Shown here one piece after another: positions 1 through 64,000 of a stretch of 64,000 nucleotides of DNA (positions are counted from its first letter, which is position 1; the number at the start of each line of letters is the position of its first letter). The stretch comes from Kineothrix sp. MB12-C1 (GTDB lineage Bacteria > Bacillota > Clostridia > Lachnospirales > Lachnospiraceae), in assembly GCF_030863805.1 (NCBI RefSeq), contig NZ_CP132957.1, positions 992,001 to 1,056,000 of the forward strand, in the 5' to 3' direction. Both the position numbers and the translations under genes were made by a program. The notes beneath the pieces are model-generated. The model had not been told where the DNA came from, did no database searches, and saw only the letters and a program-made list of their open reading frames with translations.

Positions 1-77
1 TACCTCTTTATTTTGCGCTATCTGCTGCATTTTAGTTGAATTTGCCGTAGTTGTGACTAAAAAACACCATACTCATT

Positions 78-821
78 TTAATGGCTATCTTTGTTTAAAG
101 AATGAACCGCCATAATAAAGCTGATTGCACCTAAGACAAGGAGAAGTCCTCCTGTAGAAAGTAACTGATACCAATCAATTGTTGTGCTTTGTGATAACAT
201 TCTAAGGCTATTGATAACATGGGTAAATGGATTAATCATTGCTGCAATTTGGAATCCGCCCTGAAGTTGTTCAAAAGGTATTAACGCTGAACTGACAAAG
301 AACAATGGTAAAGTAAAAGTGTTTATAAGGGCTATAAAGGAATTTTCATCTGGCAGTGTAAGACTGATGCTATAAGACATTGCTGCCACAAATGCTACCG
401 TCAGGAACAATAATATAGCCATAATCAGCACCCCGCTTATCCCCGATGCAATTCGCACAGACATAAGAAAAGCGATACCCATCAAAATTGTAATCTGGAT
501 AAATGACAGGACAGCAGCATCTAATATATGAGCCAGTATAATTGAGCTTCTTTTCACCGGTGAAATCATAATTCGGTAAAAGCTTCCCTCTGTTTTTAAT
601 GAATAGTTGGCAATTCCACTTACACCGGAGCTAGACAGGACTCCCATAACTAAGATGCCGGGCAAGATAAATGCTGTGTAATTTTCTTCGGACTTACTGC
701 CACTAAATATGGTGCTGAATAGCAGAAGCCATATAAGCGGCTGCACTAATGTCATAATAATTGTTACCGGATTTTGAAAGCGCCACTTCACACTTCTCCA
801 AAAAAGGTTATAAGTTTGCAT
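78..821 (-). CDS. ABC-2 type transporter permease
   Basis: This is an integral membrane permease of an ABC-2 (drug or polysaccharide) exporter of the DrrB type, about 247 residues. It has about six hydrophobic segments and the family-typical arrangement of an N-terminal arm (MQTYNLFWRSV), then VQPLIWLLLF, and a C-terminal NPFTHVINSLR motif. The start is set at ATG 819-821 because GAGGAGGG lies just upstream; the open frame extends to 872 but that part overlaps the end of the ATPase gene. The ATPase stop (808-810) lies inside this gene, so the two were translationally coupled. The ATPase is now only a remnant, so the transporter is probably non-functional unless it borrows another ATPase. The substrate cannot be told. 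Confidence 0.85.
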   Translation of the reverse strand: MQTYNLFWRSVKWRFQNPVTIIMTLVQPLIWLLLFSTIFSGSKSEENYTAFILPGILVMGVLSSSGVSGIANYSLKTEGSFYRIMISPVKRSSIILAHILDAAVLSFIQITILMGIAFLMSVRIASGISGVLIMAILLFLTVAFVAAMSYSISLTLPDENSFIALINTFTLPLFFVSSALIPFEQLQGGFQIAAMINPFTHVINSLRMLSQSTTIDWYQLLSTGGLLLVLGAISFIMAVHSLNKDSH

Positions 822-936
822 TGCGAACGCCCTCCTCATTTCGTTGTGTAAGAGACAGGAAAATGTCATCAAGACTGGGCGTTACAACTCCAATTGATGA
901 GTAAGGGATTTGTTTGTCTGATAAGAATTGATATTG
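808..936 (-). pseudogene. 3' remnant of ABC transporter ATP-binding gene
   Basis: In the frame overlapping the permease start, the minus strand encodes about 42 residues ending in VVTPSLDDIFLSLTQRNEEG and a stop at 808-810. The 'PSLDDIFL' tail is the usual C-terminus of DrrA-type ABC ATPases. The frame is blocked by TGA at 937-939, at the edge of the IS3-family element, and no Walker A, signature or Walker B sequence remains. The rest of the gene is not found beyond the IS, so it was lost rather than merely interrupted. Confidence 0.75.
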
Positions 937-976
937 TCAATATTGGTTTACACTTTTTTCTCAAGAATGTTCGACC

Positions 977-1951
977 TTATGCTGCCTCCTGCAATGAATC
1001 ATAGTACTGCTGTCGCTTAACCATCGGAGGTAAGCCACCGTTAGCTGAACAGATTCGCCGGTTATTCCAATAGCCGATGAAGTATCTCCAAATAAGAGTT
1101 TTTAACTGTTCTACTGTCATTGAGCTGGTATCGTAACGTCCATAAAGTAATTCCTCTTTGAATCTTGCCCACATACTTTCACATCTGGCATTGTCATGGC
1201 ATCTGCCACCGGCACTGTTCATGCTTTGAAGAATGCCATATTTGTTGATTGCCTTACGATATAACCCGCTGGTATACTGCGTACCTCTGTCACTGTGAAG
1301 AATAGCTCCCCTAAGCATAGGATAGGCTCTATAAGCGTTATCTAAGGTTTGTTCACAAAGGGGAGCTTTCATATTTGTATCCATGGCAAGACCCAATACC
1401 GCTAAATCGTAGCAGTCAAAGATGGCTGAAACATACAGTTTTCCATCAGAAGCTTTTATTTCAGTCATATCAGTAATACATTTTTTTAGAGGTTTTTCAG
1501 CAGTGAAGTCACGTTTTATTAAATCATCTGATTTCCGGGCTTCTTTGTCAGCTTTAGTAATACCATTAGGCTTGCGTTTTGGTTTGTGATTAAGACCAAT
1601 TTCGTCCATGACACGATAAACAGTTCTCTCGCCGGGAATGTGTATACCCTCCGGCTGTTTGAGTTGTAATGCCTGATACATACGGATTCTTCCATAAGTG
1701 TCATTACATTCATCCTCACTACAAATATCAAGCATTGCATCTGCCAATTCCTGATATTTCCATGGAGCATCCTTTGCTTTTAGGTATTTATTGAATGCTT
1801 GTCTGGAAACATGAAGCACTCTGCAATAAAAAGAAATTTTGCCCTTAATCTCGCCGTCATCAGTTTTGGTTGCAATAAACATCAGTCTCTGTTTTTTGCT
1901 GACTTCCGACGGCTGGCTGCGAAAAAGCACTGGCTTCTTCGAGAAATTCAT
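977..1951 (-). CDS. IS3-family transposase OrfB (DDE integrase)
   Basis: This is the catalytic subunit of the IS3 transposase, 324 residues. It has an N-terminal HTH_21-like region (about residues 55-125) and an rve integrase core with the triad D161 (TDMTE), D221 (HSDRGTQYTS) and E258 (CESMWARFKEE), so the DD(35)E site is intact. The ATG at 1951 lies inside orfA, with an in-frame TAA 12 nt upstream. OrfB is in the +1 frame relative to OrfA, not the -1 frame usual for programmed frameshifting in this family, so translation may be independent or require an unusual shift. Confidence 0.93.
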   Translation of the reverse strand: MNFSKKPVLFRSQPSEVSKKQRLMFIATKTDDGEIKGKISFYCRVLHVSRQAFNKYLKAKDAPWKYQELADAMLDICSEDECNDTYGRIRMYQALQLKQPEGIHIPGERTVYRVMDEIGLNHKPKRKPNGITKADKEARKSDDLIKRDFTAEKPLKKCITDMTEIKASDGKLYVSAIFDCYDLAVLGLAMDTNMKAPLCEQTLDNAYRAYPMLRGAILHSDRGTQYTSGLYRKAINKYGILQSMNSAGGRCHDNARCESMWARFKEELLYGRYDTSSMTVEQLKTLIWRYFIGYWNNRRICSANGGLPPMVKRQQYYDSLQEAA

Positions 1952-2222
1952 TTTCTTCTTTTAAACGACGGATTTCCTTATCCTGCTCTTTAATGCGCTT
2001 TTTGAGTTCGATAAGCTCATCGTTAAGAGATAAGGCATTCTTAGGCGTATGAACCGCGTCATTTGCGCTGAGACGACCTTCTTTGAAGGCTTTTATCCAG
2101 GTGTACATAGTACCCTTGGGAATCCCTAATTCGTTAGCTGCTTTATGCCCACCAATTTCCTGAGCAAGTTTTACAGCTTGTGCTTTAAATTCATTGTCAT
2201 AAGATTTTTGATTTTGTGCCAT
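1860..2222 (-). CDS. IS3-family transposase OrfA (HTH/leucine zipper)
   Basis: This is the DNA-binding subunit of the IS3 transposase, 120 residues. It opens with the HTH_Tnp_1 signature (YDNEFKAQAVKLAQE, then NELGIPKGTMYTWIKAF) and continues into a coiled coil (residues about 70-96) with the typical 'LKKRIKEQDKEIRRLKEEN'. The last 26 codons overlap orfB. It recognises the element ends and, fused or associated with OrfB, directs transposition. Confidence 0.92.
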   Translation of the reverse strand: MAQNQKSYDNEFKAQAVKLAQEIGGHKAANELGIPKGTMYTWIKAFKEGRLSANDAVHTPKNALSLNDELIELKKRIKEQDKEIRRLKEENEFLEEASAFSQPAVGSQQKTETDVYCNQN

Positions 2223-2298
2223 AGGTTGTTTCTCCTGTTCTCGTATTGATTATGATTATATATCAAAGTCCTTGAGAATAGGGTGTCAACTTTTATGA

Positions 2299-2436
2299 TA
2301 CAACATCACGCTTTCCTGCGGTGCGGTAAAGGCAAGCGTACAGTATGGTGAAACCGCTTCACCGGAAAGTGAATCCTTATGGACAACGATGCTTGACCCG
2401 GCAGGGCATCCCTTTTGCTTTGTTATTTGGCCTTGA
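2299..2436 (+). pseudogene. 3' remnant of VOC/glyoxalase-like gene
   Basis: The plus strand encodes 45 residues ending at TGA 2434-2436 and containing GAVKASVQYGE followed by LDPAGHPFCFVIWP. The 'DPAGHPFC' tail is a hallmark of the C-terminal end of glyoxalase/VOC-superfamily proteins. The 5' part is missing; the frame runs back into the end of the IS3-family element and a TGA at 2296-2298. It converges on the helicase gene, 29 bp away. The fold is recognised from this motif only. Confidence 0.65.
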
Positions 2437-2465
2437 GATTTGAACCTCACTTCATGGTGATTGAT

Positions 2466-5400
2466 TTATCTGTCAAATTCGTTTTCCTCCTCATCTTCCG
2501 ATGCGTATACCGAAACCTTTTCCGGCTCAAAGCCCTGACCCGCAATGTTGGTGAACCACTGCGACATAAACTCCTTTAAGTCCTGTACCATAGACGGCTT
2601 TGCCTGTGCCGTTTCATAAAAAAGCCCTACATTGTCCTGTAAGAACGATGTAGGGTGAATGGACATATTCCGTTTGTCAATGGTAAAGGTGATTTCCGGG
2701 TCGCGCATGGCGTCACCGTTTTGCGTGTAATAATGTGCAATGCTGTACTCACCGTTACCGATGGCCTCCAGCACCAAATCCTCAAAACCGTCGCTTTTCA
2801 GCTTCATATAGTAAGCGTCCCCGTCAAGGATAGGGCCTGCGAATACCGCCAGCTTCTGATACAGCTTTTGCTCTAAGGTGAGCCGTGCGGATGGTGGCTG
2901 CGTCCTGACGGCCGTGCTTTCCTCGCCGTTTGGTTCCTCCTCCGGCGCCTCCGTACTATCCTCATCCGGCTCTAAAATCTCGTCGGCACTGTCCTTAAAC
3001 TCCAAGGCAAGGTCAAGCTCCACCTTTTTCCTCTGGAGCTGCGCCAGCTTTTCCTCGTTAGGGAACAACTTCTGGCTTTCCAGCTTCGCCGCCTCAAGCT
3101 GCCGGTGCAAATCCGCAAGCTCACCGTGGGAAACCTCCAAATCTCCGGCAATATGCTCCGCCAGATTTTCAATACGGGTGATGTTGCCAAGGGCGGATTC
3201 ACCCATATCGGTGGCATAGCCGCGCTGTCCGTCCAGGACAATCCGCACACTGCTCATCATGCCGCGCTGCAGGGAAACTGAAAAGCCCGCATAGCTGCCC
3301 ATATCCAGTGTATCGCCCACTTCACGCCCCAGCTTGCGGGAGCGCACCATAAAATGCTCGGCAGCTTTGGTTCGCTCCTCATGGGTTCTTCCGTCAATTA
3401 CCATCTGAAACTCAGCCGGTTTATTCTGCCGGTAGGCTTCAAGGTCGGCGGTCATTTTTACAATCTTCTTTTCCGTACTTGTGATTTCATGGGGATAACG
3501 CTTGGAAATATCGTATTGCAGGCTGTTACGCTGGCTCTGCCATGAGGATTTCAACACCGTCAGACGGCTGATTTCGTTGTCCGTTTCCATCTTTTCCTTA
3601 ATCCTTGGATCAGAAACGGCAAGGGCCTTAAACTCGGCGTATTGGAGCATGGTGCTGTCCACATCCTCACAGCTTCGGAGGGTGGAACGGCCGGTCATAA
3701 TCTGGCTGATATACCGCTGTTTCTGTTCTAAAATCTGCCATAGGTACGCATCAAAGGTCTGTTCCGTGATGTAATTAAAAATAGAGATTTCCGGGTTATC
3801 GTTGCCCTGACGGAGAATGCGCCCGTTGCGCTGGATCAGGTCGGAGGGACGCCACGGCACATCTAAATGATGGAGTGCGATTAACTTGTTTTGGACGTTC
3901 ATGCCTGTTCCCATTTTGCCGGTGCTGCCCATGAGGATGCGTATTTCGCCGGTGCGGACCTTTTCAAATAGCTGTTCCCGCTGTACATCTGTCCGGGCGT
4001 CATGGATAAAGGTGATTTCCTCCGGCTTCACGCCCTGCGCGACCAGAACATCCTTGGTGGCTTCATAGAAATTAAAGCTGCCATCGCCCTTTGGCGTACT
4101 CATATCACAGAAGATAAGCTGGGTCAGCCGGTTTTCAGCGGTTTCATGGTAAATCTCCGCCGCTTTCCGGGCGCAGACATTGAGCTTGGTATTGGGATCG
4201 TCCGGCAATTCCGGGTCAATGGCTCTTGGGTCGGTAGACAGCAGGCGGGCTTCTAATGTGAGCTTTAGGAAATTGTCTTCAGAGCTGTCCACCTCACCGT
4301 TTCGGATTTTCTCCGCCCGTTCCGCAAGCTCCATCACGATACGCTTTTGCTCCGGTGTGATTTCCGCCTTGATGACCTGCACCGCACCGGTTTCCAGCTT
4401 CGGAGTAGGCAAATCCAGCATATCGGCGGTTTTGATGTCGGCAATCATCAGGAACATATTCATTAACTCAGGCAAATTGTGGAACTTTGCAAACCGGTTT
4501 TTCATCTGATAGCCGCTGCCCTCCGGCTTGATTTCCAGAGAGGATTCAATCACGCCGTAGGTGCTTGCCCAGCTATCAAACATCAGCAGTCCGCGTTCCT
4601 CCAGCGCTTTCGGCTGCAAGGTTTTTTGCAGAACATACAGCTCCGCCATGGTGTTGGAGATGGGCGTACCGGTAAGATACACCACACCCCGGCCGTCATT
4701 CAGCTCATTGATGTACTGGCATTTCTGGTGCATATCCATGGCGCGCTGGCTGCTGACCCCGGTGATCCCCGCCACGTTTCGCATTTTAGTGTAAGAAAAG
4801 TTGTTTTTGTAGGCATGAGCTTCATCCACAAACAGAGCATCTACGCCCAATTCCTCAAAACTGACAACATCATCTTTCTTCTCCGCCTTAAATAACCGGT
4901 CGTAGCGGAACTGGAGATTGGATTTGAAAATCTCCATCTGCTTGAGCGTCCAGTCCTTGCCTGCACGGAATTTCTGTTCTGCGATAGCATCGGTAATGGC
5001 CTCAATCTCCGCTTCCATAGCGGCAAGCTGCCGTTCTCTGGATAAACCGATCAGTTCAAAGCTGCTATGCCCCATAATAACGGCATCGTATTCCCCGGTG
5101 GCAATCCGGCTGACAAAACGGCGGCGGTTCTTTTTCTCGAAATCCTTTTTCTCCGCCACCAGAATATTGGCGTTGGGGTACATCTTCATGTAATGGGTCG
5201 CCCATTCGCCAACGAGATGATTCGGCACTGCATACAGGGGCTTATGAATCGCCCCCAGCCGTTTCATTTCATAACCCAACCCGATGGCGGCATAGGTTTT
5301 CCCGGCTCCTACCTCGTGCGCCATCAGCAGATTGCCGTCCCCGTAAAGGCCGTGGGCAATGACATCCCGCTGGTGCTTGCGCAGGGTAATCCCCTCGGCC

Positions 5401-8400
5401 ATATCCGGCAGAAGCAAATCATCGCCATTGTATTCACGGGGCCTGATGTTATTAAAACGGTCATTATAGAGCTTGGTCAGACTTGCGCCGCGCTCCGGGT
5501 CGGCAAACAGCCAGCTTTCAAAGGCCATTTTGATTTCGGCCTGTTTTTCACGGGCCAGTATGGTTTCCTTTTTATTGAGAACATATTTGGTCTTTTCCTC
5601 GCCAGTATCCGGGTCAATGTAGTCTACCGGGTCTTTGACCTCCACCGGGCGCAGATTCAGGGTGGTTTCCAGTATGTCATAGGCGTTCATGCGGTCTGTT
5701 CCGTAGGACTGGTTGACCGTGACAGAGGTGCGTTCTGCACTTTTATTGTTGATATGATAAGCGCCGCTGTAACGGGAAAATTCAAGAAAAATACCAAACC
5801 GCCCCGCTTGATTGCCCGGTGCGGTCTGGAAGGTATCGTACATAAACTGCTGATAAATCTCCGGGGGAATCCATGTAGAACCCAGCGTGAAGCTGATGTC
5901 CTGCGGGGTCAGGGGTACGGGCTGTACCAGCTTGAGGGCTTCCACGTTGCGCCTGAACCGTTCCGGTTTTTCCTCCGCCTTTAAGATGGCAGATGTCAGC
6001 TTATCTCTTACATAACCGCTTAAATACTCATCAGCGGTTTTCCAGCCGGTATGCGGATTGTCGGTGTAATCCTCCGGGTCTTGGTAAATCCTATCGCCCA
6101 GCTCCTCTATGATTTCGTCTGGAGTCGCTTTGCGGTGATCGGGACGCTGATAGAGCCAGGACATATAGGCAAGGTCTAATTTGCCTTTGACATTAAGGGA
6201 AACCATCAGGGCTTCTTCTGCGGAATGCACCGTTTTCGGCATAACCTTGGGCTTGATGGTGGCTTTATAAAAGATAGCCGTCTTTTCCCATACGTCCTTT
6301 TGGTCTTTCTGCTCCGCTTCAATGGATCGGAGCAGCGGCGCATTGGAATCCCTCGAAAACGCCATGACGTTGGCGTAGGAATTGAGATACCCCTGCTTTT
6401 TTACAAAGGCATCATAAACATGGTTTAGATGGGCGATATGCTCCTGAAGCTGCTTTTCGTATTCCATAGTGGGCAGCTCATGGAGATCGGCATATTCGCT
6501 GTTCTGAAAATCAATCAGACTGCGGATGGCTGCCGTAACCTCCAGCATACCCCGGATACGCTCGGCTTTCCGTCCGGTGATATTCTGTTTGTACATTCTG
6601 GAATTTTCCCGGTAATACAGTTCACTATCCACCAGCCCATAGCTGAAATTGCGCACGTTAGGGTCGGCAGGGATAGACTCCGGCAGCATTTCTTTTTCGT
6701 CCTCGTATTCCGAGGTGGCTTCGATGTACTCGCCGTCCAGATAGGAAATGGCGCGTTCCAGCCGTTCGTTCAAGTCCTCTCCGGGGATAGGGTGGCAGGC
6801 GGTGGTCTTTTCGTTGCCGAACATGGACTCGTCAAATACCATTTCACCCAGCACCATTTCCGGGTGGTCAATAAAATAGCTGTTCATAGGGATGCCGTCT
6901 GCATTTTGCTCCACAGAAAGCCACGGGCTGTTTTCTTCGTCCGGCACAATTTCTCGTTCCCGCTTTTTGAGGAACAAAATATCCGTGGTGGCTTCCGTTC
7001 CGGCGACCTGCTTAAAAGCGTTATTCGGCAGGCGGATTGCGCCAAGCAGCTCTGCTTTTCCTCCGATGTATTTGCGCATCTTTGAGTTGGCTTTATCCAT
7101 GGTGAATTTGGAGGTAATCAGCGCCAGCATACCGCCCGGACGAACCTTATCCAGCGACTTGGCAATAAAATAATCATGGATGGGGAGGTTATATTTGTTG
7201 TAGCGCGGATCATCCACCTTAATGGAGTTGAACGGCACGTTGCCCACCATGACATCAAAGAAATGGTCGGAAAAAGCCGTCTGTTCAAAGCCTGTCACCT
7301 GAATATCCGCGTCGGGGTAAAGGTGCTTGGCGATATGGCCGGGGACGGGGTCGATTTCACAGCCGTAGAGCTTAGAACCGCCCATACTGTCCGGCAGCAC
7401 GGAGAAAAAGTTTCCTGTACCAAGGGCGGGGTCTAAGATGTTCCCACCCCGAAAGCCCATGTTCTCCAAACCCTTATAAATGTGGCTGATAACGCCCTGC
7501 TCTGTGTAATAGGAGGTCAGGGTGCTTTTCTGCGCCGCCTGAAATTCCTCATCGGTCAACAGCCCTTTGATTTCCGCGTATTCCTTTTCCCAACCGCTTT
7601 TATCCGGTGTCAGGGCATTGGCAAGACCGCCCCAGCCTACAAACCGAGCAAGGGTAATCCGTTCCTCGGCGGTAGCCAGGCGCCCCTGCGCCTGCAATTC
7701 TTTCAGCAGACGGATGGCCTCAATATTGTTTCTGCACTTAGTTTTCGGGCCGCCGTCATACAGGTGGTGGTCAGGGGAATAGCGGTAATTGAAGCCCTCG
7801 CCCCATGCACGGGCATGGAAATCATCCTTAACAGCGTGGTTGTATTCCTCATTGGACTGATTGACAAGGGCTACGCCTTGGATTGCCGCCTTGATTTCTT
7901 CACTGTCATTGCCGCTTTGTACCGCCTCCACCACCATAGAAGCAAGCTCACCTTGGGTATAATGGTCTTTCAGGGGCTTACAGTCCGCAAGCTCGGAGAG
8001 CGGCACACGCTCCGTAATTTTCAGGCTGTTCAGGTTTTTAAGCTGAGAAATATCACCGATTTCAACCGTGCGGCCGTCATGCAGGAATTTGACAATCTCA
8101 ACTACCCGGTCATGGTAGTAAATACGGTCGCCCTCCGCAAACGGCAGGGACTGCGGCTCGTCGGAATTTCCGTCAATTACACTATCATTGTTATCGTCCG
8201 TGCTATCTTCGTAGCTGTCCTGTGCAACGGGAGTCATATCGAATAATGTAAGCTGCCGGTCAGGAGCCTCCTGCGCCGATTCAGGGGCAGGAATATAGAG
8301 GGGTTTACCCTGTGCCTCCAGTTCCGCCTTATCTTCCTCGGTCAAATACTGATCCTGCCGAACCAGCTCCATAATTCGAGTTTCTGCTCTGTCCCAAGTC

Positions 8401-10670
8401 CAATTCTCGTTAATTTCCACTCCGTCATGCTGATAGTCAATGGAAATCACTTTTCCATCATAATTGAGCCGCTTATGGCCGCCATTTTCCAGACCGCCGG
8501 AGTAGCCGCCGGTGCCATGCTCTTTTTTCAATACAGCAACACGGTCTTTCTTGCCCGGAAAAGATACCATTGCCTGATAAATCCGCTGCTTGCCACCTAC
8601 AAAACCGGCACTGCTTCTCAGGATGTCATCAATGATTTCCTGTTTGGAGGGAGGTGCAGGCGTATTGGGATTTACATAGAGGTTGTCTGCTATGAGCAGT
8701 GCAATATTGGCGGCAACCTGTTCCCATGTCAGGTGAATTTTAACGCTTTCCTCCGATTCAAGGATATGAAGATGCAGACCGTCATCATAAGTCCTCGCTT
8801 TTATCAGAATCCCATCCAGTTCAATTTCCCGTCTGCCACCACCGTAAGTTCTACGAACAAAATCAGCTCTCAGGTCAGTATCCTGCTCCCCCTCAAAGTA
8901 ATGCTGAATGGTTTGTTGGAGATACAGTGACTTGGACTGATCCCGCAAGAAGGAATGGATATACCGGCTGTCGGCAGTTTCCGAGGATTCAAACTCCATT
9001 TCCGGCTCATCTTCATCCGCCGCGCCCTGCATCTCGCCCATTTCATCCGGTATGGAGAAATCGTCAAGCATGCTGTCGGCGGAGCTGTACGGGTAAGCAC
9101 CCATCAAAATGAGTTGATCAATGCGGTTTGTAAGCTCTGCATAGCTGGCAGCAAACTGCTGTCCCTCTGTTTCAAAGATCAGACCTTCGCTGTCGGCACG
9201 GATATTCAGGATGTAGTCGCCGGTTTTGGTCATGTACTCCGTATCCAGCTTGCCGTAAAAGGCTTTCAGAATTTTTGCCTTGGTGGTCTGCTTATGACCG
9301 CCCTCAAAGAATTTGTAAATCTCCGATACCCATTCCCGCGTATCAGGTGTCAGGTCATCGGCGCAAAGCACCACATCAATGAGGTCGGAGATTTCTTCCT
9401 CATCCAACGGCTGGACCGTTTCGGATGGTATCGAAGCCGAAGCCTCCGGCTCTGATTTCGGCGGGACAGCAAAAAAGCCGCCCACAGACGGCTGTTTACC
9501 ATCTGTGGGCGGCTCTGCGGTTTGTGTTATCGGGGTTGCAGTACCAATTCGCTGATTACGATTTCCTCCGCTGTGGAGGTTATCATGCTCATGTGACCGG
9601 CTCTCTCCAGCGTATCCTCGGTGTCCGGCATCGGCTGGACCGTGAGAAGCTCCTGTATCAGACGCTCTTTGCGGTTCTCGGCTTCCTCGTCCACTTTCAG
9701 AATCATTTCGTTGATTTTGCCCTGTGCCACCAGCTCCGACAGGCGGTGCGGGTGATTCTCCAGCATGAAGTTCTTCCACAGGCTCCCGAATCTGCCTACC
9801 GGCGTCCGGTCGGTTTCCGCGTTCTTCGAGATTTGCAGTTCGGGGTACATCAGGCCGTCCTCGCCCTGCCGGTAACTGAGGTTCATTAACGGTTCGGTTC
9901 TCATAAATTTGGCTCCTTTCGCTTTTGATCTGCTGAATTTCCTGATAAACTTCTTTCAGGATGGGTCTGGCAAGGGAAACCGTACAGCTTCCCATTGCCA
10001 TAAATAGCTCCAAGCTGTTAAAGTGACTGATATTCTCAAAGGCATTCCGCTCAAACAGCTCTGCGGAAAGCCCGCATTTTTGAAACACGGTGTAGGCGAC
10101 GCTGTCGGTGACAAGCTCAGTAAATTCCACTTTCACCGCTTCGATGGGCGCATCGTAAAGCACACTGCTTTCGTCGCATACCTTGAAGTTTTCCATGTAC
10201 TTCGGTAAAAACTGCCGCGCTCTCTGCTGTACCAGTTTATACAGGCACAGCTCTATGCCGGAGGTAGGGGTATGGTACTTTTCATGGAATTTAACCAGCA
10301 GGCTGGGCTTGTACTGATCCTCCAGCTCCCACAGATAGCTTAAAACCCGTTTGAAGCTCTGTTCGTCACCATTGGTATCCATAATATCAAACAAATGCTT
10401 TAAGCTGGCGGTGGGGTTTGCCATGTCAATGACCGCAATACCCTTTGCCCCTCTGTTAATGCTGCGGTTAATCCGCCTGTCATGCCACTCGTCAAAGGTG
10501 GCAAGCTGAGTGGCGTCGGGGCGCTGGGCGTAAATCAGAACGGCGTTGTCAAAAGATCGCTTATAGTACCTTGCCGCACAGGACAGCAGACCTTTCCACT
10601 CCGCAGGGCTTTTCGTATATTCCTGTACCGACTTTTTATATAGGTCGGCCAGAATGGTTACCTTGCTCAA
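2466..10670 (-). CDS. Giant ICE protein: ArdC-like N-terminus, N6-adenine methylase and SNF2-type helicase
   Basis: A 2734-residue protein of the kind carried by Tn1549-like conjugative elements. In order: an LtrC/ArdC-like N-terminal domain (residues about 1-110), an R/G/E/P-rich linker (about 250-400), a methylase core with motif I LDPALGTGNFF (about 1082) and GNVPF (about 1143; an N-P-P-F variant), then a superfamily 2 helicase with AHEVGAGKT (about 1783), DEAH (about 1948) and RNGRILRQG (about 2278), and an acidic tail. Such proteins are thought to protect or process element DNA during transfer; that role is inferred. Its ATG overlaps the parB stop by 4 bp. The linker (residues about 256-381) is also coded in another frame as tnpV. 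Base composition is more GC-rich than the downstream chromosome. Confidence 0.9.
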   Translation of the reverse strand: MSKVTILADLYKKSVQEYTKSPAEWKGLLSCAARYYKRSFDNAVLIYAQRPDATQLATFDEWHDRRINRSINRGAKGIAVIDMANPTASLKHLFDIMDTNGDEQSFKRVLSYLWELEDQYKPSLLVKFHEKYHTPTSGIELCLYKLVQQRARQFLPKYMENFKVCDESSVLYDAPIEAVKVEFTELVTDSVAYTVFQKCGLSAELFERNAFENISHFNSLELFMAMGSCTVSLARPILKEVYQEIQQIKSERSQIYENRTVNEPQLPAGRGRPDVPRTANLEERGNRPDAGRQIREPVEELHAGESPAPPVGAGGTGQNQRNDSESGRGSREPQRASDTGASHGPADAGHRGYAGESRSHEHDNLHSGGNRNQRIGTATPITQTAEPPTDGKQPSVGGFFAVPPKSEPEASASIPSETVQPLDEEEISDLIDVVLCADDLTPDTREWVSEIYKFFEGGHKQTTKAKILKAFYGKLDTEYMTKTGDYILNIRADSEGLIFETEGQQFAASYAELTNRIDQLILMGAYPYSSADSMLDDFSIPDEMGEMQGAADEDEPEMEFESSETADSRYIHSFLRDQSKSLYLQQTIQHYFEGEQDTDLRADFVRRTYGGGRREIELDGILIKARTYDDGLHLHILESEESVKIHLTWEQVAANIALLIADNLYVNPNTPAPPSKQEIIDDILRSSAGFVGGKQRIYQAMVSFPGKKDRVAVLKKEHGTGGYSGGLENGGHKRLNYDGKVISIDYQHDGVEINENWTWDRAETRIMELVRQDQYLTEEDKAELEAQGKPLYIPAPESAQEAPDRQLTLFDMTPVAQDSYEDSTDDNNDSVIDGNSDEPQSLPFAEGDRIYYHDRVVEIVKFLHDGRTVEIGDISQLKNLNSLKITERVPLSELADCKPLKDHYTQGELASMVVEAVQSGNDSEEIKAAIQGVALVNQSNEEYNHAVKDDFHARAWGEGFNYRYSPDHHLYDGGPKTKCRNNIEAIRLLKELQAQGRLATAEERITLARFVGWGGLANALTPDKSGWEKEYAEIKGLLTDEEFQAAQKSTLTSYYTEQGVISHIYKGLENMGFRGGNILDPALGTGNFFSVLPDSMGGSKLYGCEIDPVPGHIAKHLYPDADIQVTGFEQTAFSDHFFDVMVGNVPFNSIKVDDPRYNKYNLPIHDYFIAKSLDKVRPGGMLALITSKFTMDKANSKMRKYIGGKAELLGAIRLPNNAFKQVAGTEATTDILFLKKREREIVPDEENSPWLSVEQNADGIPMNSYFIDHPEMVLGEMVFDESMFGNEKTTACHPIPGEDLNERLERAISYLDGEYIEATSEYEDEKEMLPESIPADPNVRNFSYGLVDSELYYRENSRMYKQNITGRKAERIRGMLEVTAAIRSLIDFQNSEYADLHELPTMEYEKQLQEHIAHLNHVYDAFVKKQGYLNSYANVMAFSRDSNAPLLRSIEAEQKDQKDVWEKTAIFYKATIKPKVMPKTVHSAEEALMVSLNVKGKLDLAYMSWLYQRPDHRKATPDEIIEELGDRIYQDPEDYTDNPHTGWKTADEYLSGYVRDKLTSAILKAEEKPERFRRNVEALKLVQPVPLTPQDISFTLGSTWIPPEIYQQFMYDTFQTAPGNQAGRFGIFLEFSRYSGAYHINNKSAERTSVTVNQSYGTDRMNAYDILETTLNLRPVEVKDPVDYIDPDTGEEKTKYVLNKKETILAREKQAEIKMAFESWLFADPERGASLTKLYNDRFNNIRPREYNGDDLLLPDMAEGITLRKHQRDVIAHGLYGDGNLLMAHEVGAGKTYAAIGLGYEMKRLGAIHKPLYAVPNHLVGEWATHYMKMYPNANILVAEKKDFEKKNRRRFVSRIATGEYDAVIMGHSSFELIGLSRERQLAAMEAEIEAITDAIAEQKFRAGKDWTLKQMEIFKSNLQFRYDRLFKAEKKDDVVSFEELGVDALFVDEAHAYKNNFSYTKMRNVAGITGVSSQRAMDMHQKCQYINELNDGRGVVYLTGTPISNTMAELYVLQKTLQPKALEERGLLMFDSWASTYGVIESSLEIKPEGSGYQMKNRFAKFHNLPELMNMFLMIADIKTADMLDLPTPKLETGAVQVIKAEITPEQKRIVMELAERAEKIRNGEVDSSEDNFLKLTLEARLLSTDPRAIDPELPDDPNTKLNVCARKAAEIYHETAENRLTQLIFCDMSTPKGDGSFNFYEATKDVLVAQGVKPEEITFIHDARTDVQREQLFEKVRTGEIRILMGSTGKMGTGMNVQNKLIALHHLDVPWRPSDLIQRNGRILRQGNDNPEISIFNYITEQTFDAYLWQILEQKQRYISQIMTGRSTLRSCEDVDSTMLQYAEFKALAVSDPRIKEKMETDNEISRLTVLKSSWQSQRNSLQYDISKRYPHEITSTEKKIVKMTADLEAYRQNKPAEFQMVIDGRTHEERTKAAEHFMVRSRKLGREVGDTLDMGSYAGFSVSLQRGMMSSVRIVLDGQRGYATDMGESALGNITRIENLAEHIAGDLEVSHGELADLHRQLEAAKLESQKLFPNEEKLAQLQRKKVELDLALEFKDSADEILEPDEDSTEAPEEEPNGEESTAVRTQPPSARLTLEQKLYQKLAVFAGPILDGDAYYMKLKSDGFEDLVLEAIGNGEYSIAHYYTQNGDAMRDPEITFTIDKRNMSIHPTSFLQDNVGLFYETAQAKPSMVQDLKEFMSQWFTNIAGQGFEPEKVSVYASEDEEENEFDR
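9527..9904 (-). CDS. tnpV: TnpV-like protein nested out of frame in the helicase gene
   Basis: A 125-residue open frame on the same strand as, but in a different frame from, the methylase-helicase gene. It resembles the TnpV family of transposon-encoded proteins (PF14198): LSYRQ near the start, VGRFGSLWKNFMLENHP in the middle, KVDEEAENR, and a C-terminal AEEIVISELV. An AAAGGAG sequence lies 8 nt before its ATG, a better ribosome site than chance would give. TnpV function is unknown. The family match comes from remembered motifs. The position inside an unbroken host frame makes this a dual-coding region. Confidence 0.75.
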   Translation of the reverse strand: MRTEPLMNLSYRQGEDGLMYPELQISKNAETDRTPVGRFGSLWKNFMLENHPHRLSELVAQGKINEMILKVDEEAENRKERLIQELLTVQPMPDTEDTLERAGHMSMITSTAEEIVISELVLQPR

Positions 10671-11704
10671 GTCATTACCACCTCCTGATTCTGTTGTTCA
10701 AAGTATAAAGCCAGTGCCTTATCAATGGTTTCCTCAATTTCCTTTTGGGTCTGCTGTGGAGTAAAATACTTGGAAATCACGGCAGGCTTGATTTTAACGG
10801 GCTGCGGCTTACTGCTTTTGGGTTTGCGGGTTTTCTCGCCGGAGAGGATTTGCAAAATAGCGGTATCGCTCAGTTTTCCGGTTTCGTAGTAGCTATGGAA
10901 CAGCTCCGCTTTTTTCATGTCCACCTTATAGCTGTCGGACTCCATGAGGTCGGCAATCTGCTGTTGCTTTTCCGTATCCTCTACAAAGGAGAGATCATAG
11001 GCGGCAAGGAAAGCAATTTCTTCGGTATCAACCCGTGAAATCAGAGGGTCAATTAAGTTTGAAATACGGATGTATTTTGCTACCTTATCCCGTGAAAGGC
11101 CATAATCCTGACCAAGTTTTTCTCTGCTTTTCAACTTGTGCTGAGGTTCAGCCAAAGTTTCATTTTCGCTGGTATCATGCGGGTTTAAGAGCATTTCAAT
11201 CTCTGCTAAAAGGTCATTTCGCTTACCCTGACACTTCATAGCTTCATAATGCTGGGCAAGGCAGTAGGCACGTTCCGAATGGCTCATGTCAGAGAAAGAG
11301 CGCTGGCGAAGATTGGTTTCCGTAACGATTAAAACGGCGTCCTCATGGGTGAGGTTTTCACGGATGATAACGGGGCCATGGGTCAGTCCCGCAAGCTGGG
11401 CGGCATTTTTACGGTTGTGTCCGCTGAGAATGATATACCGCCCGTCCTCGGTATGCCAAAGGATTATCGGGAGCAGGATGCCAAATTGCCGGATGCTTTC
11501 CACCATATCATCAAGCTGCTGACCCTCATAGAGCTTGAACCTGTGATTTGGAAAGGACTCCATAATACTGAAATCCATTTCCGTGATACCGCCCTGCACA
11601 GGAGCAGGGGCGGTATCACTTTCACTGGTAATTCCTTGCTGCGGTTCAATGCTCAACATTTCTTGAAAATCCACAAAACGGGCTTTCGGTTTTGGTGTAG
11701 CCAT
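10667..11704 (-). CDS. ParB/Spo0J-family partition protein of the mobile element
   Basis: A ParB-like protein of 345 residues. The N-terminal ParB domain (about 50-150) includes LDDMVESIRQFGILLPI and the CTP-binding-type box LSGHNRKNAAQLAG. A helix-turn-helix follows (SREKLGQDYGLSRDKVAKYIR, about 200-220). It would bind centromere-like sites and act with the adjacent ParA in keeping the excised element. Its stop overlaps the giant helicase ATG (ATGA), and it starts 2 nt after the parA stop, so the three genes form one operon. Confidence 0.9.
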   Translation of the reverse strand: MATPKPKARFVDFQEMLSIEPQQGITSESDTAPAPVQGGITEMDFSIMESFPNHRFKLYEGQQLDDMVESIRQFGILLPIILWHTEDGRYIILSGHNRKNAAQLAGLTHGPVIIRENLTHEDAVLIVTETNLRQRSFSDMSHSERAYCLAQHYEAMKCQGKRNDLLAEIEMLLNPHDTSENETLAEPQHKLKSREKLGQDYGLSRDKVAKYIRISNLIDPLISRVDTEEIAFLAAYDLSFVEDTEKQQQIADLMESDSYKVDMKKAELFHSYYETGKLSDTAILQILSGEKTRKPKSSKPQPVKIKPAVISKYFTPQQTQKEIEETIDKALALYFEQQNQEVVMT

Positions 11705-11706
11705 GA

Positions 11707-12519
11707 TTATACGCTCCTTTCCGCAGTTTTGCCCTGCTCCTTGGACAGAAGTTCGTCCACGAATTGCTCATAGGCGATTGCAGCAGGATTTTCCGGCACA
11801 AATTCACAGATGGTCTGATGGTACAGCACGGCTTCCGCCACCTTAATGGAACGGGGAATGCGGGTTTTGAAAATAGGAACCTTATCAGCGAAGCCCTGCT
11901 GAATCATATCGTTTACCTGTGCGGAAAGAATGGTATTAGCGGAATCCATGGTAATCAGGATACCCTCAATACGCAGGCGGTGATTGCTGTTTTTCTGAAT
12001 GAGCTGATAATGTTTCAGCAATTCCGCAAGCCCCTGCGCAGACAAAAGTTCCGCCTGCGTCGGGATGATAAGGCTGTCGGCACACATCATCACGTTAATC
12101 ATTGGCGTACCCATTTGGGGCATACAGTCGATGATGATGTAGTCATAGTCATCCTTGATGGTATCAACATATCGTGTCAGGATATGTTCACGGAAATCCA
12201 CATTGCAGAGATTTCGCTCAAGGGTAAAAAGCTGCGTGTTGGAGGGAATCAAGTCAACCCCGCACTTAGTTTTGAATATGTAGCTGTCAGGCGCGGGCAA
12301 TGGCTCGTCCTCAACCAGCCTGCGTATCAGGGTGTTAATTGTCACCTCCAGCTTATTGGTGTTCTTCACACCGGAAATAATGCTTGAGTGTCCCTGACCG
12401 TCAAAGTCAATCAGGGCGGTACGGTGTCCTCTCTTGGACAGGAGATAGGCAAGCGTGGTTGCCGTGGCTGTTTTTCCCACGCCACCCTTTTCATTGATAA
12501 TCGCAATAATTTTTGCCAT
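11707..12519 (-). CDS. ParA-family partition ATPase of the mobile element
   Basis: A ParA/Soj-type ATPase of about 270 residues with the deviant Walker A EKGGVGKTATATTLA directly after the start, switch motif DFDGQGHSS, and Walker B-like YDYIIIDCMPQMG. The open frame runs up to 12621, but ATG 12517-12519 is chosen because AAAGGAG lies 9 nt upstream and the family begins at MAKIIAI. The extra upstream codons pass through a hairpin and repeat region and are unlikely to be coding. It is the first gene of the parA-parB-helicase operon and lies about 100 bp from the collagen gene that marks host DNA. Confidence 0.92.
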   Translation of the reverse strand: MAKIIAIINEKGGVGKTATATTLAYLLSKRGHRTALIDFDGQGHSSIISGVKNTNKLEVTINTLIRRLVEDEPLPAPDSYIFKTKCGVDLIPSNTQLFTLERNLCNVDFREHILTRYVDTIKDDYDYIIIDCMPQMGTPMINVMMCADSLIIPTQAELLSAQGLAELLKHYQLIQKNSNHRLRIEGILITMDSANTILSAQVNDMIQQGFADKVPIFKTRIPRSIKVAEAVLYHQTICEFVPENPAAIAYEQFVDELLSKEQGKTAERSV

Positions 12520-12536
12520 CGGCGCACTCCTTTCTT

Positions 12537-12572
12537 GGGTAAATGATTTGGGTAAGGGGTAAATAGGGTAAA
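12537..12572. repeat. Four GGGTAA(A) direct repeats upstream of parA
   Basis: The plus strand carries GGGTAA at 12537, 12550, 12557 and 12566, four copies in 36 bp, between the parA ribosome-binding site and the hairpin at 12577. Spacings are 13, 7 and 9 bp. Short repeats directly before a parA gene are commonly operators or ParB-binding sites; that use is inferred. Confidence 0.55.
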
Positions 12573-12634
12573 AAAATTGGACTAAGATTAGCGAAAAACC
12601 CTTTGATATAGCGGTTTTCACTTACTTAGTCCAA
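12570..12634 (-). terminator. Large hairpin at the collagen-gene/mobile-element junction
   Basis: TTGGACTAAG (12577-12586) pairs with CTTAGTCCAA (12625-12634), extended by AT pairs to 12 bp. An inner stem GAAAACC/GGTTTTTC lies between the arms, and on the minus strand seven T follow. It can serve as the terminator of the collagen gene, whose last four sense codons and stop lie in the distal arm and loop. It may instead mark the end of the mobile element, because host-type and element-type genes meet here. Confidence 0.6.
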
Positions 12635-13469
12635 TTATAACAGAGTCACCTGTTGCTCCTGTTGCTCCCGCTGGACCTTCCGGGCCTGCTGGACCTATCG
12701 GACCCTGAGGGCCTTCCGGACCTATCGGACCTTGAGGACCGGTTGCTCCCGTTGCTCCCGCCGGACCCTGAGGACCTTCCGGACCTATCGGACCTTGAGG
12801 ACCGGTTGCTCCTGTAGGACCCTGAGGACCTTCTGGACCTATCGGACCTTGAGGACCGGTTGCTCCCGTTGCTCCCGCCGGACCCTGGGGGCCTTCCGGA
12901 CCTTCCGGGCCTGCTGGACCGGTTGCTCCTGTTGCTCCCGCCGGACCCTGGGGACCTTCCGGACCTATCGGACCTTGAGGACCGGTTGCTCCTGTTGCTC
13001 CCGCCGGACCCTGAGGACCTTCTGGACCTATCGGACCTTGAGGGCCGGTCGCTCCTGTAGGACCCTGAGGACCTTCTGGACCTATCGGACCTTGAGGGCC
13101 GGTCGCTCCTGTAGGACCCTGAGGACCTTCTGGACCGGGAGGACCTTCCGGACCGGGAGGGCCAGGAGGGCCTTCCATAGTAGACGCGGCAAGGGCACTT
13201 TCCATCTTTGCTTTCAAAAGAAGCTGGTTTTGCATGGTTCCATCCAAAATATCACGTACATTCCTATTTACCTCAAGAATTTCTTCAATGGTAGCATCGG
13301 AACCGGTCATTCCTGGAAGTGTTCCAAGTGCATATTGAATTTTCTCTCCTTCAGCATTTATGATATGACTCAGTCCCAACTCTTCCATGGCAATGGAAGT
13401 CAAGATATAATTTACCGCTTCATCGCGGCTGATGGGAGTTGTTAACTCCGGAAATCTTGGTAATGACAT
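12618..13469 (-). CDS. Collagen-like spore-surface protein 1 (headless)
   Basis: A 283-residue protein. Residues 1-99 are the shared N-terminal domain ([20 protein letters not shown]...), residues 100 to about 272 are an uninterrupted collagen domain of about 57 Gly-X-Y triplets ([15 protein letters not shown]), and only about ten residues (DSVIIGLSK) follow. The three sister genes carry 139-233 residues of globular head after their repeats, so this copy looks truncated, probably by the mobile element ending next to it. The promoter is of sigma-K type, so late mother-cell expression and an exosporium or spore-surface place are inferred. The repeated DNA is prone to length change. Confidence 0.88.
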
Positions 13470-13512
13470 GTTTTTTCTCCTTATTGTACTGTTGTTATTT
13501 TATCTTCAATAA

Positions 13513-13576
13513 TATTCTATGTACGACAAAGAGATCGGTTCCCTATTTATGACATATCTTGTCGTATTTTGTCATA
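13513..13576 (-). promoter_or_regulatory. Sigma-K-type promoter and upstream box, collagen gene 1
   Basis: Read on the minus strand, AAC (13538-13540), 16 nt, then CATAGAATA (13513-13521) fits the sigma-K consensus AC-N16-CATAnnnTA. Directly upstream (13541-13576) is a box with repeated TATGACA-like units shared by all four collagen genes. AAGGAG precedes the ATG. Confidence 0.7.
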
Positions 13577-13690
13577 AGTTTAAATGACACGCTATTTGGT
13601 ATTTCTTCACCTGATTATGTGAAATATAATAAACTATAGCGGAAAAGGAAAGGGATGCCTCCTCCTATGAGTCTAGAAAACATAGTTTAG

Positions 13691-13728
13691 GAAAAGATAG
13701 GCAGAAGATATCCTCCGCCTATCTTTTC
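13691..13728. terminator. Hairpin terminator downstream of collagen gene 2
   Basis: GAAAAGATAGGC (13691-13702) pairs with GCCTATCTTTTC (13717-13728), a perfect 12-bp stem with a short U-rich tail in both directions. It lies beyond the repeat element that follows collagen gene 2. Confidence 0.6.
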
Positions 13729-13746
13729 TTTAAAACTGATTGATTA

Positions 13747-13893
13747 TAACAGTTCAGTCCCCTCACTGTTACAAAAGCAAAGATTGCTTTGTGAAAATTC
13801 ATCAAAATCACCTTCAGTGATGGGATTTTCACTCGCGCTTCTACGCCTTCTTACGGTCAGCGCAGTAAATGCGCAGACCTGCTGAATAGTTGC
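13747..13893. repeat. Long structured copy of dispersed palindromic repeat (copy A)
   Basis: About 147 bp. It starts with the short palindrome TAACAGT-TCAGTCCCCTC-ACTGTTA and ends with GACCTGCTGAATAGTTG, whose complement matches the left end. Internal hairpins include AAGCAA...TTGCTT and GCGCAGTAAATGCGC. The copy at 18100-18258 shares ends, order of hairpins and the last hairpin exactly. It lies between collagen genes 1 and 2. Confidence 0.7.
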
Positions 13894-13911
13894 GTTTGAT
13901 TATCTATTTGT

Positions 13912-14967
13912 TTAATTCAGCTTTATAATCGTAAGCGAAGCGCCTTGCCCGAGAGTTGCAATATCCCCTGATCCACCAAATAATATAAGCGAAATGACGG
14001 CATTGGCCAGCAATTGTATAAGGCAAGTCAAAGAGGCAGAAAGAAGATTCTCGCCTGTCACAGAATCTGTAATAGATGGTAGATAAACTGTGGGCGTGGG
14101 CAGCGCTCCGGCAGATATAGCAACGCCAATCGGCGGGTTATCAACCGTTACATCAACCGTGTAAGCAACTAGATAGGTTCCAGCGTCAGTTACCTGGAAT
14201 TGCGTGTTTCCTGCAATCGGGGTAATACCAAGAGAACTGACCTCGGTATCGAGGTCTATAGGTGTTCCCCCATTAATCAATAGATCTAGTGTATAGGTTC
14301 CCGCATCTTGAAAGGCAAAAAAAGCGGTTTGCGTTGGAGTGGGGCCTTCTGGGCCTTGAGGGCCTTCTGGACCTTCCGGACCTGTTGCTCCTATCGGGCC
14401 CTGAGGACCTTCCGGACCTTCCGGACCTGTTGCTCCTATCGGACCCTGGGGACCTTCCGGGCCTTCCGGACCTGTTGCTCCTATCGGACCCTGAGGACCT
14501 TCTGGACCTTCCGGACCTGTTGCTCCTATCGGACCCTGGGGACCTTCCGGACCTGTTGCTCCTATCGGGCCCTGAGGACCTTCTGGACCCTGAGGGCCTG
14601 TTGATCCTTCCGGACCCTGAGGACCTTCTGGACCCTGAGGGCCTTCCGGACCGGGAGGACCAGGAGGGCCTTCCATAGTGGATGCGGAAAGGGCACGTTC
14701 CATCTTTGCCTTCAAAAGAAGCTGGTTCTGCATGGTTCCATCCAAAATATCACGTACATTCCTGTTTACCTCTAGAATTTCTTCAATGGTTGCATCGGAA
14801 CCGTCCATACCTGGAAGTGTTCCAAGTGCATACTGAATTTTTTCTCCTTCGGTATTTATAATATGGCTCAGTCCCAATTCCTCCATGGCAATGGAGGTCA
14901 AGATAAGATTTACTGCTTCATCGCGGCTGATGGAAGTTGTTAACTCCGGAAATCTTGGTAATGACAT
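13912..14967 (-). CDS. Collagen-like spore-surface protein 2
   Basis: A 351-residue protein with the shared N-terminal domain (1-99), about 37 Gly-X-Y triplets (100 to about 210; dominant unit [15 protein letters not shown]) and a 141-residue C-terminal head rich in beta-strand-forming residues ([22 protein letters not shown], ending SLTIIKLN). The head resembles the C1q/BclA-type jelly-roll trimerisation domains that cap collagen-like spore filaments; this is recognised by pattern only. It has the same sigma-K-type promoter and upstream box as its sisters. A surface location on the spore is inferred. Confidence 0.87.
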
Positions 14968-15010
14968 GTTTTTTCTCCTTATCGTACTGTTATTATTTTA
15001 TCTTCAATAG

Positions 15011-15076
15011 TATTCTATGTATAATAAAGAGGTTTGTTCCCTGTTTATGGCATATCTTGTCATAATCTGTCATATC
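15011..15076 (-). promoter_or_regulatory. Sigma-K-type promoter and upstream box, collagen gene 2
   Basis: On the minus strand AAC (15036-15038), 16 nt, CATAGAATA (15011-15019). The conserved TATGACA-repeat box occupies 15039-15076. This is the same architecture as genes 1 and 3. Confidence 0.7.
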
Positions 15077-15238
15077 TTTTAAATGGGCAACCACATAATA
15101 AAGTACTTCCTACCGAAAGGATAAAAGATTAAATTATCAACTTTTTCACACCTTGCTCACAGTGCTCAGGAAGATATTTCGACCTTATTGATTCTTACAA
15201 TATTCTGTCTTCCCTGTGCAGAAGTAATTTCACAAAAA

Positions 15239-15265
15239 TGCCAGGGCAGTTTTACTACCCTGGCA
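15239..15265 (-). terminator. Terminator of collagen gene 3
   Basis: TGCCAGGG (15239-15246) pairs with CCCTGGCA (15258-15265). On the minus strand the stem is followed by ATTTTTG. It lies 65 bp beyond the collagen gene 3 stop, and a near-identical copy is found at 16737-16761. Confidence 0.8.
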
Positions 15266-15330
15266 CAGAAAACTCAATGAATATTCTGATGCAAGTATTT
15301 CGGACAGAACCTGAATAATCTTATAAGATA

Positions 15331-16485
15331 TTACCGTTGGTCGCTAATCGATGCACCGCTGTTATTTTCACTGAGAACCACAAGCGGATCATAGGGGGCA
15401 CCGGATATCGTTCCTAAAAGCAACGCGATATCAACAGCGTTTTCAGGGATGCCCCATGAGTTTCCTGAGAAGACGAAAATTGCTCGGTCAACAACAAATC
15501 CTCGGGTGTCATATACGATGTTACCTGTAATGAATCCAGTGGAATTAGGATTCAAATAAGCTGGTTGACGCATGGAATAGAAAATGTTGTTCTGCACCAG
15601 AAGGTTTGTTACATTTCCCTGCGTAACAAAACCGCGGTTAGTAACCCAATCTATAGAAGGACCACCCTGCGCAGGCCCATAAATTACAGAATTAATGATC
15701 TTATTATTAGCGCCCGCAAACTGAATAAATTCCACCGCATACGGATTATCACTCGTTATAGTAAAACCGTCAAGGGTGTTACCACCGCCTGTAACCAAAA
15801 AGGCTATTACAGCGTTTTGTAGCTCGATAATAGCAGCGGGAGAAGCCTTGAGCATAACGTTGGCTTTGTTAAGGTTAATTGTGGTTGTTACCGGATACGT
15901 CCCCGCAAGGATATTAACCGTTCCTCCCGGAGACACAGCTGCAATCCCTTCCTCTATCGTCCCGAAGGGATTGACTTGTGTTCCATCTCCGCCCACGCCC
16001 CCCGCCTGAACATAAACATCGAACGGGTTAAATCCCGCGGGCCCCGGAGGACCTTGAGGACCTTCTGGACCCTGGGGGCCTTCTGGGCCTTGGGGACCTT
16101 CTGGGCCTGTCGGACCCTGGGGACCTTCCGGGCCTTCCGGGCCTTCCGGACCCTGGGGACCTTCCGGACCGGGAGGGCCAGGAGGACCTTCCATAGTGGA
16201 TGCAGAAAGGGCACTTTCCATCTTCGCTTTCAAAAGAAGCTGATTCTGCATGATCCCATCCAAAATATCACGGACATTACTGTTCACCTCGAGAATTTCT
16301 TCAATGGTAGCATCGGAACCGGTCATACCAGGCAATGTTCCAATCGCATACTGAATCTTCTCTCCTTCGGCATTTATAATATGGCTTAGTCCCAGCTCCT
16401 CCATAGCAATGGAGGTCAAGATAAGATTTACCGCTTCATCGCGGCTGATAGGAGTTGTTAACTCCGGAAATCTTGGCAATGACAT
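15331..16485 (-). CDS. Collagen-like spore-surface protein 3 with beta-helix head
   Basis: A 384-residue protein: shared N-terminal domain (1-99), a short collagen domain of about 17 triplets (100 to about 151), then a 233-residue head unlike its sisters. The head begins [19 protein letters not shown], has [24 protein letters not shown], and repeats with N-rich turns ([32 protein letters not shown]). That is the pattern of a right-handed parallel beta-helix (pectate-lyase-like). No polysaccharide-lyase active site is recognisable, so binding is as likely as catalysis. Promoter and upstream box match the family. Confidence 0.87.
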
Positions 16486-16528
16486 ATTTTTTCTCCTTAT
16501 CGTACTTTTGTTATTTTATCTTCAATAG

Positions 16529-16592
16529 TATTCTATGTACAATAAAAAGTTTTGTTCCTTTTTATGACATATTTCGTCATAAACTGCCATAT
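16529..16592 (-). promoter_or_regulatory. Sigma-K-type promoter and upstream box, collagen gene 3
   Basis: On the minus strand AAC (16554-16556), 16 nt, CATAGAATA (16529-16537), with the conserved upstream box at 16557-16592. Confidence 0.7.
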
Positions 16593-16599
16593 CCTTTAA

Positions 16600-16835
16600 T
16601 GGGTAACCATACAATAAAGTACTTCCTATCAGAAAGATAAGCGACTAAATTACTGGCTTTTCACGCTCTTGTTCACTGAACTTCAGGAGATATCCCAGTC
16701 TTATTGTTTCTTGTACAAAAGAAAGTTTACCAAAACGCCAGGGCAGTTTTACTACCCTGGCACAGGAAATTCAATGAATATTCTGATGCAAGCGTTTCAG
16801 ACAGAACCTGAATAATCCTTATAAAATATTAAAAT
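16600..16835 (-). repeat. Vestigial duplicate of a collagen-gene 3' flank
   Basis: This stretch closely follows 15095-15332 in order: CATAATAAAGTACTTCCTA-like start, the CCAGGG...CCCTGG hairpin (copy at 16737-16761), then TCAATGAATATTCTGATGCA and CAGAACCTGAATAATC. At 15332 that sequence runs into the end of collagen gene 3; here it runs into unrelated sequence without a gene. It looks like the left-over flank of a lost copy from a tandem [promoter-gene-terminator] duplication. Confidence 0.65.
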
Positions 16836-17015
16836 TCTTGCAGCAGCTGGGACAAAAGTATGTTATACTAATAAAATAAGCATGGTAATGGTTCGGCTAC
16901 CCCGTCTACTCCAGAATCCCGGCTCAAGGTGTTTCATTGATTAGGTTGGAATATATACTTTAAATTTAGAGGCTGAACACGATAATATACTGATAATGAA
17001 AGAAGGGGATGCTTG

Positions 17016-17927
17016 TTGTCGAAAGAATATAGGATATTAATTATCGAAGATGGCAAACTGCACCAGAAGGTTCTATGGAAGGCTCTCTGGGAAGATTATA
17101 CTCTTGAAATAATGGAAACAGGGGAACATGCCTTGGAAACTGTAATAAGGTTTAACCCTCACCTCATCCTGTTGGATCTCGTTTTACCTGATATTAGTGG
17201 ATTCGACATATTAAAAAAACTGAAGCAATCCGGTAAAACTCGGGCAATTCCTGTACTCATTATTACCGGCCTGGATAGTGAAGAAGATGAAGAAAAGGGA
17301 CTGCTGATGGGCGCAGTAGATTATATTCGGAAGCCCTTCAGTACTACTATTTTGAAGGCTAGAGTGAAAAATCACATTCAAATTGTCAGACAAATCCAGA
17401 CCATTGAACAATTGGGTTATATTGATGCATTAACCGAACTCCCTAACCGACGTAAATTTGATTACCTTTTGGAATATGAGTGGGGCCGCTCTCTGAGGAA
17501 ACAGAACCGTCTTGGTATTCTTTTGCTAGATTTGGATTCCTTTAAGACTTATAATGATCTTTATGGTCATGCTCAGGGAGATGTATTACTGCAAGAACTA
17601 GGCAAGGTTTTAAAAAGCACATTGCAACGTTCCACAGACGTTGCCTGCCGTTGGGGTGGTGAGGAATTTGTAGTCCTGCTTCCCGAAACAGACGAACAGA
17701 ACGTCTTGGTTATGGCTGAAAAAATCCGCAATAATATTGAAGACATGCAAGTGCAGACCTTGAAAGACAAGACCCCCACCCGAATTACCGCTAGTATTGG
17801 TGCCATATTAGTGACACCTCAACAAACAGATACCGTAGCTGATTTTATGAATAAAGTAGACCAATTGCTTTATAAAGCGAAAAGGCAGGGCAAAAATCAG
17901 GTTCGGTACGAGCAATATCCACAATAA
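17016..17927 (+). CDS. Response regulator with GGDEF diguanylate cyclase output
   Basis: About 303 residues, PleD/WspR-like. An N-terminal receiver has the phosphoacceptor Asp at about residue 54 (LILLDLVLPD) and KP at about 107. The GGDEF domain has DLDSFKTYNDLYGH and an intact GGEEF (about 214-218), with an inhibitory RxxD site (RSTD) five residues before it. It should make c-di-GMP with product inhibition. AGAAGGGG lies before two tandem TTG codons; the second (17016) has the better spacing. No kinase is adjacent. It is a single gene facing away from collagen gene 3, inside the collagen cluster; a link to sporulation is only suggested by position. Confidence 0.9.
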   Translation: MSKEYRILIIEDGKLHQKVLWKALWEDYTLEIMETGEHALETVIRFNPHLILLDLVLPDISGFDILKKLKQSGKTRAIPVLIITGLDSEEDEEKGLLMGAVDYIRKPFSTTILKARVKNHIQIVRQIQTIEQLGYIDALTELPNRRKFDYLLEYEWGRSLRKQNRLGILLLDLDSFKTYNDLYGHAQGDVLLQELGKVLKSTLQRSTDVACRWGGEEFVVLLPETDEQNVLVMAEKIRNNIEDMQVQTLKDKTPTRITASIGAILVTPQQTDTVADFMNKVDQLLYKAKRQGKNQVRYEQYPQ

Positions 17928-17949
17928 AAGCTCCTAGCGGCATCATCTG

Positions 17950-17976
17950 CTCCCAATCTTGGGGGTAGTTTTTTTG
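17950..17976 (+). terminator. Terminator of the response regulator-GGDEF gene
   Basis: CTCCCAA-TC-TTGGGGG followed by TAG and seven T, 22 bp after the stop codon. Confidence 0.8.
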
Positions 17977-18099
17977 TTATAATTACAGGATGAATATTTT
18001 ACAGCAGGTTTTTCTTGACTGCTCTTTTTAATCGCCTTGTATTTTGGCATCTCAGGCATCTTTAATTCTATTCAGGATACTGTTGTTTCTTGCTATTTC

Positions 18100-18258
18100 G
18101 TAACTGTTCAGTACCTGCCCAGTTACAAAAGCAATCTTTGCAAAGATTGCTTTGCAAAAATCCATTTCAAATCACCTTCGGTGATGGGATTTTTACTTGC
18201 TATTCCACGTTTTCTTACGGTCCGCGCAGTAAATGCGCAGACCTACTGAATAGTTATG
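18100..18258. repeat. Long structured copy of dispersed palindromic repeat (copy B)
   Basis: About 159 bp. Left end GTAACTG-TTCAGTACCTGCC-CAGTTAC; right end GACCTACTGAATAGTTATG is the imperfect complement of the left end. Internally there is a 26-nt perfect palindrome (AAAGCAATCTTTG and its complement) and GCGCAGTAAATGCGC. Copy A has the same plan with different stem bases, so pairing is kept while sequence drifts. Confidence 0.7.
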
Positions 18259-18313
18259 CTATTTCTTCATATCCTTAGGACAATCCGAGCAAATCATATA
18301 CATGGAAAAGAAA

Positions 18314-18352
18314 GCTGCCTCTTCACAATTCTTCAATCGTTAAAGCGGCAGC
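18314..18352 (-). terminator. Terminator of collagen gene 4
   Basis: GCTGCC (18314-18319) pairs with GGCAGC (18347-18352), with further pairing inside. On the minus strand it is followed by TTTCTTTT. Confidence 0.6.
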
Positions 18353-18460
18353 CTCATTCCAAATAATCAAATTATTACCTATTGTAGAGCATAATAGTGG
18401 GTATCATAGCGTAGTTTACTTCTCTTTCGCATTAGAAAGAACATGCTATTGCTCCCACAC

Positions 18461-19686
18461 TTAATCACTTAATTGGATAATAGTTAAAGAGCGATTCATA
18501 TAACCAAAAGCAGGAAAATCTGAAATAGCGCTTACGCCTACTTCATCTCCTGCTGTTAAGGAGGCTTGAGCGATAAACGATGCACTGCTTCTGTTCGCTA
18601 TCTTAAAAAACGTAGTAGTATCGCCAAAAATAGGGGAACCATTGACCGTAATAATAGCAGTTCCATACATTTGGTCCGGGTCCGGATCAATCGTGGCTTC
18701 CGCATTAATTGATATCGTTATTTGATAAACTCCGCTTTCTCCTACCACCAACTCATTGCCCGACAGACTAACTGTGACAGTAGCTGATAACGGTCCAGCC
18801 ACACTAAATGGTACGGGTGTGAATACTGCTCCGGGTGTCTCTGAACTACCTCCTCTTAAAGATCCAAAAGCCAACACAACTTCTCCTTCCGGACCCTGAG
18901 GGCCTTCCGGACCTTGAGGACCTGTTGCTCCTGTCGGACCCTGGGGACCTTCCGGACCTTCTGGACCTTGAGGACCTGTCGGGCCTGTTGCTCCTGTCGG
19001 ACCCTGGGGACCTTCCGGACCTTCCGGACCTTGAGGACCTGTCGGGCCTGTTGCTCCTGTCGGACCCTGAGGACCTTCTGGACCTTGAGGGCCTGTCGGG
19101 CCTGTTGCTCCTGTCGGACCCTGAGGACCTTCCGGACCTTCTGGACCTTGAGGGCCTGCCGGGCCTGTTGCTCCTGTCGGACCCTGGGGACCCTCCGGAC
19201 CTTCTGGACCTTGAGGGCCTGCCGGGCCTGTTGCTCCTGTCGGACCCTGAGGACCTTCTGGACCTTCTGGACCTGCCGGGCCTGTTGCTCCTGTCGGACC
19301 CTGGGGACCCTCCGGACCTTCTGGACCTTGAGGGCCTGTCGCTCCTTCCGGACCTTGAGGGCCTTCCGGGCCGGGAGGGCCAGGGGGGCCTTCCATAGTA
19401 GACGCGGAAAGGGCACTTTCCATCTTTGCTTTCAAAAGAAGCTGATTCTGCATGGTTCCATCCAAAATATCACGAACATTCCTGTTCACCTCGAGAATTT
19501 CTTCAATGGTGGCATCAGAACCAGTCATGCCCGGTAACGTCCAAGTGCATATTGAATTTTTTCTCCTTCGGCATTTATAATATGACTTAGTCCCAGCTCT
19601 TCCATAGCAATGGAGGTTAAGATAAGATTTACTGCTTCATCGCGGCTGATGGGAGTTGTTAACTCCGGAAATCTCGGTAATGACAT
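18461..19686 (-). pseudogene. Collagen-like spore-surface protein 4, frameshifted near the N-terminus
   Basis: The gene starts at ATG 19684-19686 with the shared domain [20 protein letters not shown]. One T is missing near 19540 compared with the sister genes (GTTCC became GTCC). The first frame then ends at TGA 19525-19527, and the second begins at ATG 19526-19528 (ATGA overlap), reading [14 protein letters not shown], about 56 collagen triplets, and a 139-residue BclA/C1q-like head ending SLTIIQLSD. The 355-residue second part could still be made by termination-reinitiation, lacking the first half of the N-terminal domain. The promoter is slightly degenerate. Whether this is a true lesion or a sequencing error cannot be decided here. 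Confidence 0.82.
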
Positions 19687-19729
19687 ATTTTTTCTCCTTA
19701 TCGTACTGATGTTATTGTATCTTCAATAG

Positions 19730-19797
19730 CATTTTATGTATGATATGAGAATTGTTTCTCCTTTTATGCCATATTTTGTCGTTACTATTCAGCCATA
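19730..19797 (-). promoter_or_regulatory. Degenerate sigma-K-type promoter, collagen gene 4
   Basis: On the minus strand AAC (19754-19756) then 15 nt and CATAAAATG (19730-19738). Two of nine -10 bases differ from the sister genes and spacing is one shorter. The upstream TATGACA-like box (about 19757-19797) is present but diverged. Confidence 0.5.
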
Positions 19798-19814
19798 TTT
19801 TCTAAATAGTAAAC
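19781..19814. repeat. Possible short copy of dispersed palindromic repeat
   Basis: GTTACTATT (19781-19789), with CAG following, pairs imperfectly with AATAGTAAAC (19805-19814). It overlaps the stop of the 19802 gene and part of the collagen gene 4 upstream box. It is a weaker family member than the others. Confidence 0.35.
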
Positions 19815-20878
19815 CATGCGCTTAGAAGTTCAGCTTCCCCTCCGTCCTTCGGGACACGATAAAAATAGTCATTATATTGGGTATCTTCATCAGTTTCAGC
19901 AATCGCTTCATAATAAAGATATCCATCTCCGGGAAGAAAATGAAGGATTCCCCAATATTCCCCTTCTTTCATAACAGCAATTACTTCTTTTCCCATACTT
20001 CCATTTGTAGATATCCTGATAATCTCACCATTAACCGATGCAACAATTGCCCCTCCTTCTATCAGCAAGGAATAGTTGGCCGATCCGGTAAAAGGCAAAC
20101 TTATTTCCCTCTCCACTTCCCCATTTATTCCATTTCTGATTTGTATACGGTAGACATACGTGCGATAATCATAGCCTTCTGGCTTTTCCACAAGAGTAAG
20201 GCAGTAGAATTCACCTTCATAATAATATACACTTTCGATATATCCTTCTTCATCTATTGGTGCATAGACGGCCAGTGTCTTATCTCTCCCACTTTTTAAG
20301 TCGATACAGCCAAGTATATTTTGCTCCATCTCTTTATCGTATCCGGAATAATATAGGCTGTCCCCATCATATCCAAGAATATGATCGATGCGCCCGGACT
20401 TAAGTCTTCCCTTTGCTCCCGTATAGATATCCACATAGGCATAGCTCATTCGATAATCATCATCATATTCGCAGCCATAGAATAATTTATCCCCTATAAG
20501 CTTCTCATAGCCCATTCCCGCAAGGAATACATCATCCACAATCACTTCCTCATTACTTCCATCTCTATTGGCACGTAGAATGGATTGCCGTTCATCCGTT
20601 ATACTTTCATACGCTTCCTGAACCTTATCCACATAATAGACTTTATCTTCCCATATTGTAAAAATACTGCTTTCTTGTACAATGGGATTCCCATATGCGC
20701 CATTCACCCCACGATACACGGTTCCTTCATAAGCACACATATTTGAAAATGTCCTCATCGGATAAAATACGGGTTCTTTTTTCTCTGATGTTCCAGCAAA
20801 CCACTGGCCAAATGCGACAAATACCGCCGCCGCCAAAAGCGCCGCCGGTATTCCAATCTTTTTTCCTATTTTTTTCAT
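19802..20878 (-). CDS. Membrane-anchored DUF5050-like beta-propeller protein
   Basis: About 358 residues. One N-terminal hydrophobic segment (about residues 8-28, IPAALLAAAVFVAFGQWFAG) should anchor the protein with the rest outside. The body repeats short beta-blades with 'YY' and 'DG' pairs (KVYYVDK, KLFYGCEYDDD, SLYYSGYDKE, YLYYEAIAE, FYRVPKDGGEAELL), the look of DUF5050-type propellers. No catalytic motif is visible and the ligand is unknown. The open frame extends to a TTG at 20911, but ATG 20876-20878 directly before the lysine-rich signal anchor is the more likely start. It is followed by collagen gene 4 promoter sequence. Confidence 0.7.
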   Translation of the reverse strand: MKKIGKKIGIPAALLAAAVFVAFGQWFAGTSEKKEPVFYPMRTFSNMCAYEGTVYRGVNGAYGNPIVQESSIFTIWEDKVYYVDKVQEAYESITDERQSILRANRDGSNEEVIVDDVFLAGMGYEKLIGDKLFYGCEYDDDYRMSYAYVDIYTGAKGRLKSGRIDHILGYDGDSLYYSGYDKEMEQNILGCIDLKSGRDKTLAVYAPIDEEGYIESVYYYEGEFYCLTLVEKPEGYDYRTYVYRIQIRNGINGEVEREISLPFTGSANYSLLIEGGAIVASVNGEIIRISTNGSMGKEVIAVMKEGEYWGILHFLPGDGYLYYEAIAETDEDTQYNDYFYRVPKDGGEAELLSAWFTI

Positions 20879-20963
20879 CCTTATTCCCCACGCCTGCCTT
20901 AATAGACTCAAAAATAAAAGCTGAAAATGTTTTTGCAGCTTTTAAAAATGCTTTTCTTCATCC

Positions 20964-21845
20964 TCATTCTTCCACAATTATATCAAATCCTGAATGAAAG
21001 CATTTCCCCGGCTCTACTTGGTTGCCCCATTTTCTTTCCTGAAGGCTTCCGTTAAAATCCTCATGATCACAGATTCCAAGCCATGGTTCGATACAGATAA
21101 ATGGAGCATTCTTCCCAGCCGGTGCCCATACAGCTACTACAGGCATATCGAATCTTGTTGTAAGATAAGGCTTTTTATCCGGCGTCAGTAAAGCGATACT
21201 ACGGACCTGATAATCCTCCATAATAAGAGCATCCTTTTCAAACAGCTCCTCCGCAATGGGCAATAAGCCATCCTGTAATTCATAAAGTATCTTCTCGTCG
21301 CTGGCAAGACCGCCATCCCCTATTACCGTACAGTTTATAGATTCTTTCTGATCAAAGGCTAAGAAATATTCTTCTCGCCTCTCTCCTTGACGTATCGGAC
21401 AATTGAAAGCCGGATGTCCGCCAATAGAAAAGTAAACCATTTCTTTGGATGGATTTTCTACCCTAAATAATACCTTTAATGTCATATCTTCCAGGCGATA
21501 ACCGATCTTAAGCCGAAACCGAAAAGGGAAGATTTCTCTTGTTTCTTCATTATCCTCCAGAAGAAACCACACTTCCTGTGCCTCCTGTGATACCAGCTTG
21601 AATTCAGCATCCCGTGAAAATCCATGTTTGGGTATCGCATAACTCTTTCCTTCAAAACGGTACTCGCCATTTTTCAGTCCGCCGACTAAAGGAAAGAGAA
21701 TGGGGGATGTTCTTCCCCAATACTTCTCATCCGCGCACCACATATATTCTTTTCCACTTTCCGCTTTCCGTAAAGATTTTAATTCCGCCCCTTTGGAATC
21801 TATCGAAGCGGTCAGCCTTCCGTTGCTGATTTCAAAAATAGCCAT
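20964..21845 (-). CDS. Aldose 1-epimerase-family protein (LacX-like)
   Basis: A cytoplasmic protein of 293 residues with the galactose-mutarotase-like fold. Recognisable pieces are the start (IFEISNGRLTASIDSKGAELKSL), TSPILFPLVGGLKNGEYRFEG, the IPKHGFSRD histidine motif, the GGHPAFNCP motif, and a C-terminal ICIEPWLGICDHEDF. This is the LacX/YeaD-type subgroup rather than classical GalM. It probably interconverts sugar anomers; the substrate is not known. AAAGGAG precedes the ATG. It stands alone between two intergenic regions. Confidence 0.88.
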   Translation of the reverse strand: MAIFEISNGRLTASIDSKGAELKSLRKAESGKEYMWCADEKYWGRTSPILFPLVGGLKNGEYRFEGKSYAIPKHGFSRDAEFKLVSQEAQEVWFLLEDNEETREIFPFRFRLKIGYRLEDMTLKVLFRVENPSKEMVYFSIGGHPAFNCPIRQGERREEYFLAFDQKESINCTVIGDGGLASDEKILYELQDGLLPIAEELFEKDALIMEDYQVRSIALLTPDKKPYLTTRFDMPVVAVWAPAGKNAPFICIEPWLGICDHEDFNGSLQERKWGNQVEPGKCFHSGFDIIVEE

Positions 21846-21965
21846 AATTTTTCTCCTTTAACAAGTATCGTGAATAATAAGTTGGTAGTTATTTTATATT
21901 CACGGTACTAATATTTGTATAAATTATAGTCTAAATTTTTGACCTTTACAATCCCACGTTTATCC

Positions 21966-22108
21966 GTTACTGTTCACACCTATGGTGCTCACAGTAACAA
22001 TATCACACAAATTGCATTAAGAACATGCAATTTGACATCTGCTGAACTCGGGATTCCCGGCACATCGTGCCGGGAACACCTCGCGGAATAGTACCTGTGA
22101 AAAGTAAC
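21966..22108. repeat. Long structured copy of dispersed palindromic repeat (copy C)
   Basis: 143 bp bounded by GTTACTGTTCACA (21966-21978) and its near-perfect complement TGTGAAAAGTAAC (22096-22108). The left end also forms the short palindrome GTTACTGT...ACAGTAAC (21966-21998). Inside are AAATTGCAT...ATGCAATTT and CCCGGCAC-ATC-GTGCCGGG. It ends 2 bp from the stop of the OmpR-type regulator and may terminate it. Confidence 0.65.
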
Positions 22109-22110
22109 GT

Positions 22111-22797
22111 TTATCCTACTTTATATCCTGTCCCCCATACGACCTTTAAATAATGCGGTTCTTTGGGGTTACTTTCTATTTTCTCTCTGATATGCCTGAT
22201 ATGTACCGCAATCGTATTATCTGCGCCAATCGCCTGCATATGCCAAATCGATTCATAGATTTGATCGATGGAAAGCACTTTACCTCTCTCTTTTACCAGA
22301 AGCCTCAGTATCTTATATTCGATGGGTGTTAGCTTCACCTCCCGACCGGACACTGTCACTTTTCTTATCACATCATCGATAATAAGTTCATCCACACGAT
22401 AAATTCTATCGATATTCTCACACATATTGGAAAGTTGTGTATAACGCCTGAACTGAGAATTCACCCGTGCCATGAATTCCATGGGATGATATGGATTCAG
22501 CACATAATCATCTGCACCTGCATTCAAGGCTGCGATCTTCATCTGCTCGGTATCATTTGCCGACAGAACGATGATCGGCATACGCTCTGCATTTCTAACA
22601 GCTTTCAACCTTTCTATTCCATCATTTTTCGGAAAATCGATATCCATAATTACCAAATGGATATCCTTACTCCTCAAGCGTTGAACCACATCCGGCAGCT
22701 GACTCATCACATATACCTGATACCCCTCCTGCACAAGAAATATCTTGAGCACTTCCATATTGGTCGTTGTCTGGTTATAAATCAATACATTCTTCAT
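22111..22797 (-). CDS. OmpR/PhoB-family response regulator with atypical receiver
   Basis: A 228-residue regulator with receiver (1-115) and winged-helix DNA-binding domain (about 130-228: VKLTPIEYKILRLLVKERGKVLS, then ADNTIAVHIRHIREKIE). The phosphoacceptor Asp52 (IMDIDFPK) is kept. The N-terminal acidic pair is replaced (IYNQTTTN where VDDE is usual), and the conserved switch lysine is Asn101 (LNPYHP for VKPF). Such receivers often work without phosphorylation. No histidine kinase is adjacent. The gene follows the sigma/anti-sigma pair with a 27-bp gap, so it may be in their operon. Confidence 0.9.
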   Translation of the reverse strand: MKNVLIYNQTTTNMEVLKIFLVQEGYQVYVMSQLPDVVQRLRSKDIHLVIMDIDFPKNDGIERLKAVRNAERMPIIVLSANDTEQMKIAALNAGADDYVLNPYHPMEFMARVNSQFRRYTQLSNMCENIDRIYRVDELIIDDVIRKVTVSGREVKLTPIEYKILRLLVKERGKVLSIDQIYESIWHMQAIGADNTIAVHIRHIREKIESNPKEPHYLKVVWGTGYKVG

Positions 22798-22824
22798 TTT
22801 GGCTTCCTCCTCTCATGTGGCCTA

Positions 22825-23835
22825 CTATTCATATAGACTTACATCGATGCTATCTATCACCCTTTTCGCATCTGTTTCCTCAAACCCTAAAAAGTCAATA
22901 AACATTTCATAACTACCCACTGTAATGGCTGCGTGGATTTGCGATTTCTTATCCGAACTTTCCTTTCCTGAATTCACAAGAAGATAAGTATAATTATCCG
23001 GTGTCGTATACGTTCTTTCATTAGCCGCACCTCCCGGAAATACCTTAGAGGATGTATGGCCCTCAGTCCCCGCATAATCGGTTCGCTCTATCCATAACAC
23101 TTTATTATCCGCTTCATAACGGACCATCGCCCAACCTCCACTCACTGTCACTTCTGTGGAAATCAGTTTCTTCCCTATACTTATAGACGGCTGAGGGAAG
23201 ATAATATCTTCATTTTCCTCAAATTCTTCTAATGAAGTATAATAAACTATGGGAAGTTCCTGCTCTTTATTTTCTAACTTCTGCTCTGTAGAAGTCACTA
23301 ATATGTCTGATTTCTGCTTTGCCAACATATTCCCGCTTACCGAATTGCCCGGCACCGAATTATCCGTAACTGAATTACCTGAAACATCGGTAAACGCCCC
23401 TTCCATGACCTTTTGTTCTTCCAGATTCTGAATGCTCTCGTCTATATTGGCCTGAGAGTCCTCTTTCTGTCCGCCTTCTTCTATTGCCATGAGCATAGGA
23501 GATTCCTCCTCTGCAATCTTAATATCCGCCTGTTCTTCTATAATATAACTTCTGCCATAACCCGCTTCTTTCTGTGCCATAGTGATGGTATCCGCAGACT
23601 CGAAGCCCCATTTGCTGACCTTCACTACATTTTGAATATAATCGCTGGCCTTAACAGAACCAAATCCACATACAAAGAGAACACACATAGCGGAAAATGC
23701 TGTTGTCGTTGCCCGTCTGGCATGCTTTATCACACGCTGCCTATGCTTGTTTTCATCCATACAGCTCGAAACATCAATATGAAATTCTTCGGTATCCTGT
23801 ATGGCAGATCGATATGCATCTTTAAAATCATTCAT
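22825..23835 (-). CDS. Probable anti-sigma factor, membrane protein with DUF4367-like C-terminus
   Basis: 336 residues: a cytoplasmic N-terminal part (1-40), one membrane segment (about 43-65, TTTAFSAMCVLFVCGFGSV), a low-complexity extracellular stretch with repeated GNSV units (about 150-170), and a C-terminal domain with WAMVRYEADNKVLWIERTDY and VGSYEMFIDFLGFEETDAKRVIDSI. That last domain resembles DUF4367, common in clostridial anti-sigma proteins. Its start overlaps the end of the ECF sigma gene by 8 bp, so it is probably the sigma's membrane-bound inhibitor. The signal it senses is unknown. Confidence 0.75.
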   Translation of the reverse strand: MNDFKDAYRSAIQDTEEFHIDVSSCMDENKHRQRVIKHARRATTTAFSAMCVLFVCGFGSVKASDYIQNVVKVSKWGFESADTITMAQKEAGYGRSYIIEEQADIKIAEEESPMLMAIEEGGQKEDSQANIDESIQNLEEQKVMEGAFTDVSGNSVTDNSVPGNSVSGNMLAKQKSDILVTSTEQKLENKEQELPIVYYTSLEEFEENEDIIFPQPSISIGKKLISTEVTVSGGWAMVRYEADNKVLWIERTDYAGTEGHTSSKVFPGGAANERTYTTPDNYTYLLVNSGKESSDKKSQIHAAITVGSYEMFIDFLGFEETDAKRVIDSIDVSLYE

Positions 23836-24367
23836 ACTGATATTCCTCCTTTAGATTTTTTCTAAGAATCTCTCTTCCCCTGGTAAGCTGGGAGGTTACG
23901 GTGGATTCTTTTCGCTCCGTAACAAGGCAGATTTCTTTAATACTCATCTGCTGAAAATAAAATAAATGTATCACTTCCCGATACTTCCGGGGAAGCTTCA
24001 TAACTGCACCCATAATTTCACGGTTCTGCTCTTTTTGCAATGCTTCTTTTTCCATCATGCTTTCCGATAACTCCGATCGGTCTAATGGGATTTCTTTTTC
24101 TGGCATAGCATCTGTACGACGATACCATGCAGAACGCCATATCTTTCGGCAGCCATTTAGTGTTACTTTAATGAGCCAAGCCTTTTCATGCTCTGATGAT
24201 TCGAATTCCTTATTTGTCTTAATATATTGATAAAATGTCTCCTGTACGACATCCTCGGCGTCCTGATTGTTTCTAAGCTGCATGAATGCTATCTTATACA
24301 ACATGTCGCTGTATAAATTTATTCTTTCCTGTAACGCATCCTTATCCAGTTGCTTCGAAACAGACAC
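23828..24367 (-). CDS. ECF-type RNA polymerase sigma factor
   Basis: About 179 residues with region 2 (LYKIAFMQLRNNQDAEDVVQE, FYQYI, EKAWLIKVTLNGCRK) and region 4 (LPRKYREVIHLFYFQQMSIKEI, then ESTVTSQLTRGREILRK). It directs RNA polymerase to alternative promoters and is probably held by the overlapping membrane protein. The open frame begins at ATG 24391, but GTG 24365-24367 preceded by GAGGGGATAAG is a good alternative and is used here. Targets are not evident in the window. Confidence 0.88.
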   Translation of the reverse strand: MSVSKQLDKDALQERINLYSDMLYKIAFMQLRNNQDAEDVVQETFYQYIKTNKEFESSEHEKAWLIKVTLNGCRKIWRSAWYRRTDAMPEKEIPLDRSELSESMMEKEALQKEQNREIMGAVMKLPRKYREVIHLFYFQQMSIKEICLVTERKESTVTSQLTRGREILRKNLKEEYQYE

Positions 24368-24666
24368 CTTATCCCCTCTTTTTCTATCCATATGTACTGT
24401 CTCTCATTTACATTTTTTATATTCTTATCTTCTTTATCTTTACTTCTTTTTTATCTTTCTATTAATAATATCCCCTACAAAACTAAAATACTGCAAAAAA
24501 TATAATTATTTTTCTCTTAATTTTTTGAATATATTATTTTTTAGTATGATAAGGCGGTCTTTATGAAACAAAGGTGCGCTTCACATCCTGCACGTAGTGC
24601 TTTTATTCTATAGGATTGATGTTTTCATACTATAATGTAGCGAGGTCTTTCCTATAAACAAACAAA

Positions 24667-24705
24667 AATGCTGCAGGAGCTTTACAAATACTTTCCCGCA
24701 GCATT
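24667..24705 (-). terminator. Terminator beyond the VanZ-like gene
   Basis: AATGCTGC (24667-24674) pairs with GCAGCATT (24698-24705); on the minus strand TTTGTTTGTTT follows. It ends the truA-vanZ transcript. The remainder of 24392-24744 is AT-rich with no gene seen. Confidence 0.65.
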
Positions 24706-24721
24706 CTGTCTATTTAATATC

Positions 24722-24748
24722 GTAACCGTTCAGTACCTTCACAGTTAC
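24722..24748. repeat. Short copy of dispersed palindromic repeat
   Basis: GTAACCGT-TCAGTACCTTC-ACAGTTAC. It overlaps the stop codon of the VanZ-like gene. Confidence 0.65.
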
Positions 24749-25275
24749 TTAATATCTTCATTATTATCCGATAGATTCTTTTTCCTATAATTTTGTGAAA
24801 ATGCCTCCCATTTTATATAAGCAATCCATCCCAATATCCCTCCGAAGCAATTGAGCAATATATCATCCACATCAAAAGCGCCAAAAGCGCTGAATAGCTG
24901 AAATACCTCTATGCCAAGAACGAATATGAAGATATGGAACAAAAGAATCAAAAAATTTCTACAGCTTTCTTTAATATATGGAAGAAGAAAGCCAAAGGGG
25001 ATAAAAACTACTACATTTCCTACCAAATTCTCGAAGCTGTTCAACATATAAGAATAATTAATATACATTCGTATCGTCTTAAACAACGTAAAATTGGCAG
25101 TATCGAATCCTTCCCATATAACATTCTTTTCCCACGTGCCTGCAATTGCCATCAAATCTTCCCATGGATATTTGAAAATAATCACCTTTATGACAATGGC
25201 TATATAAACGAAAAACAAGATTTTAATATATCCGATATTTTTTGCATCCGTCTCCCGAACGTTGGATTTAATCAC
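24745..25275 (-). CDS. VanZ-like membrane protein
   Basis: A 176-residue protein with four or five hydrophobic segments and the VanZ pattern: NLVGNVVVFIPFGFLLP in the middle and EVFQLFSAFGAFDVDDILLNCFGGILGW near the end. VanZ-family proteins affect glycopeptide or lipoglycopeptide sensitivity in some species, but most chromosomal members have no known role. Its start overlaps the truA stop by 4 bp (ATGA), so it is cotranscribed with truA. A palindromic repeat overlaps its 3' end. Confidence 0.82.
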   Translation of the reverse strand: MIKSNVRETDAKNIGYIKILFFVYIAIVIKVIIFKYPWEDLMAIAGTWEKNVIWEGFDTANFTLFKTIRMYINYSYMLNSFENLVGNVVVFIPFGFLLPYIKESCRNFLILLFHIFIFVLGIEVFQLFSAFGAFDVDDILLNCFGGILGWIAYIKWEAFSQNYRKKNLSDNNEDIK

Positions 25276-26012
25276 GAATAATGAACCTCCACCAATGTAA
25301 GTCCCTTGGCAGGCACTAACATACCGGCCTCTTTGCGATCTTTCGATGCAATAAGCGCCGTCGTTTGTGCCGCTTCTCTTTTGTGCATCCCTACTTCCAG
25401 TAGAGTTCCCATCATGATTCGTACCATATGGTATAGAAATCCATTTCCTTTAAAAGTGAAACGTATTTCATCATTCACCTTTTCTATATCGATAGATTCT
25501 ACCGTGCGTACCGCCTGCTTCTTCCCTTTTTTATTAGAGGTAAACGCTTTATAATCGTGGGTTCCGCATAGGAGCTTCGCGGCTTCCTCCATGGCTGCCA
25601 CATCCAGCACCTCTCGCACTTCGTGTACATACCTTCTATCAAATATATGTGGAATCTTGCTGTTTAACACCCGATAGCAGTATGTTTTCCCTTTTGCATT
25701 CAACCTGCTATGAAACCTCGGTGCCGCCTCCTGTATATGAATGACTGCGATGTCCTCCGGAAGATAGTTATTCATATACTCCATGATTTCTTCTACCGTC
25801 TTATCCGTATCGATATGGAAGTTAGCAACCTGGCAAAGAGCATGTACTCCGGCATCCGTTCTTCCTGAACCATGTACCTCCACCTTATCTCCACACATCT
25901 TAGTAAGCAAAGCTTCCAATTTGCCCTGAATCGTATGTTCAGTGCCTTCCTGCTTCTGCCAGCCCTGATATTTCGTGCCCTCATATTGCAGTATTACTTT
26001 TATATTGCGCAA
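25272..26012 (-). CDS. truA: tRNA pseudouridine(38-40) synthase
   Basis: Isomerises uridines 38, 39 and 40 in the tRNA anticodon arm to pseudouridine. 246 residues, normal for TruA. The catalytic motif GSGRTDAGVHALCQ places the nucleophile at Asp53; YQGWQKQ at the N-terminus and GFLYHMVRIMMGTLLEVG in the C-terminal half are also family-typical. It overlaps the VanZ-like gene by 4 bp. Confidence 0.97.
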   Translation of the reverse strand: MRNIKVILQYEGTKYQGWQKQEGTEHTIQGKLEALLTKMCGDKVEVHGSGRTDAGVHALCQVANFHIDTDKTVEEIMEYMNNYLPEDIAVIHIQEAAPRFHSRLNAKGKTYCYRVLNSKIPHIFDRRYVHEVREVLDVAAMEEAAKLLCGTHDYKAFTSNKKGKKQAVRTVESIDIEKVNDEIRFTFKGNGFLYHMVRIMMGTLLEVGMHKREAAQTTALIASKDRKEAGMLVPAKGLTLVEVHYS

Positions 26013-26077
26013 TTATGCGACCTCCTATGAGTTACTTCCTCTTTTATTTTTTGCTCCGCTTTTTCACTATCCTTTTC

Positions 26078-26100
26078 GTAACAGGTCAGTATCCTGTTAC
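26078..26100. repeat. Short copy of dispersed palindromic repeat
   Basis: GTAACAGG-TCAGTAT-CCTGTTAC, an 8-bp perfect stem with the family loop. It overlaps the stop codon of the AI-2E-type transporter gene. Confidence 0.65.
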
Positions 26101-27299
26101 TCCTTTTCTTTCTGTTTCTTCCTGTACTCTTTCTGAGCTTCTTCATAGCGTCTTACGCCTTCTAAGTCTTTTTCTTCCAACCTTCGGAAATTATTAATAC
26201 CTGCCATCAATATTTTAAAGCTATTAAGAGTCGTATCGAATACGCCCTCTTCATACATATTAACGATAATAATACCGATAGGTACCGCAATGATCATTCC
26301 GAGCACACCGCCCGCCTTATATCCGATAAAAAGTAAAAACAACGTAGGAATCGGAGCAACTCCCATGGAATCTCCTACAATCTTCGGCTGAATAATCTGT
26401 CTGGCCAACTGCCCTACACACCAGATAATCAACAATCCTACTGCCATCTGATAATCTCCGCCGAGTGCCTTAATAACGGCCCATGGCATAAGTACAGTTC
26501 CTGTTCCGAAAATAGGCAAAAAATCCAGTAGTGCGATTCCCAGCGCAATCAGCAGGACGTAATCCACCTTCAAGATGCCTAATCCAATAACGAGCAGAAT
26601 ATACATCCAGATCTCAATTTTAAACTGCGCTTTAAAATAGCCGCCCACCGCTCTTTTGAAGCTGCGTGTCATCATATAATAGCGGTACCTCACAGCCTCC
26701 GGCATATGTTTCTTCATTCCTGTGGAGAGATATTCCCTTTCCGCTACGAAAAAATAAGCGGAAAGCAGACACATCACAATGCCTACAATCGCAGTCGGAA
26801 GATGTCTTGCGAAATTACCGAGAGCCTCTATGGTCGGTGTACTCGCTCTGCTCACCAATTCTCCCACATAGCCGTCCATCTCTTCGCCGATGCTTTCTAT
26901 CGTTGTGCGCGCTTCCATCGGCAATCTATCATAAAAAATACTCAGATTATCGCTATTTCTCTTAAAATCATTCTCCACATCATCCCAAATCTCCGGTAAA
27001 TCGTTAATTAAATTGATGCTTTCTTCCGCAATCTTAGCACCTATTACATATCCGGCTAAGATTACAAGAGCAATAACTGAAATAATAACAAAGGCAGTTC
27101 CTGCTTTTCGTTTAATTTTCAATTTCTCTTCAAAAAAGCGTACAATAGGATTTGCTATCAGAGCAATGACCCACGCCACCACAAAGGGCATAAAGAACAG
27201 AATTACTTTCGGCAAAAAAACCAAGAGCAAAATTATACTCACTACTGCAATTCCCAGATTCATAACTACCTTTAAATATGTTCTGACCGATGGTTTCAT
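26097..27299 (-). CDS. AI-2E-family transporter (YtvI/PerM type)
   Basis: A 400-residue membrane protein with about eight hydrophobic segments. The family pattern is clear: paired N-terminal helices (ILLLVFLPKVILFFMPFVVAWVIALIANPIVRFFEEKLK), a central soluble stretch, IALGIALLDFLPIFGTGTVLMPWAV and the QPKIVGDSMGVAPIPTLF region. The charged tail (EEAQKEYRKKQKEKE) is cytoplasmic. Family members export AI-2, ions or unknown substrates; YtvI relatives are linked to sporulation in Bacillus. The stop of engB overlaps its start by 4 bp. Confidence 0.88.
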   Translation of the reverse strand: MKPSVRTYLKVVMNLGIAVVSIILLLVFLPKVILFFMPFVVAWVIALIANPIVRFFEEKLKIKRKAGTAFVIISVIALVILAGYVIGAKIAEESINLINDLPEIWDDVENDFKRNSDNLSIFYDRLPMEARTTIESIGEEMDGYVGELVSRASTPTIEALGNFARHLPTAIVGIVMCLLSAYFFVAEREYLSTGMKKHMPEAVRYRYYMMTRSFKRAVGGYFKAQFKIEIWMYILLVIGLGILKVDYVLLIALGIALLDFLPIFGTGTVLMPWAVIKALGGDYQMAVGLLIIWCVGQLARQIIQPKIVGDSMGVAPIPTLFLLFIGYKAGGVLGMIIAVPIGIIIVNMYEEGVFDTTLNSFKILMAGINNFRRLEEKDLEGVRRYEEAQKEYRKKQKEKE

Positions 27300-27895
27300 A
27301 CTGGCACCTCTGCCTCCAGATAGCTGTCAAGCAGCTCGTATATTTCTTCTCTTCCCTGCTTCGTCAGCGCAGAATAAGGAAGAACAACAGTCTCTTTATC
27401 TGTCTTAAGTTCTGTCCTTATTAATTTTATCTGCTTTTGTATCTGGCTCCTGTTGATCTTATCCAGCTTCGTAGCAATAATAATAGGATGGTATCCTTGA
27501 TTTACGATCCATTCATACATCAGTTTGTCGTTTTCTGACGGTTTATGGCGAATGTCAATCAACAGAAACACTGCCCGCAGTTTCTTACTCTTTTTCAAGT
27601 AATTCTCTATCATCTTCCCCCACTGTGCCTTCACTTCTTCATTGGCCTTAGCATAGCCATACCCCGGCAAATCTACAAAATACAGCTCATTGTTAATATT
27701 ATAGAAGTTGATCGTCTGTGTCTTACCAGGCTGTGCACTCGTTCTCGCAAGAGATTTCCGGTTCATCAGGCCGTTGATTAAGGAAGATTTACCTACATTA
27801 CTCTTGCCGGCAAATGCAACCTCTATCAAAAGATTATCCGGCAGCGTACTGGTGATACCGCAGACTGTTTCCAAACTGACATTTTTAATTACCAT
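27296..27895 (-). CDS. engB: Ribosome biogenesis GTPase EngB/YsxC
   Basis: A GTPase needed for assembly of the large ribosomal subunit, 199 residues. G1 GKSNVGKSS (residues 30-38), G3 DLPGYGYA, and G4 TKLDK are all intact. It sits directly downstream of lon, as in many Firmicutes. Confidence 0.97.
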   Translation of the reverse strand: MVIKNVSLETVCGITSTLPDNLLIEVAFAGKSNVGKSSLINGLMNRKSLARTSAQPGKTQTINFYNINNELYFVDLPGYGYAKANEEVKAQWGKMIENYLKKSKKLRAVFLLIDIRHKPSENDKLMYEWIVNQGYHPIIIATKLDKINRSQIQKQIKLIRTELKTDKETVVLPYSALTKQGREEIYELLDSYLEAEVPV

Positions 27896-27912
27896 TTTTC
27901 CTGTCCTTTCTC

Positions 27913-30279
27913 TTACTTAGCCGCTTCCTTCTTACCTACGGCTGAATCTACAAGGGCATATGAGAGTACTTCTTCCATATGTTCTACAAAATGTATGGAA
28001 AGTCCCGACTTGATTTCCGCACTGATCACTTCCACATCTCTTTCGTTCTTCTTCGGCACGATAACAGTCTTTATTCCTGCCGTTTTAGCTGCAAGCAGCT
28101 TCTCCTTCAAGCCACCGATAGGAAGCACCCGTCCTCTTAATGTGATCTCTCCGGTCATAGCCACATCCGCCCTTACAGGAATATTAGTAATCGCCGACAG
28201 AAGTGCCGTAGCCATTGTAATACCTGCGCTGGGACCATCCTTAGGAACTGCTCCCTCCGGAATATGGATATGGAAATCATTCTTCTTAAATATTTCCTGA
28301 GGAATATGATATACACCGCTAATGGAGCGCACATAACTGGCCCCTGTAATGGCGGATTCTTTCATTACATTTCCCATTTGACCAGTCAAGTCAATCTTTC
28401 CTTTTCCCGGCATCATGTTAACTTCTATCTGCAAAGTATCTCCACCTACGCTCGTCCATGCCAGTCCTCTTACAATTCCAACCTCATCTTTGTCGTTAAT
28501 CTTATTGGTCGTGTATTTCTCTTTTCCCAAGTACTTCTCCAGATTGGAAACGGTCACTTTAATTTGTGTCCGATTCTTCTGCAATATTTCTCTTGCAGCC
28601 TTTCGGCAGATACTTCCCAGCTTACGCTCTAAGTCACGGACTCCTGCCTCTCTCGTATAGCCTTCAATCATACGCTTTAAAGCACTGTCGCTGATAACGA
28701 GTTGTCCCTTCGTCAAGCCGTTTCGTTCTAACTGCTTCGCCACCAAATGTTCTTTGGCAATGTGGAACTTCTCATTTGCCGTATAGCTGGTTACCTCAAT
28801 CACCTCCATACGGTCTAAAAGCGGTCTTGGAATCTGTGCGGCTGAATTGGCAGTAGCGATAAACAATACCTCGGATAAATCCACTGGTAACTCTACATAA
28901 TGATCGCGAAACTTGCTGTTTTGCTCCGAATCCAGCACCTCTAAAAGAGCAGATGACGTATCTCCCTTGTAATCGCTGCTCACCTTATCGATTTCATCCA
29001 AAAGCATAAGCGGATTCTTCACACCAGCTTGCTTAAGCCCTACAATAATACGTCCCGGCATAGCTCCTACATATGTCTTTCTATGTCCTCGAATCTCCGC
29101 TTCGTCTCTGACACCGCCCAGGGAAATACGCACGTATTTCTTATTCATCGCTTCTGCCACGCTTCTGGCGATGGAAGTCTTACCGGTTCCCGGAGGACCT
29201 ACCAGGCAAAGAATAGGAGCCTGCCCTTTTTTCGTCAGACAGCGCACTGCAAGGGATTCCAGAATTCTTTCTTTCACCTGTTTCAAACCATAGTGATCTC
29301 TGTCTAAAATCTCTTCTGCCCGCGTAATATCCGTGTTGTCTTTTGATTTTTTCTCCCATGGAAGCTCCAGCAGCGTCTCAATATAGCCACGCTCTACCGC
29401 GCTTTCTGAACTATTTTGAGACAGACTCTTAAATCGGACAATTTCCTTCCTGATCTTATCCTTTACTTCTTTATCCGCTTTAAGCTTCTCCACCTCTGCC
29501 TCGAACTGCCCGGCATCGGAAAAGGTATTATTCTCTCCAAGCTCTTCCCTAATAAACTGCATCTGTTCCCTGAGAAGATATTCCTTCTGATTCTTCTCCA
29601 CACGTCCTTTGATCTGGGCGGTCAATTCTGTCTTAACCTTGGCTATTTCTGTCTCGTTGGCAAGAATACCCGAAAGCACATCGAAGCGCTCCTCCAACTC
29701 CACCGCCGAAAGAACCTTCTGCTTGTTCTCGAAACTTAATGGCATATTAATGGCTAACTGATCCAGCAATTCACCCAATTCACTCGTATCTTGAATATGC
29801 CTCTCAAAAGCCATACCCGTCTTCGGATAAAAGAGTGCATAAGCTGTAAATAATTCTTTTATCTGGCGCACCATAGCCTCTTCTAATAAACTACCTTTAA
29901 GCTCCTGCGGTTCTTCTACTTCTTCCACAATCGCTTCCAGATACTCTTCCCTATCCATAAAAGCAAGAAGGCTTCCTCTTGCGATTCCTTCCACCATAAC
30001 TCTTACAATATTGCTTGGCATCTTTGTAATCTGCTTCACCAAAGCAACTGTACCCATCTCATATACATGCTCATAGCCTGGTTCTTCTACCTGCAAATCT
30101 CTTTGTGTCACAAGAAAGATTCGCTGATCCGTTGCCATCGCATTCTCTACCGCCTGCATTGATTTCTTGCGGCTCAAGTCAAAATGTATCACCGCACGAG
30201 GCAGAATCGTCATTCCCCGAAGTGCCACCGCGGGCATCTTTTCATTGGTATTTCCTATTTCTATCTCTTCTATTCTCAT
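27913..30279 (-). CDS. lon: ATP-dependent protease Lon
   Basis: Hexameric cytoplasmic protease that degrades misfolded and regulatory proteins. 788 residues: N-terminal substrate-binding domain (1 to about 210), AAA+ module with GPPGTGKT at about 360-367 and LMLLDEIDK Walker B, and protease domain with catalytic Ser684 (DGPSAGIT) and Lys727 (KEKLLAA). Length and motifs are normal. It is separated from clpX by a strong terminator, so it probably has its own promoter. Confidence 0.98.
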   Translation of the reverse strand: MRIEEIEIGNTNEKMPAVALRGMTILPRAVIHFDLSRKKSMQAVENAMATDQRIFLVTQRDLQVEEPGYEHVYEMGTVALVKQITKMPSNIVRVMVEGIARGSLLAFMDREEYLEAIVEEVEEPQELKGSLLEEAMVRQIKELFTAYALFYPKTGMAFERHIQDTSELGELLDQLAINMPLSFENKQKVLSAVELEERFDVLSGILANETEIAKVKTELTAQIKGRVEKNQKEYLLREQMQFIREELGENNTFSDAGQFEAEVEKLKADKEVKDKIRKEIVRFKSLSQNSSESAVERGYIETLLELPWEKKSKDNTDITRAEEILDRDHYGLKQVKERILESLAVRCLTKKGQAPILCLVGPPGTGKTSIARSVAEAMNKKYVRISLGGVRDEAEIRGHRKTYVGAMPGRIIVGLKQAGVKNPLMLLDEIDKVSSDYKGDTSSALLEVLDSEQNSKFRDHYVELPVDLSEVLFIATANSAAQIPRPLLDRMEVIEVTSYTANEKFHIAKEHLVAKQLERNGLTKGQLVISDSALKRMIEGYTREAGVRDLERKLGSICRKAAREILQKNRTQIKVTVSNLEKYLGKEKYTTNKINDKDEVGIVRGLAWTSVGGDTLQIEVNMMPGKGKIDLTGQMGNVMKESAITGASYVRSISGVYHIPQEIFKKNDFHIHIPEGAVPKDGPSAGITMATALLSAITNIPVRADVAMTGEITLRGRVLPIGGLKEKLLAAKTAGIKTVIVPKKNERDVEVISAEIKSGLSIHFVEHMEEVLSYALVDSAVGKKEAAK

Positions 30280-30305
30280 ATTGCTTATCCAATCATCTAA
30301 ACAAA

Positions 30306-30327
30306 ATGCCGCCTAAAAAGGCGGCAT
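30306..30327 (-). terminator. Terminator between clpX and lon
   Basis: ATGCCGCC-TAAAAA-GGCGGCAT; on the minus strand it is followed by TTTGTTT. It would stop clpX transcription before lon. Confidence 0.85.
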
Positions 30328-30353
30328 CTTCATCATTCATCGTAAAGATATTA

Positions 30354-31607
30354 TTATTTGGCCGGACGCATCGCTTCCCTATGAATCACTAAAGGTTCGC
30401 TCGTTCCTTCCACGGCACCTTTTGTTATGACACATTCAACAATTGTGTCATCGGAAGGTATCCGATACATAACATCCATCATAACGTTCTCCATAATGGA
30501 ACGTAAGCCTCTCGCCCCGGTCTTGCGTTCAAATGCCTTTTCTGCAATCGATGCAATTGCATCCGGTTCGAAGGTAAGCTTTACGCTGTCGAAGCCAAAT
30601 AGCTTCTGATACTGTTTGATAAGAGCGCTTTTCGGCTCCTTTAAAATACGAACAAGAGCATCTTTGTCCAATCCCTTCAAGGATACATTGATCGGAACAC
30701 GCCCTACGAATTCAGGGATTAATCCAAACTTTACCAAATCCTGAGGAGTCACCTCTTTTAAAAGGTCCCCTATCTCTTTCTTGCTCTTGGCAGCGATATC
30801 TGCATTGAAGCCTATCGCACTGTGGTCGAGACGTGCCTCTACAATCTTCTCGAGTCCGTCAAAAGCACCACCGCAAATAAACAAAATATTCGTCGTATCG
30901 ACTTGAATTAATTCCTGGTGAGGATGCTTCCTTCCTCCCTGAGGAGGTACATTGGCAACGGTCCCCTCTATGATCTTAAGAAGGGCCTGCTGCACACCTT
31001 CACCTGATACATCCCTGGTTATGGATACATTTTCGCTCTTTTTCGTTATCTTATCAATTTCATCAATATATACAATACCATACTGCGCGCGTTCCACATC
31101 ATAGTCTGCCGCCTGTATTAACTTCAAGAGAATGTTCTCAACGTCTTCTCCTACATAGCCCGCCTCGGTCAATGTAGTGGCATCTGCAATAGCAAACGGT
31201 ACGTTGATAATCTTAGCCAGAGTCTGTGCCAGAAAAGTCTTCCCCGATCCCGTAGGACCCAACATAATAATATTACTCTTCTGGAGTTCCACTTCATCGT
31301 TATCTCTGGGAGCCATTACTCTTTTATAATGATTGTATACAGAAACGGCAAGAACTTTCTTCGCTTCTTCCTGTCCGATTACATAATCGTCCAGGAACTC
31401 TTTGATTTCTACCGGTTTCAGCAAATTAATATCTAATTCCTCATCCACCGAGTCTTCTTCATATTCTTCTTCTATAATATCCGCACAAATCTCCACACAT
31501 TCATCACAAATATAAACACCTGCGGGGCCTGCTATCAGCTTCTTCACCTGATCCTGCGATTTATTACAGAAGGAGCATTTGATATCGTCAGAATTCTTTC
31601 CTGCCAT
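30354..31607 (-). CDS. clpX: ClpXP protease ATPase subunit ClpX
   Basis: AAA+ unfoldase that feeds substrates to ClpP. 417 residues: N-terminal C4 zinc domain ([15 protein letters not shown]), Walker A GPTGSGKT, Walker [10 protein letters not shown], and the pore/sensor region. It follows clpP by 26 bp, so clpP-clpX is one transcription unit ending at the hairpin at 30306. Confidence 0.98.
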
Positions 31608-31633
31608 GGTTAACTCCCTGCTGTAACAGCTTA

Positions 31634-32233
31634 CTATTTATTGTCTATGCTGGCATGGTTGACAATAATCTTATCGATTAAGCCATATGCCTTCGCTTCC
31701 TCTGCGGTTTTCCAATTATCTCTTTCGGTATCCGCCATAATTACTTCGAAATCCTGACCCGTATTCTGAGCCATAATTCTCGCCATCTTTTCCTTAGTCG
31801 CAAGAATATGTCTTGCCGTAATCTCAATTTCCGTCGCCTGACCCTGCGCGCCGCCTAACGGCTGATGAATCATAACTTCCGCATTGGGAAGGGCCATTCT
31901 CTTGCCCTTAGCGCCGCCTGCCAGGAGAAATGCTCCCATACTCGCCGCCATACCGATGCAAACGGTAGACACATCACACTTAATGTAGTTCATCGTATCA
32001 TAGATTGCCATTCCTGCACTGATAGAACCGCCGGGGCTATTAATGTACAAATGAATATCCTTTTCAGGATCTTCCGACTCAAGGAACAACAACTGTGCTA
32101 CAATTATGCTGGCGGAAACATCATTTACTTCCTCGCCTAAAAAAATGATTCTGTCTTTTAAAAGTCTTGAATAAATATCGTAAGACCGCTCGCCTCTGCT
32201 CGTTTGTTCTATGACATAAGGCACTAAACTCAT
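31634..32233 (-). CDS. clpP: ATP-dependent Clp protease proteolytic subunit ClpP
   Basis: Serine peptidase forming the 14-subunit barrel of ClpXP/ClpCP. 199 residues with the triad Ser98 (GMAASMG), His123 (MIHQPLGG) and Asp172 (ERDNW). AGGAGG precedes the ATG. A sigma-A promoter lies at 32288-32316. Confidence 0.98.
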
Positions 32234-32287
32234 TGTAATTCCTCCTAGCCTGACCTATTATTTCTCTATTAGAGATGTTTTTATCAT

Positions 32288-32316
32288 ATCATAGTTCACA
32301 TCTTTTGATTTTGCAA
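32288..32316 (-). promoter_or_regulatory. Sigma-A promoter of clpP
   Basis: On the minus strand TTGCAA (32311-32316), 17 nt, TATGAT (32288-32293), about 55 bp before the clpP start. No CtsR-like heptad repeat was seen next to it. Confidence 0.65.
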
Positions 32317-32394
32317 TAAAACAGGCTCTGAATTAAGAGAATTTTAATTGTTTTATAAATATTTCATTTCTCAATTCCGAATGCATCATCCTGC

Positions 32395-33690
32395 TTATTT
32401 CTCTTTCGCATTCTCCACAACGAATTCAACAGCTTTCTGAATTGCCAAGTCTTTCATTACCTGCTCTTTTTCTTTTTCCCCGAGCATTTCTCTTACTTTC
32501 TCAGCTTCCATCTGATACATTTCAGCCATTCTGTCAGTTTCTTTTGCATATTCTTCTTCTGAAACTTCAATCTTCTCTTTCGCAACGATAGCCTCTAATA
32601 CGAGTCTTGATTTGATCCGCTTCTCGGTCTGAGGTTTTACCTGCTCTAAGAGCATTTCATAGTTACTTCCTGTGAACTGGAAGTATTGATCCATGGACAG
32701 ACCCTGCATCTGCATTCTCTGTGCGAAATCATCCACTGACTGTCTTTGCTGTGTCAGAAGCATTGCCTCAGGAATCTCCATATCAGAATCGTTGATAATC
32801 GCTTCGATTACTGCATCTTCCTTTGCTGCCTTCGCTTCATTTTCTTTCTTCTGAGCGAGATTCTTCTTCACATCTTCTTTATATTCTGCTAAAGTCTCAA
32901 ACTCAGATACTTCACTGGCAAATTCATCATCCACTTCAGGAAGTTCTTTTTCTTTAATTTCTTTAACAGTACATTTGAATACCGCTGCTTTTCCTTTTAA
33001 TTCTTCTGCCTGATACTCTTCGGGGAAAGTAACGTTGACTTCCACTTCCTTGTCGAGTTCTACACCAACAAGCTGCTCTTCGAATCCAGGAATAAATGCG
33101 CCGGAGCCGATGGTAAGAGGATAGCTTTCTCCCTTGCCGCCTTCAAAAGCCACTCCATCTACGAAGCCTTCGAAATCGATAATTGTCATATCGCCATCTT
33201 TTACCGCTCTATCTGTTACATTGATATTTCTTGCGCTTTTTTCTCTTTCATTCTCGATTTCCGCATTTACTTCTTCGTCCGTAACTTCCACTTCTACTTT
33301 ATCAATTTTCACGCCCTTGTATTTGCCAAGTTTCACTTCCGGCTTAAGAGCAACTTCTGCTGTAAAAATAAAAGGCTTACCGGATTCAATCTGTGTCACT
33401 TCGATCTTAGGAGAAGATACTATTTCTTCTTCACATTCATCGAAAGCTTTCTCATATGCAGTAGGAATCAGTTCGTTGGCAGCATCTTCATAAAAGATTT
33501 CCTTGCCATACATCTTCTCTATCATCTGGCGGGGCACTTTACCCTTACGGAATCCGGGAACATTAATGCCTTTCTTATTCTTCTGATAAGCGACCTCTAT
33601 TGCCTTTTCCAATTCTTCAGCAGAAACTTCTATCGTAAGTTTTGCCGTGTTCTTTTCTAATTTTTCTACCTGTAAGCTCATTTTATTCAT
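32395..33690 (-). CDS. tig: Trigger factor chaperone
   Basis: Ribosome-bound chaperone and peptidyl-prolyl isomerase. 431 residues: N-terminal ribosome-binding domain with GFRKGKVPRQMIEKMYG (about 46-62), FKBP-like PPIase domain (about 165-245) and the helical C-terminal arms. AGGAGG precedes the ATG. Its leader contains a short dispersed palindrome (33714-33740). Confidence 0.97.
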   Translation of the reverse strand: MNKMSLQVEKLEKNTAKLTIEVSAEELEKAIEVAYQKNKKGINVPGFRKGKVPRQMIEKMYGKEIFYEDAANELIPTAYEKAFDECEEEIVSSPKIEVTQIESGKPFIFTAEVALKPEVKLGKYKGVKIDKVEVEVTDEEVNAEIENEREKSARNINVTDRAVKDGDMTIIDFEGFVDGVAFEGGKGESYPLTIGSGAFIPGFEEQLVGVELDKEVEVNVTFPEEYQAEELKGKAAVFKCTVKEIKEKELPEVDDEFASEVSEFETLAEYKEDVKKNLAQKKENEAKAAKEDAVIEAIINDSDMEIPEAMLLTQQRQSVDDFAQRMQMQGLSMDQYFQFTGSNYEMLLEQVKPQTEKRIKSRLVLEAIVAKEKIEVSEEEYAKETDRMAEMYQMEAEKVREMLGEKEKEQVMKDLAIQKAVEFVVENAKEK

Positions 33691-33713
33691 TTCCTCCTAT
33701 TTATAAATGGCTC

Positions 33714-33740
33714 GTAGCTGTTCAGTACCCTCACAGTTAC
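33714..33740. repeat. Short copy of dispersed palindromic repeat in the tig leader
   Basis: GTAGCTGT-TCAGTACCCTC-ACAGTTAC, one mismatch in the 8-bp stem. It lies 24 bp upstream of the tig start codon, between the start and any promoter further upstream. Confidence 0.65.
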
Positions 33741-33877
33741 AATGACTTAACCATCATTTTCCTGACTTTTGCAACATTGTAAATTTGTAAAAAAATACAT
33801 AATCACAGTCATTTTACGATTATAGCACATCGATAATAAAAATACCAGTATTTCTTCATGAAACAGCGTAAAAACGA

Positions 33878-33897
33878 CCCGTCTGATCTCAGACGGG
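33878..33897 (-). terminator. Terminator of the SASP gene
   Basis: CCCGTCTG-ATCT-CAGACGGG; on the minus strand it is followed by TCGTTTTTA. It lies 57 bp beyond the SASP stop. Confidence 0.75.
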
Positions 33898-33953
33898 CCA
33901 TCTTTACTTCTTACTGCTATTTTGTTGCTATTTTAGTTGCTGCTCATTGTTTG

Positions 33954-34154
33954 TTATTTCATCTGCTCTTCCTGTTTCTTAATCATTCTGCGAACCATCT
34001 CGCCGCCGATAGAACCAGCTTCCTTAGAAGTCAAGTCACCATTGTAACCTTCCTTTAAGTTAACACCGAGTTCAGAAGCAACCTCTGTTTTGAAACGATC
34101 CATTGCTGCCTTAGCTTCCGGAACCTCTACTCTATTAGATCTGCTACTTGCCAT
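33954..34154 (-). CDS. Alpha/beta-type small acid-soluble spore protein
   Basis: A 66-residue DNA-binding spore protein. Features are VPEAKAAMDRFKTEVASELG, the germination-protease site region, and the DLTSKEAGSIGGEMVRRMI block that binds DNA in the A-like form. These proteins coat and protect spore DNA and are made in the forespore. This is the clearest sign that the organism forms endospores. GGAGGTG precedes the ATG. I could not find a convincing sigma-G promoter by eye. Confidence 0.95.
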   Translation of the reverse strand: MASSRSNRVEVPEAKAAMDRFKTEVASELGVNLKEGYNGDLTSKEAGSIGGEMVRRMIKKQEEQMK

Positions 34155-34334
34155 TTCAATTCACCTCCAATTTACTTTCCAGCTTTATGCTATCTATATT
34201 TGAGATAAGCAATTTCCATTCACCGCTTATCTCAAACACATTATCGTATTCGAAGAAAGCTCGAACTTCATTACTTATCTTGATGTTAGTATTTACGAAG
34301 ATGATTTTATTATGACGGTAAGTTTTGGTAAATT

Positions 34335-34473
34335 TAACTGTTCAGAGCCAAGCACATTTGATGAAGCATGTAGTTGAATGCTTGCATTCATAAGCGTGCT
34401 TTATCAAATGTATTCGGCGGATACGCCAAAGCGAGAAAACACGAAGTGTTTGCGAGCTTGCTCTGCACAGTTA
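34335..34473. repeat. Long copy of dispersed palindromic repeat (copy D)
   Basis: About 139 bp with ends TAACTGTTCAGAGC and GCTCTGCACAGTTA, complementary except near the middle. Inside are CATTTGATGAAGCATG...CATGCT-like and AACACGAAGTGTT palindromes. It ends 5 bp from the stop of the threonine aldolase gene. Its interior differs from copies A to C. The rest of 34155-34478 holds no gene that I can see. Confidence 0.55.
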
Positions 34474-34478
34474 CATAG

Positions 34479-35504
34479 CTAAAGTAATTGCAGCAAAGCT
34501 TCTATATCCTCTTTTCTCGTTGCCCATCCGGTCGCAATCCGCACTACCGTATGTGTATTGTCAAACACTTCCCAAAAACCGAAGGATACTTGTTCTTTTA
34601 ATTTTTCTATTTTTTCATTTTCCATAATAATGAACTGTTGGTTCGTAGGTGATTCCCATAAGAACCGGTATCCCTTTTCCTTCAATCCCCTTTTTAATTC
34701 TTGCGCACATTCTATCGCATTCTTTGCAATTCTTACATATAAGTCATCTGTAAAAAGAGTATCGAACTGTAATCCAAGCAGCCGTCCCTTAGCTAATAGA
34801 CCTCCATGCTGTTTAATTGTGGTCAAAAAGTGGTAAACCAGTCCCGGTTTCGTTATTACAAGGGCTTCTCCGAAAAGAGCGCCTACTTTAGTCCCTCCAA
34901 TATAGAAGGCTTCACAGCATTCGCCAATATTTTCCAGTGTAACATCCGTCTGCTCCGCTGCCAGGGCATATCCCAATCTGGCTCCATCTATATACATAGG
35001 GATGTTGTATTTTTTACAAACTGCATGAAGTGCTGCAAGCTCTGCCTTCGTATAAAGCGCTCCGTACTCCGTAGGATGTGTCACATACAACATTCCGGGA
35101 ATTACCATATGAGGCCAGGTTTCATCCTTATAGAAATCTTCTAAATATTCTTCCACCGTCTCCGCTTGAAGCTTTCCTCTTTCATGAGGCAAGGTCAATA
35201 CCTTATGGCCGCCCGCTTCGATAGCTCCGGACTCATGAACACTAATATGACCGCACTGCGCCGACATAACTCCCTCATAGCCGCGAAGGAGCGCATCGAT
35301 AACCGTGGCGTTCGTCTGCGTTCCTCCCATAAGAAAGAAGATCTCCGCATCCGGCAAATTACAAGCCTTTCTTATTTTCTCCTTCGCACTTTCACAATAT
35401 ACGTCGCTTCCATATCCCGGAGTCTGTTCCATATTCGTTTTCGCAAGCCTTTCCATAATCTCCGGGTGCGCACCTTCCATATAATCACTATCAAAATGAA
35501 GCAT
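34479..35504 (-). CDS. ltaE: Low-specificity L-threonine aldolase family protein
   Basis: PLP enzyme expected to split L-threonine or allo-threonine into glycine and acetaldehyde. 341 residues. GGTQTNATVIDALLRG (cofactor region), HVSVHESGAIEAGGHKVL-type segment, IDGARLGYALAA, and the Schiff-base lysine in FYIGGTKVGALFG are all recognisable. It stands alone; a dispersed repeat copy follows its stop. Confidence 0.9.
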   Translation of the reverse strand: MLHFDSDYMEGAHPEIMERLAKTNMEQTPGYGSDVYCESAKEKIRKACNLPDAEIFFLMGGTQTNATVIDALLRGYEGVMSAQCGHISVHESGAIEAGGHKVLTLPHERGKLQAETVEEYLEDFYKDETWPHMVIPGMLYVTHPTEYGALYTKAELAALHAVCKKYNIPMYIDGARLGYALAAEQTDVTLENIGECCEAFYIGGTKVGALFGEALVITKPGLVYHFLTTIKQHGGLLAKGRLLGLQFDTLFTDDLYVRIAKNAIECAQELKRGLKEKGYRFLWESPTNQQFIIMENEKIEKLKEQVSFGFWEVFDNTHTVVRIATGWATRKEDIEALLQLL

Positions 35505-35551
35505 ATAATTCCTTCCTTCTAAAATATATCCTTTGTTTTATTTATATTTTA

Positions 35552-35965
35552 CTATTTATTCAATCCGCATTTTTCACACAAATGTTGTATCACATCTTTT
35601 CTCGTGACAATACCGATAAAGCGATTTCTTCCATCGATAACAGGTACAAAGTTCTGATTCATTACCTTATGGAGCAAATCTTCCATGTTAGCATCTATAT
35701 CCACAGGCTCGTTGTCCTTTTTTCTATTAATAGAAAGAATAGGGATATTCTCAGCATCCTTTATTGTTAAGCCATGCCTATCCTTCACATACCAAAGCAG
35801 ATCGCCTTCCGTAATCGTTCCTATGTAAACCCCGCTTTTATGATCGATGACAGGTATGGCAGAATATCCGTGATGTTCCATTTTTTCTAAAGTCTGCCGA
35901 AGGGTATCATCATTATAAATGTAAGCAACTTCTTCCTTCGGCCTTATAAAAAACAATATATTCAT
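35552..35965 (-). CDS. CBS-domain pair protein
   Basis: A 137-residue protein made of two CBS motifs: MEHHGYSAIPVIDHKSGVYIGTITEGDLLW (about 31-60) and VMNQNFVPVIDGRNRFIGIVTRKDVIQHL (about 102-131). Stand-alone CBS pairs bind adenine nucleotides and regulate partners; the partner here is unknown. The N-terminus (MNILFFIRPKEEVAYI) is the form common in small Clostridia proteins of this type. Confidence 0.88.
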   Translation of the reverse strand: MNILFFIRPKEEVAYIYNDDTLRQTLEKMEHHGYSAIPVIDHKSGVYIGTITEGDLLWYVKDRHGLTIKDAENIPILSINRKKDNEPVDIDANMEDLLHKVMNQNFVPVIDGRNRFIGIVTRKDVIQHLCEKCGLNK

Positions 35966-35989
35966 AAGCTTTTCTCCCGATGGTGTAAA

Positions 35990-36541
35990 TTAGTCACAAC
36001 TATAAACGATTGCTTGCGCAAGCTCTTTTGCCGCTTCCTCTCCCTGCACCTTCTCTATGATCGCAAGGCCAAAGTCTATGGCACATCCCATTCCCCTGGC
36101 TGTTATAATATTCCCGTCAGTTTCCGTCTTATGGTAGGATACATAAGCTCCTTCCAACTGGCTTTCATAGCCCGGATATGCACACGCTCTTCTGCCCTTT
36201 AGCATCCCTTTATGCCCTAGAATACTGGGGGCCGCACAGATTGCCCCAATCGTCTTGCCCGCCTTGTAAAAGGCATCCAGCTTCTCCATCAATCCCTCAT
36301 GAGCTTCCAGGTCCTTCGTACCCGGACCTCCCGGCAAAAGAAACAGTGTAACGGAATCAAAATCTACATTCTCGAATAGCTGATCCATATGTACGCTAAT
36401 ACCGTGTGAACCTGTCACATCTAGCCTTCCGGTTATCGACACCATATCCGTATCGATATTCGCCCTTCTTAATAAATCCACCACGGCAAGAGCTTCTATT
36501 TCCTCAAATCCATCTGTAAAAAAGATACATGCTTTTTCCAT
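35990..36541 (-). CDS. DJ-1/PfpI-family protein
   Basis: About 183 residues, starting MEKACIFFTDGFEEIEALAVVDLLRR. It has the DJ-1 nucleophile elbow GAICAAPSILG with the conserved cysteine, and the LLPGGPGT segment. Family members act as deglycases, chaperones or stress proteins; the role here is not determined. The open frame continues to 36688 without family similarity, so ATG 36539-36541 is used; AAGGAG lies 13 nt upstream, rather far. Confidence 0.88.
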   Translation of the reverse strand: MEKACIFFTDGFEEIEALAVVDLLRRANIDTDMVSITGRLDVTGSHGISVHMDQLFENVDFDSVTLFLLPGGPGTKDLEAHEGLMEKLDAFYKAGKTIGAICAAPSILGHKGMLKGRRACAYPGYESQLEGAYVSYHKTETDGNIITARGMGCAIDFGLAIIEKVQGEEAAKELAQAIVYSCD

Positions 36542-36652
36542 TTTTATGCTTATTCTCCTTTCAAAATCCGGAGCATTTATGCCGATATGCCTACACACCT
36601 TGTCCGCAAGCGGCCATGGTATGTTTTTTGCACACTCGCTTTGCTCGGCGCA

Positions 36653-36677
36653 GTATAATATTGCTAAAATATTATAC
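36653..36677. other. Perfect palindrome upstream of the DJ-1/PfpI gene
   Basis: GTATAATATT-GCTAA-AATATTATAC, a 10-bp perfect stem about 110 bp before the DJ-1 start. It could be an operator or part of the leader. Confidence 0.4.
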
Positions 36678-36739
36678 CTTGAGTACAAATCCTCGCTCCA
36701 TATTGCTTATTCTACCACTCTCTTTTATTTTTTTAAAGC

Positions 36740-36768
36740 TTCAATTTCCCCTTCTTATGTAGTATAAT
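36740..36768 (+). promoter_or_regulatory. Sigma-A promoter of the solute-binding protein gene
   Basis: TTCAAT (36740-36745), 17 nt, TATAAT (36763-36768), about 48 bp before the ATG at 36817. GAGGAG forms the ribosome site. Confidence 0.6.
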
Positions 36769-36816
36769 TCATAATATCATTTACAATACACGATATACCA
36801 AAGAGGAGAAGCATTT

Positions 36817-38271
36817 ATGAAGAATTCCATCGTTAAATTAATTGCTGCGGCAATAGGAATCATGCTATCTCTCACCGCATGTACAGGTACTGAGAATCCG
36901 TCCGAGGCATATACGCCGGTTTCCATTGAAATCTGGCACTATTATAACGGACCGCAGAAGCTGGCATTCGATGAGCTGGTAACAGAGTTTAATGAAACAG
37001 CAGGCCAGGAACAAGGCATCATTGTGGAAGCCTTCGGACAAGGTAATATCTACGATCTTTTTCAAAAAGTTCATGATTCAGTGAATAAGAAAGTAGGGGC
37101 CGGCGAGCTGCCAACCATCTTTTCCGCTTATACCGATACCGTGTATGACTTAAATCAAAAAGAGATGATAAGCGCTTTGGATAATTATTTTACGGAAGAA
37201 GAATTATCTGAATATGTGGATGCCTATATTAACGAAGGACGTTTCGATGAGAATGCCCACTTAAAAATCATGCCAATTGCCAAGTCCACAGAAGTTCTTA
37301 TGCTCAACCGAACCGATTGGAGACGATTCGTTGCCGATACCGGAACTTCCATAGATAAGCTACATACGTTGGAAGGTTTGGTGGAAGCATCTCAAGCCTA
37401 TTACCAATGGACCGATGATCAGACACCTGACATTCCAAACGACGGCAAAGCAATGTTCGGTCGTGATGCCATGGCTAATTATATGATTCTGGGTTATTAC
37501 CAACTCACAGGGGAAACCCTTTTCTCCCATCAAGATGACAAAATAACCTTTGATCCTGACATTGCAGCACTGCGTAAGCTTTGGGACAACTACTACCTCC
37601 CTTACATTAACGGATGGTTCGGCTCCTATGGTAAATTTCGTTCAGACGATGCCAAGACAGGGGATATTATCGCTTTCGTAGGTTCTTCCTCGGGGGCGTA
37701 TTATTTCCCGGAAGAGGTTACTTTACAGGATGATTCCAGCTATCCGATAGAAGCAGTAGTATTTCCCGCTCCCGGCTTTCAGGGAACATCTCCTATCGCC
37801 ATTCAGCAAGGGGCCGGTATGGCCGTTATTTCTTCTGACCCTGAGATTGAACAGGCTGCCGTAACTTTCCTTAGGTGGTTTACAGAAGCAGAGCGCAATA
37901 TTGATTTCTCCATTTCCTCCGCTTATCTCCCTGTCAGAAAAGAAGCAAATGATATAAGCCTTATTCAAAAATCCGAAGGCTTTCAGGCTCTTCCCTCTGC
38001 CGTACAGGATACACTTGCCGTTTCAGTCGATATGGTAAATGAATATGAATTGTATTTCGAAAAGCCTTTCCAATATTCTTCTGACGCCAGAAAAGTCATA
38101 GAGTATTCACTTTCAGACCATGCCAAGGCAGACCGGGCGCAGATACTTTTGCTGGCAGAGGCTGGGATGAGCATGCAGGATGCCGTGGCACTGTATACAA
38201 CAGAGCAGAACTTCCAAGATTGGTATCAGGAATTTGTCAATGCGGTTCGTACGGCAATCGGGGAGAATTAA
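36817..38271 (+). CDS. Extracellular solute-binding lipoprotein (orphan)
   Basis: A 484-residue family 1 solute-binding protein. A lipoprotein signal peptide ends LSLTAC with lipid-modified Cys22. The mature part has IEIWHYYNGPQKLAFDELVTEFNE, typical of sugar- or amino-acid-binding members, and YTDTVYDLNQKEMISALDNYF. There are no transporter permeases next to it; instead the next gene, 16 bp on, is a membrane c-di-GMP enzyme with an outside sensor domain. It may therefore present a ligand to that sensor. The ligand is unknown. Confidence 0.88.
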   Translation: MKNSIVKLIAAAIGIMLSLTACTGTENPSEAYTPVSIEIWHYYNGPQKLAFDELVTEFNETAGQEQGIIVEAFGQGNIYDLFQKVHDSVNKKVGAGELPTIFSAYTDTVYDLNQKEMISALDNYFTEEELSEYVDAYINEGRFDENAHLKIMPIAKSTEVLMLNRTDWRRFVADTGTSIDKLHTLEGLVEASQAYYQWTDDQTPDIPNDGKAMFGRDAMANYMILGYYQLTGETLFSHQDDKITFDPDIAALRKLWDNYYLPYINGWFGSYGKFRSDDAKTGDIIAFVGSSSGAYYFPEEVTLQDDSSYPIEAVVFPAPGFQGTSPIAIQQGAGMAVISSDPEIEQAAVTFLRWFTEAERNIDFSISSAYLPVRKEANDISLIQKSEGFQALPSAVQDTLAVSVDMVNEYELYFEKPFQYSSDARKVIEYSLSDHAKADRAQILLLAEAGMSMQDAVALYTTEQNFQDWYQEFVNAVRTAIGEN

Positions 38272-38287
38272 TAGGAAGAGGATTTCA

Positions 38288-41281
38288 ATGAAACTGAAAA
38301 AAACAAAAGAGAAAACAAGAAAAGCTTTTCATTCGATTATGTCCCGGATTTTGCTCCCTGTAGTCGTCGCTATCCTTGTGCAGGCCGGCCTTTTTGCTGT
38401 CAATATTATATGGGGCGGTACTATTTCCAAACTCAACCAAAACGCATTCGGAATTCTCGATATGCAGGTAGCTAACCGTCGCAATTACCTTCAAAATGAA
38501 ATGTTAGAACGTTGGTCTAACTTAAATCCCGTTGCTGAAGATATTCGAAATCTAATCAATAGCGCACCGAGTGCCTCATCTAACGATGAACTTTTGACTC
38601 ATAGCGCTCCTAAGCTGATCAGCTTGCTTCGCCGTAACTTGGTAACCGGTGTTTTCCTCATTTTGACAGACGGTGAGATATATACCGAAGATGGCGACTT
38701 TGAAAAACACGCTCTCTATATTCGGGATATGGACCCTATTACGAATTCAGTGAATAATTCCGGCCTGTTGCTTTTACACGCGCCGGCCCGCCTTTCCAAA
38801 CAATTGGCAATTCCGCTGGACTCCCGTTGGCAGCCACGTATTCACTTTTCCTCCGACACTCCCCAGAACTGGGAATATTACCGGAAGCCCTTACTGGCAG
38901 CCAAGGCTTATCCCGATGTTCAAGAAGTGGACTTGGGTTATTGGAGTCCTGTTTTTCGTGCGGAAGGAGACAGCATAGATACCATCACTTACTCCATGCC
39001 CCTTCGCGACCAATATGGCATTGTACAGGCAATTATCGGTGTGGAGATTTCCATCGATTATTTGAGCAAACAAATACCCTATCAGGAATTGAATGCGGAC
39101 AAACAAGGGATGTATCTTGTCGGTATCGCAAACGATTCTTCGTTGACCTTTACCCCGCAGCTTTCTACCGGTCCCGTTTATAAGCATGTTTTCGGGCAAG
39201 CGAAGCAAATTCCCTTTGCTTCACAGGAAGACTACTCCAATGTCTTCCAAGTCGTCGATAATGCTTCACTTCCCGGCGAAAAAATATATGGATGTATACA
39301 GTACTTCACTCTTTATAACTCGAATACCCCTTTTGAAAACGAGAGATGGGCGCTGATTGGGATGCTGGACGATTATCAGCTTCTTGGATTCTCTCAAGGA
39401 ATTATATGGGCAATTGCAGCTACTCTCGTTATCTCACTTATTATTGCCTTTATGGCCGCATGGGTGGCTAATGCCCTGCTCTCACGCCCTATTACCAAAT
39501 TATTGGCGCAGCTTCAGGACAGTGAACTGAGCCATCCTTTGAAATTACAGAAACTGCAGATTTTTGAAATTGATGAGTTATCGAACGCCATTGAATCTCT
39601 TAGCGTGCGCGTTGCAAGAGAAGCAAGCCGCCTTTCTCAAATTATCGATATGGCCGGGGTAGAAATTGCTGCTTTTGAAGCCAAATTCGATTCCGATCAA
39701 GTATTTTATACCAGTCATTTCTTTAAGATGCTCGGGCTATCTAAGGAATCGGAACAAGATGGGACTGTTAATCGCGAAGAGTTCGATGCATTGATGGAAA
39801 CGCTTAATGATAAGGTCGAAGATAGGTCTGAAGACAATAGTGTAAGAATCTTACGTATCGCGCGATCTTCCGATACACATACACATCGTTGGGTACGTCT
39901 TAAAATAGTATCCACTGATGAGTATATTACCGGCGTAGTGACCGATATCACTCACGAAGTCCTAAAGAGACAGAAAGTAGAAAAAGAAAGAGATTATGAT
40001 CTCTTGACCAATCTCTTCAACCGCCGTGCCTTCGGTGTAGAACTTGCGAAACGTTTCCAGAATCCGGAGCAGCTCGGTATCGGAGCTATGGTCATGCTGG
40101 ATCTGGATAATCTGAAATTTATTAACGACACTTACGGTCACGATTGCGGCGATGCCTATATCCGTAGTATGGCGGAAGCACTTCAATGTCATACCCCGAA
40201 GGATACCTTAATCGCCCGTATGTCCGGAGATGAGTTCTATGTTCTCTTTTCCGGCTATTCATCGAAAGAAGAATTGGAAGAAGTTATCCTCATATTAGAA
40301 AACGGAATCAGAAGATCTATGTTCATGCTGCCTGACCATTCCAGCATCAATATTCGTGCTTCTGCCGGCGTGGCATGGTATCCGGAACATGCGACTTCTT
40401 ATGAACTGCTCATTAAATATGCTGATTTCGCCATGTATCAGGTAAAGAACACGACCAAAGGAAGCTTCGGCGAATTCAATATCGAACACTATCACAGAGA
40501 TGCTTACCTATTACAAAATCAGGAGGCCATTAATCGCCTTATTGACGAAGAGCTGATAACTTTCCACTTTCAGCCTATTGTGGATGCGAAAAATGGCAGC
40601 GTATTCGGCTATGAAGCCTTAATGCGTCCGCTTTTGCAAACACTCAAATCACCGAAAGAAGTATTAACACTGGCGAAGTCACAATCCAAACTCTATGGCA
40701 TTGAACGATTGACATGGCGAAAGAGCCTGGAACAATTCGAACAACTGCCCAATATACCATCACAGCTTCGCCTGTTCGTTAACTCTATCGCGAATCAGCT
40801 CCTGAATGAGAAGGATTCCGAACAGATTCAGGAACAGTTCTCTCATTTGTTCTCGCGCGTTATCGTAGAGATTACCGAAGAAGAACGCTCCACAGAGGAC
40901 TTAACCCTTAGCAAACTGAAATGGGCTTCCGATTGGGGCTGTCAGGTTGCACTCGATGATTTTGGTACAGGATATAATTCCGATTCTGCATTATTGGCTA
41001 TCGATCCGAACTTCGTCAAGCTTGATATTTCCATCGTACGTAACGTAGATACCGACTTAAACCGTCGTAAAATCCTGGAAAACCTGCTCTCCTATGCCGA
41101 TAGCAGGGGAATCGCGGTAATTGCAGAAGGAGTGGAAACATCAGCCGAGCTGCATACCCTTATTGGACTTGGCGTAGACTATGTTCAGGGATATTATATT
41201 GCAAGACCCCAACTCCAGCCAGCCCCCCTTCCTGAGCATATCGTGGAAGAAATTAAAGAAACCTACGCGAAAACGAAGTAA
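38288..41281 (+). CDS. Sensory GGDEF-EAL protein with dCache-like extracellular domain
   Basis: About 997 residues. Membrane segment 1 (about 17-38), an extracellular dCache-like sensor (about 40-370), membrane segment 2 (about 372-395), HAMP-like linker, a PAS-like stretch (about 455-560), GGDEF domain with SGDEF (about 646) and no RxxD inhibitory site, then EAL with EALMRP (Glu776), DDFGTGYNS, KLDIS, AEGVE and VQGYYIARP all intact. The phosphodiesterase looks active; the cyclase motif differs by one residue from GGDEF and may be active or regulatory. ATG 38288 with AGGAAGAGG upstream is preferred to the longer open frame, which overlaps the previous gene. Confidence 0.92.
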   Translation: MKLKKTKEKTRKAFHSIMSRILLPVVVAILVQAGLFAVNIIWGGTISKLNQNAFGILDMQVANRRNYLQNEMLERWSNLNPVAEDIRNLINSAPSASSNDELLTHSAPKLISLLRRNLVTGVFLILTDGEIYTEDGDFEKHALYIRDMDPITNSVNNSGLLLLHAPARLSKQLAIPLDSRWQPRIHFSSDTPQNWEYYRKPLLAAKAYPDVQEVDLGYWSPVFRAEGDSIDTITYSMPLRDQYGIVQAIIGVEISIDYLSKQIPYQELNADKQGMYLVGIANDSSLTFTPQLSTGPVYKHVFGQAKQIPFASQEDYSNVFQVVDNASLPGEKIYGCIQYFTLYNSNTPFENERWALIGMLDDYQLLGFSQGIIWAIAATLVISLIIAFMAAWVANALLSRPITKLLAQLQDSELSHPLKLQKLQIFEIDELSNAIESLSVRVAREASRLSQIIDMAGVEIAAFEAKFDSDQVFYTSHFFKMLGLSKESEQDGTVNREEFDALMETLNDKVEDRSEDNSVRILRIARSSDTHTHRWVRLKIVSTDEYITGVVTDITHEVLKRQKVEKERDYDLLTNLFNRRAFGVELAKRFQNPEQLGIGAMVMLDLDNLKFINDTYGHDCGDAYIRSMAEALQCHTPKDTLIARMSGDEFYVLFSGYSSKEELEEVILILENGIRRSMFMLPDHSSINIRASAGVAWYPEHATSYELLIKYADFAMYQVKNTTKGSFGEFNIEHYHRDAYLLQNQEAINRLIDEELITFHFQPIVDAKNGSVFGYEALMRPLLQTLKSPKEVLTLAKSQSKLYGIERLTWRKSLEQFEQLPNIPSQLRLFVNSIANQLLNEKDSEQIQEQFSHLFSRVIVEITEEERSTEDLTLSKLKWASDWGCQVALDDFGTGYNSDSALLAIDPNFVKLDISIVRNVDTDLNRRKILENLLSYADSRGIAVIAEGVETSAELHTLIGLGVDYVQGYYIARPQLQPAPLPEHIVEEIKETYAKTK

Positions 41282-41296
41282 TACAATCATGTCCAT

Positions 41297-41589
41297 ATGA
41301 ATTACACTTTTTTCATTAGGTTTGTTGAGGGATTTCGCCCGGCGGTTTCATTTTTCTTCCGATGTGCGCGATTGTATTTTCTAAATGAAACGTAATACAT
41401 TTGGACTGCTCCCGGGTCGGAAGCAAGGTACTTCCATGTACCGTGCTTCCTAAACACCGCTTCCATGCGGTGTTTGCCCTGATTCTCTAAGCGTTTCATT
41501 AAGAAAATAGAAATCGCTTGCTGACGGAAGTAAAACGAAACCGCCGGGCGAAATCCTATTAAGACTTCTGAAACAATGTGGAATTCATA
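41297..41589. repeat. 293-bp element with long inverted arms and internal hairpins
   Basis: The ends ATGAATTACAC and GTGGAATTCAT are complementary, and the arms (about 95-100 bp each) stay paired inward: GATTTCGCCCGGCGGTTTC (about 41331-41349) is an exact complement of 41537-41555, then CTTCCG, GCGATT, ATTTTCT and AATGAAACG match in order. The centre holds AAACACCGC-TTCCAT-GCGGTGTTT and AAGCAAGGTAC-TTCCAT-GTACCGTGCTT. No protein is encoded. It looks like a MITE or a structured RNA; it may also terminate the GGDEF-EAL gene 16 bp upstream. Confidence 0.75.
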
Positions 41590-41694
41590 CGTTTATTATT
41601 ATTTCAAAGTCTCCATATCCCTTCCACAGCCTACCCGATTTCAGATATAATTATATGTATGTAAAAAGGATCTGGATTCGTTCGTATTGGTTTA

Positions 41695-41735
41695 GATTCC
41701 GTTAAACAAACTGCTTGAATTTTCTTAATGGAATC
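41695..41735 (+). other. Inverted repeat in the leader of the CYTH gene
   Basis: GATTCCGTTA (41695-41704) pairs with TAATGGAATC (41726-41735), about 105 bp before the CYTH start. Its function is not known. Otherwise 41590-41839 shows nothing recognisable. Confidence 0.35.
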
Positions 41736-41839
41736 CGGAAAACCCAGGGGAAATACCACAAGGATGTGTCCGGGTCCCTATATAACCTACAAATTATACT
41801 TAGAATTCTCACTACTCTTCATTACAGAAAGGACATCCT

Positions 41840-42322
41840 ATGGAAATCGAACGCAAATTTACCATAAAGTCTCTCCCGGAAGACCTCTCCACTTACCCTT
41901 ATCATCATATCGAGCAGTTCTATCTGAATGTGAATCCCGTCATCCGTGCAAGAAAACAGGATGATGACTATTATTTGACTTATAAAGGAAAAGGACTCCT
42001 TGCAAGGGAGGAATATAATCTTCCCCTAAACAAAGAATCCTATTATCATCTCCGTGAAAAAGCCGACGGTAACTTTATTTCTAAAAGAAGATATCTCATC
42101 CCCATTCCGGACGCTTCTTTAACAATCGAGTTGGATATCTTCGATGAGCCTTTTACCCCCCTCATCATTGCGGAGGTGGAATTCTCCAGCGAAGAAGAAG
42201 CTGCTGCCTTCATTCCGCCCGTATGGTTCGATGAAGATGTTACCTTCGACCCTGCTTATCATAATTCCAATTTAAGCCGTAGAATTTTTCCTGACTCGAC
42301 GATTATATTAGAAAGGACGTGA
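41840..42322 (+). CDS. CYTH-domain protein
   Basis: A 160-residue CYTH (CyaB, thiamine triphosphatase) tunnel-fold protein. It opens with the signature MEIERKFTI (ExExK) and keeps alternating charged strands (VIRARKQ, YYLTYKGKG, SKRRYLIP, TIELDIF, AEVEF). Family members hydrolyse triphosphates such as tripolyphosphate or ThTP with divalent metal; the substrate cannot be assigned. Its stop overlaps the GTG start of the next gene. Confidence 0.93.
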   Translation: MEIERKFTIKSLPEDLSTYPYHHIEQFYLNVNPVIRARKQDDDYYLTYKGKGLLAREEYNLPLNKESYYHLREKADGNFISKRRYLIPIPDASLTIELDIFDEPFTPLIIAEVEFSSEEEAAAFIPPVWFDEDVTFDPAYHNSNLSRRIFPDSTIILERT

Positions 42323-43302
42323 TCTGCATAAAAATCTTCAAAATAGCATTGGGCGGTGCATTGGCAATTATAATAGCAACCTTGTTAAAACTGGAATACG
42401 GCACTGCTGCGGGCATTATTACACTCCTTACCATTCAAGATACCACCAAAGAGACCATACAAATTTCTTTAAAGCGAGTTGTGGCCTTTTGCATTGCAAC
42501 TTTACTTTCCTTTGTTCTTTTTAACTTAATCGGGTATCATGCGATTTCCTTTGGTCTTTTTCTTCTTGTATTCGTATGGATTTGCTATACGTTTCAATTA
42601 CAAGATGCTATCTCAATGAATGCCGTTTTGGCTACTCATTATTTAGTTTCTTACCAAATGCCGCTTTCTCTTATTCAAAACGAATTTCTTTTATTATTCA
42701 TCGGAGCCGGTATTGGAACTCTTCTTAATCTTTTTATGCCGGATAAAGTAAAACATATAAGAAACACACAGGCTGTACTGGAGTCAGATTTAAGAACGCT
42801 TTTATCCAAAATGTCTGAGAACCTTTTAGAAGAATCAAAGGAAATTTATACAGATGAATGCTTTTACACCCTCGAATCTCATATTGAAAAAGGCCTGAAG
42901 GATGCCTATGACAATATGAATAATACCCTTACGAAGAATACAAAGTATTTCATTGACTACATGCAGATGAGAAAGCAACAATGTCAAGTGCTACGAAATA
43001 TTTATCAGAAAATTAAGACACTGGATCATGTACCGGAGCAAGCAAAAGATATTGCAAATTTTATTGACCATATTGGAATAAGTCTAAAAGAAACCAATAA
43101 TGCTGCCGGTTTGCTTTTGGAATGCGAAACCTTGTTCCAAAAATTTCAAGCGAGCGATTTGCCTTCCACAAGGCAAGAATTTGAATCCAGAGCCATACTC
43201 TATATGCTCTTAAAAGATTTTGAATACTTTCTGCAAATTAAGCAAGATTTCGCTGCTTCCCTCTCCGCTGAGCAAAAGGAAAAATATTGGGAAACTGATT
43301 GA
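42319..43302 (+). CDS. Aromatic acid exporter-family membrane protein (ArAE_1/DUF939)
   Basis: 327 residues, GTG start overlapping the CYTH stop (GTGA). The N-terminal half has about five membrane segments (FKIALGGALAIIIATLL, AAGIITLLTIQDTTKET, VVAFCIATLLSFVLFNLIG, a segment ending FVWICYTF, FLLLFIGAGIGTLLNLFMP), the usual ArAE_1 layout. The C-terminal half (about 145-327) is a soluble helical domain. The substrate is unknown. Coupling to the CYTH gene suggests coordinate expression. Confidence 0.82.
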   Translation: MICIKIFKIALGGALAIIIATLLKLEYGTAAGIITLLTIQDTTKETIQISLKRVVAFCIATLLSFVLFNLIGYHAISFGLFLLVFVWICYTFQLQDAISMNAVLATHYLVSYQMPLSLIQNEFLLLFIGAGIGTLLNLFMPDKVKHIRNTQAVLESDLRTLLSKMSENLLEESKEIYTDECFYTLESHIEKGLKDAYDNMNNTLTKNTKYFIDYMQMRKQQCQVLRNIYQKIKTLDHVPEQAKDIANFIDHIGISLKETNNAAGLLLECETLFQKFQASDLPSTRQEFESRAILYMLLKDFEYFLQIKQDFAASLSAEQKEKYWETD

Positions 43303-43341
43303 TCAAGTCATATTGACAGAACATTCCACCACATCCATATT

Positions 43342-44391
43342 TCACTCAGCCGGTCCGGTCGATTCCCTCACAACCAGTTTCGCCGGGAATACGATGTGCT
43401 CATAAGACTTACGCCCTGCAATAATATCGAACAACAGCTTAATGGTCGTCTCTGCCATTTCCCGTACCGGCTGTTTGATCGTTGTAATCGCCGGATTGTA
43501 ATATTTTCCTACATCGATACCATCATATCCTGCTACTGAAACATCCTGAGGAATGCGCATTCCGGCCTCCAGCAGCGCGCGGCACGCTCCTACCGCCAAC
43601 ATATCTGCGGTAGCATATACGGCGGTAAATTTCTCTCCTGATTCAATCAGTTTCTTCATCGTACGATAGCCATTTTCCATGGAATAATGTTCAATATCAT
43701 CTTCTACCTGACGAACGAGTTTCTCGTCGAAAGGAATTCCTGCCTCTAAAAGAGCATCTTTATATCCTTCTAAACGAAGCTGGCCAATACTATTGCTTTC
43801 CGATTCTGCCGAAAGAATTGCTATCGCCTTATGGCCAAGTCCCATAAGATAAGAGGTCATTCCATGACTTTCCTTTCTGTCATCCACAGCCACACTCGAA
43901 TAAAGCGCCCGGTTAATATTCTCCGACATCGCCATTCCTATCGTACTGAAAATATAAGGTACCGTCAGATTAGCAATCTTCTCCTCCGAATGAAAGAAGT
44001 ATCCTCCGAGGAAAATAATTCCCCTCAGTCGTTTCTCCTTCACCAGTTCGAGAGCCACATCCACTTCATCTTCATAATATTCCACATGCTTAAGCACGAG
44101 GGAATACTTTTTTTTCTGTGTCTCCTCTTCAATCACTTTAATCATATCTGAAAAAAGCGGATTCGTAATACCTTTTACGAGTACCGCAATACTTTTTGCA
44201 TCGATTCTTTTAAGATTTCTCGCACTGTTATTCGGAACAAAGCCCGTAGATTTGATTACTTCCATAATCATATTCTTCGTCTCTTGATTAATGTCAGGAT
44301 GGTTGTTGATGGCACGAGACACCGTACTGACTCCTACTCCACACTGCTTTGCAATATCCTTGATTGTAATCTCAGGCATAATGATAGCCAT
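43342..44391 (-). CDS. LacI-family regulator of the maltodextrin genes
   Basis: A 349-residue LacI/GalR repressor. The helix-turn-helix is ITIKDIAKQCGVGVSTVSRAINNHPDI, followed by the hinge NNSARNLKR and a periplasmic-binding-like sugar domain with GYDGIDVGKYYNPAITTIKQP. It follows malQ on the same strand with a 227-bp gap, so it is likely to control the malE-F-G-Q operon through palindromes near 49392. Two ATGs (44391, 44379) are possible starts. Ligand is probably a maltodextrin (inferred). Confidence 0.9.
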   Translation of the reverse strand: MAIIMPEITIKDIAKQCGVGVSTVSRAINNHPDINQETKNMIMEVIKSTGFVPNNSARNLKRIDAKSIAVLVKGITNPLFSDMIKVIEEETQKKKYSLVLKHVEYYEDEVDVALELVKEKRLRGIIFLGGYFFHSEEKIANLTVPYIFSTIGMAMSENINRALYSSVAVDDRKESHGMTSYLMGLGHKAIAILSAESESNSIGQLRLEGYKDALLEAGIPFDEKLVRQVEDDIEHYSMENGYRTMKKLIESGEKFTAVYATADMLAVGACRALLEAGMRIPQDVSVAGYDGIDVGKYYNPAITTIKQPVREMAETTIKLLFDIIAGRKSYEHIVFPAKLVVRESTGPAE

Positions 44392-44439
44392 ACCTTTCCC
44401 ATAACCTGCAAACTTTGAACCGCAGGTACAATATTTGCA

Positions 44440-44477
44440 AGCATAATAAATTATGCTGTGAAAATTTATTTTTCACA
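44440..44477 (-). promoter_or_regulatory. Two adjacent palindromes upstream of the lacI-type gene
   Basis: AGCATAAT-AA-ATTATGCT (44440-44457) is a perfect palindrome and touches TGTGAAAA...TTTTCACA (44457-44477). They lie 50-90 bp before the LacI start, where an operator or binding site for another regulator is expected. The rest of 44392-44618 shows no gene. Confidence 0.45.
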
Positions 44478-44618
44478 TTTTCCTATGCCATTATATCACA
44501 CAGGATGTAAATAGCCAGGAATATTTTGTCGTATTCCTGACTATTTTATCATGTAATGGGAAAACGCTCCTATTATATGATAATGGATGCGCAGCTACGC
44601 GCGCGGAACTGCTCTTTT

Positions 44619-46094
44619 TTAAATTCTTCCATATAACTTTGTGAATCTGCGTATTTCTTCCGCCAGTTCATCATCCAATTGCCCCGGCAAAAGCCTCCAT
44701 TTCCAATTATCCCCTAACGTGGAAGGTGTATTGATTCTCGCCTCAGATCCAAGTCCCAGATAATCTTGTATTGGAATAATTGCCGTATCCGCCACGCTCG
44801 CCAGCGCAGCGCGGATAAATTCCCAATGTACATCCCTTTTCTTACGAATATTTAAGTATCTTTTAGCAAAATCCTTATCCTTTTTATTGAAACTCGCATA
44901 CCATCCGACTGTCGTATCATTGTCGTGCGTTCCTGTATAAACTACAGAATTCTTCGTATAATTGTGAGGAAGATAATCGCTCTCTTCTCTGGAGTCGAAA
45001 GCGAACTGCAATATTTTCATTCCAGGATATCCCGTCTTTTTCACCAGCTCGATTACGCTCGGTGTGAGGAATCCCAAATCTTCTGCAATCACAGCTTTAT
45101 TTCCCAACTTCTCCTTCATCACCTTGAAAACATCATATCCGGGCCCTTTTCTCCACTCTCCGAATTCCGCGGTAGGATCTCCATATGGAATGGAATAATA
45201 TTCATCGAAACCTCTGAAATGGTCGATTCGCACTACGTCATATAATTCATAGCAATAGCCGATGCGGCGCATCCACCATTCATACTCCGTCTTCTGATGG
45301 TATTCCCATCGATAAAGAGGATTCCCCCATAACTGACCGGTTGCAGAAAATGCATCCGGCGGACAGCCTGCCACACCAATCGGTGTACAGCTATCATCTA
45401 ATTGGAACAATTCCGGATTCGCCCATGTATCGGCACTATCAAATGCTACATAAATGGGAATATCACCAATAATACGAATCCCCTTCCCATTGGCATATTC
45501 TTTCAATGCAAACCACTGCTTCGCAAATAGGAATTGTTGGAACTCGTAAAATTCCACTTCTTTTTCATAAGTTTCCTTATAGAACTTCATGGCTGAAGGC
45601 TTGCGAAGTTTAATGTCCTCATCCCATTCAATCCAACTGATTCCCTGAAAGGAATTCTTAATCGTCATATAAAGCGCGTAATCAGGAAGCCAATGCCTAC
45701 TTTCTTTCTTGAATTCCTGAAATTCTTTCCGCTGCGCTATCTCACTCTTTTCATATGCCTTTTTCAAGATTACAAAGCGTGACTGATAGATTTTCTCATA
45801 ATCTACATACATTTCGTCTGTTACAAAGTCACATGTTTCACAATCTTTTGTTGTAATCCATCCTTCTTCTACCAATGCTTCCAAATCGATGTAATAGGGA
45901 TTGCCCGCAAAGGTGGAAAATGACTGATAGGGAGAATCCCCATATCCCGTCGGGCCCAAAGGGAGTATCTGCCAATAAGCTTGCCCTGCCTTTTCTAAGA
46001 AATCTACAAATTCATACGCATGCTTTGAAAAAGTGCCGATTCCGTACTTGGACGGAATACTTGACACAGGTAATAAAATGCCGCTTTTTCTCAT
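44619..46094 (-). CDS. malQ: 4-alpha-glucanotransferase (amylomaltase)
   Basis: GH77 enzyme that disproportionates maltodextrins and releases glucose, in the cytoplasm. About 491 residues beginning MRKSGILLPVSSIPSKYGIGTF. Catalytic regions are present: VVRIDHFRGFDEYY (nucleophile Asp), IAEDLGFLT (acid/base Glu) and YTGTHDNDTTVGW. The frame extends further upstream, but ATG 46092-46094 fits the family and has AGGGGG just before it. It overlaps the end of the upstream permease region by operon layout (stop at 46106). Confidence 0.96.
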   Translation of the reverse strand: MRKSGILLPVSSIPSKYGIGTFSKHAYEFVDFLEKAGQAYWQILPLGPTGYGDSPYQSFSTFAGNPYYIDLEALVEEGWITTKDCETCDFVTDEMYVDYEKIYQSRFVILKKAYEKSEIAQRKEFQEFKKESRHWLPDYALYMTIKNSFQGISWIEWDEDIKLRKPSAMKFYKETYEKEVEFYEFQQFLFAKQWFALKEYANGKGIRIIGDIPIYVAFDSADTWANPELFQLDDSCTPIGVAGCPPDAFSATGQLWGNPLYRWEYHQKTEYEWWMRRIGYCYELYDVVRIDHFRGFDEYYSIPYGDPTAEFGEWRKGPGYDVFKVMKEKLGNKAVIAEDLGFLTPSVIELVKKTGYPGMKILQFAFDSREESDYLPHNYTKNSVVYTGTHDNDTTVGWYASFNKKDKDFAKRYLNIRKKRDVHWEFIRAALASVADTAIIPIQDYLGLGSEARINTPSTLGDNWKWRLLPGQLDDELAEEIRRFTKLYGRI

Positions 46095-46105
46095 AATGCC
46101 CCCTG

Positions 46106-46951
46106 TTAGCCTTTCACTGCTCCGGCTACCACACCTTCTATAATGTATTTCTGACATGTCAGATAGAATATAACAATTGGAATAATAGCTAATACGAGCA
46201 TCGCCATAAGCGCTCCCATATCTTTATTTCCGTTGGAGCCTACAAGCATCTGAACTACAACCGGAATGGTTTTATACTGTGTACTGATACCGATAATTAA
46301 ATAAGGAAGAAGGAAGTCGTTCCATATCCACATCGCATTTAAAATAGCGACTGTAATTGCCGTAGGTTTCAATATCGGAAAAACAACTCCGAAAAACGTC
46401 TGCAGAGGGCTGCAGCCATCGATCATTGCCGCTTCTTCAATTTCGAGCGGAATGGACTTTACAAATCCTGAAAACATAAATACGGATAGGCCTGCACCGA
46501 AACCCAGGTAAAGGAAACACATACCCAAAGGGTTACGAAGGTGGAAGGTATTCGCAAGATTTGTCATCGTGAACATAACCATCTGGAAAGGCACAATCAT
46601 GGAAAACACAAACATATAGTAAAGTATGGTCGAGTATTTCGATTTCACCCTTGTAATATAATAAGCGGTCATCGATGTAAATAAAATTAGCAATACTACT
46701 GAAAGAATCGTAATGAAAAATGACCAGACAATTGCGTTGAGAAGGCCAGTCTTAACCAATCCGTTCACATAGTTAGTCAATCCTACAAAAGTCTCCGTAT
46801 CAGGAAGGGAAAACGGGTCCGAGCTTATGAAGAACTTCCCTTTAAAGGAGTTATTGAGGATAAATAAAAGAGGATAAAGGATAGCAACCGTAAATACACA
46901 CAGAATAACAAAAATTATTTTATTAGTAAATCTGCTTTTTGCCGATGTCAT
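46106..46951 (-). CDS. Maltodextrin ABC transporter permease (MalG-like)
   Basis: 281 residues, six membrane segments, with the EAA loop EEAAMIDGCSPLQTFFGVVFPIL that contacts the ATPase. The C-terminus ends YIIEGVVAGAVKG, typical of MalG-type subunits. It shares one base with the MalF-like gene (TAATG). Substrate assignment to maltodextrin rests on malQ and the MalE-like protein next to it. No ATPase gene is in the operon. Confidence 0.92.
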   Translation of the reverse strand: MTSAKSRFTNKIIFVILCVFTVAILYPLLFILNNSFKGKFFISSDPFSLPDTETFVGLTNYVNGLVKTGLLNAIVWSFFITILSVVLLILFTSMTAYYITRVKSKYSTILYYMFVFSMIVPFQMVMFTMTNLANTFHLRNPLGMCFLYLGFGAGLSVFMFSGFVKSIPLEIEEAAMIDGCSPLQTFFGVVFPILKPTAITVAILNAMWIWNDFLLPYLIIGISTQYKTIPVVVQMLVGSNGNKDMGALMAMLVLAIIPIVIFYLTCQKYIIEGVVAGAVKG

Positions 46952-47796
46952 TAGTGTTCTACCTCCTTGTTCCTTGTAAATGATAATTGAATAACCGCAA
47001 TTACTGCCACCAGTAAAAAGAATATAACTGCCTTGGCCTGACCGACTCCTTCGTAACCGGTCTTACCATAAAATGTCTCGTAAATGTTAAGCGCCAACAT
47101 CTGTGTCTTCTTCATAGGGGCACCGTTTGTCAGAGCTTTATTCTGGTCGAACAGTTTAAAACTATTCGATAAGGTTAAGAACATGCAGATAGTAATCGAA
47201 GACATTACCATCGGAATCTTCACCTTTAGCAGGGTCTGCCACGGTGTTGCTCCATCGATTTTGGCCGCTTCCACTAATTCTCCCGGCACGTTCTGAAGGC
47301 CAGCGATATAGATAATCATCATATAACCTATCATCTGCCAGTTCATCAAAAGTATCAAACCCCAGAAACCATATGCCGCATTCGATACAATTGTCGTCTC
47401 ATATTTATATAAAATAGCATTAATCATTTGCTGCCATGTATAGCCGAGTACAATACCGCCGATTAGATTCGGCATAAAAAATACAGTTCTGAATAAATTC
47501 GTTCCTTTAATTTTTCTAGTCAATAATAGTGCAATCGTAAATGCCAGTAAATTAATTGTCAATACACTGATTAATGTAAACACTCCTGTAAAACCTAATG
47601 CTGTCGTAAATCCCTGGCCGCTGGAAAAGGCCGTTTTGTAATTATCTATTCCCACCCACGTAGCATTGCTCACAGTCGTGAATTTACAAAAAGATAGATA
47701 TACGCCTTGTATAAAAGGAATAATAAAGGCAAATGCAAATGCTGCCACCGTAGGCAAAGTAAATATTAGGAAATATCTTTTTAATGTCTTTTCCAT
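46951..47796 (-). CDS. Maltodextrin ABC transporter permease (MalF-like)
   Basis: 281 residues, six membrane segments, EAA loop VEAAKIDGATPWQTLLKVKIPMV. It pairs with the overlapping MalG-like subunit to form the membrane channel. It is separated from the binding-protein gene by a hairpin at 47828-47855, a common way to keep binding-protein mRNA more abundant than permease mRNA. Confidence 0.92.
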   Translation of the reverse strand: MEKTLKRYFLIFTLPTVAAFAFAFIIPFIQGVYLSFCKFTTVSNATWVGIDNYKTAFSSGQGFTTALGFTGVFTLISVLTINLLAFTIALLLTRKIKGTNLFRTVFFMPNLIGGIVLGYTWQQMINAILYKYETTIVSNAAYGFWGLILLMNWQMIGYMMIIYIAGLQNVPGELVEAAKIDGATPWQTLLKVKIPMVMSSITICMFLTLSNSFKLFDQNKALTNGAPMKKTQMLALNIYETFYGKTGYEGVGQAKAVIFFLLVAVIAVIQLSFTRNKEVEH

Positions 47797-47827
47797 AACC
47801 TGTTCTCCTCTTGGTTATTTTTTAAAA

Positions 47828-47855
47828 ACACTCCGCAGCCGAGGCTGCGAAGTGT
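47828..47855 (-). terminator. Hairpin between malE-like and malF-like genes
   Basis: ACACTCCGCAGCC (47828-47840) pairs with GGCTGCGAAGTGT (47843-47855) across a 2-nt loop, with T5 following on the minus strand. It is likely a partial terminator or mRNA stabiliser within the operon. Confidence 0.7.
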
Positions 47856-47917
47856 CCCTTACTCAACTACTCATAACAATCTTTATTTGATAATAATATT
47901 AATATCAGTAATGATAT

Positions 47918-49336
47918 TTATTCAGCTGTAGCTGATTTTTCTTCTTCCCATCTTGCTACTACTAAGCCTTTTACGTCATCCCATGTCATATTGCCATTGC
48001 AGTACTCAAGAAGAGCTGCACCGAAATCATTTTTGAAATCCTGGCTAGGGAATGTTGTAAAGTTCCATGTTACGCTGGACTTTCCATTTTCCATAAAACG
48101 GAACATTTCTTTTGCAAGCGGATCGGTAGGTTTTTCGTCATCACCGAATGTGCTGAAGGGTGCTGCATTTCCTAAAGAATTAACCATATAATCCTTACCT
48201 GTTTCAGAAGAAATCATCCAATTAACGAAATCGAGAGTTGCTTTCTGATTTTCCTCAGATACCTGGCTGTTCACACACCAGAAGTTCTCTGTACCTGTGC
48301 AAAGTCCCTGATTCTCTTCTCCTGCAACGCCTGTGTAAATAGGCATGAACTTCACGTCTTCTTCTTTTACAGTATTGCCTTCAACTTCAGAAATCTGTCC
48401 CCATGCCCAGTTACCGTTCTGAACCATTGCGCTCTGTCCGAGTGCGAATTCAGCCATAGAGTCTGTAACTGCTTTGCTTCCGAGTAAGCCCGGAGCTACT
48501 GTGGAGTTATTGATATATAAATCAAAGATATTCTTGTAGTTATCGGAATATGTGAATGCGATTGCTGCCATATCACCTACATTATTGTCTTTGTATTCGT
48601 AGTATACCGGAAGGTTAGCAAGGTGTGTCTGCCATCTCCAGTCTTCGCCGGGAAGAAGGGATGTGGATGAGAACACGCCCTGGATTCCAAGTTCATCCTT
48701 CTTCGCTGTCATATCTTCTACTACTTCTTTTAATTTATCAAAAGTATTGATTTCATCCATGTTCGCTGCTTTCGCGCCTTCTGTTGCGAAATATGCCTGC
48801 ATGATCGCATCATTGTAAATGATACCATAAGATTCTACTGCGTAAGGAATACCATATACTCCGCCGTCAGCTCCTGTGATAGCAAGACCTTTATCTGACA
48901 GTGAATTGTAGATATCGGAGTTCGATAAATCGAGGCAATAGTCTTTCCAGCTATTGTAACCAACCGGTCCGTTCACCTGGAATAATGTAGGTGCGTCTTT
49001 ACCTGCAACTTCGGACTTAAGAACTTCTTCGTATGTACCGCTCGCTGCTGTAACAACCTTAACTTCTACGCCTGTTTCTTCTGTGTAAGCTGCTGCTATT
49101 TCCTGCCACTGCTCATCAACTTCAGGCTTGAAGTTCAAATAATATACGCTTCCGCCTTCTGCCGATGCGCTATCTGAAGCTTCTTCTGCCGGCGCTTCCT
49201 GCGCTGTCTCTTCAGCAGGTGCTGCTGTCTCATCTGTCGCTGCTGGTGCCTCTGTTGCTGCGCTGCTTCCACATCCTACTAACATGGAAGAAACCATTGC
49301 TACACAAAGTAATGCACTAATCAGTTTCTTTTTCAT
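47918..49336 (-). CDS. Maltodextrin-type solute-binding lipoprotein (MalE-like)
   Basis: About 472 residues. Lipoprotein signal MKKKLISALLCVAMVSSMLVGC with the lipid Cys22, then an Ala/Glu-rich linker (about 25-65) and a family 1 binding fold (VYYLNFKPEVDEQWQEIAAAYTEETG). It captures sugar for the MalF/MalG-like permeases. ATG 49334-49336 is chosen for AAAGGAGAGG upstream; the frame runs further only through the repeated operator DNA. Three 12-bp repeats and a good promoter lie before it. Confidence 0.9.
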   Translation of the reverse strand: MKKKLISALLCVAMVSSMLVGCGSSAATEAPAATDETAAPAEETAQEAPAEEASDSASAEGGSVYYLNFKPEVDEQWQEIAAAYTEETGVEVKVVTAASGTYEEVLKSEVAGKDAPTLFQVNGPVGYNSWKDYCLDLSNSDIYNSLSDKGLAITGADGGVYGIPYAVESYGIIYNDAIMQAYFATEGAKAANMDEINTFDKLKEVVEDMTAKKDELGIQGVFSSTSLLPGEDWRWQTHLANLPVYYEYKDNNVGDMAAIAFTYSDNYKNIFDLYINNSTVAPGLLGSKAVTDSMAEFALGQSAMVQNGNWAWGQISEVEGNTVKEEDVKFMPIYTGVAGEENQGLCTGTENFWCVNSQVSEENQKATLDFVNWMISSETGKDYMVNSLGNAAPFSTFGDDEKPTDPLAKEMFRFMENGKSSVTWNFTTFPSQDFKNDFGAALLEYCNGNMTWDDVKGLVVARWEEEKSATAE

Positions 49337-49368
49337 AATGAATACCTCTCCTTTAAAATTGTTGTATT

Positions 49369-49405
49369 GGTACCGTTGTCGGTATCGTTGTCGGTAACGT
49401 TTCCG
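49369..49405 (-). promoter_or_regulatory. Three tandem 12-bp repeats with LacI-type operator
   Basis: GGTACCGTTGTC (49369), GGTATCGTTGTC (49381) and GGTAACGTTTCC (49393) follow without gaps. The last, with flanking bases, is the near-perfect palindrome CGGTAACGTTTCCG (49392-49405), matching LacI-family operators. The repeats cover the DNA from about +10 to the ribosome site of the malE-like gene. Confidence 0.7.
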
Positions 49406-49416
49406 AACATGTATAA

Positions 49417-49445
49417 AGCATAGCATTCCGACCTTAGATTTGCAA
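49417..49445 (-). promoter_or_regulatory. Sigma-A promoter of the malE-like operon
   Basis: On the minus strand TTGCAA (49440-49445), 17 nt, TATGCT (49417-49422). The LacI-type palindrome begins 12 bp downstream, right at the expected transcription start. Confidence 0.7.
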
Positions 49446-49506
49446 CACCTTTTTCATGAATGTTCCCATTTTTGTTATAAATAGCATAATCGGAATGCTT
49501 GTTTTT

Positions 49507-49540
49507 GTTACTATTGAATAAAGACCTACTGAATAGTTGC
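49507..49540. repeat. Short diverged copy of dispersed palindromic repeat
   Basis: GTTACTATT at the left and GACCTACTGAATAGTTGC at the right; the right end matches the right ends of copies A and B almost exactly. It lies 22 bp beyond the stop of the YesN-like regulator. Confidence 0.5.
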
Positions 49541-49561
49541 CTTCTTTGACTCTATATCACT

Positions 49562-51007
49562 CTACCTTTTTATCGTCTGCATGTTTTTTCTATACTCGGT
49601 CGGAGACACTCCACATACACTTCTGAATATCTTCATGAAATGTTTCTCATTCTCATATCCCACCCGATGACTGATCTCTGCCACACGGATATCCGTTTGC
49701 TCCAGAAGCTTTTTCGCTTCTCCTATACGGAATTCCTTCAGATAATTCACAAAGTTCTTTCCTGTATATTGCTTAAATACATAGGAAAAAAGAGAATAAT
49801 TCATAGATACATAATTAGAAACTACAGCCATATTCAAATCTTTATCGAAATTCTCATGAATATAGCCTATGGCTTCCTGCATCTTCTGCTTATTCTTATA
49901 GTCATCGAATTCCGTATCCAACCTCCCGTGAAAATCCGTCAGCCATCCGGTAAGTTCTTCAGTGAAGGCGTCGATATCGGAGAAGCTATAAATCTCCTTA
50001 AATCTTGCTGCCTGCTCCACCTCTTTCGGAATCACATTCTGATAGATATTCATAATCGCGTCGATGAAGGAACATATATCCTCTTCAAAAGTAAGTGCTG
50101 AGTATTTCTTTCTCTTCGTATCCTTTACAATCTGCCGGATATCCGACAGCGACTCTTCGATCCTGCTCGTCCCAATCTGTTGTGCGATCCGGTTCATTTT
50201 CTCGGCGTTGGGCTTATCCGCATCCATACGTATCTCTTCGTAGTTCACCTCATAACGTCCGGTACAAAATGCCTCCTTTCTCGCCGCTTTCGCTTCCTGA
50301 TAAGCAGCCTTTACATACTCCACTCCCTGATATCTCCTGCTAATCCCTGTATGTGCCTGAGAAAGTTTCTCCTTCAGGAACTCTGCCTTATCATCCCCCT
50401 TTACAACGTAGACCGAACTCTTCTCCATATCCTGCCAATAGAGAATATTCTCATCATTTACTTCCTTTTCCTCTTGCATCTGGGTACAGAGTATATAATA
50501 ATCCTTACTGACCGGTCTCGCTTCGAACCATTCGGCAACCATCTGCATTTCTTTTCTCGTCACATCTCCGGCCATTACATATTTTAACTGGTTCTTTCCA
50601 ATATTTCTCAATTCCTCTTCTTCTGCAGCCCTTCGGATAAGCTCCTTTTCGAAGGTTTCCAGAATAGACTTCACCCGTTCCCGCTCCACAGGTTTTAAAA
50701 TGTACTCCCGAACACCTCCGCGCAACATCTCTACCGCGTAAGAAAAGTCATCATATCCACTAACCGCTACAATTAAAGGCTTATAAGTTAACTCCGAAAC
50801 AGCCGCCACCAACTCAATTCCATCCATTTTAGGCATACGAATATCGGTGAACATCACGTCCACCTTTTGACTGTTCAATATTTCATAAGCACTCTGCCCA
50901 TTGTTACATTCCAATATCGTATTTACCTCAACGCCGGAACGTTGTATCATCGTCTTAAGACCCTGACGTATCATTTTCTCATCTTCTACAATAAGGAGCG
51001 TATTCAT
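49562..51007 (-). CDS. YesN-like response regulator with AraC output
   Basis: 481 residues: receiver with Asp55 (VMFTDIRMPKMDG) and KP at about 103, a long middle region, and a C-terminal AraC-type double helix-turn-helix (MAVVSNYVSMNYSLFSYVFKQ, then IRVAEISHRVGYENEKHFMKIFRSVCG). It is encoded with the kinase gene (4-bp overlap) and would activate the sugar-transport genes upstream in the same strand. Sites bound are not evident. Confidence 0.93.
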   Translation of the reverse strand: MNTLLIVEDEKMIRQGLKTMIQRSGVEVNTILECNNGQSAYEILNSQKVDVMFTDIRMPKMDGIELVAAVSELTYKPLIVAVSGYDDFSYAVEMLRGGVREYILKPVERERVKSILETFEKELIRRAAEEEELRNIGKNQLKYVMAGDVTRKEMQMVAEWFEARPVSKDYYILCTQMQEEKEVNDENILYWQDMEKSSVYVVKGDDKAEFLKEKLSQAHTGISRRYQGVEYVKAAYQEAKAARKEAFCTGRYEVNYEEIRMDADKPNAEKMNRIAQQIGTSRIEESLSDIRQIVKDTKRKKYSALTFEEDICSFIDAIMNIYQNVIPKEVEQAARFKEIYSFSDIDAFTEELTGWLTDFHGRLDTEFDDYKNKQKMQEAIGYIHENFDKDLNMAVVSNYVSMNYSLFSYVFKQYTGKNFVNYLKEFRIGEAKKLLEQTDIRVAEISHRVGYENEKHFMKIFRSVCGVSPTEYRKNMQTIKR

Positions 51008-52806
51008 TGCAATACCTCATTTTTCCGTAAGGGTATCCTTACCATGATTTTCGTATAACAGCCGAGCTTGGAAGCAATCTCAATTCCATATCTTTCACCA
51101 AAGCTCATTTTAATTCTGTCTTGTACGTTCTTTAACCCAATTCCGTTACCTGAGCCGCCGCTCGTCTCAATTTCCCCCGTAATCTTCTTATAGAGCCTTT
51201 CCACTTCTTCCTCACTCATACCTTTGCCCGCATCCGTAATCTCAATGATGCAATCCGTTCCCTCTATAATGCCCTTCATATAGATATTGGTATTCTCCGC
51301 CATTTCTTCAATACCATGGTAAATAGCATTCTCCACAATAGGCTGTAAGGACATCTTCGGAATCTCCTGCTTATAAATGATATCGCTCATATTGAGCGAT
51401 AAATAGATCTCATAATCGAAGCGAAGATTAATTAAAGCCAGATAATTCTTAATATAATCGATTTCTTCTTCCACCGTCACATTGCCGGATACCCAGCGCA
51501 TACTATAGCGAAGAAGCTTTCCCAGAGCGGTTACCGCATCTGATATTTCATATTTTTCATCGATTTCCGCCATCATCTTGATCGATTCCAACACATTATA
51601 GATGAAGTGTGTATTGATTTGATTCTGTAAGGCTTTAATTTCGGAATTCTTCACAAGGCGCTCTCTGTTGATATTATCTTCCATCAGCCTTCTGATCCGC
51701 TCGAGCATTTTATTGATCTGCGTTCCTAACTCACCCATTTCATCCGTTCCGCAGCCTTCGATCACTACGCCCAAGTCTCCCTTTTGCACCTGCCTAATGG
51801 AAAATAAAATGCTGTAGAACTGACTTAACAAGCCTTTTACTGCAAAGTTGATAAGGATAATTAAAAGGACAAGAATACAGAGCATAATCAAAATAAAGAA
51901 CATTCTCATATTATGAATTCTACCTATTTCCGATGCGATGCCATCCATATAAATAAGCTTGCCTGACAACTCCTTGACCGGCAAATAGCCGATTACAAAG
52001 GGCTCTCCTTCTATTTCCGTATAGTAGGTATGGCTCTCTCCTTCATCGCCCTGTATTGTATTTTCTAAAACATAAGCAATATAATTATCCTGCCCTTCCT
52101 TTCCAATGCCATAATAACGATTACCGCTGTCATCGACAAAGCAGCTCCACCAATCCTGCCCCTCTTTATACAATTCCGGAAACATCGTATCCATAGACAG
52201 AGCGACTTCCAGGGTGCCTAGTTCTCCATATTCGAAATCCTTGATTTGTGTTACGAGGGACATAATTTTTTTATTTTGCCCCATCATATAAGAATCGAAA
52301 ATCATATCCGTATAGTCGTATTTCCAGCCATAGATATTTTCATCCGATGCCCAGCCAAGCCTTTCCATTCTTTCCTTCCGATAGAGAATGGGCATCATCT
52401 CCTGCATGGAATCGCTATCCGCATAGACACGTATCTGATACAGATAAGGGTTGCTGTTGACTATACGTTCCAAAGATGCGATATTGACATTATAAAACTC
52501 TCTGGTCGCTTCTGTGCTGAGGCTTTCTCCTCTTTTGATACTGACAAGATAGTCTGTAAGAAAGACATCACTCAGAAAAAACTGCGTGGACATATTGATG
52601 GAATCTATATTTTTCAATATTTGGGCATAGCTGCTCTCCATGCTGTATTCCATACTGCTTCTCTTCTCTCTGATTTCTCCTTTTTCCATATCATAAAAGA
52701 GATACATGGAGAAAATAACGATGGGTACAATAACGAAGGCAATAATAATAATGGTAAACTTTATATTTAATTTTAGCCCCTGCCATTTTCCTCTTAACCG
52801 ATTCAT
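51004..52806 (-). CDS. YesM-like sensor histidine kinase
   Basis: 600 residues: two membrane segments (about 15-36 and 285-305) around an extracellular dCache-like sensor, HAMP (about 310-360), His_kinase box ALQNQINTHFIYNVLESIKMM with His400, and the HATPase domain (EIPKMSLQPIVENAIYHGIEE, GKGMSEEE, GNGIGLKNVQDRI). The usual 'QINPHF' reads 'QINTHF', a proline-to-threonine change next to the phosphorylated histidine. It is the partner of the overlapping YesN-like regulator and probably senses sugar via the adjacent binding proteins. Confidence 0.92.
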   Translation of the reverse strand: MNRLRGKWQGLKLNIKFTIIIIAFVIVPIVIFSMYLFYDMEKGEIREKRSSMEYSMESSYAQILKNIDSINMSTQFFLSDVFLTDYLVSIKRGESLSTEATREFYNVNIASLERIVNSNPYLYQIRVYADSDSMQEMMPILYRKERMERLGWASDENIYGWKYDYTDMIFDSYMMGQNKKIMSLVTQIKDFEYGELGTLEVALSMDTMFPELYKEGQDWWSCFVDDSGNRYYGIGKEGQDNYIAYVLENTIQGDEGESHTYYTEIEGEPFVIGYLPVKELSGKLIYMDGIASEIGRIHNMRMFFILIMLCILVLLIILINFAVKGLLSQFYSILFSIRQVQKGDLGVVIEGCGTDEMGELGTQINKMLERIRRLMEDNINRERLVKNSEIKALQNQINTHFIYNVLESIKMMAEIDEKYEISDAVTALGKLLRYSMRWVSGNVTVEEEIDYIKNYLALINLRFDYEIYLSLNMSDIIYKQEIPKMSLQPIVENAIYHGIEEMAENTNIYMKGIIEGTDCIIEITDAGKGMSEEEVERLYKKITGEIETSGGSGNGIGLKNVQDRIKMSFGERYGIEIASKLGCYTKIMVRIPLRKNEVLQ

Positions 52807-52841
52807 CTATGTCAACTTCCTATTCTGTCCTTTATAATTTG

Positions 52842-54482
52842 CTAGTCAAGTCCAAGCTTTTCCTTTATCTTAATCATTTCCTTCGTCTTCTCTTCCATTA
52901 CCTGAGCGAAGCCAAGCTCTTCTCTCTTTTCCACATACTCTGCAAATATACGGTCAAACTCTTCCTCACTGGGTGCAAGAAGCAATCTGGGCAACACGCC
53001 TCCCCAAAGCTCCTTGATTTTCATATCCGCATAGCCTAACTTAGAATTTACATCCAAATCCACCGTGTACTGCTCCAGGTAATGGGTATAAGGATACGTC
53101 CACTGTGCCATCTGCCCGAGAGGCGCGGAAAGGGGCGGATTCCACTTTAATTGCATCACATTATTCTGGAACATCCAATAAGCATCATCACCGCCATAGA
53201 TTCTGTCATACTCTTTTCTATCCGTATTCAAAAGCTCCAACACATCTTCTTTGATTATCGGCTCTCCATCCACCATATCGTAAGTAACTCCCTCTACTCC
53301 CAGATAAATAGCCTTCTGTCCCTCTTCGCTGATCAGATAGCTGAATAATTCAATGGCCCGGTCCGGGTTCTGACAATTCTTGGAGATCAAGGTCACCGTC
53401 CATCCGCTAATTCCTGTTCCCGGCAGGACATAATCATCTCCCCTGGAGTTCTTCGGCCCGTCTACCGCGATATAGACACTATTCGGATCGTTCTTATAGC
53501 GTATCTTCTGCTGCACATCGAGATCTGTCCGCTGGTACAGCATACAGAAGTATAACCCTTTCTCTATCTTCTCCTCCATTTGTGTCCTTTGATCGATAAA
53601 AATATCCTCCTTCAGATACCCCTCTTCCCCCAACTGTCTGAACACTTTTAACCATCGGATATATTCCTCATCCGTATATCTATCGTAATATTTTCCGTCT
53701 CTTTCATAGGGAACCGCAAGGAAATTCTGTAAAAATTGATCGAAGGAATCACAACCTTTAAACGTAAAGGCGTGAGCTCCTATCGGAATCAAAGGCTGTC
53801 CGTCCACCTCGGGAAACATCTCGGCAGCCTTCCTTACAGCCTCCATGAATCCTTCCGGCGTCGTTATATCCGGACTTCCGATGGCCTCATAAATATCCTT
53901 GCGCACTAAAAAGGTCTGATTAGATCCAATATTATCATACTTCTCATAGTCTTCCGCAAGGTAACTGGAATTAGGGTAGCAATAAATGTTCCCATCCTCT
54001 CTTGTATACCAATCGCACACCTGCTTGGTAGTCACTTCCCAAAAATAAGGATCATATTCATCCGCCAATTCATTCAGCGCATATACCATACCCTGTTCTA
54101 TCATCTCGTCGATTTGAGGTTCCCACCAGCCAAGAGTAATGATATCGGGCAGCGTATCGGAAGAAATCAACGCATTGAACTTCTCCGTCTCGTTTCCCTT
54201 CGGCGTGATAAAATTAATATTCACCCCTGTATCCTGGGTTATTTTCTTCGAAACAGCATTCTCTCCCCAAGGTGTCGTAAACCAGGAAAAATTCACATAC
54301 CAATCGAGAGTAACCGGCTCTTCCGAAGAGGTTTCCTCCATATTCTGTACACTTCCGCCTATCTCTTCCTTTCCCGCACATCCACCGAGAAATAGTCCGA
54401 GTAACGCCAAAGTCCCAATTCTTCTCCACAACAAAGTGTTAAATATTTTCAAGTGAGGTATTATCCTCTCACCTCTTCTCAT
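52842..54482 (-). CDS. LplA-like solute-binding lipoprotein
   Basis: 546 residues with a lipoprotein signal ending LGLFLGGC. The fold is that of the larger LplA group: DTGVNINFITPKGNETEKFNALISS, LPDIITLGWWEP, QGMVYALNELADEYDPYFW. Binding proteins of this size usually work with LplB/LplC permeases and YesM/YesN regulators, which are the neighbours here. It lies between the permeases and the kinase. A second, smaller binding protein begins the operon, so one of the two may serve sensing. Confidence 0.9.
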   Translation of the reverse strand: MRRGERIIPHLKIFNTLLWRRIGTLALLGLFLGGCAGKEEIGGSVQNMEETSSEEPVTLDWYVNFSWFTTPWGENAVSKKITQDTGVNINFITPKGNETEKFNALISSDTLPDIITLGWWEPQIDEMIEQGMVYALNELADEYDPYFWEVTTKQVCDWYTREDGNIYCYPNSSYLAEDYEKYDNIGSNQTFLVRKDIYEAIGSPDITTPEGFMEAVRKAAEMFPEVDGQPLIPIGAHAFTFKGCDSFDQFLQNFLAVPYERDGKYYDRYTDEEYIRWLKVFRQLGEEGYLKEDIFIDQRTQMEEKIEKGLYFCMLYQRTDLDVQQKIRYKNDPNSVYIAVDGPKNSRGDDYVLPGTGISGWTVTLISKNCQNPDRAIELFSYLISEEGQKAIYLGVEGVTYDMVDGEPIIKEDVLELLNTDRKEYDRIYGGDDAYWMFQNNVMQLKWNPPLSAPLGQMAQWTYPYTHYLEQYTVDLDVNSKLGYADMKIKELWGGVLPRLLLAPSEEEFDRIFAEYVEKREELGFAQVMEEKTKEMIKIKEKLGLD

Positions 54483-54513
54483 ATCGTTCTCCCCTTGCCC
54501 TCTCTGTCAAAAT

Positions 54514-54571
54514 AGCCTCCCGTTTCTCTACCTACAATATATCAAATTGCAGGTAAAGGTACAAGGAGGCT
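54514..54571 (-). terminator. Long hairpin between permease and LplA-like genes
   Basis: AGCCTCC (54514-54520) pairs with GGAGGCT (54565-54571), and ACCTACAAT pairs inside with ATTGCAGGT. It is probably an intra-operon terminator or processing signal; the following T-run is weak. Confidence 0.5.
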
Positions 54572-54577
54572 CATTCA

Positions 54578-55405
54578 CTATTCTTTTACACTTCCTGAAG
54601 AAATACTGCTGATAATATATTTCGAGCAGAAGCAGAATACGATAATAATCGGAACTACCGATATCGCTACCGCCACATAGGTAGCACCAATATTAGATGC
54701 GATATCCTTCACCGAATTCAGCGAAGCTATCATAACCGGTAAAGTAAATCTCTTCTGAGAATTCAAGATAACTAATGGCAGCAAATAACTGTTCCAGGAA
54801 CCGATGAAAATACCGATCGACATCGTCGCAATGCCCGGAGCCATAATGGGAATCCCTATTCTATGGAAGATATAGAGTTCACTCGCACCGTCGATACGCG
54901 GAGCTTCCAACAGTGATTTGGGCATTACCGATAGAATGTACTGCCTCAAGAAAAATACGATGGCCGGAGAAGCTATGGAAGGAATAATCAACGGAATATA
55001 GCTGTCGATCAGTCCGAGCTTCATGGATAAATCATAAAATCCAAGCAATCCAAGCTGTGCCGGAATCATCATGGAAACGATGATAACGGTAAAAATTACC
55101 TTCCTTCCCTTGAACTTATAAAAGGCAAATCCAAAAGCGGTAAGGGATGAAAAATACGCTGCCAGAAGCGTACTAAGTACAGAAATAAAAATACTGTTGA
55201 CAAATCCCCTCGGAATGTTCAGGTTCTTCTGGACAATTGCCCAGTTATCTGCAAGATAGGAGTCCGGTATCAGCGTAAAGCTTTTCATAATATCCGTCCC
55301 TTCTCTTGTCGCATTGACTAACATCATAATAAAGGGCAGAAGACAGATGATGGAAAGCAATAAAAGCACTGCATATATAATGGTCTGATTCACTCTCTTT
55401 ATCAT
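54578..55405 (-). CDS. Sugar ABC transporter permease (LplC-like)
   Basis: 275 residues, six membrane segments, EAA loop LEAPRIDGASELYIFHRIGIPIM, and the terminal SISSGSVKE. It directly abuts the LplB-like gene and forms the channel with it. Substrate unknown; oligosaccharide is likely from family. Confidence 0.92.
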   Translation of the reverse strand: MIKRVNQTIIYAVLLLLSIICLLPFIMMLVNATREGTDIMKSFTLIPDSYLADNWAIVQKNLNIPRGFVNSIFISVLSTLLAAYFSSLTAFGFAFYKFKGRKVIFTVIIVSMMIPAQLGLLGFYDLSMKLGLIDSYIPLIIPSIASPAIVFFLRQYILSVMPKSLLEAPRIDGASELYIFHRIGIPIMAPGIATMSIGIFIGSWNSYLLPLVILNSQKRFTLPVMIASLNSVKDIASNIGATYVAVAISVVPIIIVFCFCSKYIISSISSGSVKE

Positions 55406-56335
55406 TTAATCTTCCTCCTTACTTTGTTTTGCATACATCATAAGATATACCCCAATCGAACAAATACAGATGATGAAGAACAAGATAAAGGCAATAGCGC
55501 CTGCATAACCAATCTGTCTGTTCTTAAATGCCATCATATACAGATGCATAACCGCTGTGGTGACCGCACGTGTCTGCTTCTGCTGTCCGAGAGTCATCAG
55601 GTATGGAATATCGAATAACTGCAGTCCTCCGATTAGGGACGTAATCGCCACATACAGCATAATCGGTTTCAAAAGCGGAATAGTAATTTTTCCAAATACG
55701 GTAAAACGTCCCGCTCCGTCAATGGCTGCCGCTTCATAGTAATCTTTGTTAATTCCCTGAACACCTGCCATTAATAAAATAAAGGAATTGCCAAACCACA
55801 TCCATGCGCCTACTACTCCAACTACCGTACGCAGAAGAGGAGGCGTTCCCATCCAGTCAACACCTTCATTAACAATGCCCAATCCCTTTATAATTTGATT
55901 AAAGGAGCCGTATTTCCAGTCCATCATCGTTTTAAATAAATACGCCACACTAGTTGCAGCTATTAGGTTAGGCAGATAGAACAAGGCCCTAAACATGCTA
56001 AGACCTCTGGTGCGGTACTTCATATCGCTGAATACAATGGTGAGAAGGAATGCGATGCCAAGCTGTAAAATAATGTTGACTCCCCATATTCTTATCGTAT
56101 TTCCAAATGCCTCCCACAGCAGTTTATCCTTAAATACCCTTATGTAGTTTCCCATTCCCACCCATGTAGGAATGTTGAAACCGCTGTAGTCTGTAAAGCT
56201 TAAATATAGCGTACGAACCACAGGGTAGATATTAAATGTCAGAAATACGAGAACAAAAGGAGCGATAAATGCATATCCCATATTTTCTCTGCTGCTGTAC
56301 CCCTTTTTTTTCTTTACCTTACCCATCTCCTTCAC
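55406..56335 (-). CDS. Sugar ABC transporter permease (LplB-like)
   Basis: 309 residues, six membrane segments with a lysine-rich start (GKVKKKKGY), EAA loop YEAAAIDGAGRFTVFGKITIPLL. It is the first permease of the operon, after the binding-protein gene and a hairpin at 56363-56388. No ATP-binding subunit is encoded with it, so a shared MsmK-type ATPase elsewhere is expected. Confidence 0.92.
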   Translation of the reverse strand: MKEMGKVKKKKGYSSRENMGYAFIAPFVLVFLTFNIYPVVRTLYLSFTDYSGFNIPTWVGMGNYIRVFKDKLLWEAFGNTIRIWGVNIILQLGIAFLLTIVFSDMKYRTRGLSMFRALFYLPNLIAATSVAYLFKTMMDWKYGSFNQIIKGLGIVNEGVDWMGTPPLLRTVVGVVGAWMWFGNSFILLMAGVQGINKDYYEAAAIDGAGRFTVFGKITIPLLKPIMLYVAITSLIGGLQLFDIPYLMTLGQQKQTRAVTTAVMHLYMMAFKNRQIGYAGAIAFILFFIICICSIGVYLMMYAKQSKEED

Positions 56336-56362
56336 ATTTCCACCTGCTTTCCTATTGAATCA

Positions 56363-56388
56363 GGAATCACGGTGTGACCCGTGATTCC
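56363..56388 (-). other. Hairpin between binding-protein and permease genes
   Basis: GGAATCACGG-TGTGAC-CCGTGATTCC, a perfect 10-bp stem without a strong T-run. Placed like the hairpin at 47828, it probably limits read-through or stabilises the binding-protein mRNA. Confidence 0.6.
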
Positions 56389-56434
56389 CATGTTTTTCTT
56401 TTTACTTTATTTATTACTTCTCATTTTTATTCTC

Positions 56435-57805
56435 TTATCTTGTAACCGTGATTTCAGGGAAGTTTGTTTCCACCTGCATATAGAAGTCTTCAATCGCTTC
56501 CTCTCTTGTCATCTCACCTTTTTGTACCGCTTCGATAGATGATCCCCAGAAGTTACCGATCTGGTCATCATATTTCGTCTTTACGGAGTAGTCGATATTC
56601 TTCGCTTCTTCCATATAGAATTCATAGGTATTCTGACCGCCGAAGGATTCGTTTGTATAGTCTTTGTTCGCTTCCAAAACTGCCAGATTGGATACTACGT
56701 CACCGTTTGACTTCTCTAACCACCACTGTGCTGTTTCGTCATTCAATGTACAATATTTTACAAACTCCCATGCTGCATCCTTTTTCTCGCTATAGGAATT
56801 GATTCCGAGGAAAGTACCGCCTCCGAAATAGGAAGAAGGTCCTTTACAGATTCCAAAGTTACCTTTATTATCCGCTGCATTATCACGAATAATTAAAGCA
56901 CCCCATGAAGGAAGGGAGTAGGAGAATACCTGTGTCATCTCTGCGCCTTCTAACTCTGCAAGATCAGTCCATCCTGCATTTAAGGGAAGTTCACCTGCCA
57001 TAGAAGCATACCATGCTGCAGACCATTCGGGCGCGTGCGCTACCAGATCTTCCTGATATAAAGCAACTGCGGAATCCATATAATCGAGTGCGGATTGGCT
57101 TAAGTTGAGAACGCCATCCTTTACCCAAGGTTCTTGCGTATTTACATACCATCTTAAGTTACCGGAATCGGAGAAAAGTCTGTATCCTGCATCTTTTACT
57201 TCCCTTGCTGTTTCAAGAATAGTACCGAAATCTTTGAACTTCTCAGATATAAAAGCAGGATCATCGTTGCCGAACATTTCTTTTGCAAGGTCACGGCGGT
57301 AAATAATGCTTCCCGGTGTTACCTGATAGCTAAGTGCTCTCTGGATACCGCTTTCATCCTTGCCCGCTTCATATATATAATCCATAATGCTATCTTTGTA
57401 ATCATCTACATTGTATTGTGTTAAATCATCAAAGAATCCTGCTTCGAAGAAGTTAGGAATCATCTGAGGCTCACCTACAATTACATCTACTTCACTGGAT
57501 TTTGCTCCCAATGCGGAAGTAAGTTTTGTGGAATAGTCTGCCGGAGCAATTACTAAAACCTCTACTTCGTTGCCCGTTTCTTCCGTATAGCGTTCTGCAA
57601 ACTGCTTAAGATCTTCTGCCAGCGTCCATACTACGATTTTATCGCCGCTTGCCTGCGCAGTACCTTCGTCTTTTTTCTCCGCAGCCGCTTCTGTGCCGCT
57701 GCTATCAGTATTGGTTGTTGTACTGGTACCTCCACCGCCGCATGCTGCCAGGGATAATGCCATTGTTCCGGCCAGTAAAAGAGCCGTCAATCTTTTTAAC
57801 TTCAT
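56435..57805 (-). CDS. Sugar-binding lipoprotein of the LplBC-type transporter
   Basis: 456 residues, lipoprotein signal ending LALSLAAC followed by GGGG and a Ser/Thr-rich linker. The mature part is a family 1 binding protein (IVVWTLAEDLKQFAERYTEETGNEVEV; DVIVGEPQMIPNFFEAGFFDDL). AGGAGG lies before the ATG. It is the first gene of the minus-strand operon with LplB/LplC-like permeases, and diverges from the ABC-F gene. Confidence 0.92.
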   Translation of the reverse strand: MKLKRLTALLLAGTMALSLAACGGGGTSTTTNTDSSGTEAAAEKKDEGTAQASGDKIVVWTLAEDLKQFAERYTEETGNEVEVLVIAPADYSTKLTSALGAKSSEVDVIVGEPQMIPNFFEAGFFDDLTQYNVDDYKDSIMDYIYEAGKDESGIQRALSYQVTPGSIIYRRDLAKEMFGNDDPAFISEKFKDFGTILETAREVKDAGYRLFSDSGNLRWYVNTQEPWVKDGVLNLSQSALDYMDSAVALYQEDLVAHAPEWSAAWYASMAGELPLNAGWTDLAELEGAEMTQVFSYSLPSWGALIIRDNAADNKGNFGICKGPSSYFGGGTFLGINSYSEKKDAAWEFVKYCTLNDETAQWWLEKSNGDVVSNLAVLEANKDYTNESFGGQNTYEFYMEEAKNIDYSVKTKYDDQIGNFWGSSIEAVQKGEMTREEAIEDFYMQVETNFPEITVTR

Positions 57806-57910
57806 TTCATATCCTCCTTTTTAAATACCTTTTAGTAGATAATCTCATTATATAAATTTGCGAACCTCATTTTAATGACCCATTTTTTAAAAAGGTGTCT
57901 TTTTTTTATA

Positions 57911-57940
57911 ATTGTCACAACCGTTCACCATATGCTATAC
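57911..57940 (+). promoter_or_regulatory. Sigma-A promoter of the ABC-F gene
   Basis: TTGTCA (57911-57916), 18 nt, TATACT (57935-57940). It lies 55 bp before ATG 57995, in the divergent region shared with the sugar-binding protein gene. Confidence 0.65.
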
Positions 57941-57994
57941 TTACACTTGCATTTCACAGGAAATGAGATGAACTTAGAAAGGCACGGTATCAAT

Positions 57995-59551
57995 ATGAGT
58001 ATTTTAAATGTGGAGAATCTAACACATGGCTTTGGCGACAGAGCCATTTTTAACGATGTATCCTTTCGTTTATTAAAAGGAGAACATATAGGATTAATCG
58101 GAGCAAATGGAGAAGGTAAGTCTACCTTTATGAATATTATTACGGACAAACTTATGCCCGATGAAGGGAAAATCGAATGGGCAAAAAATGTGCGTGTAGG
58201 CTACCTTGATCAGCATACTGCCCTGGAAAAAGGAATGACAATCCGCGATGTCCTTTCCTCTGCCTTCTCCTTTCTCTTCGATATGGAAGCGGAAATGAAT
58301 CTTATCTGCGATAAAATGGGGGAAGCTTCCCCGGAAGAATTGGAACAGTATATGGAAGATCTCGGTACCATTCAAGATATGCTCACAGTACATGACTTCT
58401 ATATGATCGATGCGAAGGTGGAGGAAGTCGGCCGTGCTCTCGGTCTTACTGATATCGGACTGGAAAAGGATGTAACTGACTTAAGCGGCGGCCAGAGAAC
58501 TAAGGTTCTGCTTGCCAAGCTTCTATTAGAAAAGCCGGATATTCTTCTCTTGGACGAGCCGACGAACTACCTCGATGTAGAACATATCGAATGGCTGAAA
58601 CGGTATTTGAATGATTATGAGAATGCATTTATTCTCATTTCCCATGACATTCCATTCCTTAACAGTGTTATTAACCTGATTTATCATATGGACAATCAGG
58701 CGCTGGAACGCTATGTGGGTGACTACGATAAATTTCAAGAAGTCTATGCTATGAAGAAATCGCAGCTCGAAGCTGCTTATAATAAGCAACAGAAAGAAAT
58801 TGCAGATTTGAAAGACTTCGTAGCCCGCAATAAAGCACGTGTAGCTACAAGAAATATGGCAATGTCCCGCCAGAAAAAGCTGGATAAGATGGATATGATC
58901 GAATTGGCTTCCGAGAGACCGAAGCCTGAGTTTCGCTTCAAAGAAGCAAGAACACCGGGAAGATATATTTTCCAGGCGAAAGACCTTGTGATAGGCTATA
59001 ATGAACCGCTCTCCTCTCCTTTGAATCTGGAAATGGAGCGAGGACAGAAAATTGCCCTTATCGGTGCAAACGGTATTGGTAAATCCACTCTTTTAAAGAG
59101 TATTCTGGGATTGATCCCCGCCCTATCCGGCGATGTGACTCAGGGGGATTACTTAAACATCGGTTATTTCGAGCAGGAAATGGACCAGAATGTAGCTACG
59201 ACCTGTATCGAAGAAATATGGAAAGAATTCCCCTCCTATACACAATACGAGGTACGGTCTGCCCTTGCGAAATGCGGACTGACTACGAAACATATCGAAA
59301 GCAAAGTGAAGGTATTAAGCGGAGGCGAGCAGGCAAAAGTAAGGTTATGCAAGCTGTTGAATCGGGAAACCAATGTCCTTCTTCTGGATGAGCCTACCAA
59401 TCATCTGGATGTGGATGCCAAAGCAGAACTTAAACGTGCACTTTCCGCATATAAAGGCAGCATTCTTCTCGTCTGCCATGAACCTGAATTCTATGAAGGA
59501 TTAGTCACTGATGTATGGGATTGTACGAAATGGACAACGAAGATCTTCTAA
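57995..59551 (+). CDS. ABC-F family ATPase
   Basis: About 518 residues, two ABC domains and no membrane segment, so a ribosome-associated ABC-F protein. Domain 1: GANGEGKST, DLSGGQRTK, LLLDEPTNYLD. Domain 2: GANGIGKST, VLSGGEQAKVRL, LLLDEPTNHLD. The linker (about 240-320) is helical and basic (ARNKARVATRNMAMSRQKKLDK). Such proteins act on stalled ribosomes; some confer antibiotic resistance, but the subfamily cannot be set by eye. ATG 57995 begins the family-typical MSILNVENLTH; an in-frame ATG at 57968 with AGGAAATGAG upstream is an alternative. Confidence 0.92.
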   Translation: MSILNVENLTHGFGDRAIFNDVSFRLLKGEHIGLIGANGEGKSTFMNIITDKLMPDEGKIEWAKNVRVGYLDQHTALEKGMTIRDVLSSAFSFLFDMEAEMNLICDKMGEASPEELEQYMEDLGTIQDMLTVHDFYMIDAKVEEVGRALGLTDIGLEKDVTDLSGGQRTKVLLAKLLLEKPDILLLDEPTNYLDVEHIEWLKRYLNDYENAFILISHDIPFLNSVINLIYHMDNQALERYVGDYDKFQEVYAMKKSQLEAAYNKQQKEIADLKDFVARNKARVATRNMAMSRQKKLDKMDMIELASERPKPEFRFKEARTPGRYIFQAKDLVIGYNEPLSSPLNLEMERGQKIALIGANGIGKSTLLKSILGLIPALSGDVTQGDYLNIGYFEQEMDQNVATTCIEEIWKEFPSYTQYEVRSALAKCGLTTKHIESKVKVLSGGEQAKVRLCKLLNRETNVLLLDEPTNHLDVDAKAELKRALSAYKGSILLVCHEPEFYEGLVTDVWDCTKWTTKIF

Positions 59552-59607
59552 GATTCGGAGAATATAAAGACCTTTGGGATATTCCCTGATTATTTTTTGA
59601 AGAAAAA

Positions 59608-59641
59608 CCCCAAGAATCGCGGAAATACGCCATTCTTGGGG
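59608..59641. terminator. Bidirectional terminator between ABC-F and glgP
   Basis: CCCCAAGAAT (59608-59617) pairs with ATTCTTGGGG (59632-59641), flanked by A5 before and T4 after, serving both convergent genes. Confidence 0.85.
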
Positions 59642-59705
59642 TTTTGTTCTCTATCCAGACTCTATGATATCGTTATGCAATTGCCATACAATTGCTGTAC
59701 TGATA

Positions 59706-62015
59706 TTATTTCAACTTCCAAATATCTCTATTGTATTCCGCTATTGTTCGATCCGAAGAGAAGAATCCTGCTTTTGCAATGTTTACAAGCATCATCTTTT
59801 TCCACTTCTGTCTATCCTCGTAGTCTTTGAACATTCTATCCTTCGTCTCGATATAGTCCTCAAGGTCCAGGAACGTCATAAACCAGTCTTTGCTCAGCAG
59901 CTCTTTATAAAGTCTCTGCAAGTTCTCCTTATTTCCCTTCGCCAGCACTTCTTTACTTATAATAAAGTCTGCCGCTTCCTTAATTACAGGGCTCTTATCA
60001 TAATATTCTTTCGATACGTAGTCCGCTTTTGCATAGTGTTCGATTACGGCTTCAGACTTCTCACCGAAGATATAAATATTATCATCGCCCACTAACTCAT
60101 TGATTTCCACGTTAGCTCCATCGGATGTCCCCAGTGTCACAGCGCCGTTTAACATGAACTTCATATTTCCGGTTCCCGATGCTTCCTTAGATGCAAGAGA
60201 TATCTGTTCGGAAATATCACAAGCAGGGATGAGCTTCTCCGCATAGCTTACGTTATAATTTTCTACCATGAGAAGGGTCATATAAGGACTCACTTCCGGG
60301 TCGTTATTAATAATATCCTGTAATACGAGAAGGAGGTGAATAATATCCTGTGCAATAATATAGGCCGGTGCTGCTTTCGCTCCAAACAGGAAAGTAAGCG
60401 GTGTAGATGGCTTCTTACCCTTCTTGATTTCCAAATACTTATGAATGATATAGAGTGCATTCATCTGCTGACGCTTATACTCGTGCAGCCTTTTAATCTG
60501 AATATCGAAAATGGAATCAGGATTCAAGGTAACGCCTTCTGCTTCTTTCACATATGCAGCGAGATCCTTTTTCCTGTTCATCTTAATTTCAACGATCTTA
60601 TCGAGCACTTCCTGATCATCCATGTACTCTAATAACTTCTCCAACTCATTCGCATCCTTCTTATATCCGTTGCCAATCGTCCGGGAAAGGAATTCTGCCA
60701 GTTCGCTGTTACAGGATAAGAGCCATCTGCGGAATGTTATTCCATTCGTCTTGTTGTTGAATTTTTCAGGGTAAATTTTATAAAATGCATTTAATTCCGT
60801 ATCTTTTAAGATTTCAGTATGGATAGCCGCTACGCCATTTACAGAGAAACCATAGTGAATATCGATATGTGCCATATGCACACGGTCATCCTCATCGATA
60901 ATCTGCACCTTCGGGTCATCATATTTTGCCTTAATGCGTTCATCCAGCTCTTCGATAATCGGCACTAACTGAGGAACTACCTTTTCCAAATATTCCAGCG
61001 GCCATTTCTCCAATGCTTCTGACAAAATCGTATGATTCGTATATGCACATGTCTTGCTTACAACCTCGATGGCTTCATCCATCGTGAATGCTTTCTCATC
61101 CACAAGAATACGGATCAACTCAGGAATTACCATAGTAGGGTGTGTATCGTTAATCTGAATTACCGCATGATGATATAGCTTGCGAAGATCATATTTCTTC
61201 TCTTTCATCTCTCGCAGAATAAGCTGAGCTGCATTACTTACCATGAAATATTGCTGATAAATACGGAGTAAATTGCCCGCTTCATCAGAATCATCCGGGT
61301 ATAAGAAGAGTGTCAGGTTCTTCTCGATTTCTTCCTTATCGAAGTCAATTCCTTCTTTTACAATGCTTTCATCGATGGATTCGATATCGAACAAACGAAG
61401 CTTATTCACACCATTGCCATAACCTGCCACATCGATATCGTATAATCTCGAGGTTACTTTCCTCTCTCCGAAGGACACGTCAAATGTAATATCTGTTTTC
61501 GTCAACCATGAATGTTCTTCTATCCATTCATTCTTCTGTGCAGTCTGCAATTTATTTTCAAAAACCTGTCTGAACAGACCGTAGTGATAATTTAATCCAA
61601 TTCCTTCTCCGGGCAACCCCAGCGTTGCGATAGAATCCAGGAAACATGCCGCAAGTCTTCCAAGACCACCATTTCCGAGTGACGGTTCCGGCTCTATTTC
61701 TTCCAGCTTCGCAATATCCTTTCCTTTTGCCTTTAAGATGGAGGCTAAGTTATCGTATACCCCCAGATTGATTAGATTATTAGATAATAATTTACCGATT
61801 AAAAATTCTGCAGAGATGTAATATACCTTTTTTTCTCCATGAATCTGTTCCGATACCTTCATCAATTGTTTCACAAGTTCCAAAAGGCAGAAGTATACTT
61901 CCTTGTCACTTAACTCTTCCACCGTCTTTTGAAACATATCCTTGGAAAGTCCCTCAAGTTGAAGTTCCAGATTCGATAATAATACATCCTTTTGCATATT
62001 AGTCTGCTGTAACAT
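59706..62015 (-). CDS. glgP: Glycogen/maltodextrin phosphorylase
   Basis: GT35 enzyme releasing glucose-1-phosphate from alpha-1,4-glucans. 769 residues, slightly shorter than many members. Recognisable parts are [63 protein letters not shown] and the PLP-lysine region [16 protein letters not shown] followed by [17 protein letters not shown] precedes the ATG. A LacI-type operator sits in its promoter and a LacI-family gene lies directly upstream. Confidence 0.97.
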
Positions 62016-62071
62016 ATTTTTTCCTCCTATATTTTCCAGGTGTTTTCACTCTTTTTTATCTCTTACTAAGT

Positions 62072-62100
62072 AAGATATCACAGGAAAACGTTTTCTGCAA
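62072..62100 (-). promoter_or_regulatory. glgP promoter with LacI-type operator in the spacer
   Basis: On the minus strand TTGCAG (62095-62100), 17 nt, TATCTT (62072-62077). The perfect palindrome GAAAACGTTTTC (62084-62095) fills the spacer and touches the -35 box, so bound repressor would block RNA polymerase directly. The site also resembles cre-type CcpA targets. Confidence 0.7.
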
Positions 62101-62141
62101 CCGTCATTTTTTACATTTTTTCAATTTTATTTTGTATAATC

Positions 62142-63131
62142 TTAACAGATAATATCCATATACTTCATTCTTTCGATGGTATATGGGAGTACTAGATGCC
62201 TTCCTTCACCGCCGCCTAACAAATAATGCAGTTCTTCTACCGCCGCTGCAGACACCCCTGCAAAATCCTGACGAATCGTATTCATCTGCTTGCCTGCATA
62301 ACCCATTAATGTAATACCATCGAAGCCGCAGACCGGACGAAAGATGTCCATCTCCATTAACGCTCTCATCGCTCCAATTGCCATTAGATCGGAAGCACAT
62401 ACGATGACATCCCTCTTTTTTGCATAGCGAAATGCAATATTTCTTGCTTGTAGTTCCGAGAAATCTCCGTTCTTGATAAGCAGATTCAATTCCATTTCCT
62501 CCGCAAGTCTTTTCATCCCCTGCAAGCGCTCCCCCGTCACATATCCGTTTTTCTTTCCTGCAATATAGAGAACTTTCTGACAATCATTTTCCATCACGGT
62601 TTTCTTCGCCACATCATATTGCGCCTGTTCCTGATTGACCCATATGGAAGATGTACTTCGATTACTAAGAGGCGCATCTACAAGTACAACCTTGAATTCC
62701 TGGGATTCCACCAGCTTCTGCCAGACCATATCCTCCTTGGACATCCCGTAGATAATAATCCCATGAATGCTTTGCGCTTTCAGATATCTGGCAATTTCCT
62801 CGGCACTTTTATTCTCGAACATGGAGAAAAAGAACGTGATAACATCGAGCCCCATTCCCATCGCTTTGTTGATGGCCCCCGAAATATACTGCATGACAAT
62901 CTCATCGATCGCCTGTGTCTTCGTATTGAGATTCAGGAATAAAGCTACCCTTCCCGACTGCTTGGAGGAAAGCGCTGCTGCCACGGAATTCGGCACAAAA
63001 TTAAGTTCTTCCACTGCCCGATTGACCTTTTGTTTCGTTTCCTCACTGACATTCGGATAATGATTGAGAACCTTGGATACTGTGGATATCGCCACACCCG
63101 CATGTTTTGCTACATCTTTAATCGATACCAT
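62142..63131 (-). CDS. LacI-family regulator upstream of glgP
   Basis: 329 residues. Helix-turn-helix VSIKDVAKHAGVAISTVSKVLNHYPNV, hinge PNSVAAALSSKQSG, then a periplasmic-binding-like ligand domain (VCGFDGITLMGYAGKQMNTIRQDF). It lies 127 bp upstream of glgP on the same strand and is the likely repressor at the palindrome at 62084, though the regulator at 43342 could act there as well. Confidence 0.9.
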   Translation of the reverse strand: MVSIKDVAKHAGVAISTVSKVLNHYPNVSEETKQKVNRAVEELNFVPNSVAAALSSKQSGRVALFLNLNTKTQAIDEIVMQYISGAINKAMGMGLDVITFFFSMFENKSAEEIARYLKAQSIHGIIIYGMSKEDMVWQKLVESQEFKVVLVDAPLSNRSTSSIWVNQEQAQYDVAKKTVMENDCQKVLYIAGKKNGYVTGERLQGMKRLAEEMELNLLIKNGDFSELQARNIAFRYAKKRDVIVCASDLMAIGAMRALMEMDIFRPVCGFDGITLMGYAGKQMNTIRQDFAGVSAAAVEELHYLLGGGEGRHLVLPYTIERMKYMDIIC

Positions 63132-63339
63132 ATCTTATTCCCTTTACCTTTTGACTCCAACATTATGTATATAAATATTACTTGCCTCTGCTGAAAAGGA
63201 TTCCTTCTCTGGCTCAGCGTAGTGTTGCCATAACCAGAGCATGGAAAACTTTCATACCATCTTTCTTCACAATCTGTATTTATTGTATATAAACTTTTCA
63301 CAACTTACCTGTTTCGCAATTACCTAATAAATATATAAT

Positions 63340-63368
63340 AAAAGGGTGATATTGTCTATCACCCTTTT
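63340..63368. terminator. Terminator after the NUDIX gene
   Basis: AAAAGGGTGATA (63340-63351) pairs with TATCACCCTTTT (63357-63368), a 12-bp perfect stem; on the minus strand ATTATATATTT follows. The rest of 63132-63454 shows no gene. Confidence 0.75.
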
Positions 63369-63454
63369 ACCTGTACTATTTTACCTGCTATAGTTTGTCC
63401 GCTAGTCAAATTGCACTTCCCAATTCTGATCCTTATAAGCTTGAAAGCACATTT

Positions 63455-63988
63455 CTATTTGTTTTTTGTAACTTTTTCCTCTGCGAGTATCGGCAGCTCA
63501 TCTACGGAAAAATATTCAGAACCGACCGTTTCAATATTTTCTGTAAACCCACCTCCCATTACCTCACACAGTACAAATACCTTACATACTCCGTAAGCAT
63601 ACGGGGGGATATTATGCTTATTTCTATCTTGTATAGCAATGATTCTCTCTGCTCTCACTTCCAGTCCGGCTTCTTCTCTTACTTCCTTTTCCGTATTGCT
63701 TTTGACAGATTCCAACACATCCACCCAACCGCCGGGCAAGGACCATGTTCCATTATTTTCATGAACAAGTAATATCTTATCCTCTTTGAATATGGCAGCT
63801 CTCGTATCCAATTTGGGTGTTTGGTATCCCTCTTCATTACAAAATAAATCTTTTACCTTTTCTACCGGAATCTCTGTTTTATAGCTTAATATTTCTGCCG
63901 ATATATCGCGCAAACGTTCGTAACGCTCCGTATCATATACATCCTTCGAAAAAGCCAATCCGGCTTGCGCCAGGCTTTGAATCTTCAT
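63455..63988 (-). CDS. NUDIX hydrolase with N-terminal NUDIX-associated domain
   Basis: 177 residues. The NUDIX box GGWVDVLESVKSNTEKEVREEAGL (about 93-116) is complete, with the metal-binding REEAG. The N-terminal 60 residues (LAQAGLAFSKDVYDTERYERLRDISAEIL) match the helical domain found before NUDIX in ADP-ribose-pyrophosphatase-like proteins. It should cleave a nucleoside diphosphate linked to another group; the substrate is unknown. It starts 12 bp from the window end, so its upstream context is not visible. Confidence 0.92.
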   Translation of the reverse strand: MKIQSLAQAGLAFSKDVYDTERYERLRDISAEILSYKTEIPVEKVKDLFCNEEGYQTPKLDTRAAIFKEDKILLVHENNGTWSLPGGWVDVLESVKSNTEKEVREEAGLEVRAERIIAIQDRNKHNIPPYAYGVCKVFVLCEVMGGGFTENIETVGSEYFSVDELPILAEEKVTKNK

Positions 63989-64000
63989 TGCCTATTACAA

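Follow-up and report, generated by a model that had tools for sequence, protein, structure and literature searches.

A tnpV gene nested out of frame in a giant methylase-helicase gene, with evidence of selection on both frames

In a 64,000-nucleotide stretch of the Kineothrix sp. MB12-C1 genome (the window), we observed a tnpV frame lying within the gene of a giant methylase-helicase of the kind found in mobile elements. We consider it probable (about 80%), from the sequence comparisons given below, that this frame is a genuine out-of-frame gene and that the same bases are selected twice; the estimate includes the read-through model described later. Candidates for long nested genes in bacteria meet with doubt if they lack both homologues and clear constraint. 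Here, several observations agree: the protein belongs to a curated family, the nesting keeps to a single phase, the silent sites are frozen, a ribosome site and a terminator-like hairpin accompany the frame, and some hosts carry tnpV as a separate gene.

The nested frame, its host and their distribution

The coordinates (Table 1) confirmed the original prediction of a TnpV frame with its own AAAGGAG motif, situated wholly inside, and out of frame with, a giant ORF on the same strand. Residue 256 of the host contains the start of the tnpV ATG, the tnpV stop codon falls across residues 381-382, and the third frame of this strand has 12 stops over the segment. The R/G/E/P-rich linker expected at about residues 256-381 was also found, these four residues making up 47% of it against 26% of the whole host.

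Table 1. Features of the nested locus in the window
Feature	Position	Strand	Remarks
Nested tnpV gene	9527..9904	-	125 codons plus stop; ATG start; +1 frame of host
Giant host ORF	2466..10670	-	2734 aa; TTG start; unbroken; order: N-terminal domain (ArdC-like by similarity), linker, Eco57I-type methylase, SNF2-type helicase, DUF6908
Host N-terminal domain	9905..10670	-	Residues 1-255; conserved among homologues
Host linker	9528..9905	-	Residues 256-381; passenger frame
parB-like gene	10667..11704	-	Directly upstream of giant; ParB_N and HTH_ParB matches
parA-like gene	11707..12621	-	Upstream of parB; AAA_31 and ParA families
Shine-Dalgarno AAAGGAG of tnpV	9913..9919	-	8 nt before ATG; within host Glu-Arg codons
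Intrinsic-terminator-like hairpin with T run	9471..9516	-	Hairpin 9516-9474, T run 9476-9471; inside host ORF, right after tnpV stop

The TnpV frame matched PF14198 of Pfam with 76 bits (E 2.9e-21, residues 11-121; cut-off 27 bits). Its AlphaFold2 model had a pLDDT of 88, and comparison of the fold gave no match of weight. In the giant, the methylase domain matched Eco57I (25.8 bits, cut-off 25.3), and the helicase domains matched SNF2-rel_dom (37.6, cut-off 24.9) and Helicase_C (33.6, cut-off 23.5). The N-terminal domain had no Pfam match at E<=1; its tblastn matches included records annotated 'ArdC-like ssDNA-binding'. Host residues 258-423 had a pLDDT below 50, but within a poor model.

A nested TnpV, always in the same phase, was present at 80 of 90 places within one class, the window included (63/70 in a first set and 17/20 in an added one, where four of the 17 reached only 14-21 bits); as the loci are interrelated, these counts are not independent. 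The 90 places were fetched from ∼139 listed, the other 49 being mostly short ORFs or partial matches. By 'nested' we mean a TnpV inside the host ORF; two loci whose hosts are interrupted there (L101 and L109) were counted, and contig ends, insertions or breaks have shortened several of the host ORFs (355-715 codons). Further nested cases came from named records of Virgibacillus, R. albus, Cohnella, Listeria seeligeri, Monoglobus, Subdoligranulum and Carnobacterium plasmids, with Pfam confirmation for Listeria (62 bits) and Carnobacterium (50.6 bits), so that both Clostridia and Bacilli have the arrangement. The suggestion that the nested gene may be widespread is thus borne out, and the check for stops breaking the TnpV frame in homologues gave no refutation, the frame being open and nested at the same 80 places.

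Three hosts (L132, L133 and L135) have no nested copy and carry a separate tnpV gene upstream. Two giants had no detectable TnpV, one on an 18.8 kb contig (L134) and the other in a 4.6 kb stretch (L175), indicating that TnpV is either dispensable or diverged past detection there. TnpV and host N-terminal identities co-vary among the loci (Mantel r 0.89). Of the annotated records examined, four carry a giant that spans this place, two carry TnpV instead (Cohnella and Monoglobus, with no giant spanning it), and none has both. This indicates an annotation gap, as the records carry either TnpV or the spanning giant.

Selection on the two frames

Silent sites of the giant are nearly frozen in the overlap, where 4.6% of same-residue pairs differ compared to 53% upstream (host 4-fold sites: 0.046 in the overlap against 0.534 and 0.487 for the comparisons). 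The original prediction would have been weakened by freely varying third positions of the host, and these were not free: differences at host codon positions 1/2/3 were 0.328/0.183/0.122 in the overlap and 0.265/0.215/0.509 upstream. The variation in the overlap is shifted onto the silent sites of TnpV. Omega was 0.23 in the TnpV frame and 1.67 in the host linker frame (dS 0.18); for the upstream omega, 34 of 78 pairs were usable. Transitions that are silent in TnpV and change the host numbered 374/4667, compared to 126/5410 for those silent in the host and changing TnpV.

A reading in which the giant is the sole gene, and the TnpV frame a by-product of linker composition, could draw on the recoding of the host: with its protein fixed and the codons redrawn, the TnpV frame remained open in a median of 13% of the draws (19% for the window), and its openness alone is therefore weak evidence. 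This reading is contradicted by the codon-position, 4-fold, omega and transition counts above, and the PF14198 match, the codon bias at the Shine-Dalgarno site and the terminator also speak against it. We regard it as extremely improbable. Judged from the profile match, the conserved nesting and the site-by-site constraint together, the nested TnpV is beyond chance.

The converse reading, that TnpV is the sole gene at this place, that the giant is in truth a pair of proteins and that its frame is open by accident, fits the free change of the host linker residues and the Cohnella and Monoglobus annotations. We nevertheless consider it very unlikely. When TnpV was fixed and the codons redrawn, the host frame stayed open in a median of 0% of the draws (largest 0.8%), and a host frame free of selection would have a mean of 8.4 stops per locus. 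The 76 distinct loci used for this had been picked by three criteria, an open host frame, a TnpV of >=40 bits and a host N-terminal match, with identical TnpV DNA removed. Among the 90 places, which were not selected for openness, only one host has a stop inside an intact tnpV (L093) and one host ORF ends before tnpV (L182). Moreover, TnpV-silent changes giving a host stop were absent from close pairs (0/692), when ∼63 were expected.

The frozen host silent sites and the lack of such host stops argue that both frames are selected and that the linker is a passenger kept open. The earlier proposal that double coding shaped the linker is in agreement with these two results. On these comparisons, both frames of this same-strand overlapping pair are under selection. 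Stops are kept out of the host frame, which preserves the link between the N-terminal domain and the methylase-helicase; apart from this, the host linker changes freely beside a conserved TnpV.

Predicted expression signals inside the giant's codons

An ATG with a Shine-Dalgarno-like motif was found at 75 of the 76 distinct nested loci, the choice of start having favoured such motifs. In 59 loci the host has Glu-Arg at this site, and 57 of them use AGG for the Arg, compared to 12.6% elsewhere.

The hairpin of the window had a free energy of -37.5 kcal/mol (z -9.7). Of the 75 nested loci, 58 had a terminator-like structure, compared to 14/394 host positions and 27/1500 shuffles; by the rule used, the other 17 had none. 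Such structures also follow 19 of 28 stand-alone TnpVs, and were absent from the separate tnpVs of L132 and L135. The covariation score of the hairpin was above that of the shuffles (0/500 reached it), and the number of pairs with double changes was not (97/500).

A promoter score of at least 6 was obtained for 52% of 75 loci; the share was 10% among 375 host positions and 18% among shuffles. In all 23 loci with host Tyr-Asn at that place, TTG precedes TA[TC]AAT by exactly 17 nt. As this hexamer coincides with the Tyr-Asn codons in each of the 23, a protein motif could contribute to it. The window's own clade had no good consensus promoter (best score in the window, 4.77), and a promoter search of 9905-10670 gave no match on the minus strand. 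From these predictions, tnpV has a ribosome site of its own, joined in most loci by an intrinsic-terminator-like hairpin and in some members of the family by a promoter-like sequence.

The embedded hairpin, the promoter-like sites and the variants with an upstream gene point to an association of tnpV with the giant. They bear on this association rather than on a function of TnpV, which according to the original prediction may be a hidden regulator of the element. In the model that we propose, a short transcript would yield TnpV and end at the embedded terminator, and the giant would be made only when the polymerase reads through, aided by host-frame translation across the hairpin. The balance of termination and read-through would then set the TnpV:giant ratio. 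TnpV may act with the giant, or with the transfer or recombination of the same element, as tnpV lies near the giant even where it is a separate gene (L132, L133 and L135). More tentatively, and at somewhat less than an even chance, the giant may have retained an entire transcription unit (promoter, ribosome site, frame and intrinsic terminator) within its coding sequence; its two domains would have been fused by read-through of a working gene, the terminator now being a switch for the giant's level. These loci offer a natural set for the study of two proteins sharing bases, of a terminator placed in a gene requiring read-through, and of the possible fusion of domains over a gene between them.

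Known relatives and the order of the two frames

In the elements described in PMC3158075, transposons that have large serine recombinases, tnpV stands as an independent gene; a Xis-like role for TnpV is reported there as postulated. The nested protein shares the family (PF14198; Tn4451, Tn6104 and kin), size and mobile-element carriage with these. In contrast to the Tn4451-type elements as described there, the window tnpV is inside another gene, and no large serine recombinase was among the neighbours identified in the window (host, parB, parA and IS3 genes). Such a recombinase is customary beside known members and does not enter the Pfam definition. By its domain matches, the giant is DarB-like, as a single protein combines domains of the adenine-methylase type with those of an SNF2-type helicase. 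Such polyvalent proteins combine an adenine methylase and a SWI2/SNF2 ATPase in one giant of conjugative elements, often with an N-terminal ArdC-N, according to the main text of PMC5512222, from which the word TnpV is absent; the window giant differs in that its linker double-codes a second gene.

An snf2-type giant of Streptococcus agalactiae (CP138365), presumably kin of a published snf2 gene, has a like N-terminal domain (101 bits). A possible TnpV frame, with a hairpin after it, lies there in the same phase, its Pfam score of 16.2 bits being below the cut-off of 27. The snf2 gene is discussed in the available part of PMC12942858. For long overlapping genes of E. coli O157:H7, two proteins have likewise been proposed from the same bases; the cases in the text available are antisense, whereas tnpV and the giant are on the same strand, with a curated family and occurrence in both Clostridia and Bacilli. 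The literature searched, which included few subscription papers, gave no description of a TnpV nested in an SNF2 or helicase gene.

As to which frame came first, it is possible, though short of an even chance, that tnpV with its terminator lay between an N-terminal-domain gene and a methylase-helicase gene, and that these flanking genes fused by evolving an open frame across it, making the linker the newcomer. This order is favoured by the unconstrained linker frame (omega 1.67 against 0.23), by the overlap unit being a whole cassette with Shine-Dalgarno site and terminator, by the terminators of many stand-alone TnpVs and by the short linker that hosts without nested tnpV have instead (L056, L118 and L121, by eye). 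Against it, no ancestral three-gene order of this kind came up in passing, and most stand-alone TnpVs fall within the nested diversity in the TnpV trees. These trees were built from 142 rows, after thinning of identical rows (larger quick tree) or of those >85% alike (careful tree) and removal by hand of 16 and 19 long-branch or broken rows, respectively; L154, with an open host-like frame and no host domain, was classed as stand-alone.

The opposite order, in which TnpV arose in the linker by overprinting and the Tn4451-type stand-alone TnpVs escaped later, appears unlikely to us. A folded, conserved protein is an improbable by-product of a disordered linker, and the AU test, on only 115 columns, gave p 0.147 in the larger quick tree. 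In favour of this order, 41 of 43 stand-alone and 33 of 41 nested-B TnpVs were behind a 99/100 branch when the careful tree was rooted on the window's group, a root that is assumed; with nested B held together, the AU test gave p 0.047 in that tree, so that it is borderline over the two trees. It is also favoured by an element with its own tnpV that has apparently inserted in a nested tnpV.

Nested tnpV in the giant ORF and its homologues

The giant methylase-helicase ORF of the window codes, in this order, for an N-terminal domain, a linker, an Eco57I-type methylase, an SNF2-type helicase and DUF6908. It is preceded by parA- and parB-like genes, and the stop of the latter overlaps its start. 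Inside the linker (residues 256-381) lies a second frame, the product of which scored 76 bits against TnpV of Pfam (cut-off 27) with nearly the whole model covered. Its ATG is preceded by AAAGGAG at a distance of 8 nt. Another TnpV of the same genome, outside the window (G000:C1:910226-910549, minus strand; 83 bits), is not nested.

Features of the locus and its neighbourhood (window coordinates)
Feature	Position	Strand	Remarks
Host ORF	10670-2466	minus	2734 codons, TTG start
Nested tnpV	9904-9527	minus, +1 frame of host	125 residues, PF14198 match
Terminator-like hairpin + T run	9516-9471	minus	19 pairs, -37.5 kcal/mol, z -9.7; inside host ORF
Antisense ORF	9425-9889	plus	154 codons; covers most of the overlap
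Q[LI][ST]LF motif	8241-8255	minus	host residue 806, past the linker
IS3-type transposase genes	977-2222	minus	just past the giant ORF, on its 3' side
Three adjacent ORFs	12618-16485	minus	common N-terminal module, then collagen-like Gly-X-Y repeats

A Pfam search of the antisense ORF gave no match. Across tnpV, the three antisense frames are free of stops 25, 1 and 8 times in the 76 nested loci, so that this openness is probably due to composition.

The same nesting was observed in all 13 loci closely homologous to that of the window (nine GTDB contigs and four IMG/VR loci, three of the four nearly alike), with TnpV identities of 63-91%. A profile of the host N-terminal part found matches in 89 of 391 genomes of the class. 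For the census we took 90 of ∼139 listed places, the window's own among them. TnpV lies inside the host ORF in 63 of the first 70 and in 17 of the further 20, four of these 17 being weak (14.3 to 21.1 bits), and the phase is identical in all 80. Among the non-nested places, tnpV is a separate gene in L052, L056 and L121 (also numbered L135, L132 and L133, respectively); the sequence stops at an apparent contig end in L059 and L089; an intact TnpV accompanies a host frame with a stop in L093; and the host ORF finishes ahead of an intact TnpV in L182. TnpV was not found in L183, where the host ORF has 186 codons, nor in L118 and L175 in this census.

Plasmids of Virgibacillus, Cohnella, Listeria seeligeri (62 bits in Pfam) and Carnobacterium (50.6 bits in Pfam) also carry a nested TnpV. 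A Streptococcus agalactiae record has a candidate frame at the corresponding place, in the same phase and followed by a hairpin, which scores only 16.2 bits and so stays below the TnpV cut-off. The nesting was missed because the annotated records examined show the giant or TnpV, not both in full. The giant is annotated across the place without TnpV in the Virgibacillus, R. albus, L. seeligeri and Carnobacterium records, TnpV without the giant in Cohnella, and TnpV with only the later part of the giant in Monoglobus; this comparison is an impression rather than a survey, and the plasmid gene table is incomplete.

Selection on the two frames

Pairwise comparison of the 13 close homologues gave differences of 0.328, 0.183 and 0.122 at the first, second and third positions of host codons in the overlap, compared to 0.265, 0.215 and 0.509 upstream; further downstream they were 0.321, 0.255 and 0.529 (12 homologues). 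Where the host residue was identical, only 4.6% of pairs differed at four-fold sites in the overlap, against 53.4% upstream and 48.7% after it. The 125-column segment with the lowest four-fold divergence begins at column 244; the overlap itself covers columns 250-374. In the overlap, omega was 0.23 for the TnpV frame and 1.67 for that of the host, the latter with a dS of only 0.18, as against 0.07 for the upstream host.

We also counted changes in 22 close pairs, in both reading directions; the pairs overlap, so that the counts are not independent. Changes silent in TnpV but altering the host numbered 374/4667 transitions and 90/4395 transversions, and those silent in the host but altering TnpV 126/5410 and 4/6685, respectively. 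None of the TnpV-silent changes that would create a host stop was observed (0/692 transitions, 0/384 transversions), where ∼63 were predicted from the TnpV-silent, host-changing rates. From the frozen silent sites of the host, the contrast in omega and the lack of host stops, we therefore conclude that both frames are under selection, with TnpV as the conserved protein and the host linker as a passenger obliged to remain open. That the TnpV frame is open is by itself weak evidence, since openness is retained in 13% (median) of host-preserving recodings.

Signals around tnpV and its possible working

An ATG with a Shine-Dalgarno-like motif 3-13 nt upstream is present in 75 of 76 distinct nested loci, a count biased by a choice of starts that preferred such motifs. 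Unlike this count, codon usage of the host Glu-Arg just ahead of the ATG has no bias from start choice: this Arg is encoded by AGG in 57 of 59 loci, whereas AGG accounts for 12.6% of the Arg codons in the rest of the hosts.

The window's hairpin begins ten bases past the tnpV stop and runs into six T, three of them counted in the stem. Of the hairpin cells in the 13 close homologues, 98.4% are paired, against 37-60% with the arms slid, and the covariation score is above every shuffle; two pairs have changed on both sides, which shuffles often equal (97/500). Among 75 nested loci, 58 have a hairpin with T run no more than 120 nt from the tnpV stop (28 of 40 thinned representatives), compared to only 14 of 394 random host positions; the same rule accepts 27 of 1500 dinucleotide shuffles. 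Its form is constant across groups while the letters differ.

Promoter-like scores of at least 6 were found upstream of tnpV in 52% of 75 loci; the share was 10% for 375 host positions and 18% for shuffles. In a sliding scan, the excess is gone once the scan window starts within 50 nt of the ATG, and a weaker one (24-33%) extends back to ∼350 nt. A host Tyr-Asn lies 24-75 nt before the ATG in 23 of the 75 loci, and in all 23 a TTG precedes TATAAT (17 loci) or TACAAT (6 loci) by exactly 17 nt. As these loci are relatives and the hexamer sits on host codons, the protein motif may contribute to its conservation. Promoter scoring upstream of tnpV found no good promoter in the window's own clade.

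The simplest reading would be that short transcripts stop after tnpV, while long transcripts, kept open by translation of the host, make the giant. A ribosome translating the host frame would pass over the hairpin; one terminating at the tnpV stop would cover it partly, as the stop lies 10 nt ahead. The predicted TnpV fold is a beta hairpin followed by helices (pLDDT 88, good confidence), and fold comparison of this model gave no match of weight. TnpV of Tn4451 is postulated to act in excision (PMC3158075). The nested TnpV may assist in excision, in transfer or in the work of the giant.

Association with the giant, origin and mobility

TnpV and the giant belong together. TnpV identities co-vary with those of the host N-terminus (Mantel r 0.89; 77 loci). 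In the three hosts with a separate tnpV, this gene remains near the giant. In L132 and L135, parA, parB and tnpV are followed by one or two small ORFs and then the giant, and no hairpin with T run comes after tnpV; in L133 tnpV is the gene immediately upstream of the giant, and a hairpin with T run separates the two. No tnpV was found anywhere on the 18.8 kb contig of L118 (L134). In L056, L118 and L121, which have no nested tnpV, a short linker replaces the long R/G/E/P-rich one (by eye). The Q[LI][ST]LF motif, which we take to resemble a sliding-clamp-binding motif, closely follows the N-terminal domain in these hosts.

The window's group separates from the rest in the midpoint-rooted trees of both TnpV and the host N-terminus, with nested loci on either side. 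In the TnpV trees, the second nested group includes most of the stand-alone TnpVs; forcing this group together cost 23 log units (p-AU 0.147) and 29 log units (p-AU 0.047) in two analyses.

The host ORF of L162 (G076:C216) stops at the 3' end of its nested tnpV, and right there an element is found (reverse complement 1808-5232). This element carries its own tnpV together with serine-recombinase-like and MobQ-like genes (the latter two named by eye, with no profile), and we read it as an insertion at the nested tnpV. In elements of S. suis, snf2 genes are reported to be entered by TnpV-bearing cargo (PMC9815147), so that tnpV could move in either direction. A second sign that the overlap may attract insertions is L109 (G016:C5), where host and nested tnpV are both interrupted within TnpV by foreign-looking sequence.
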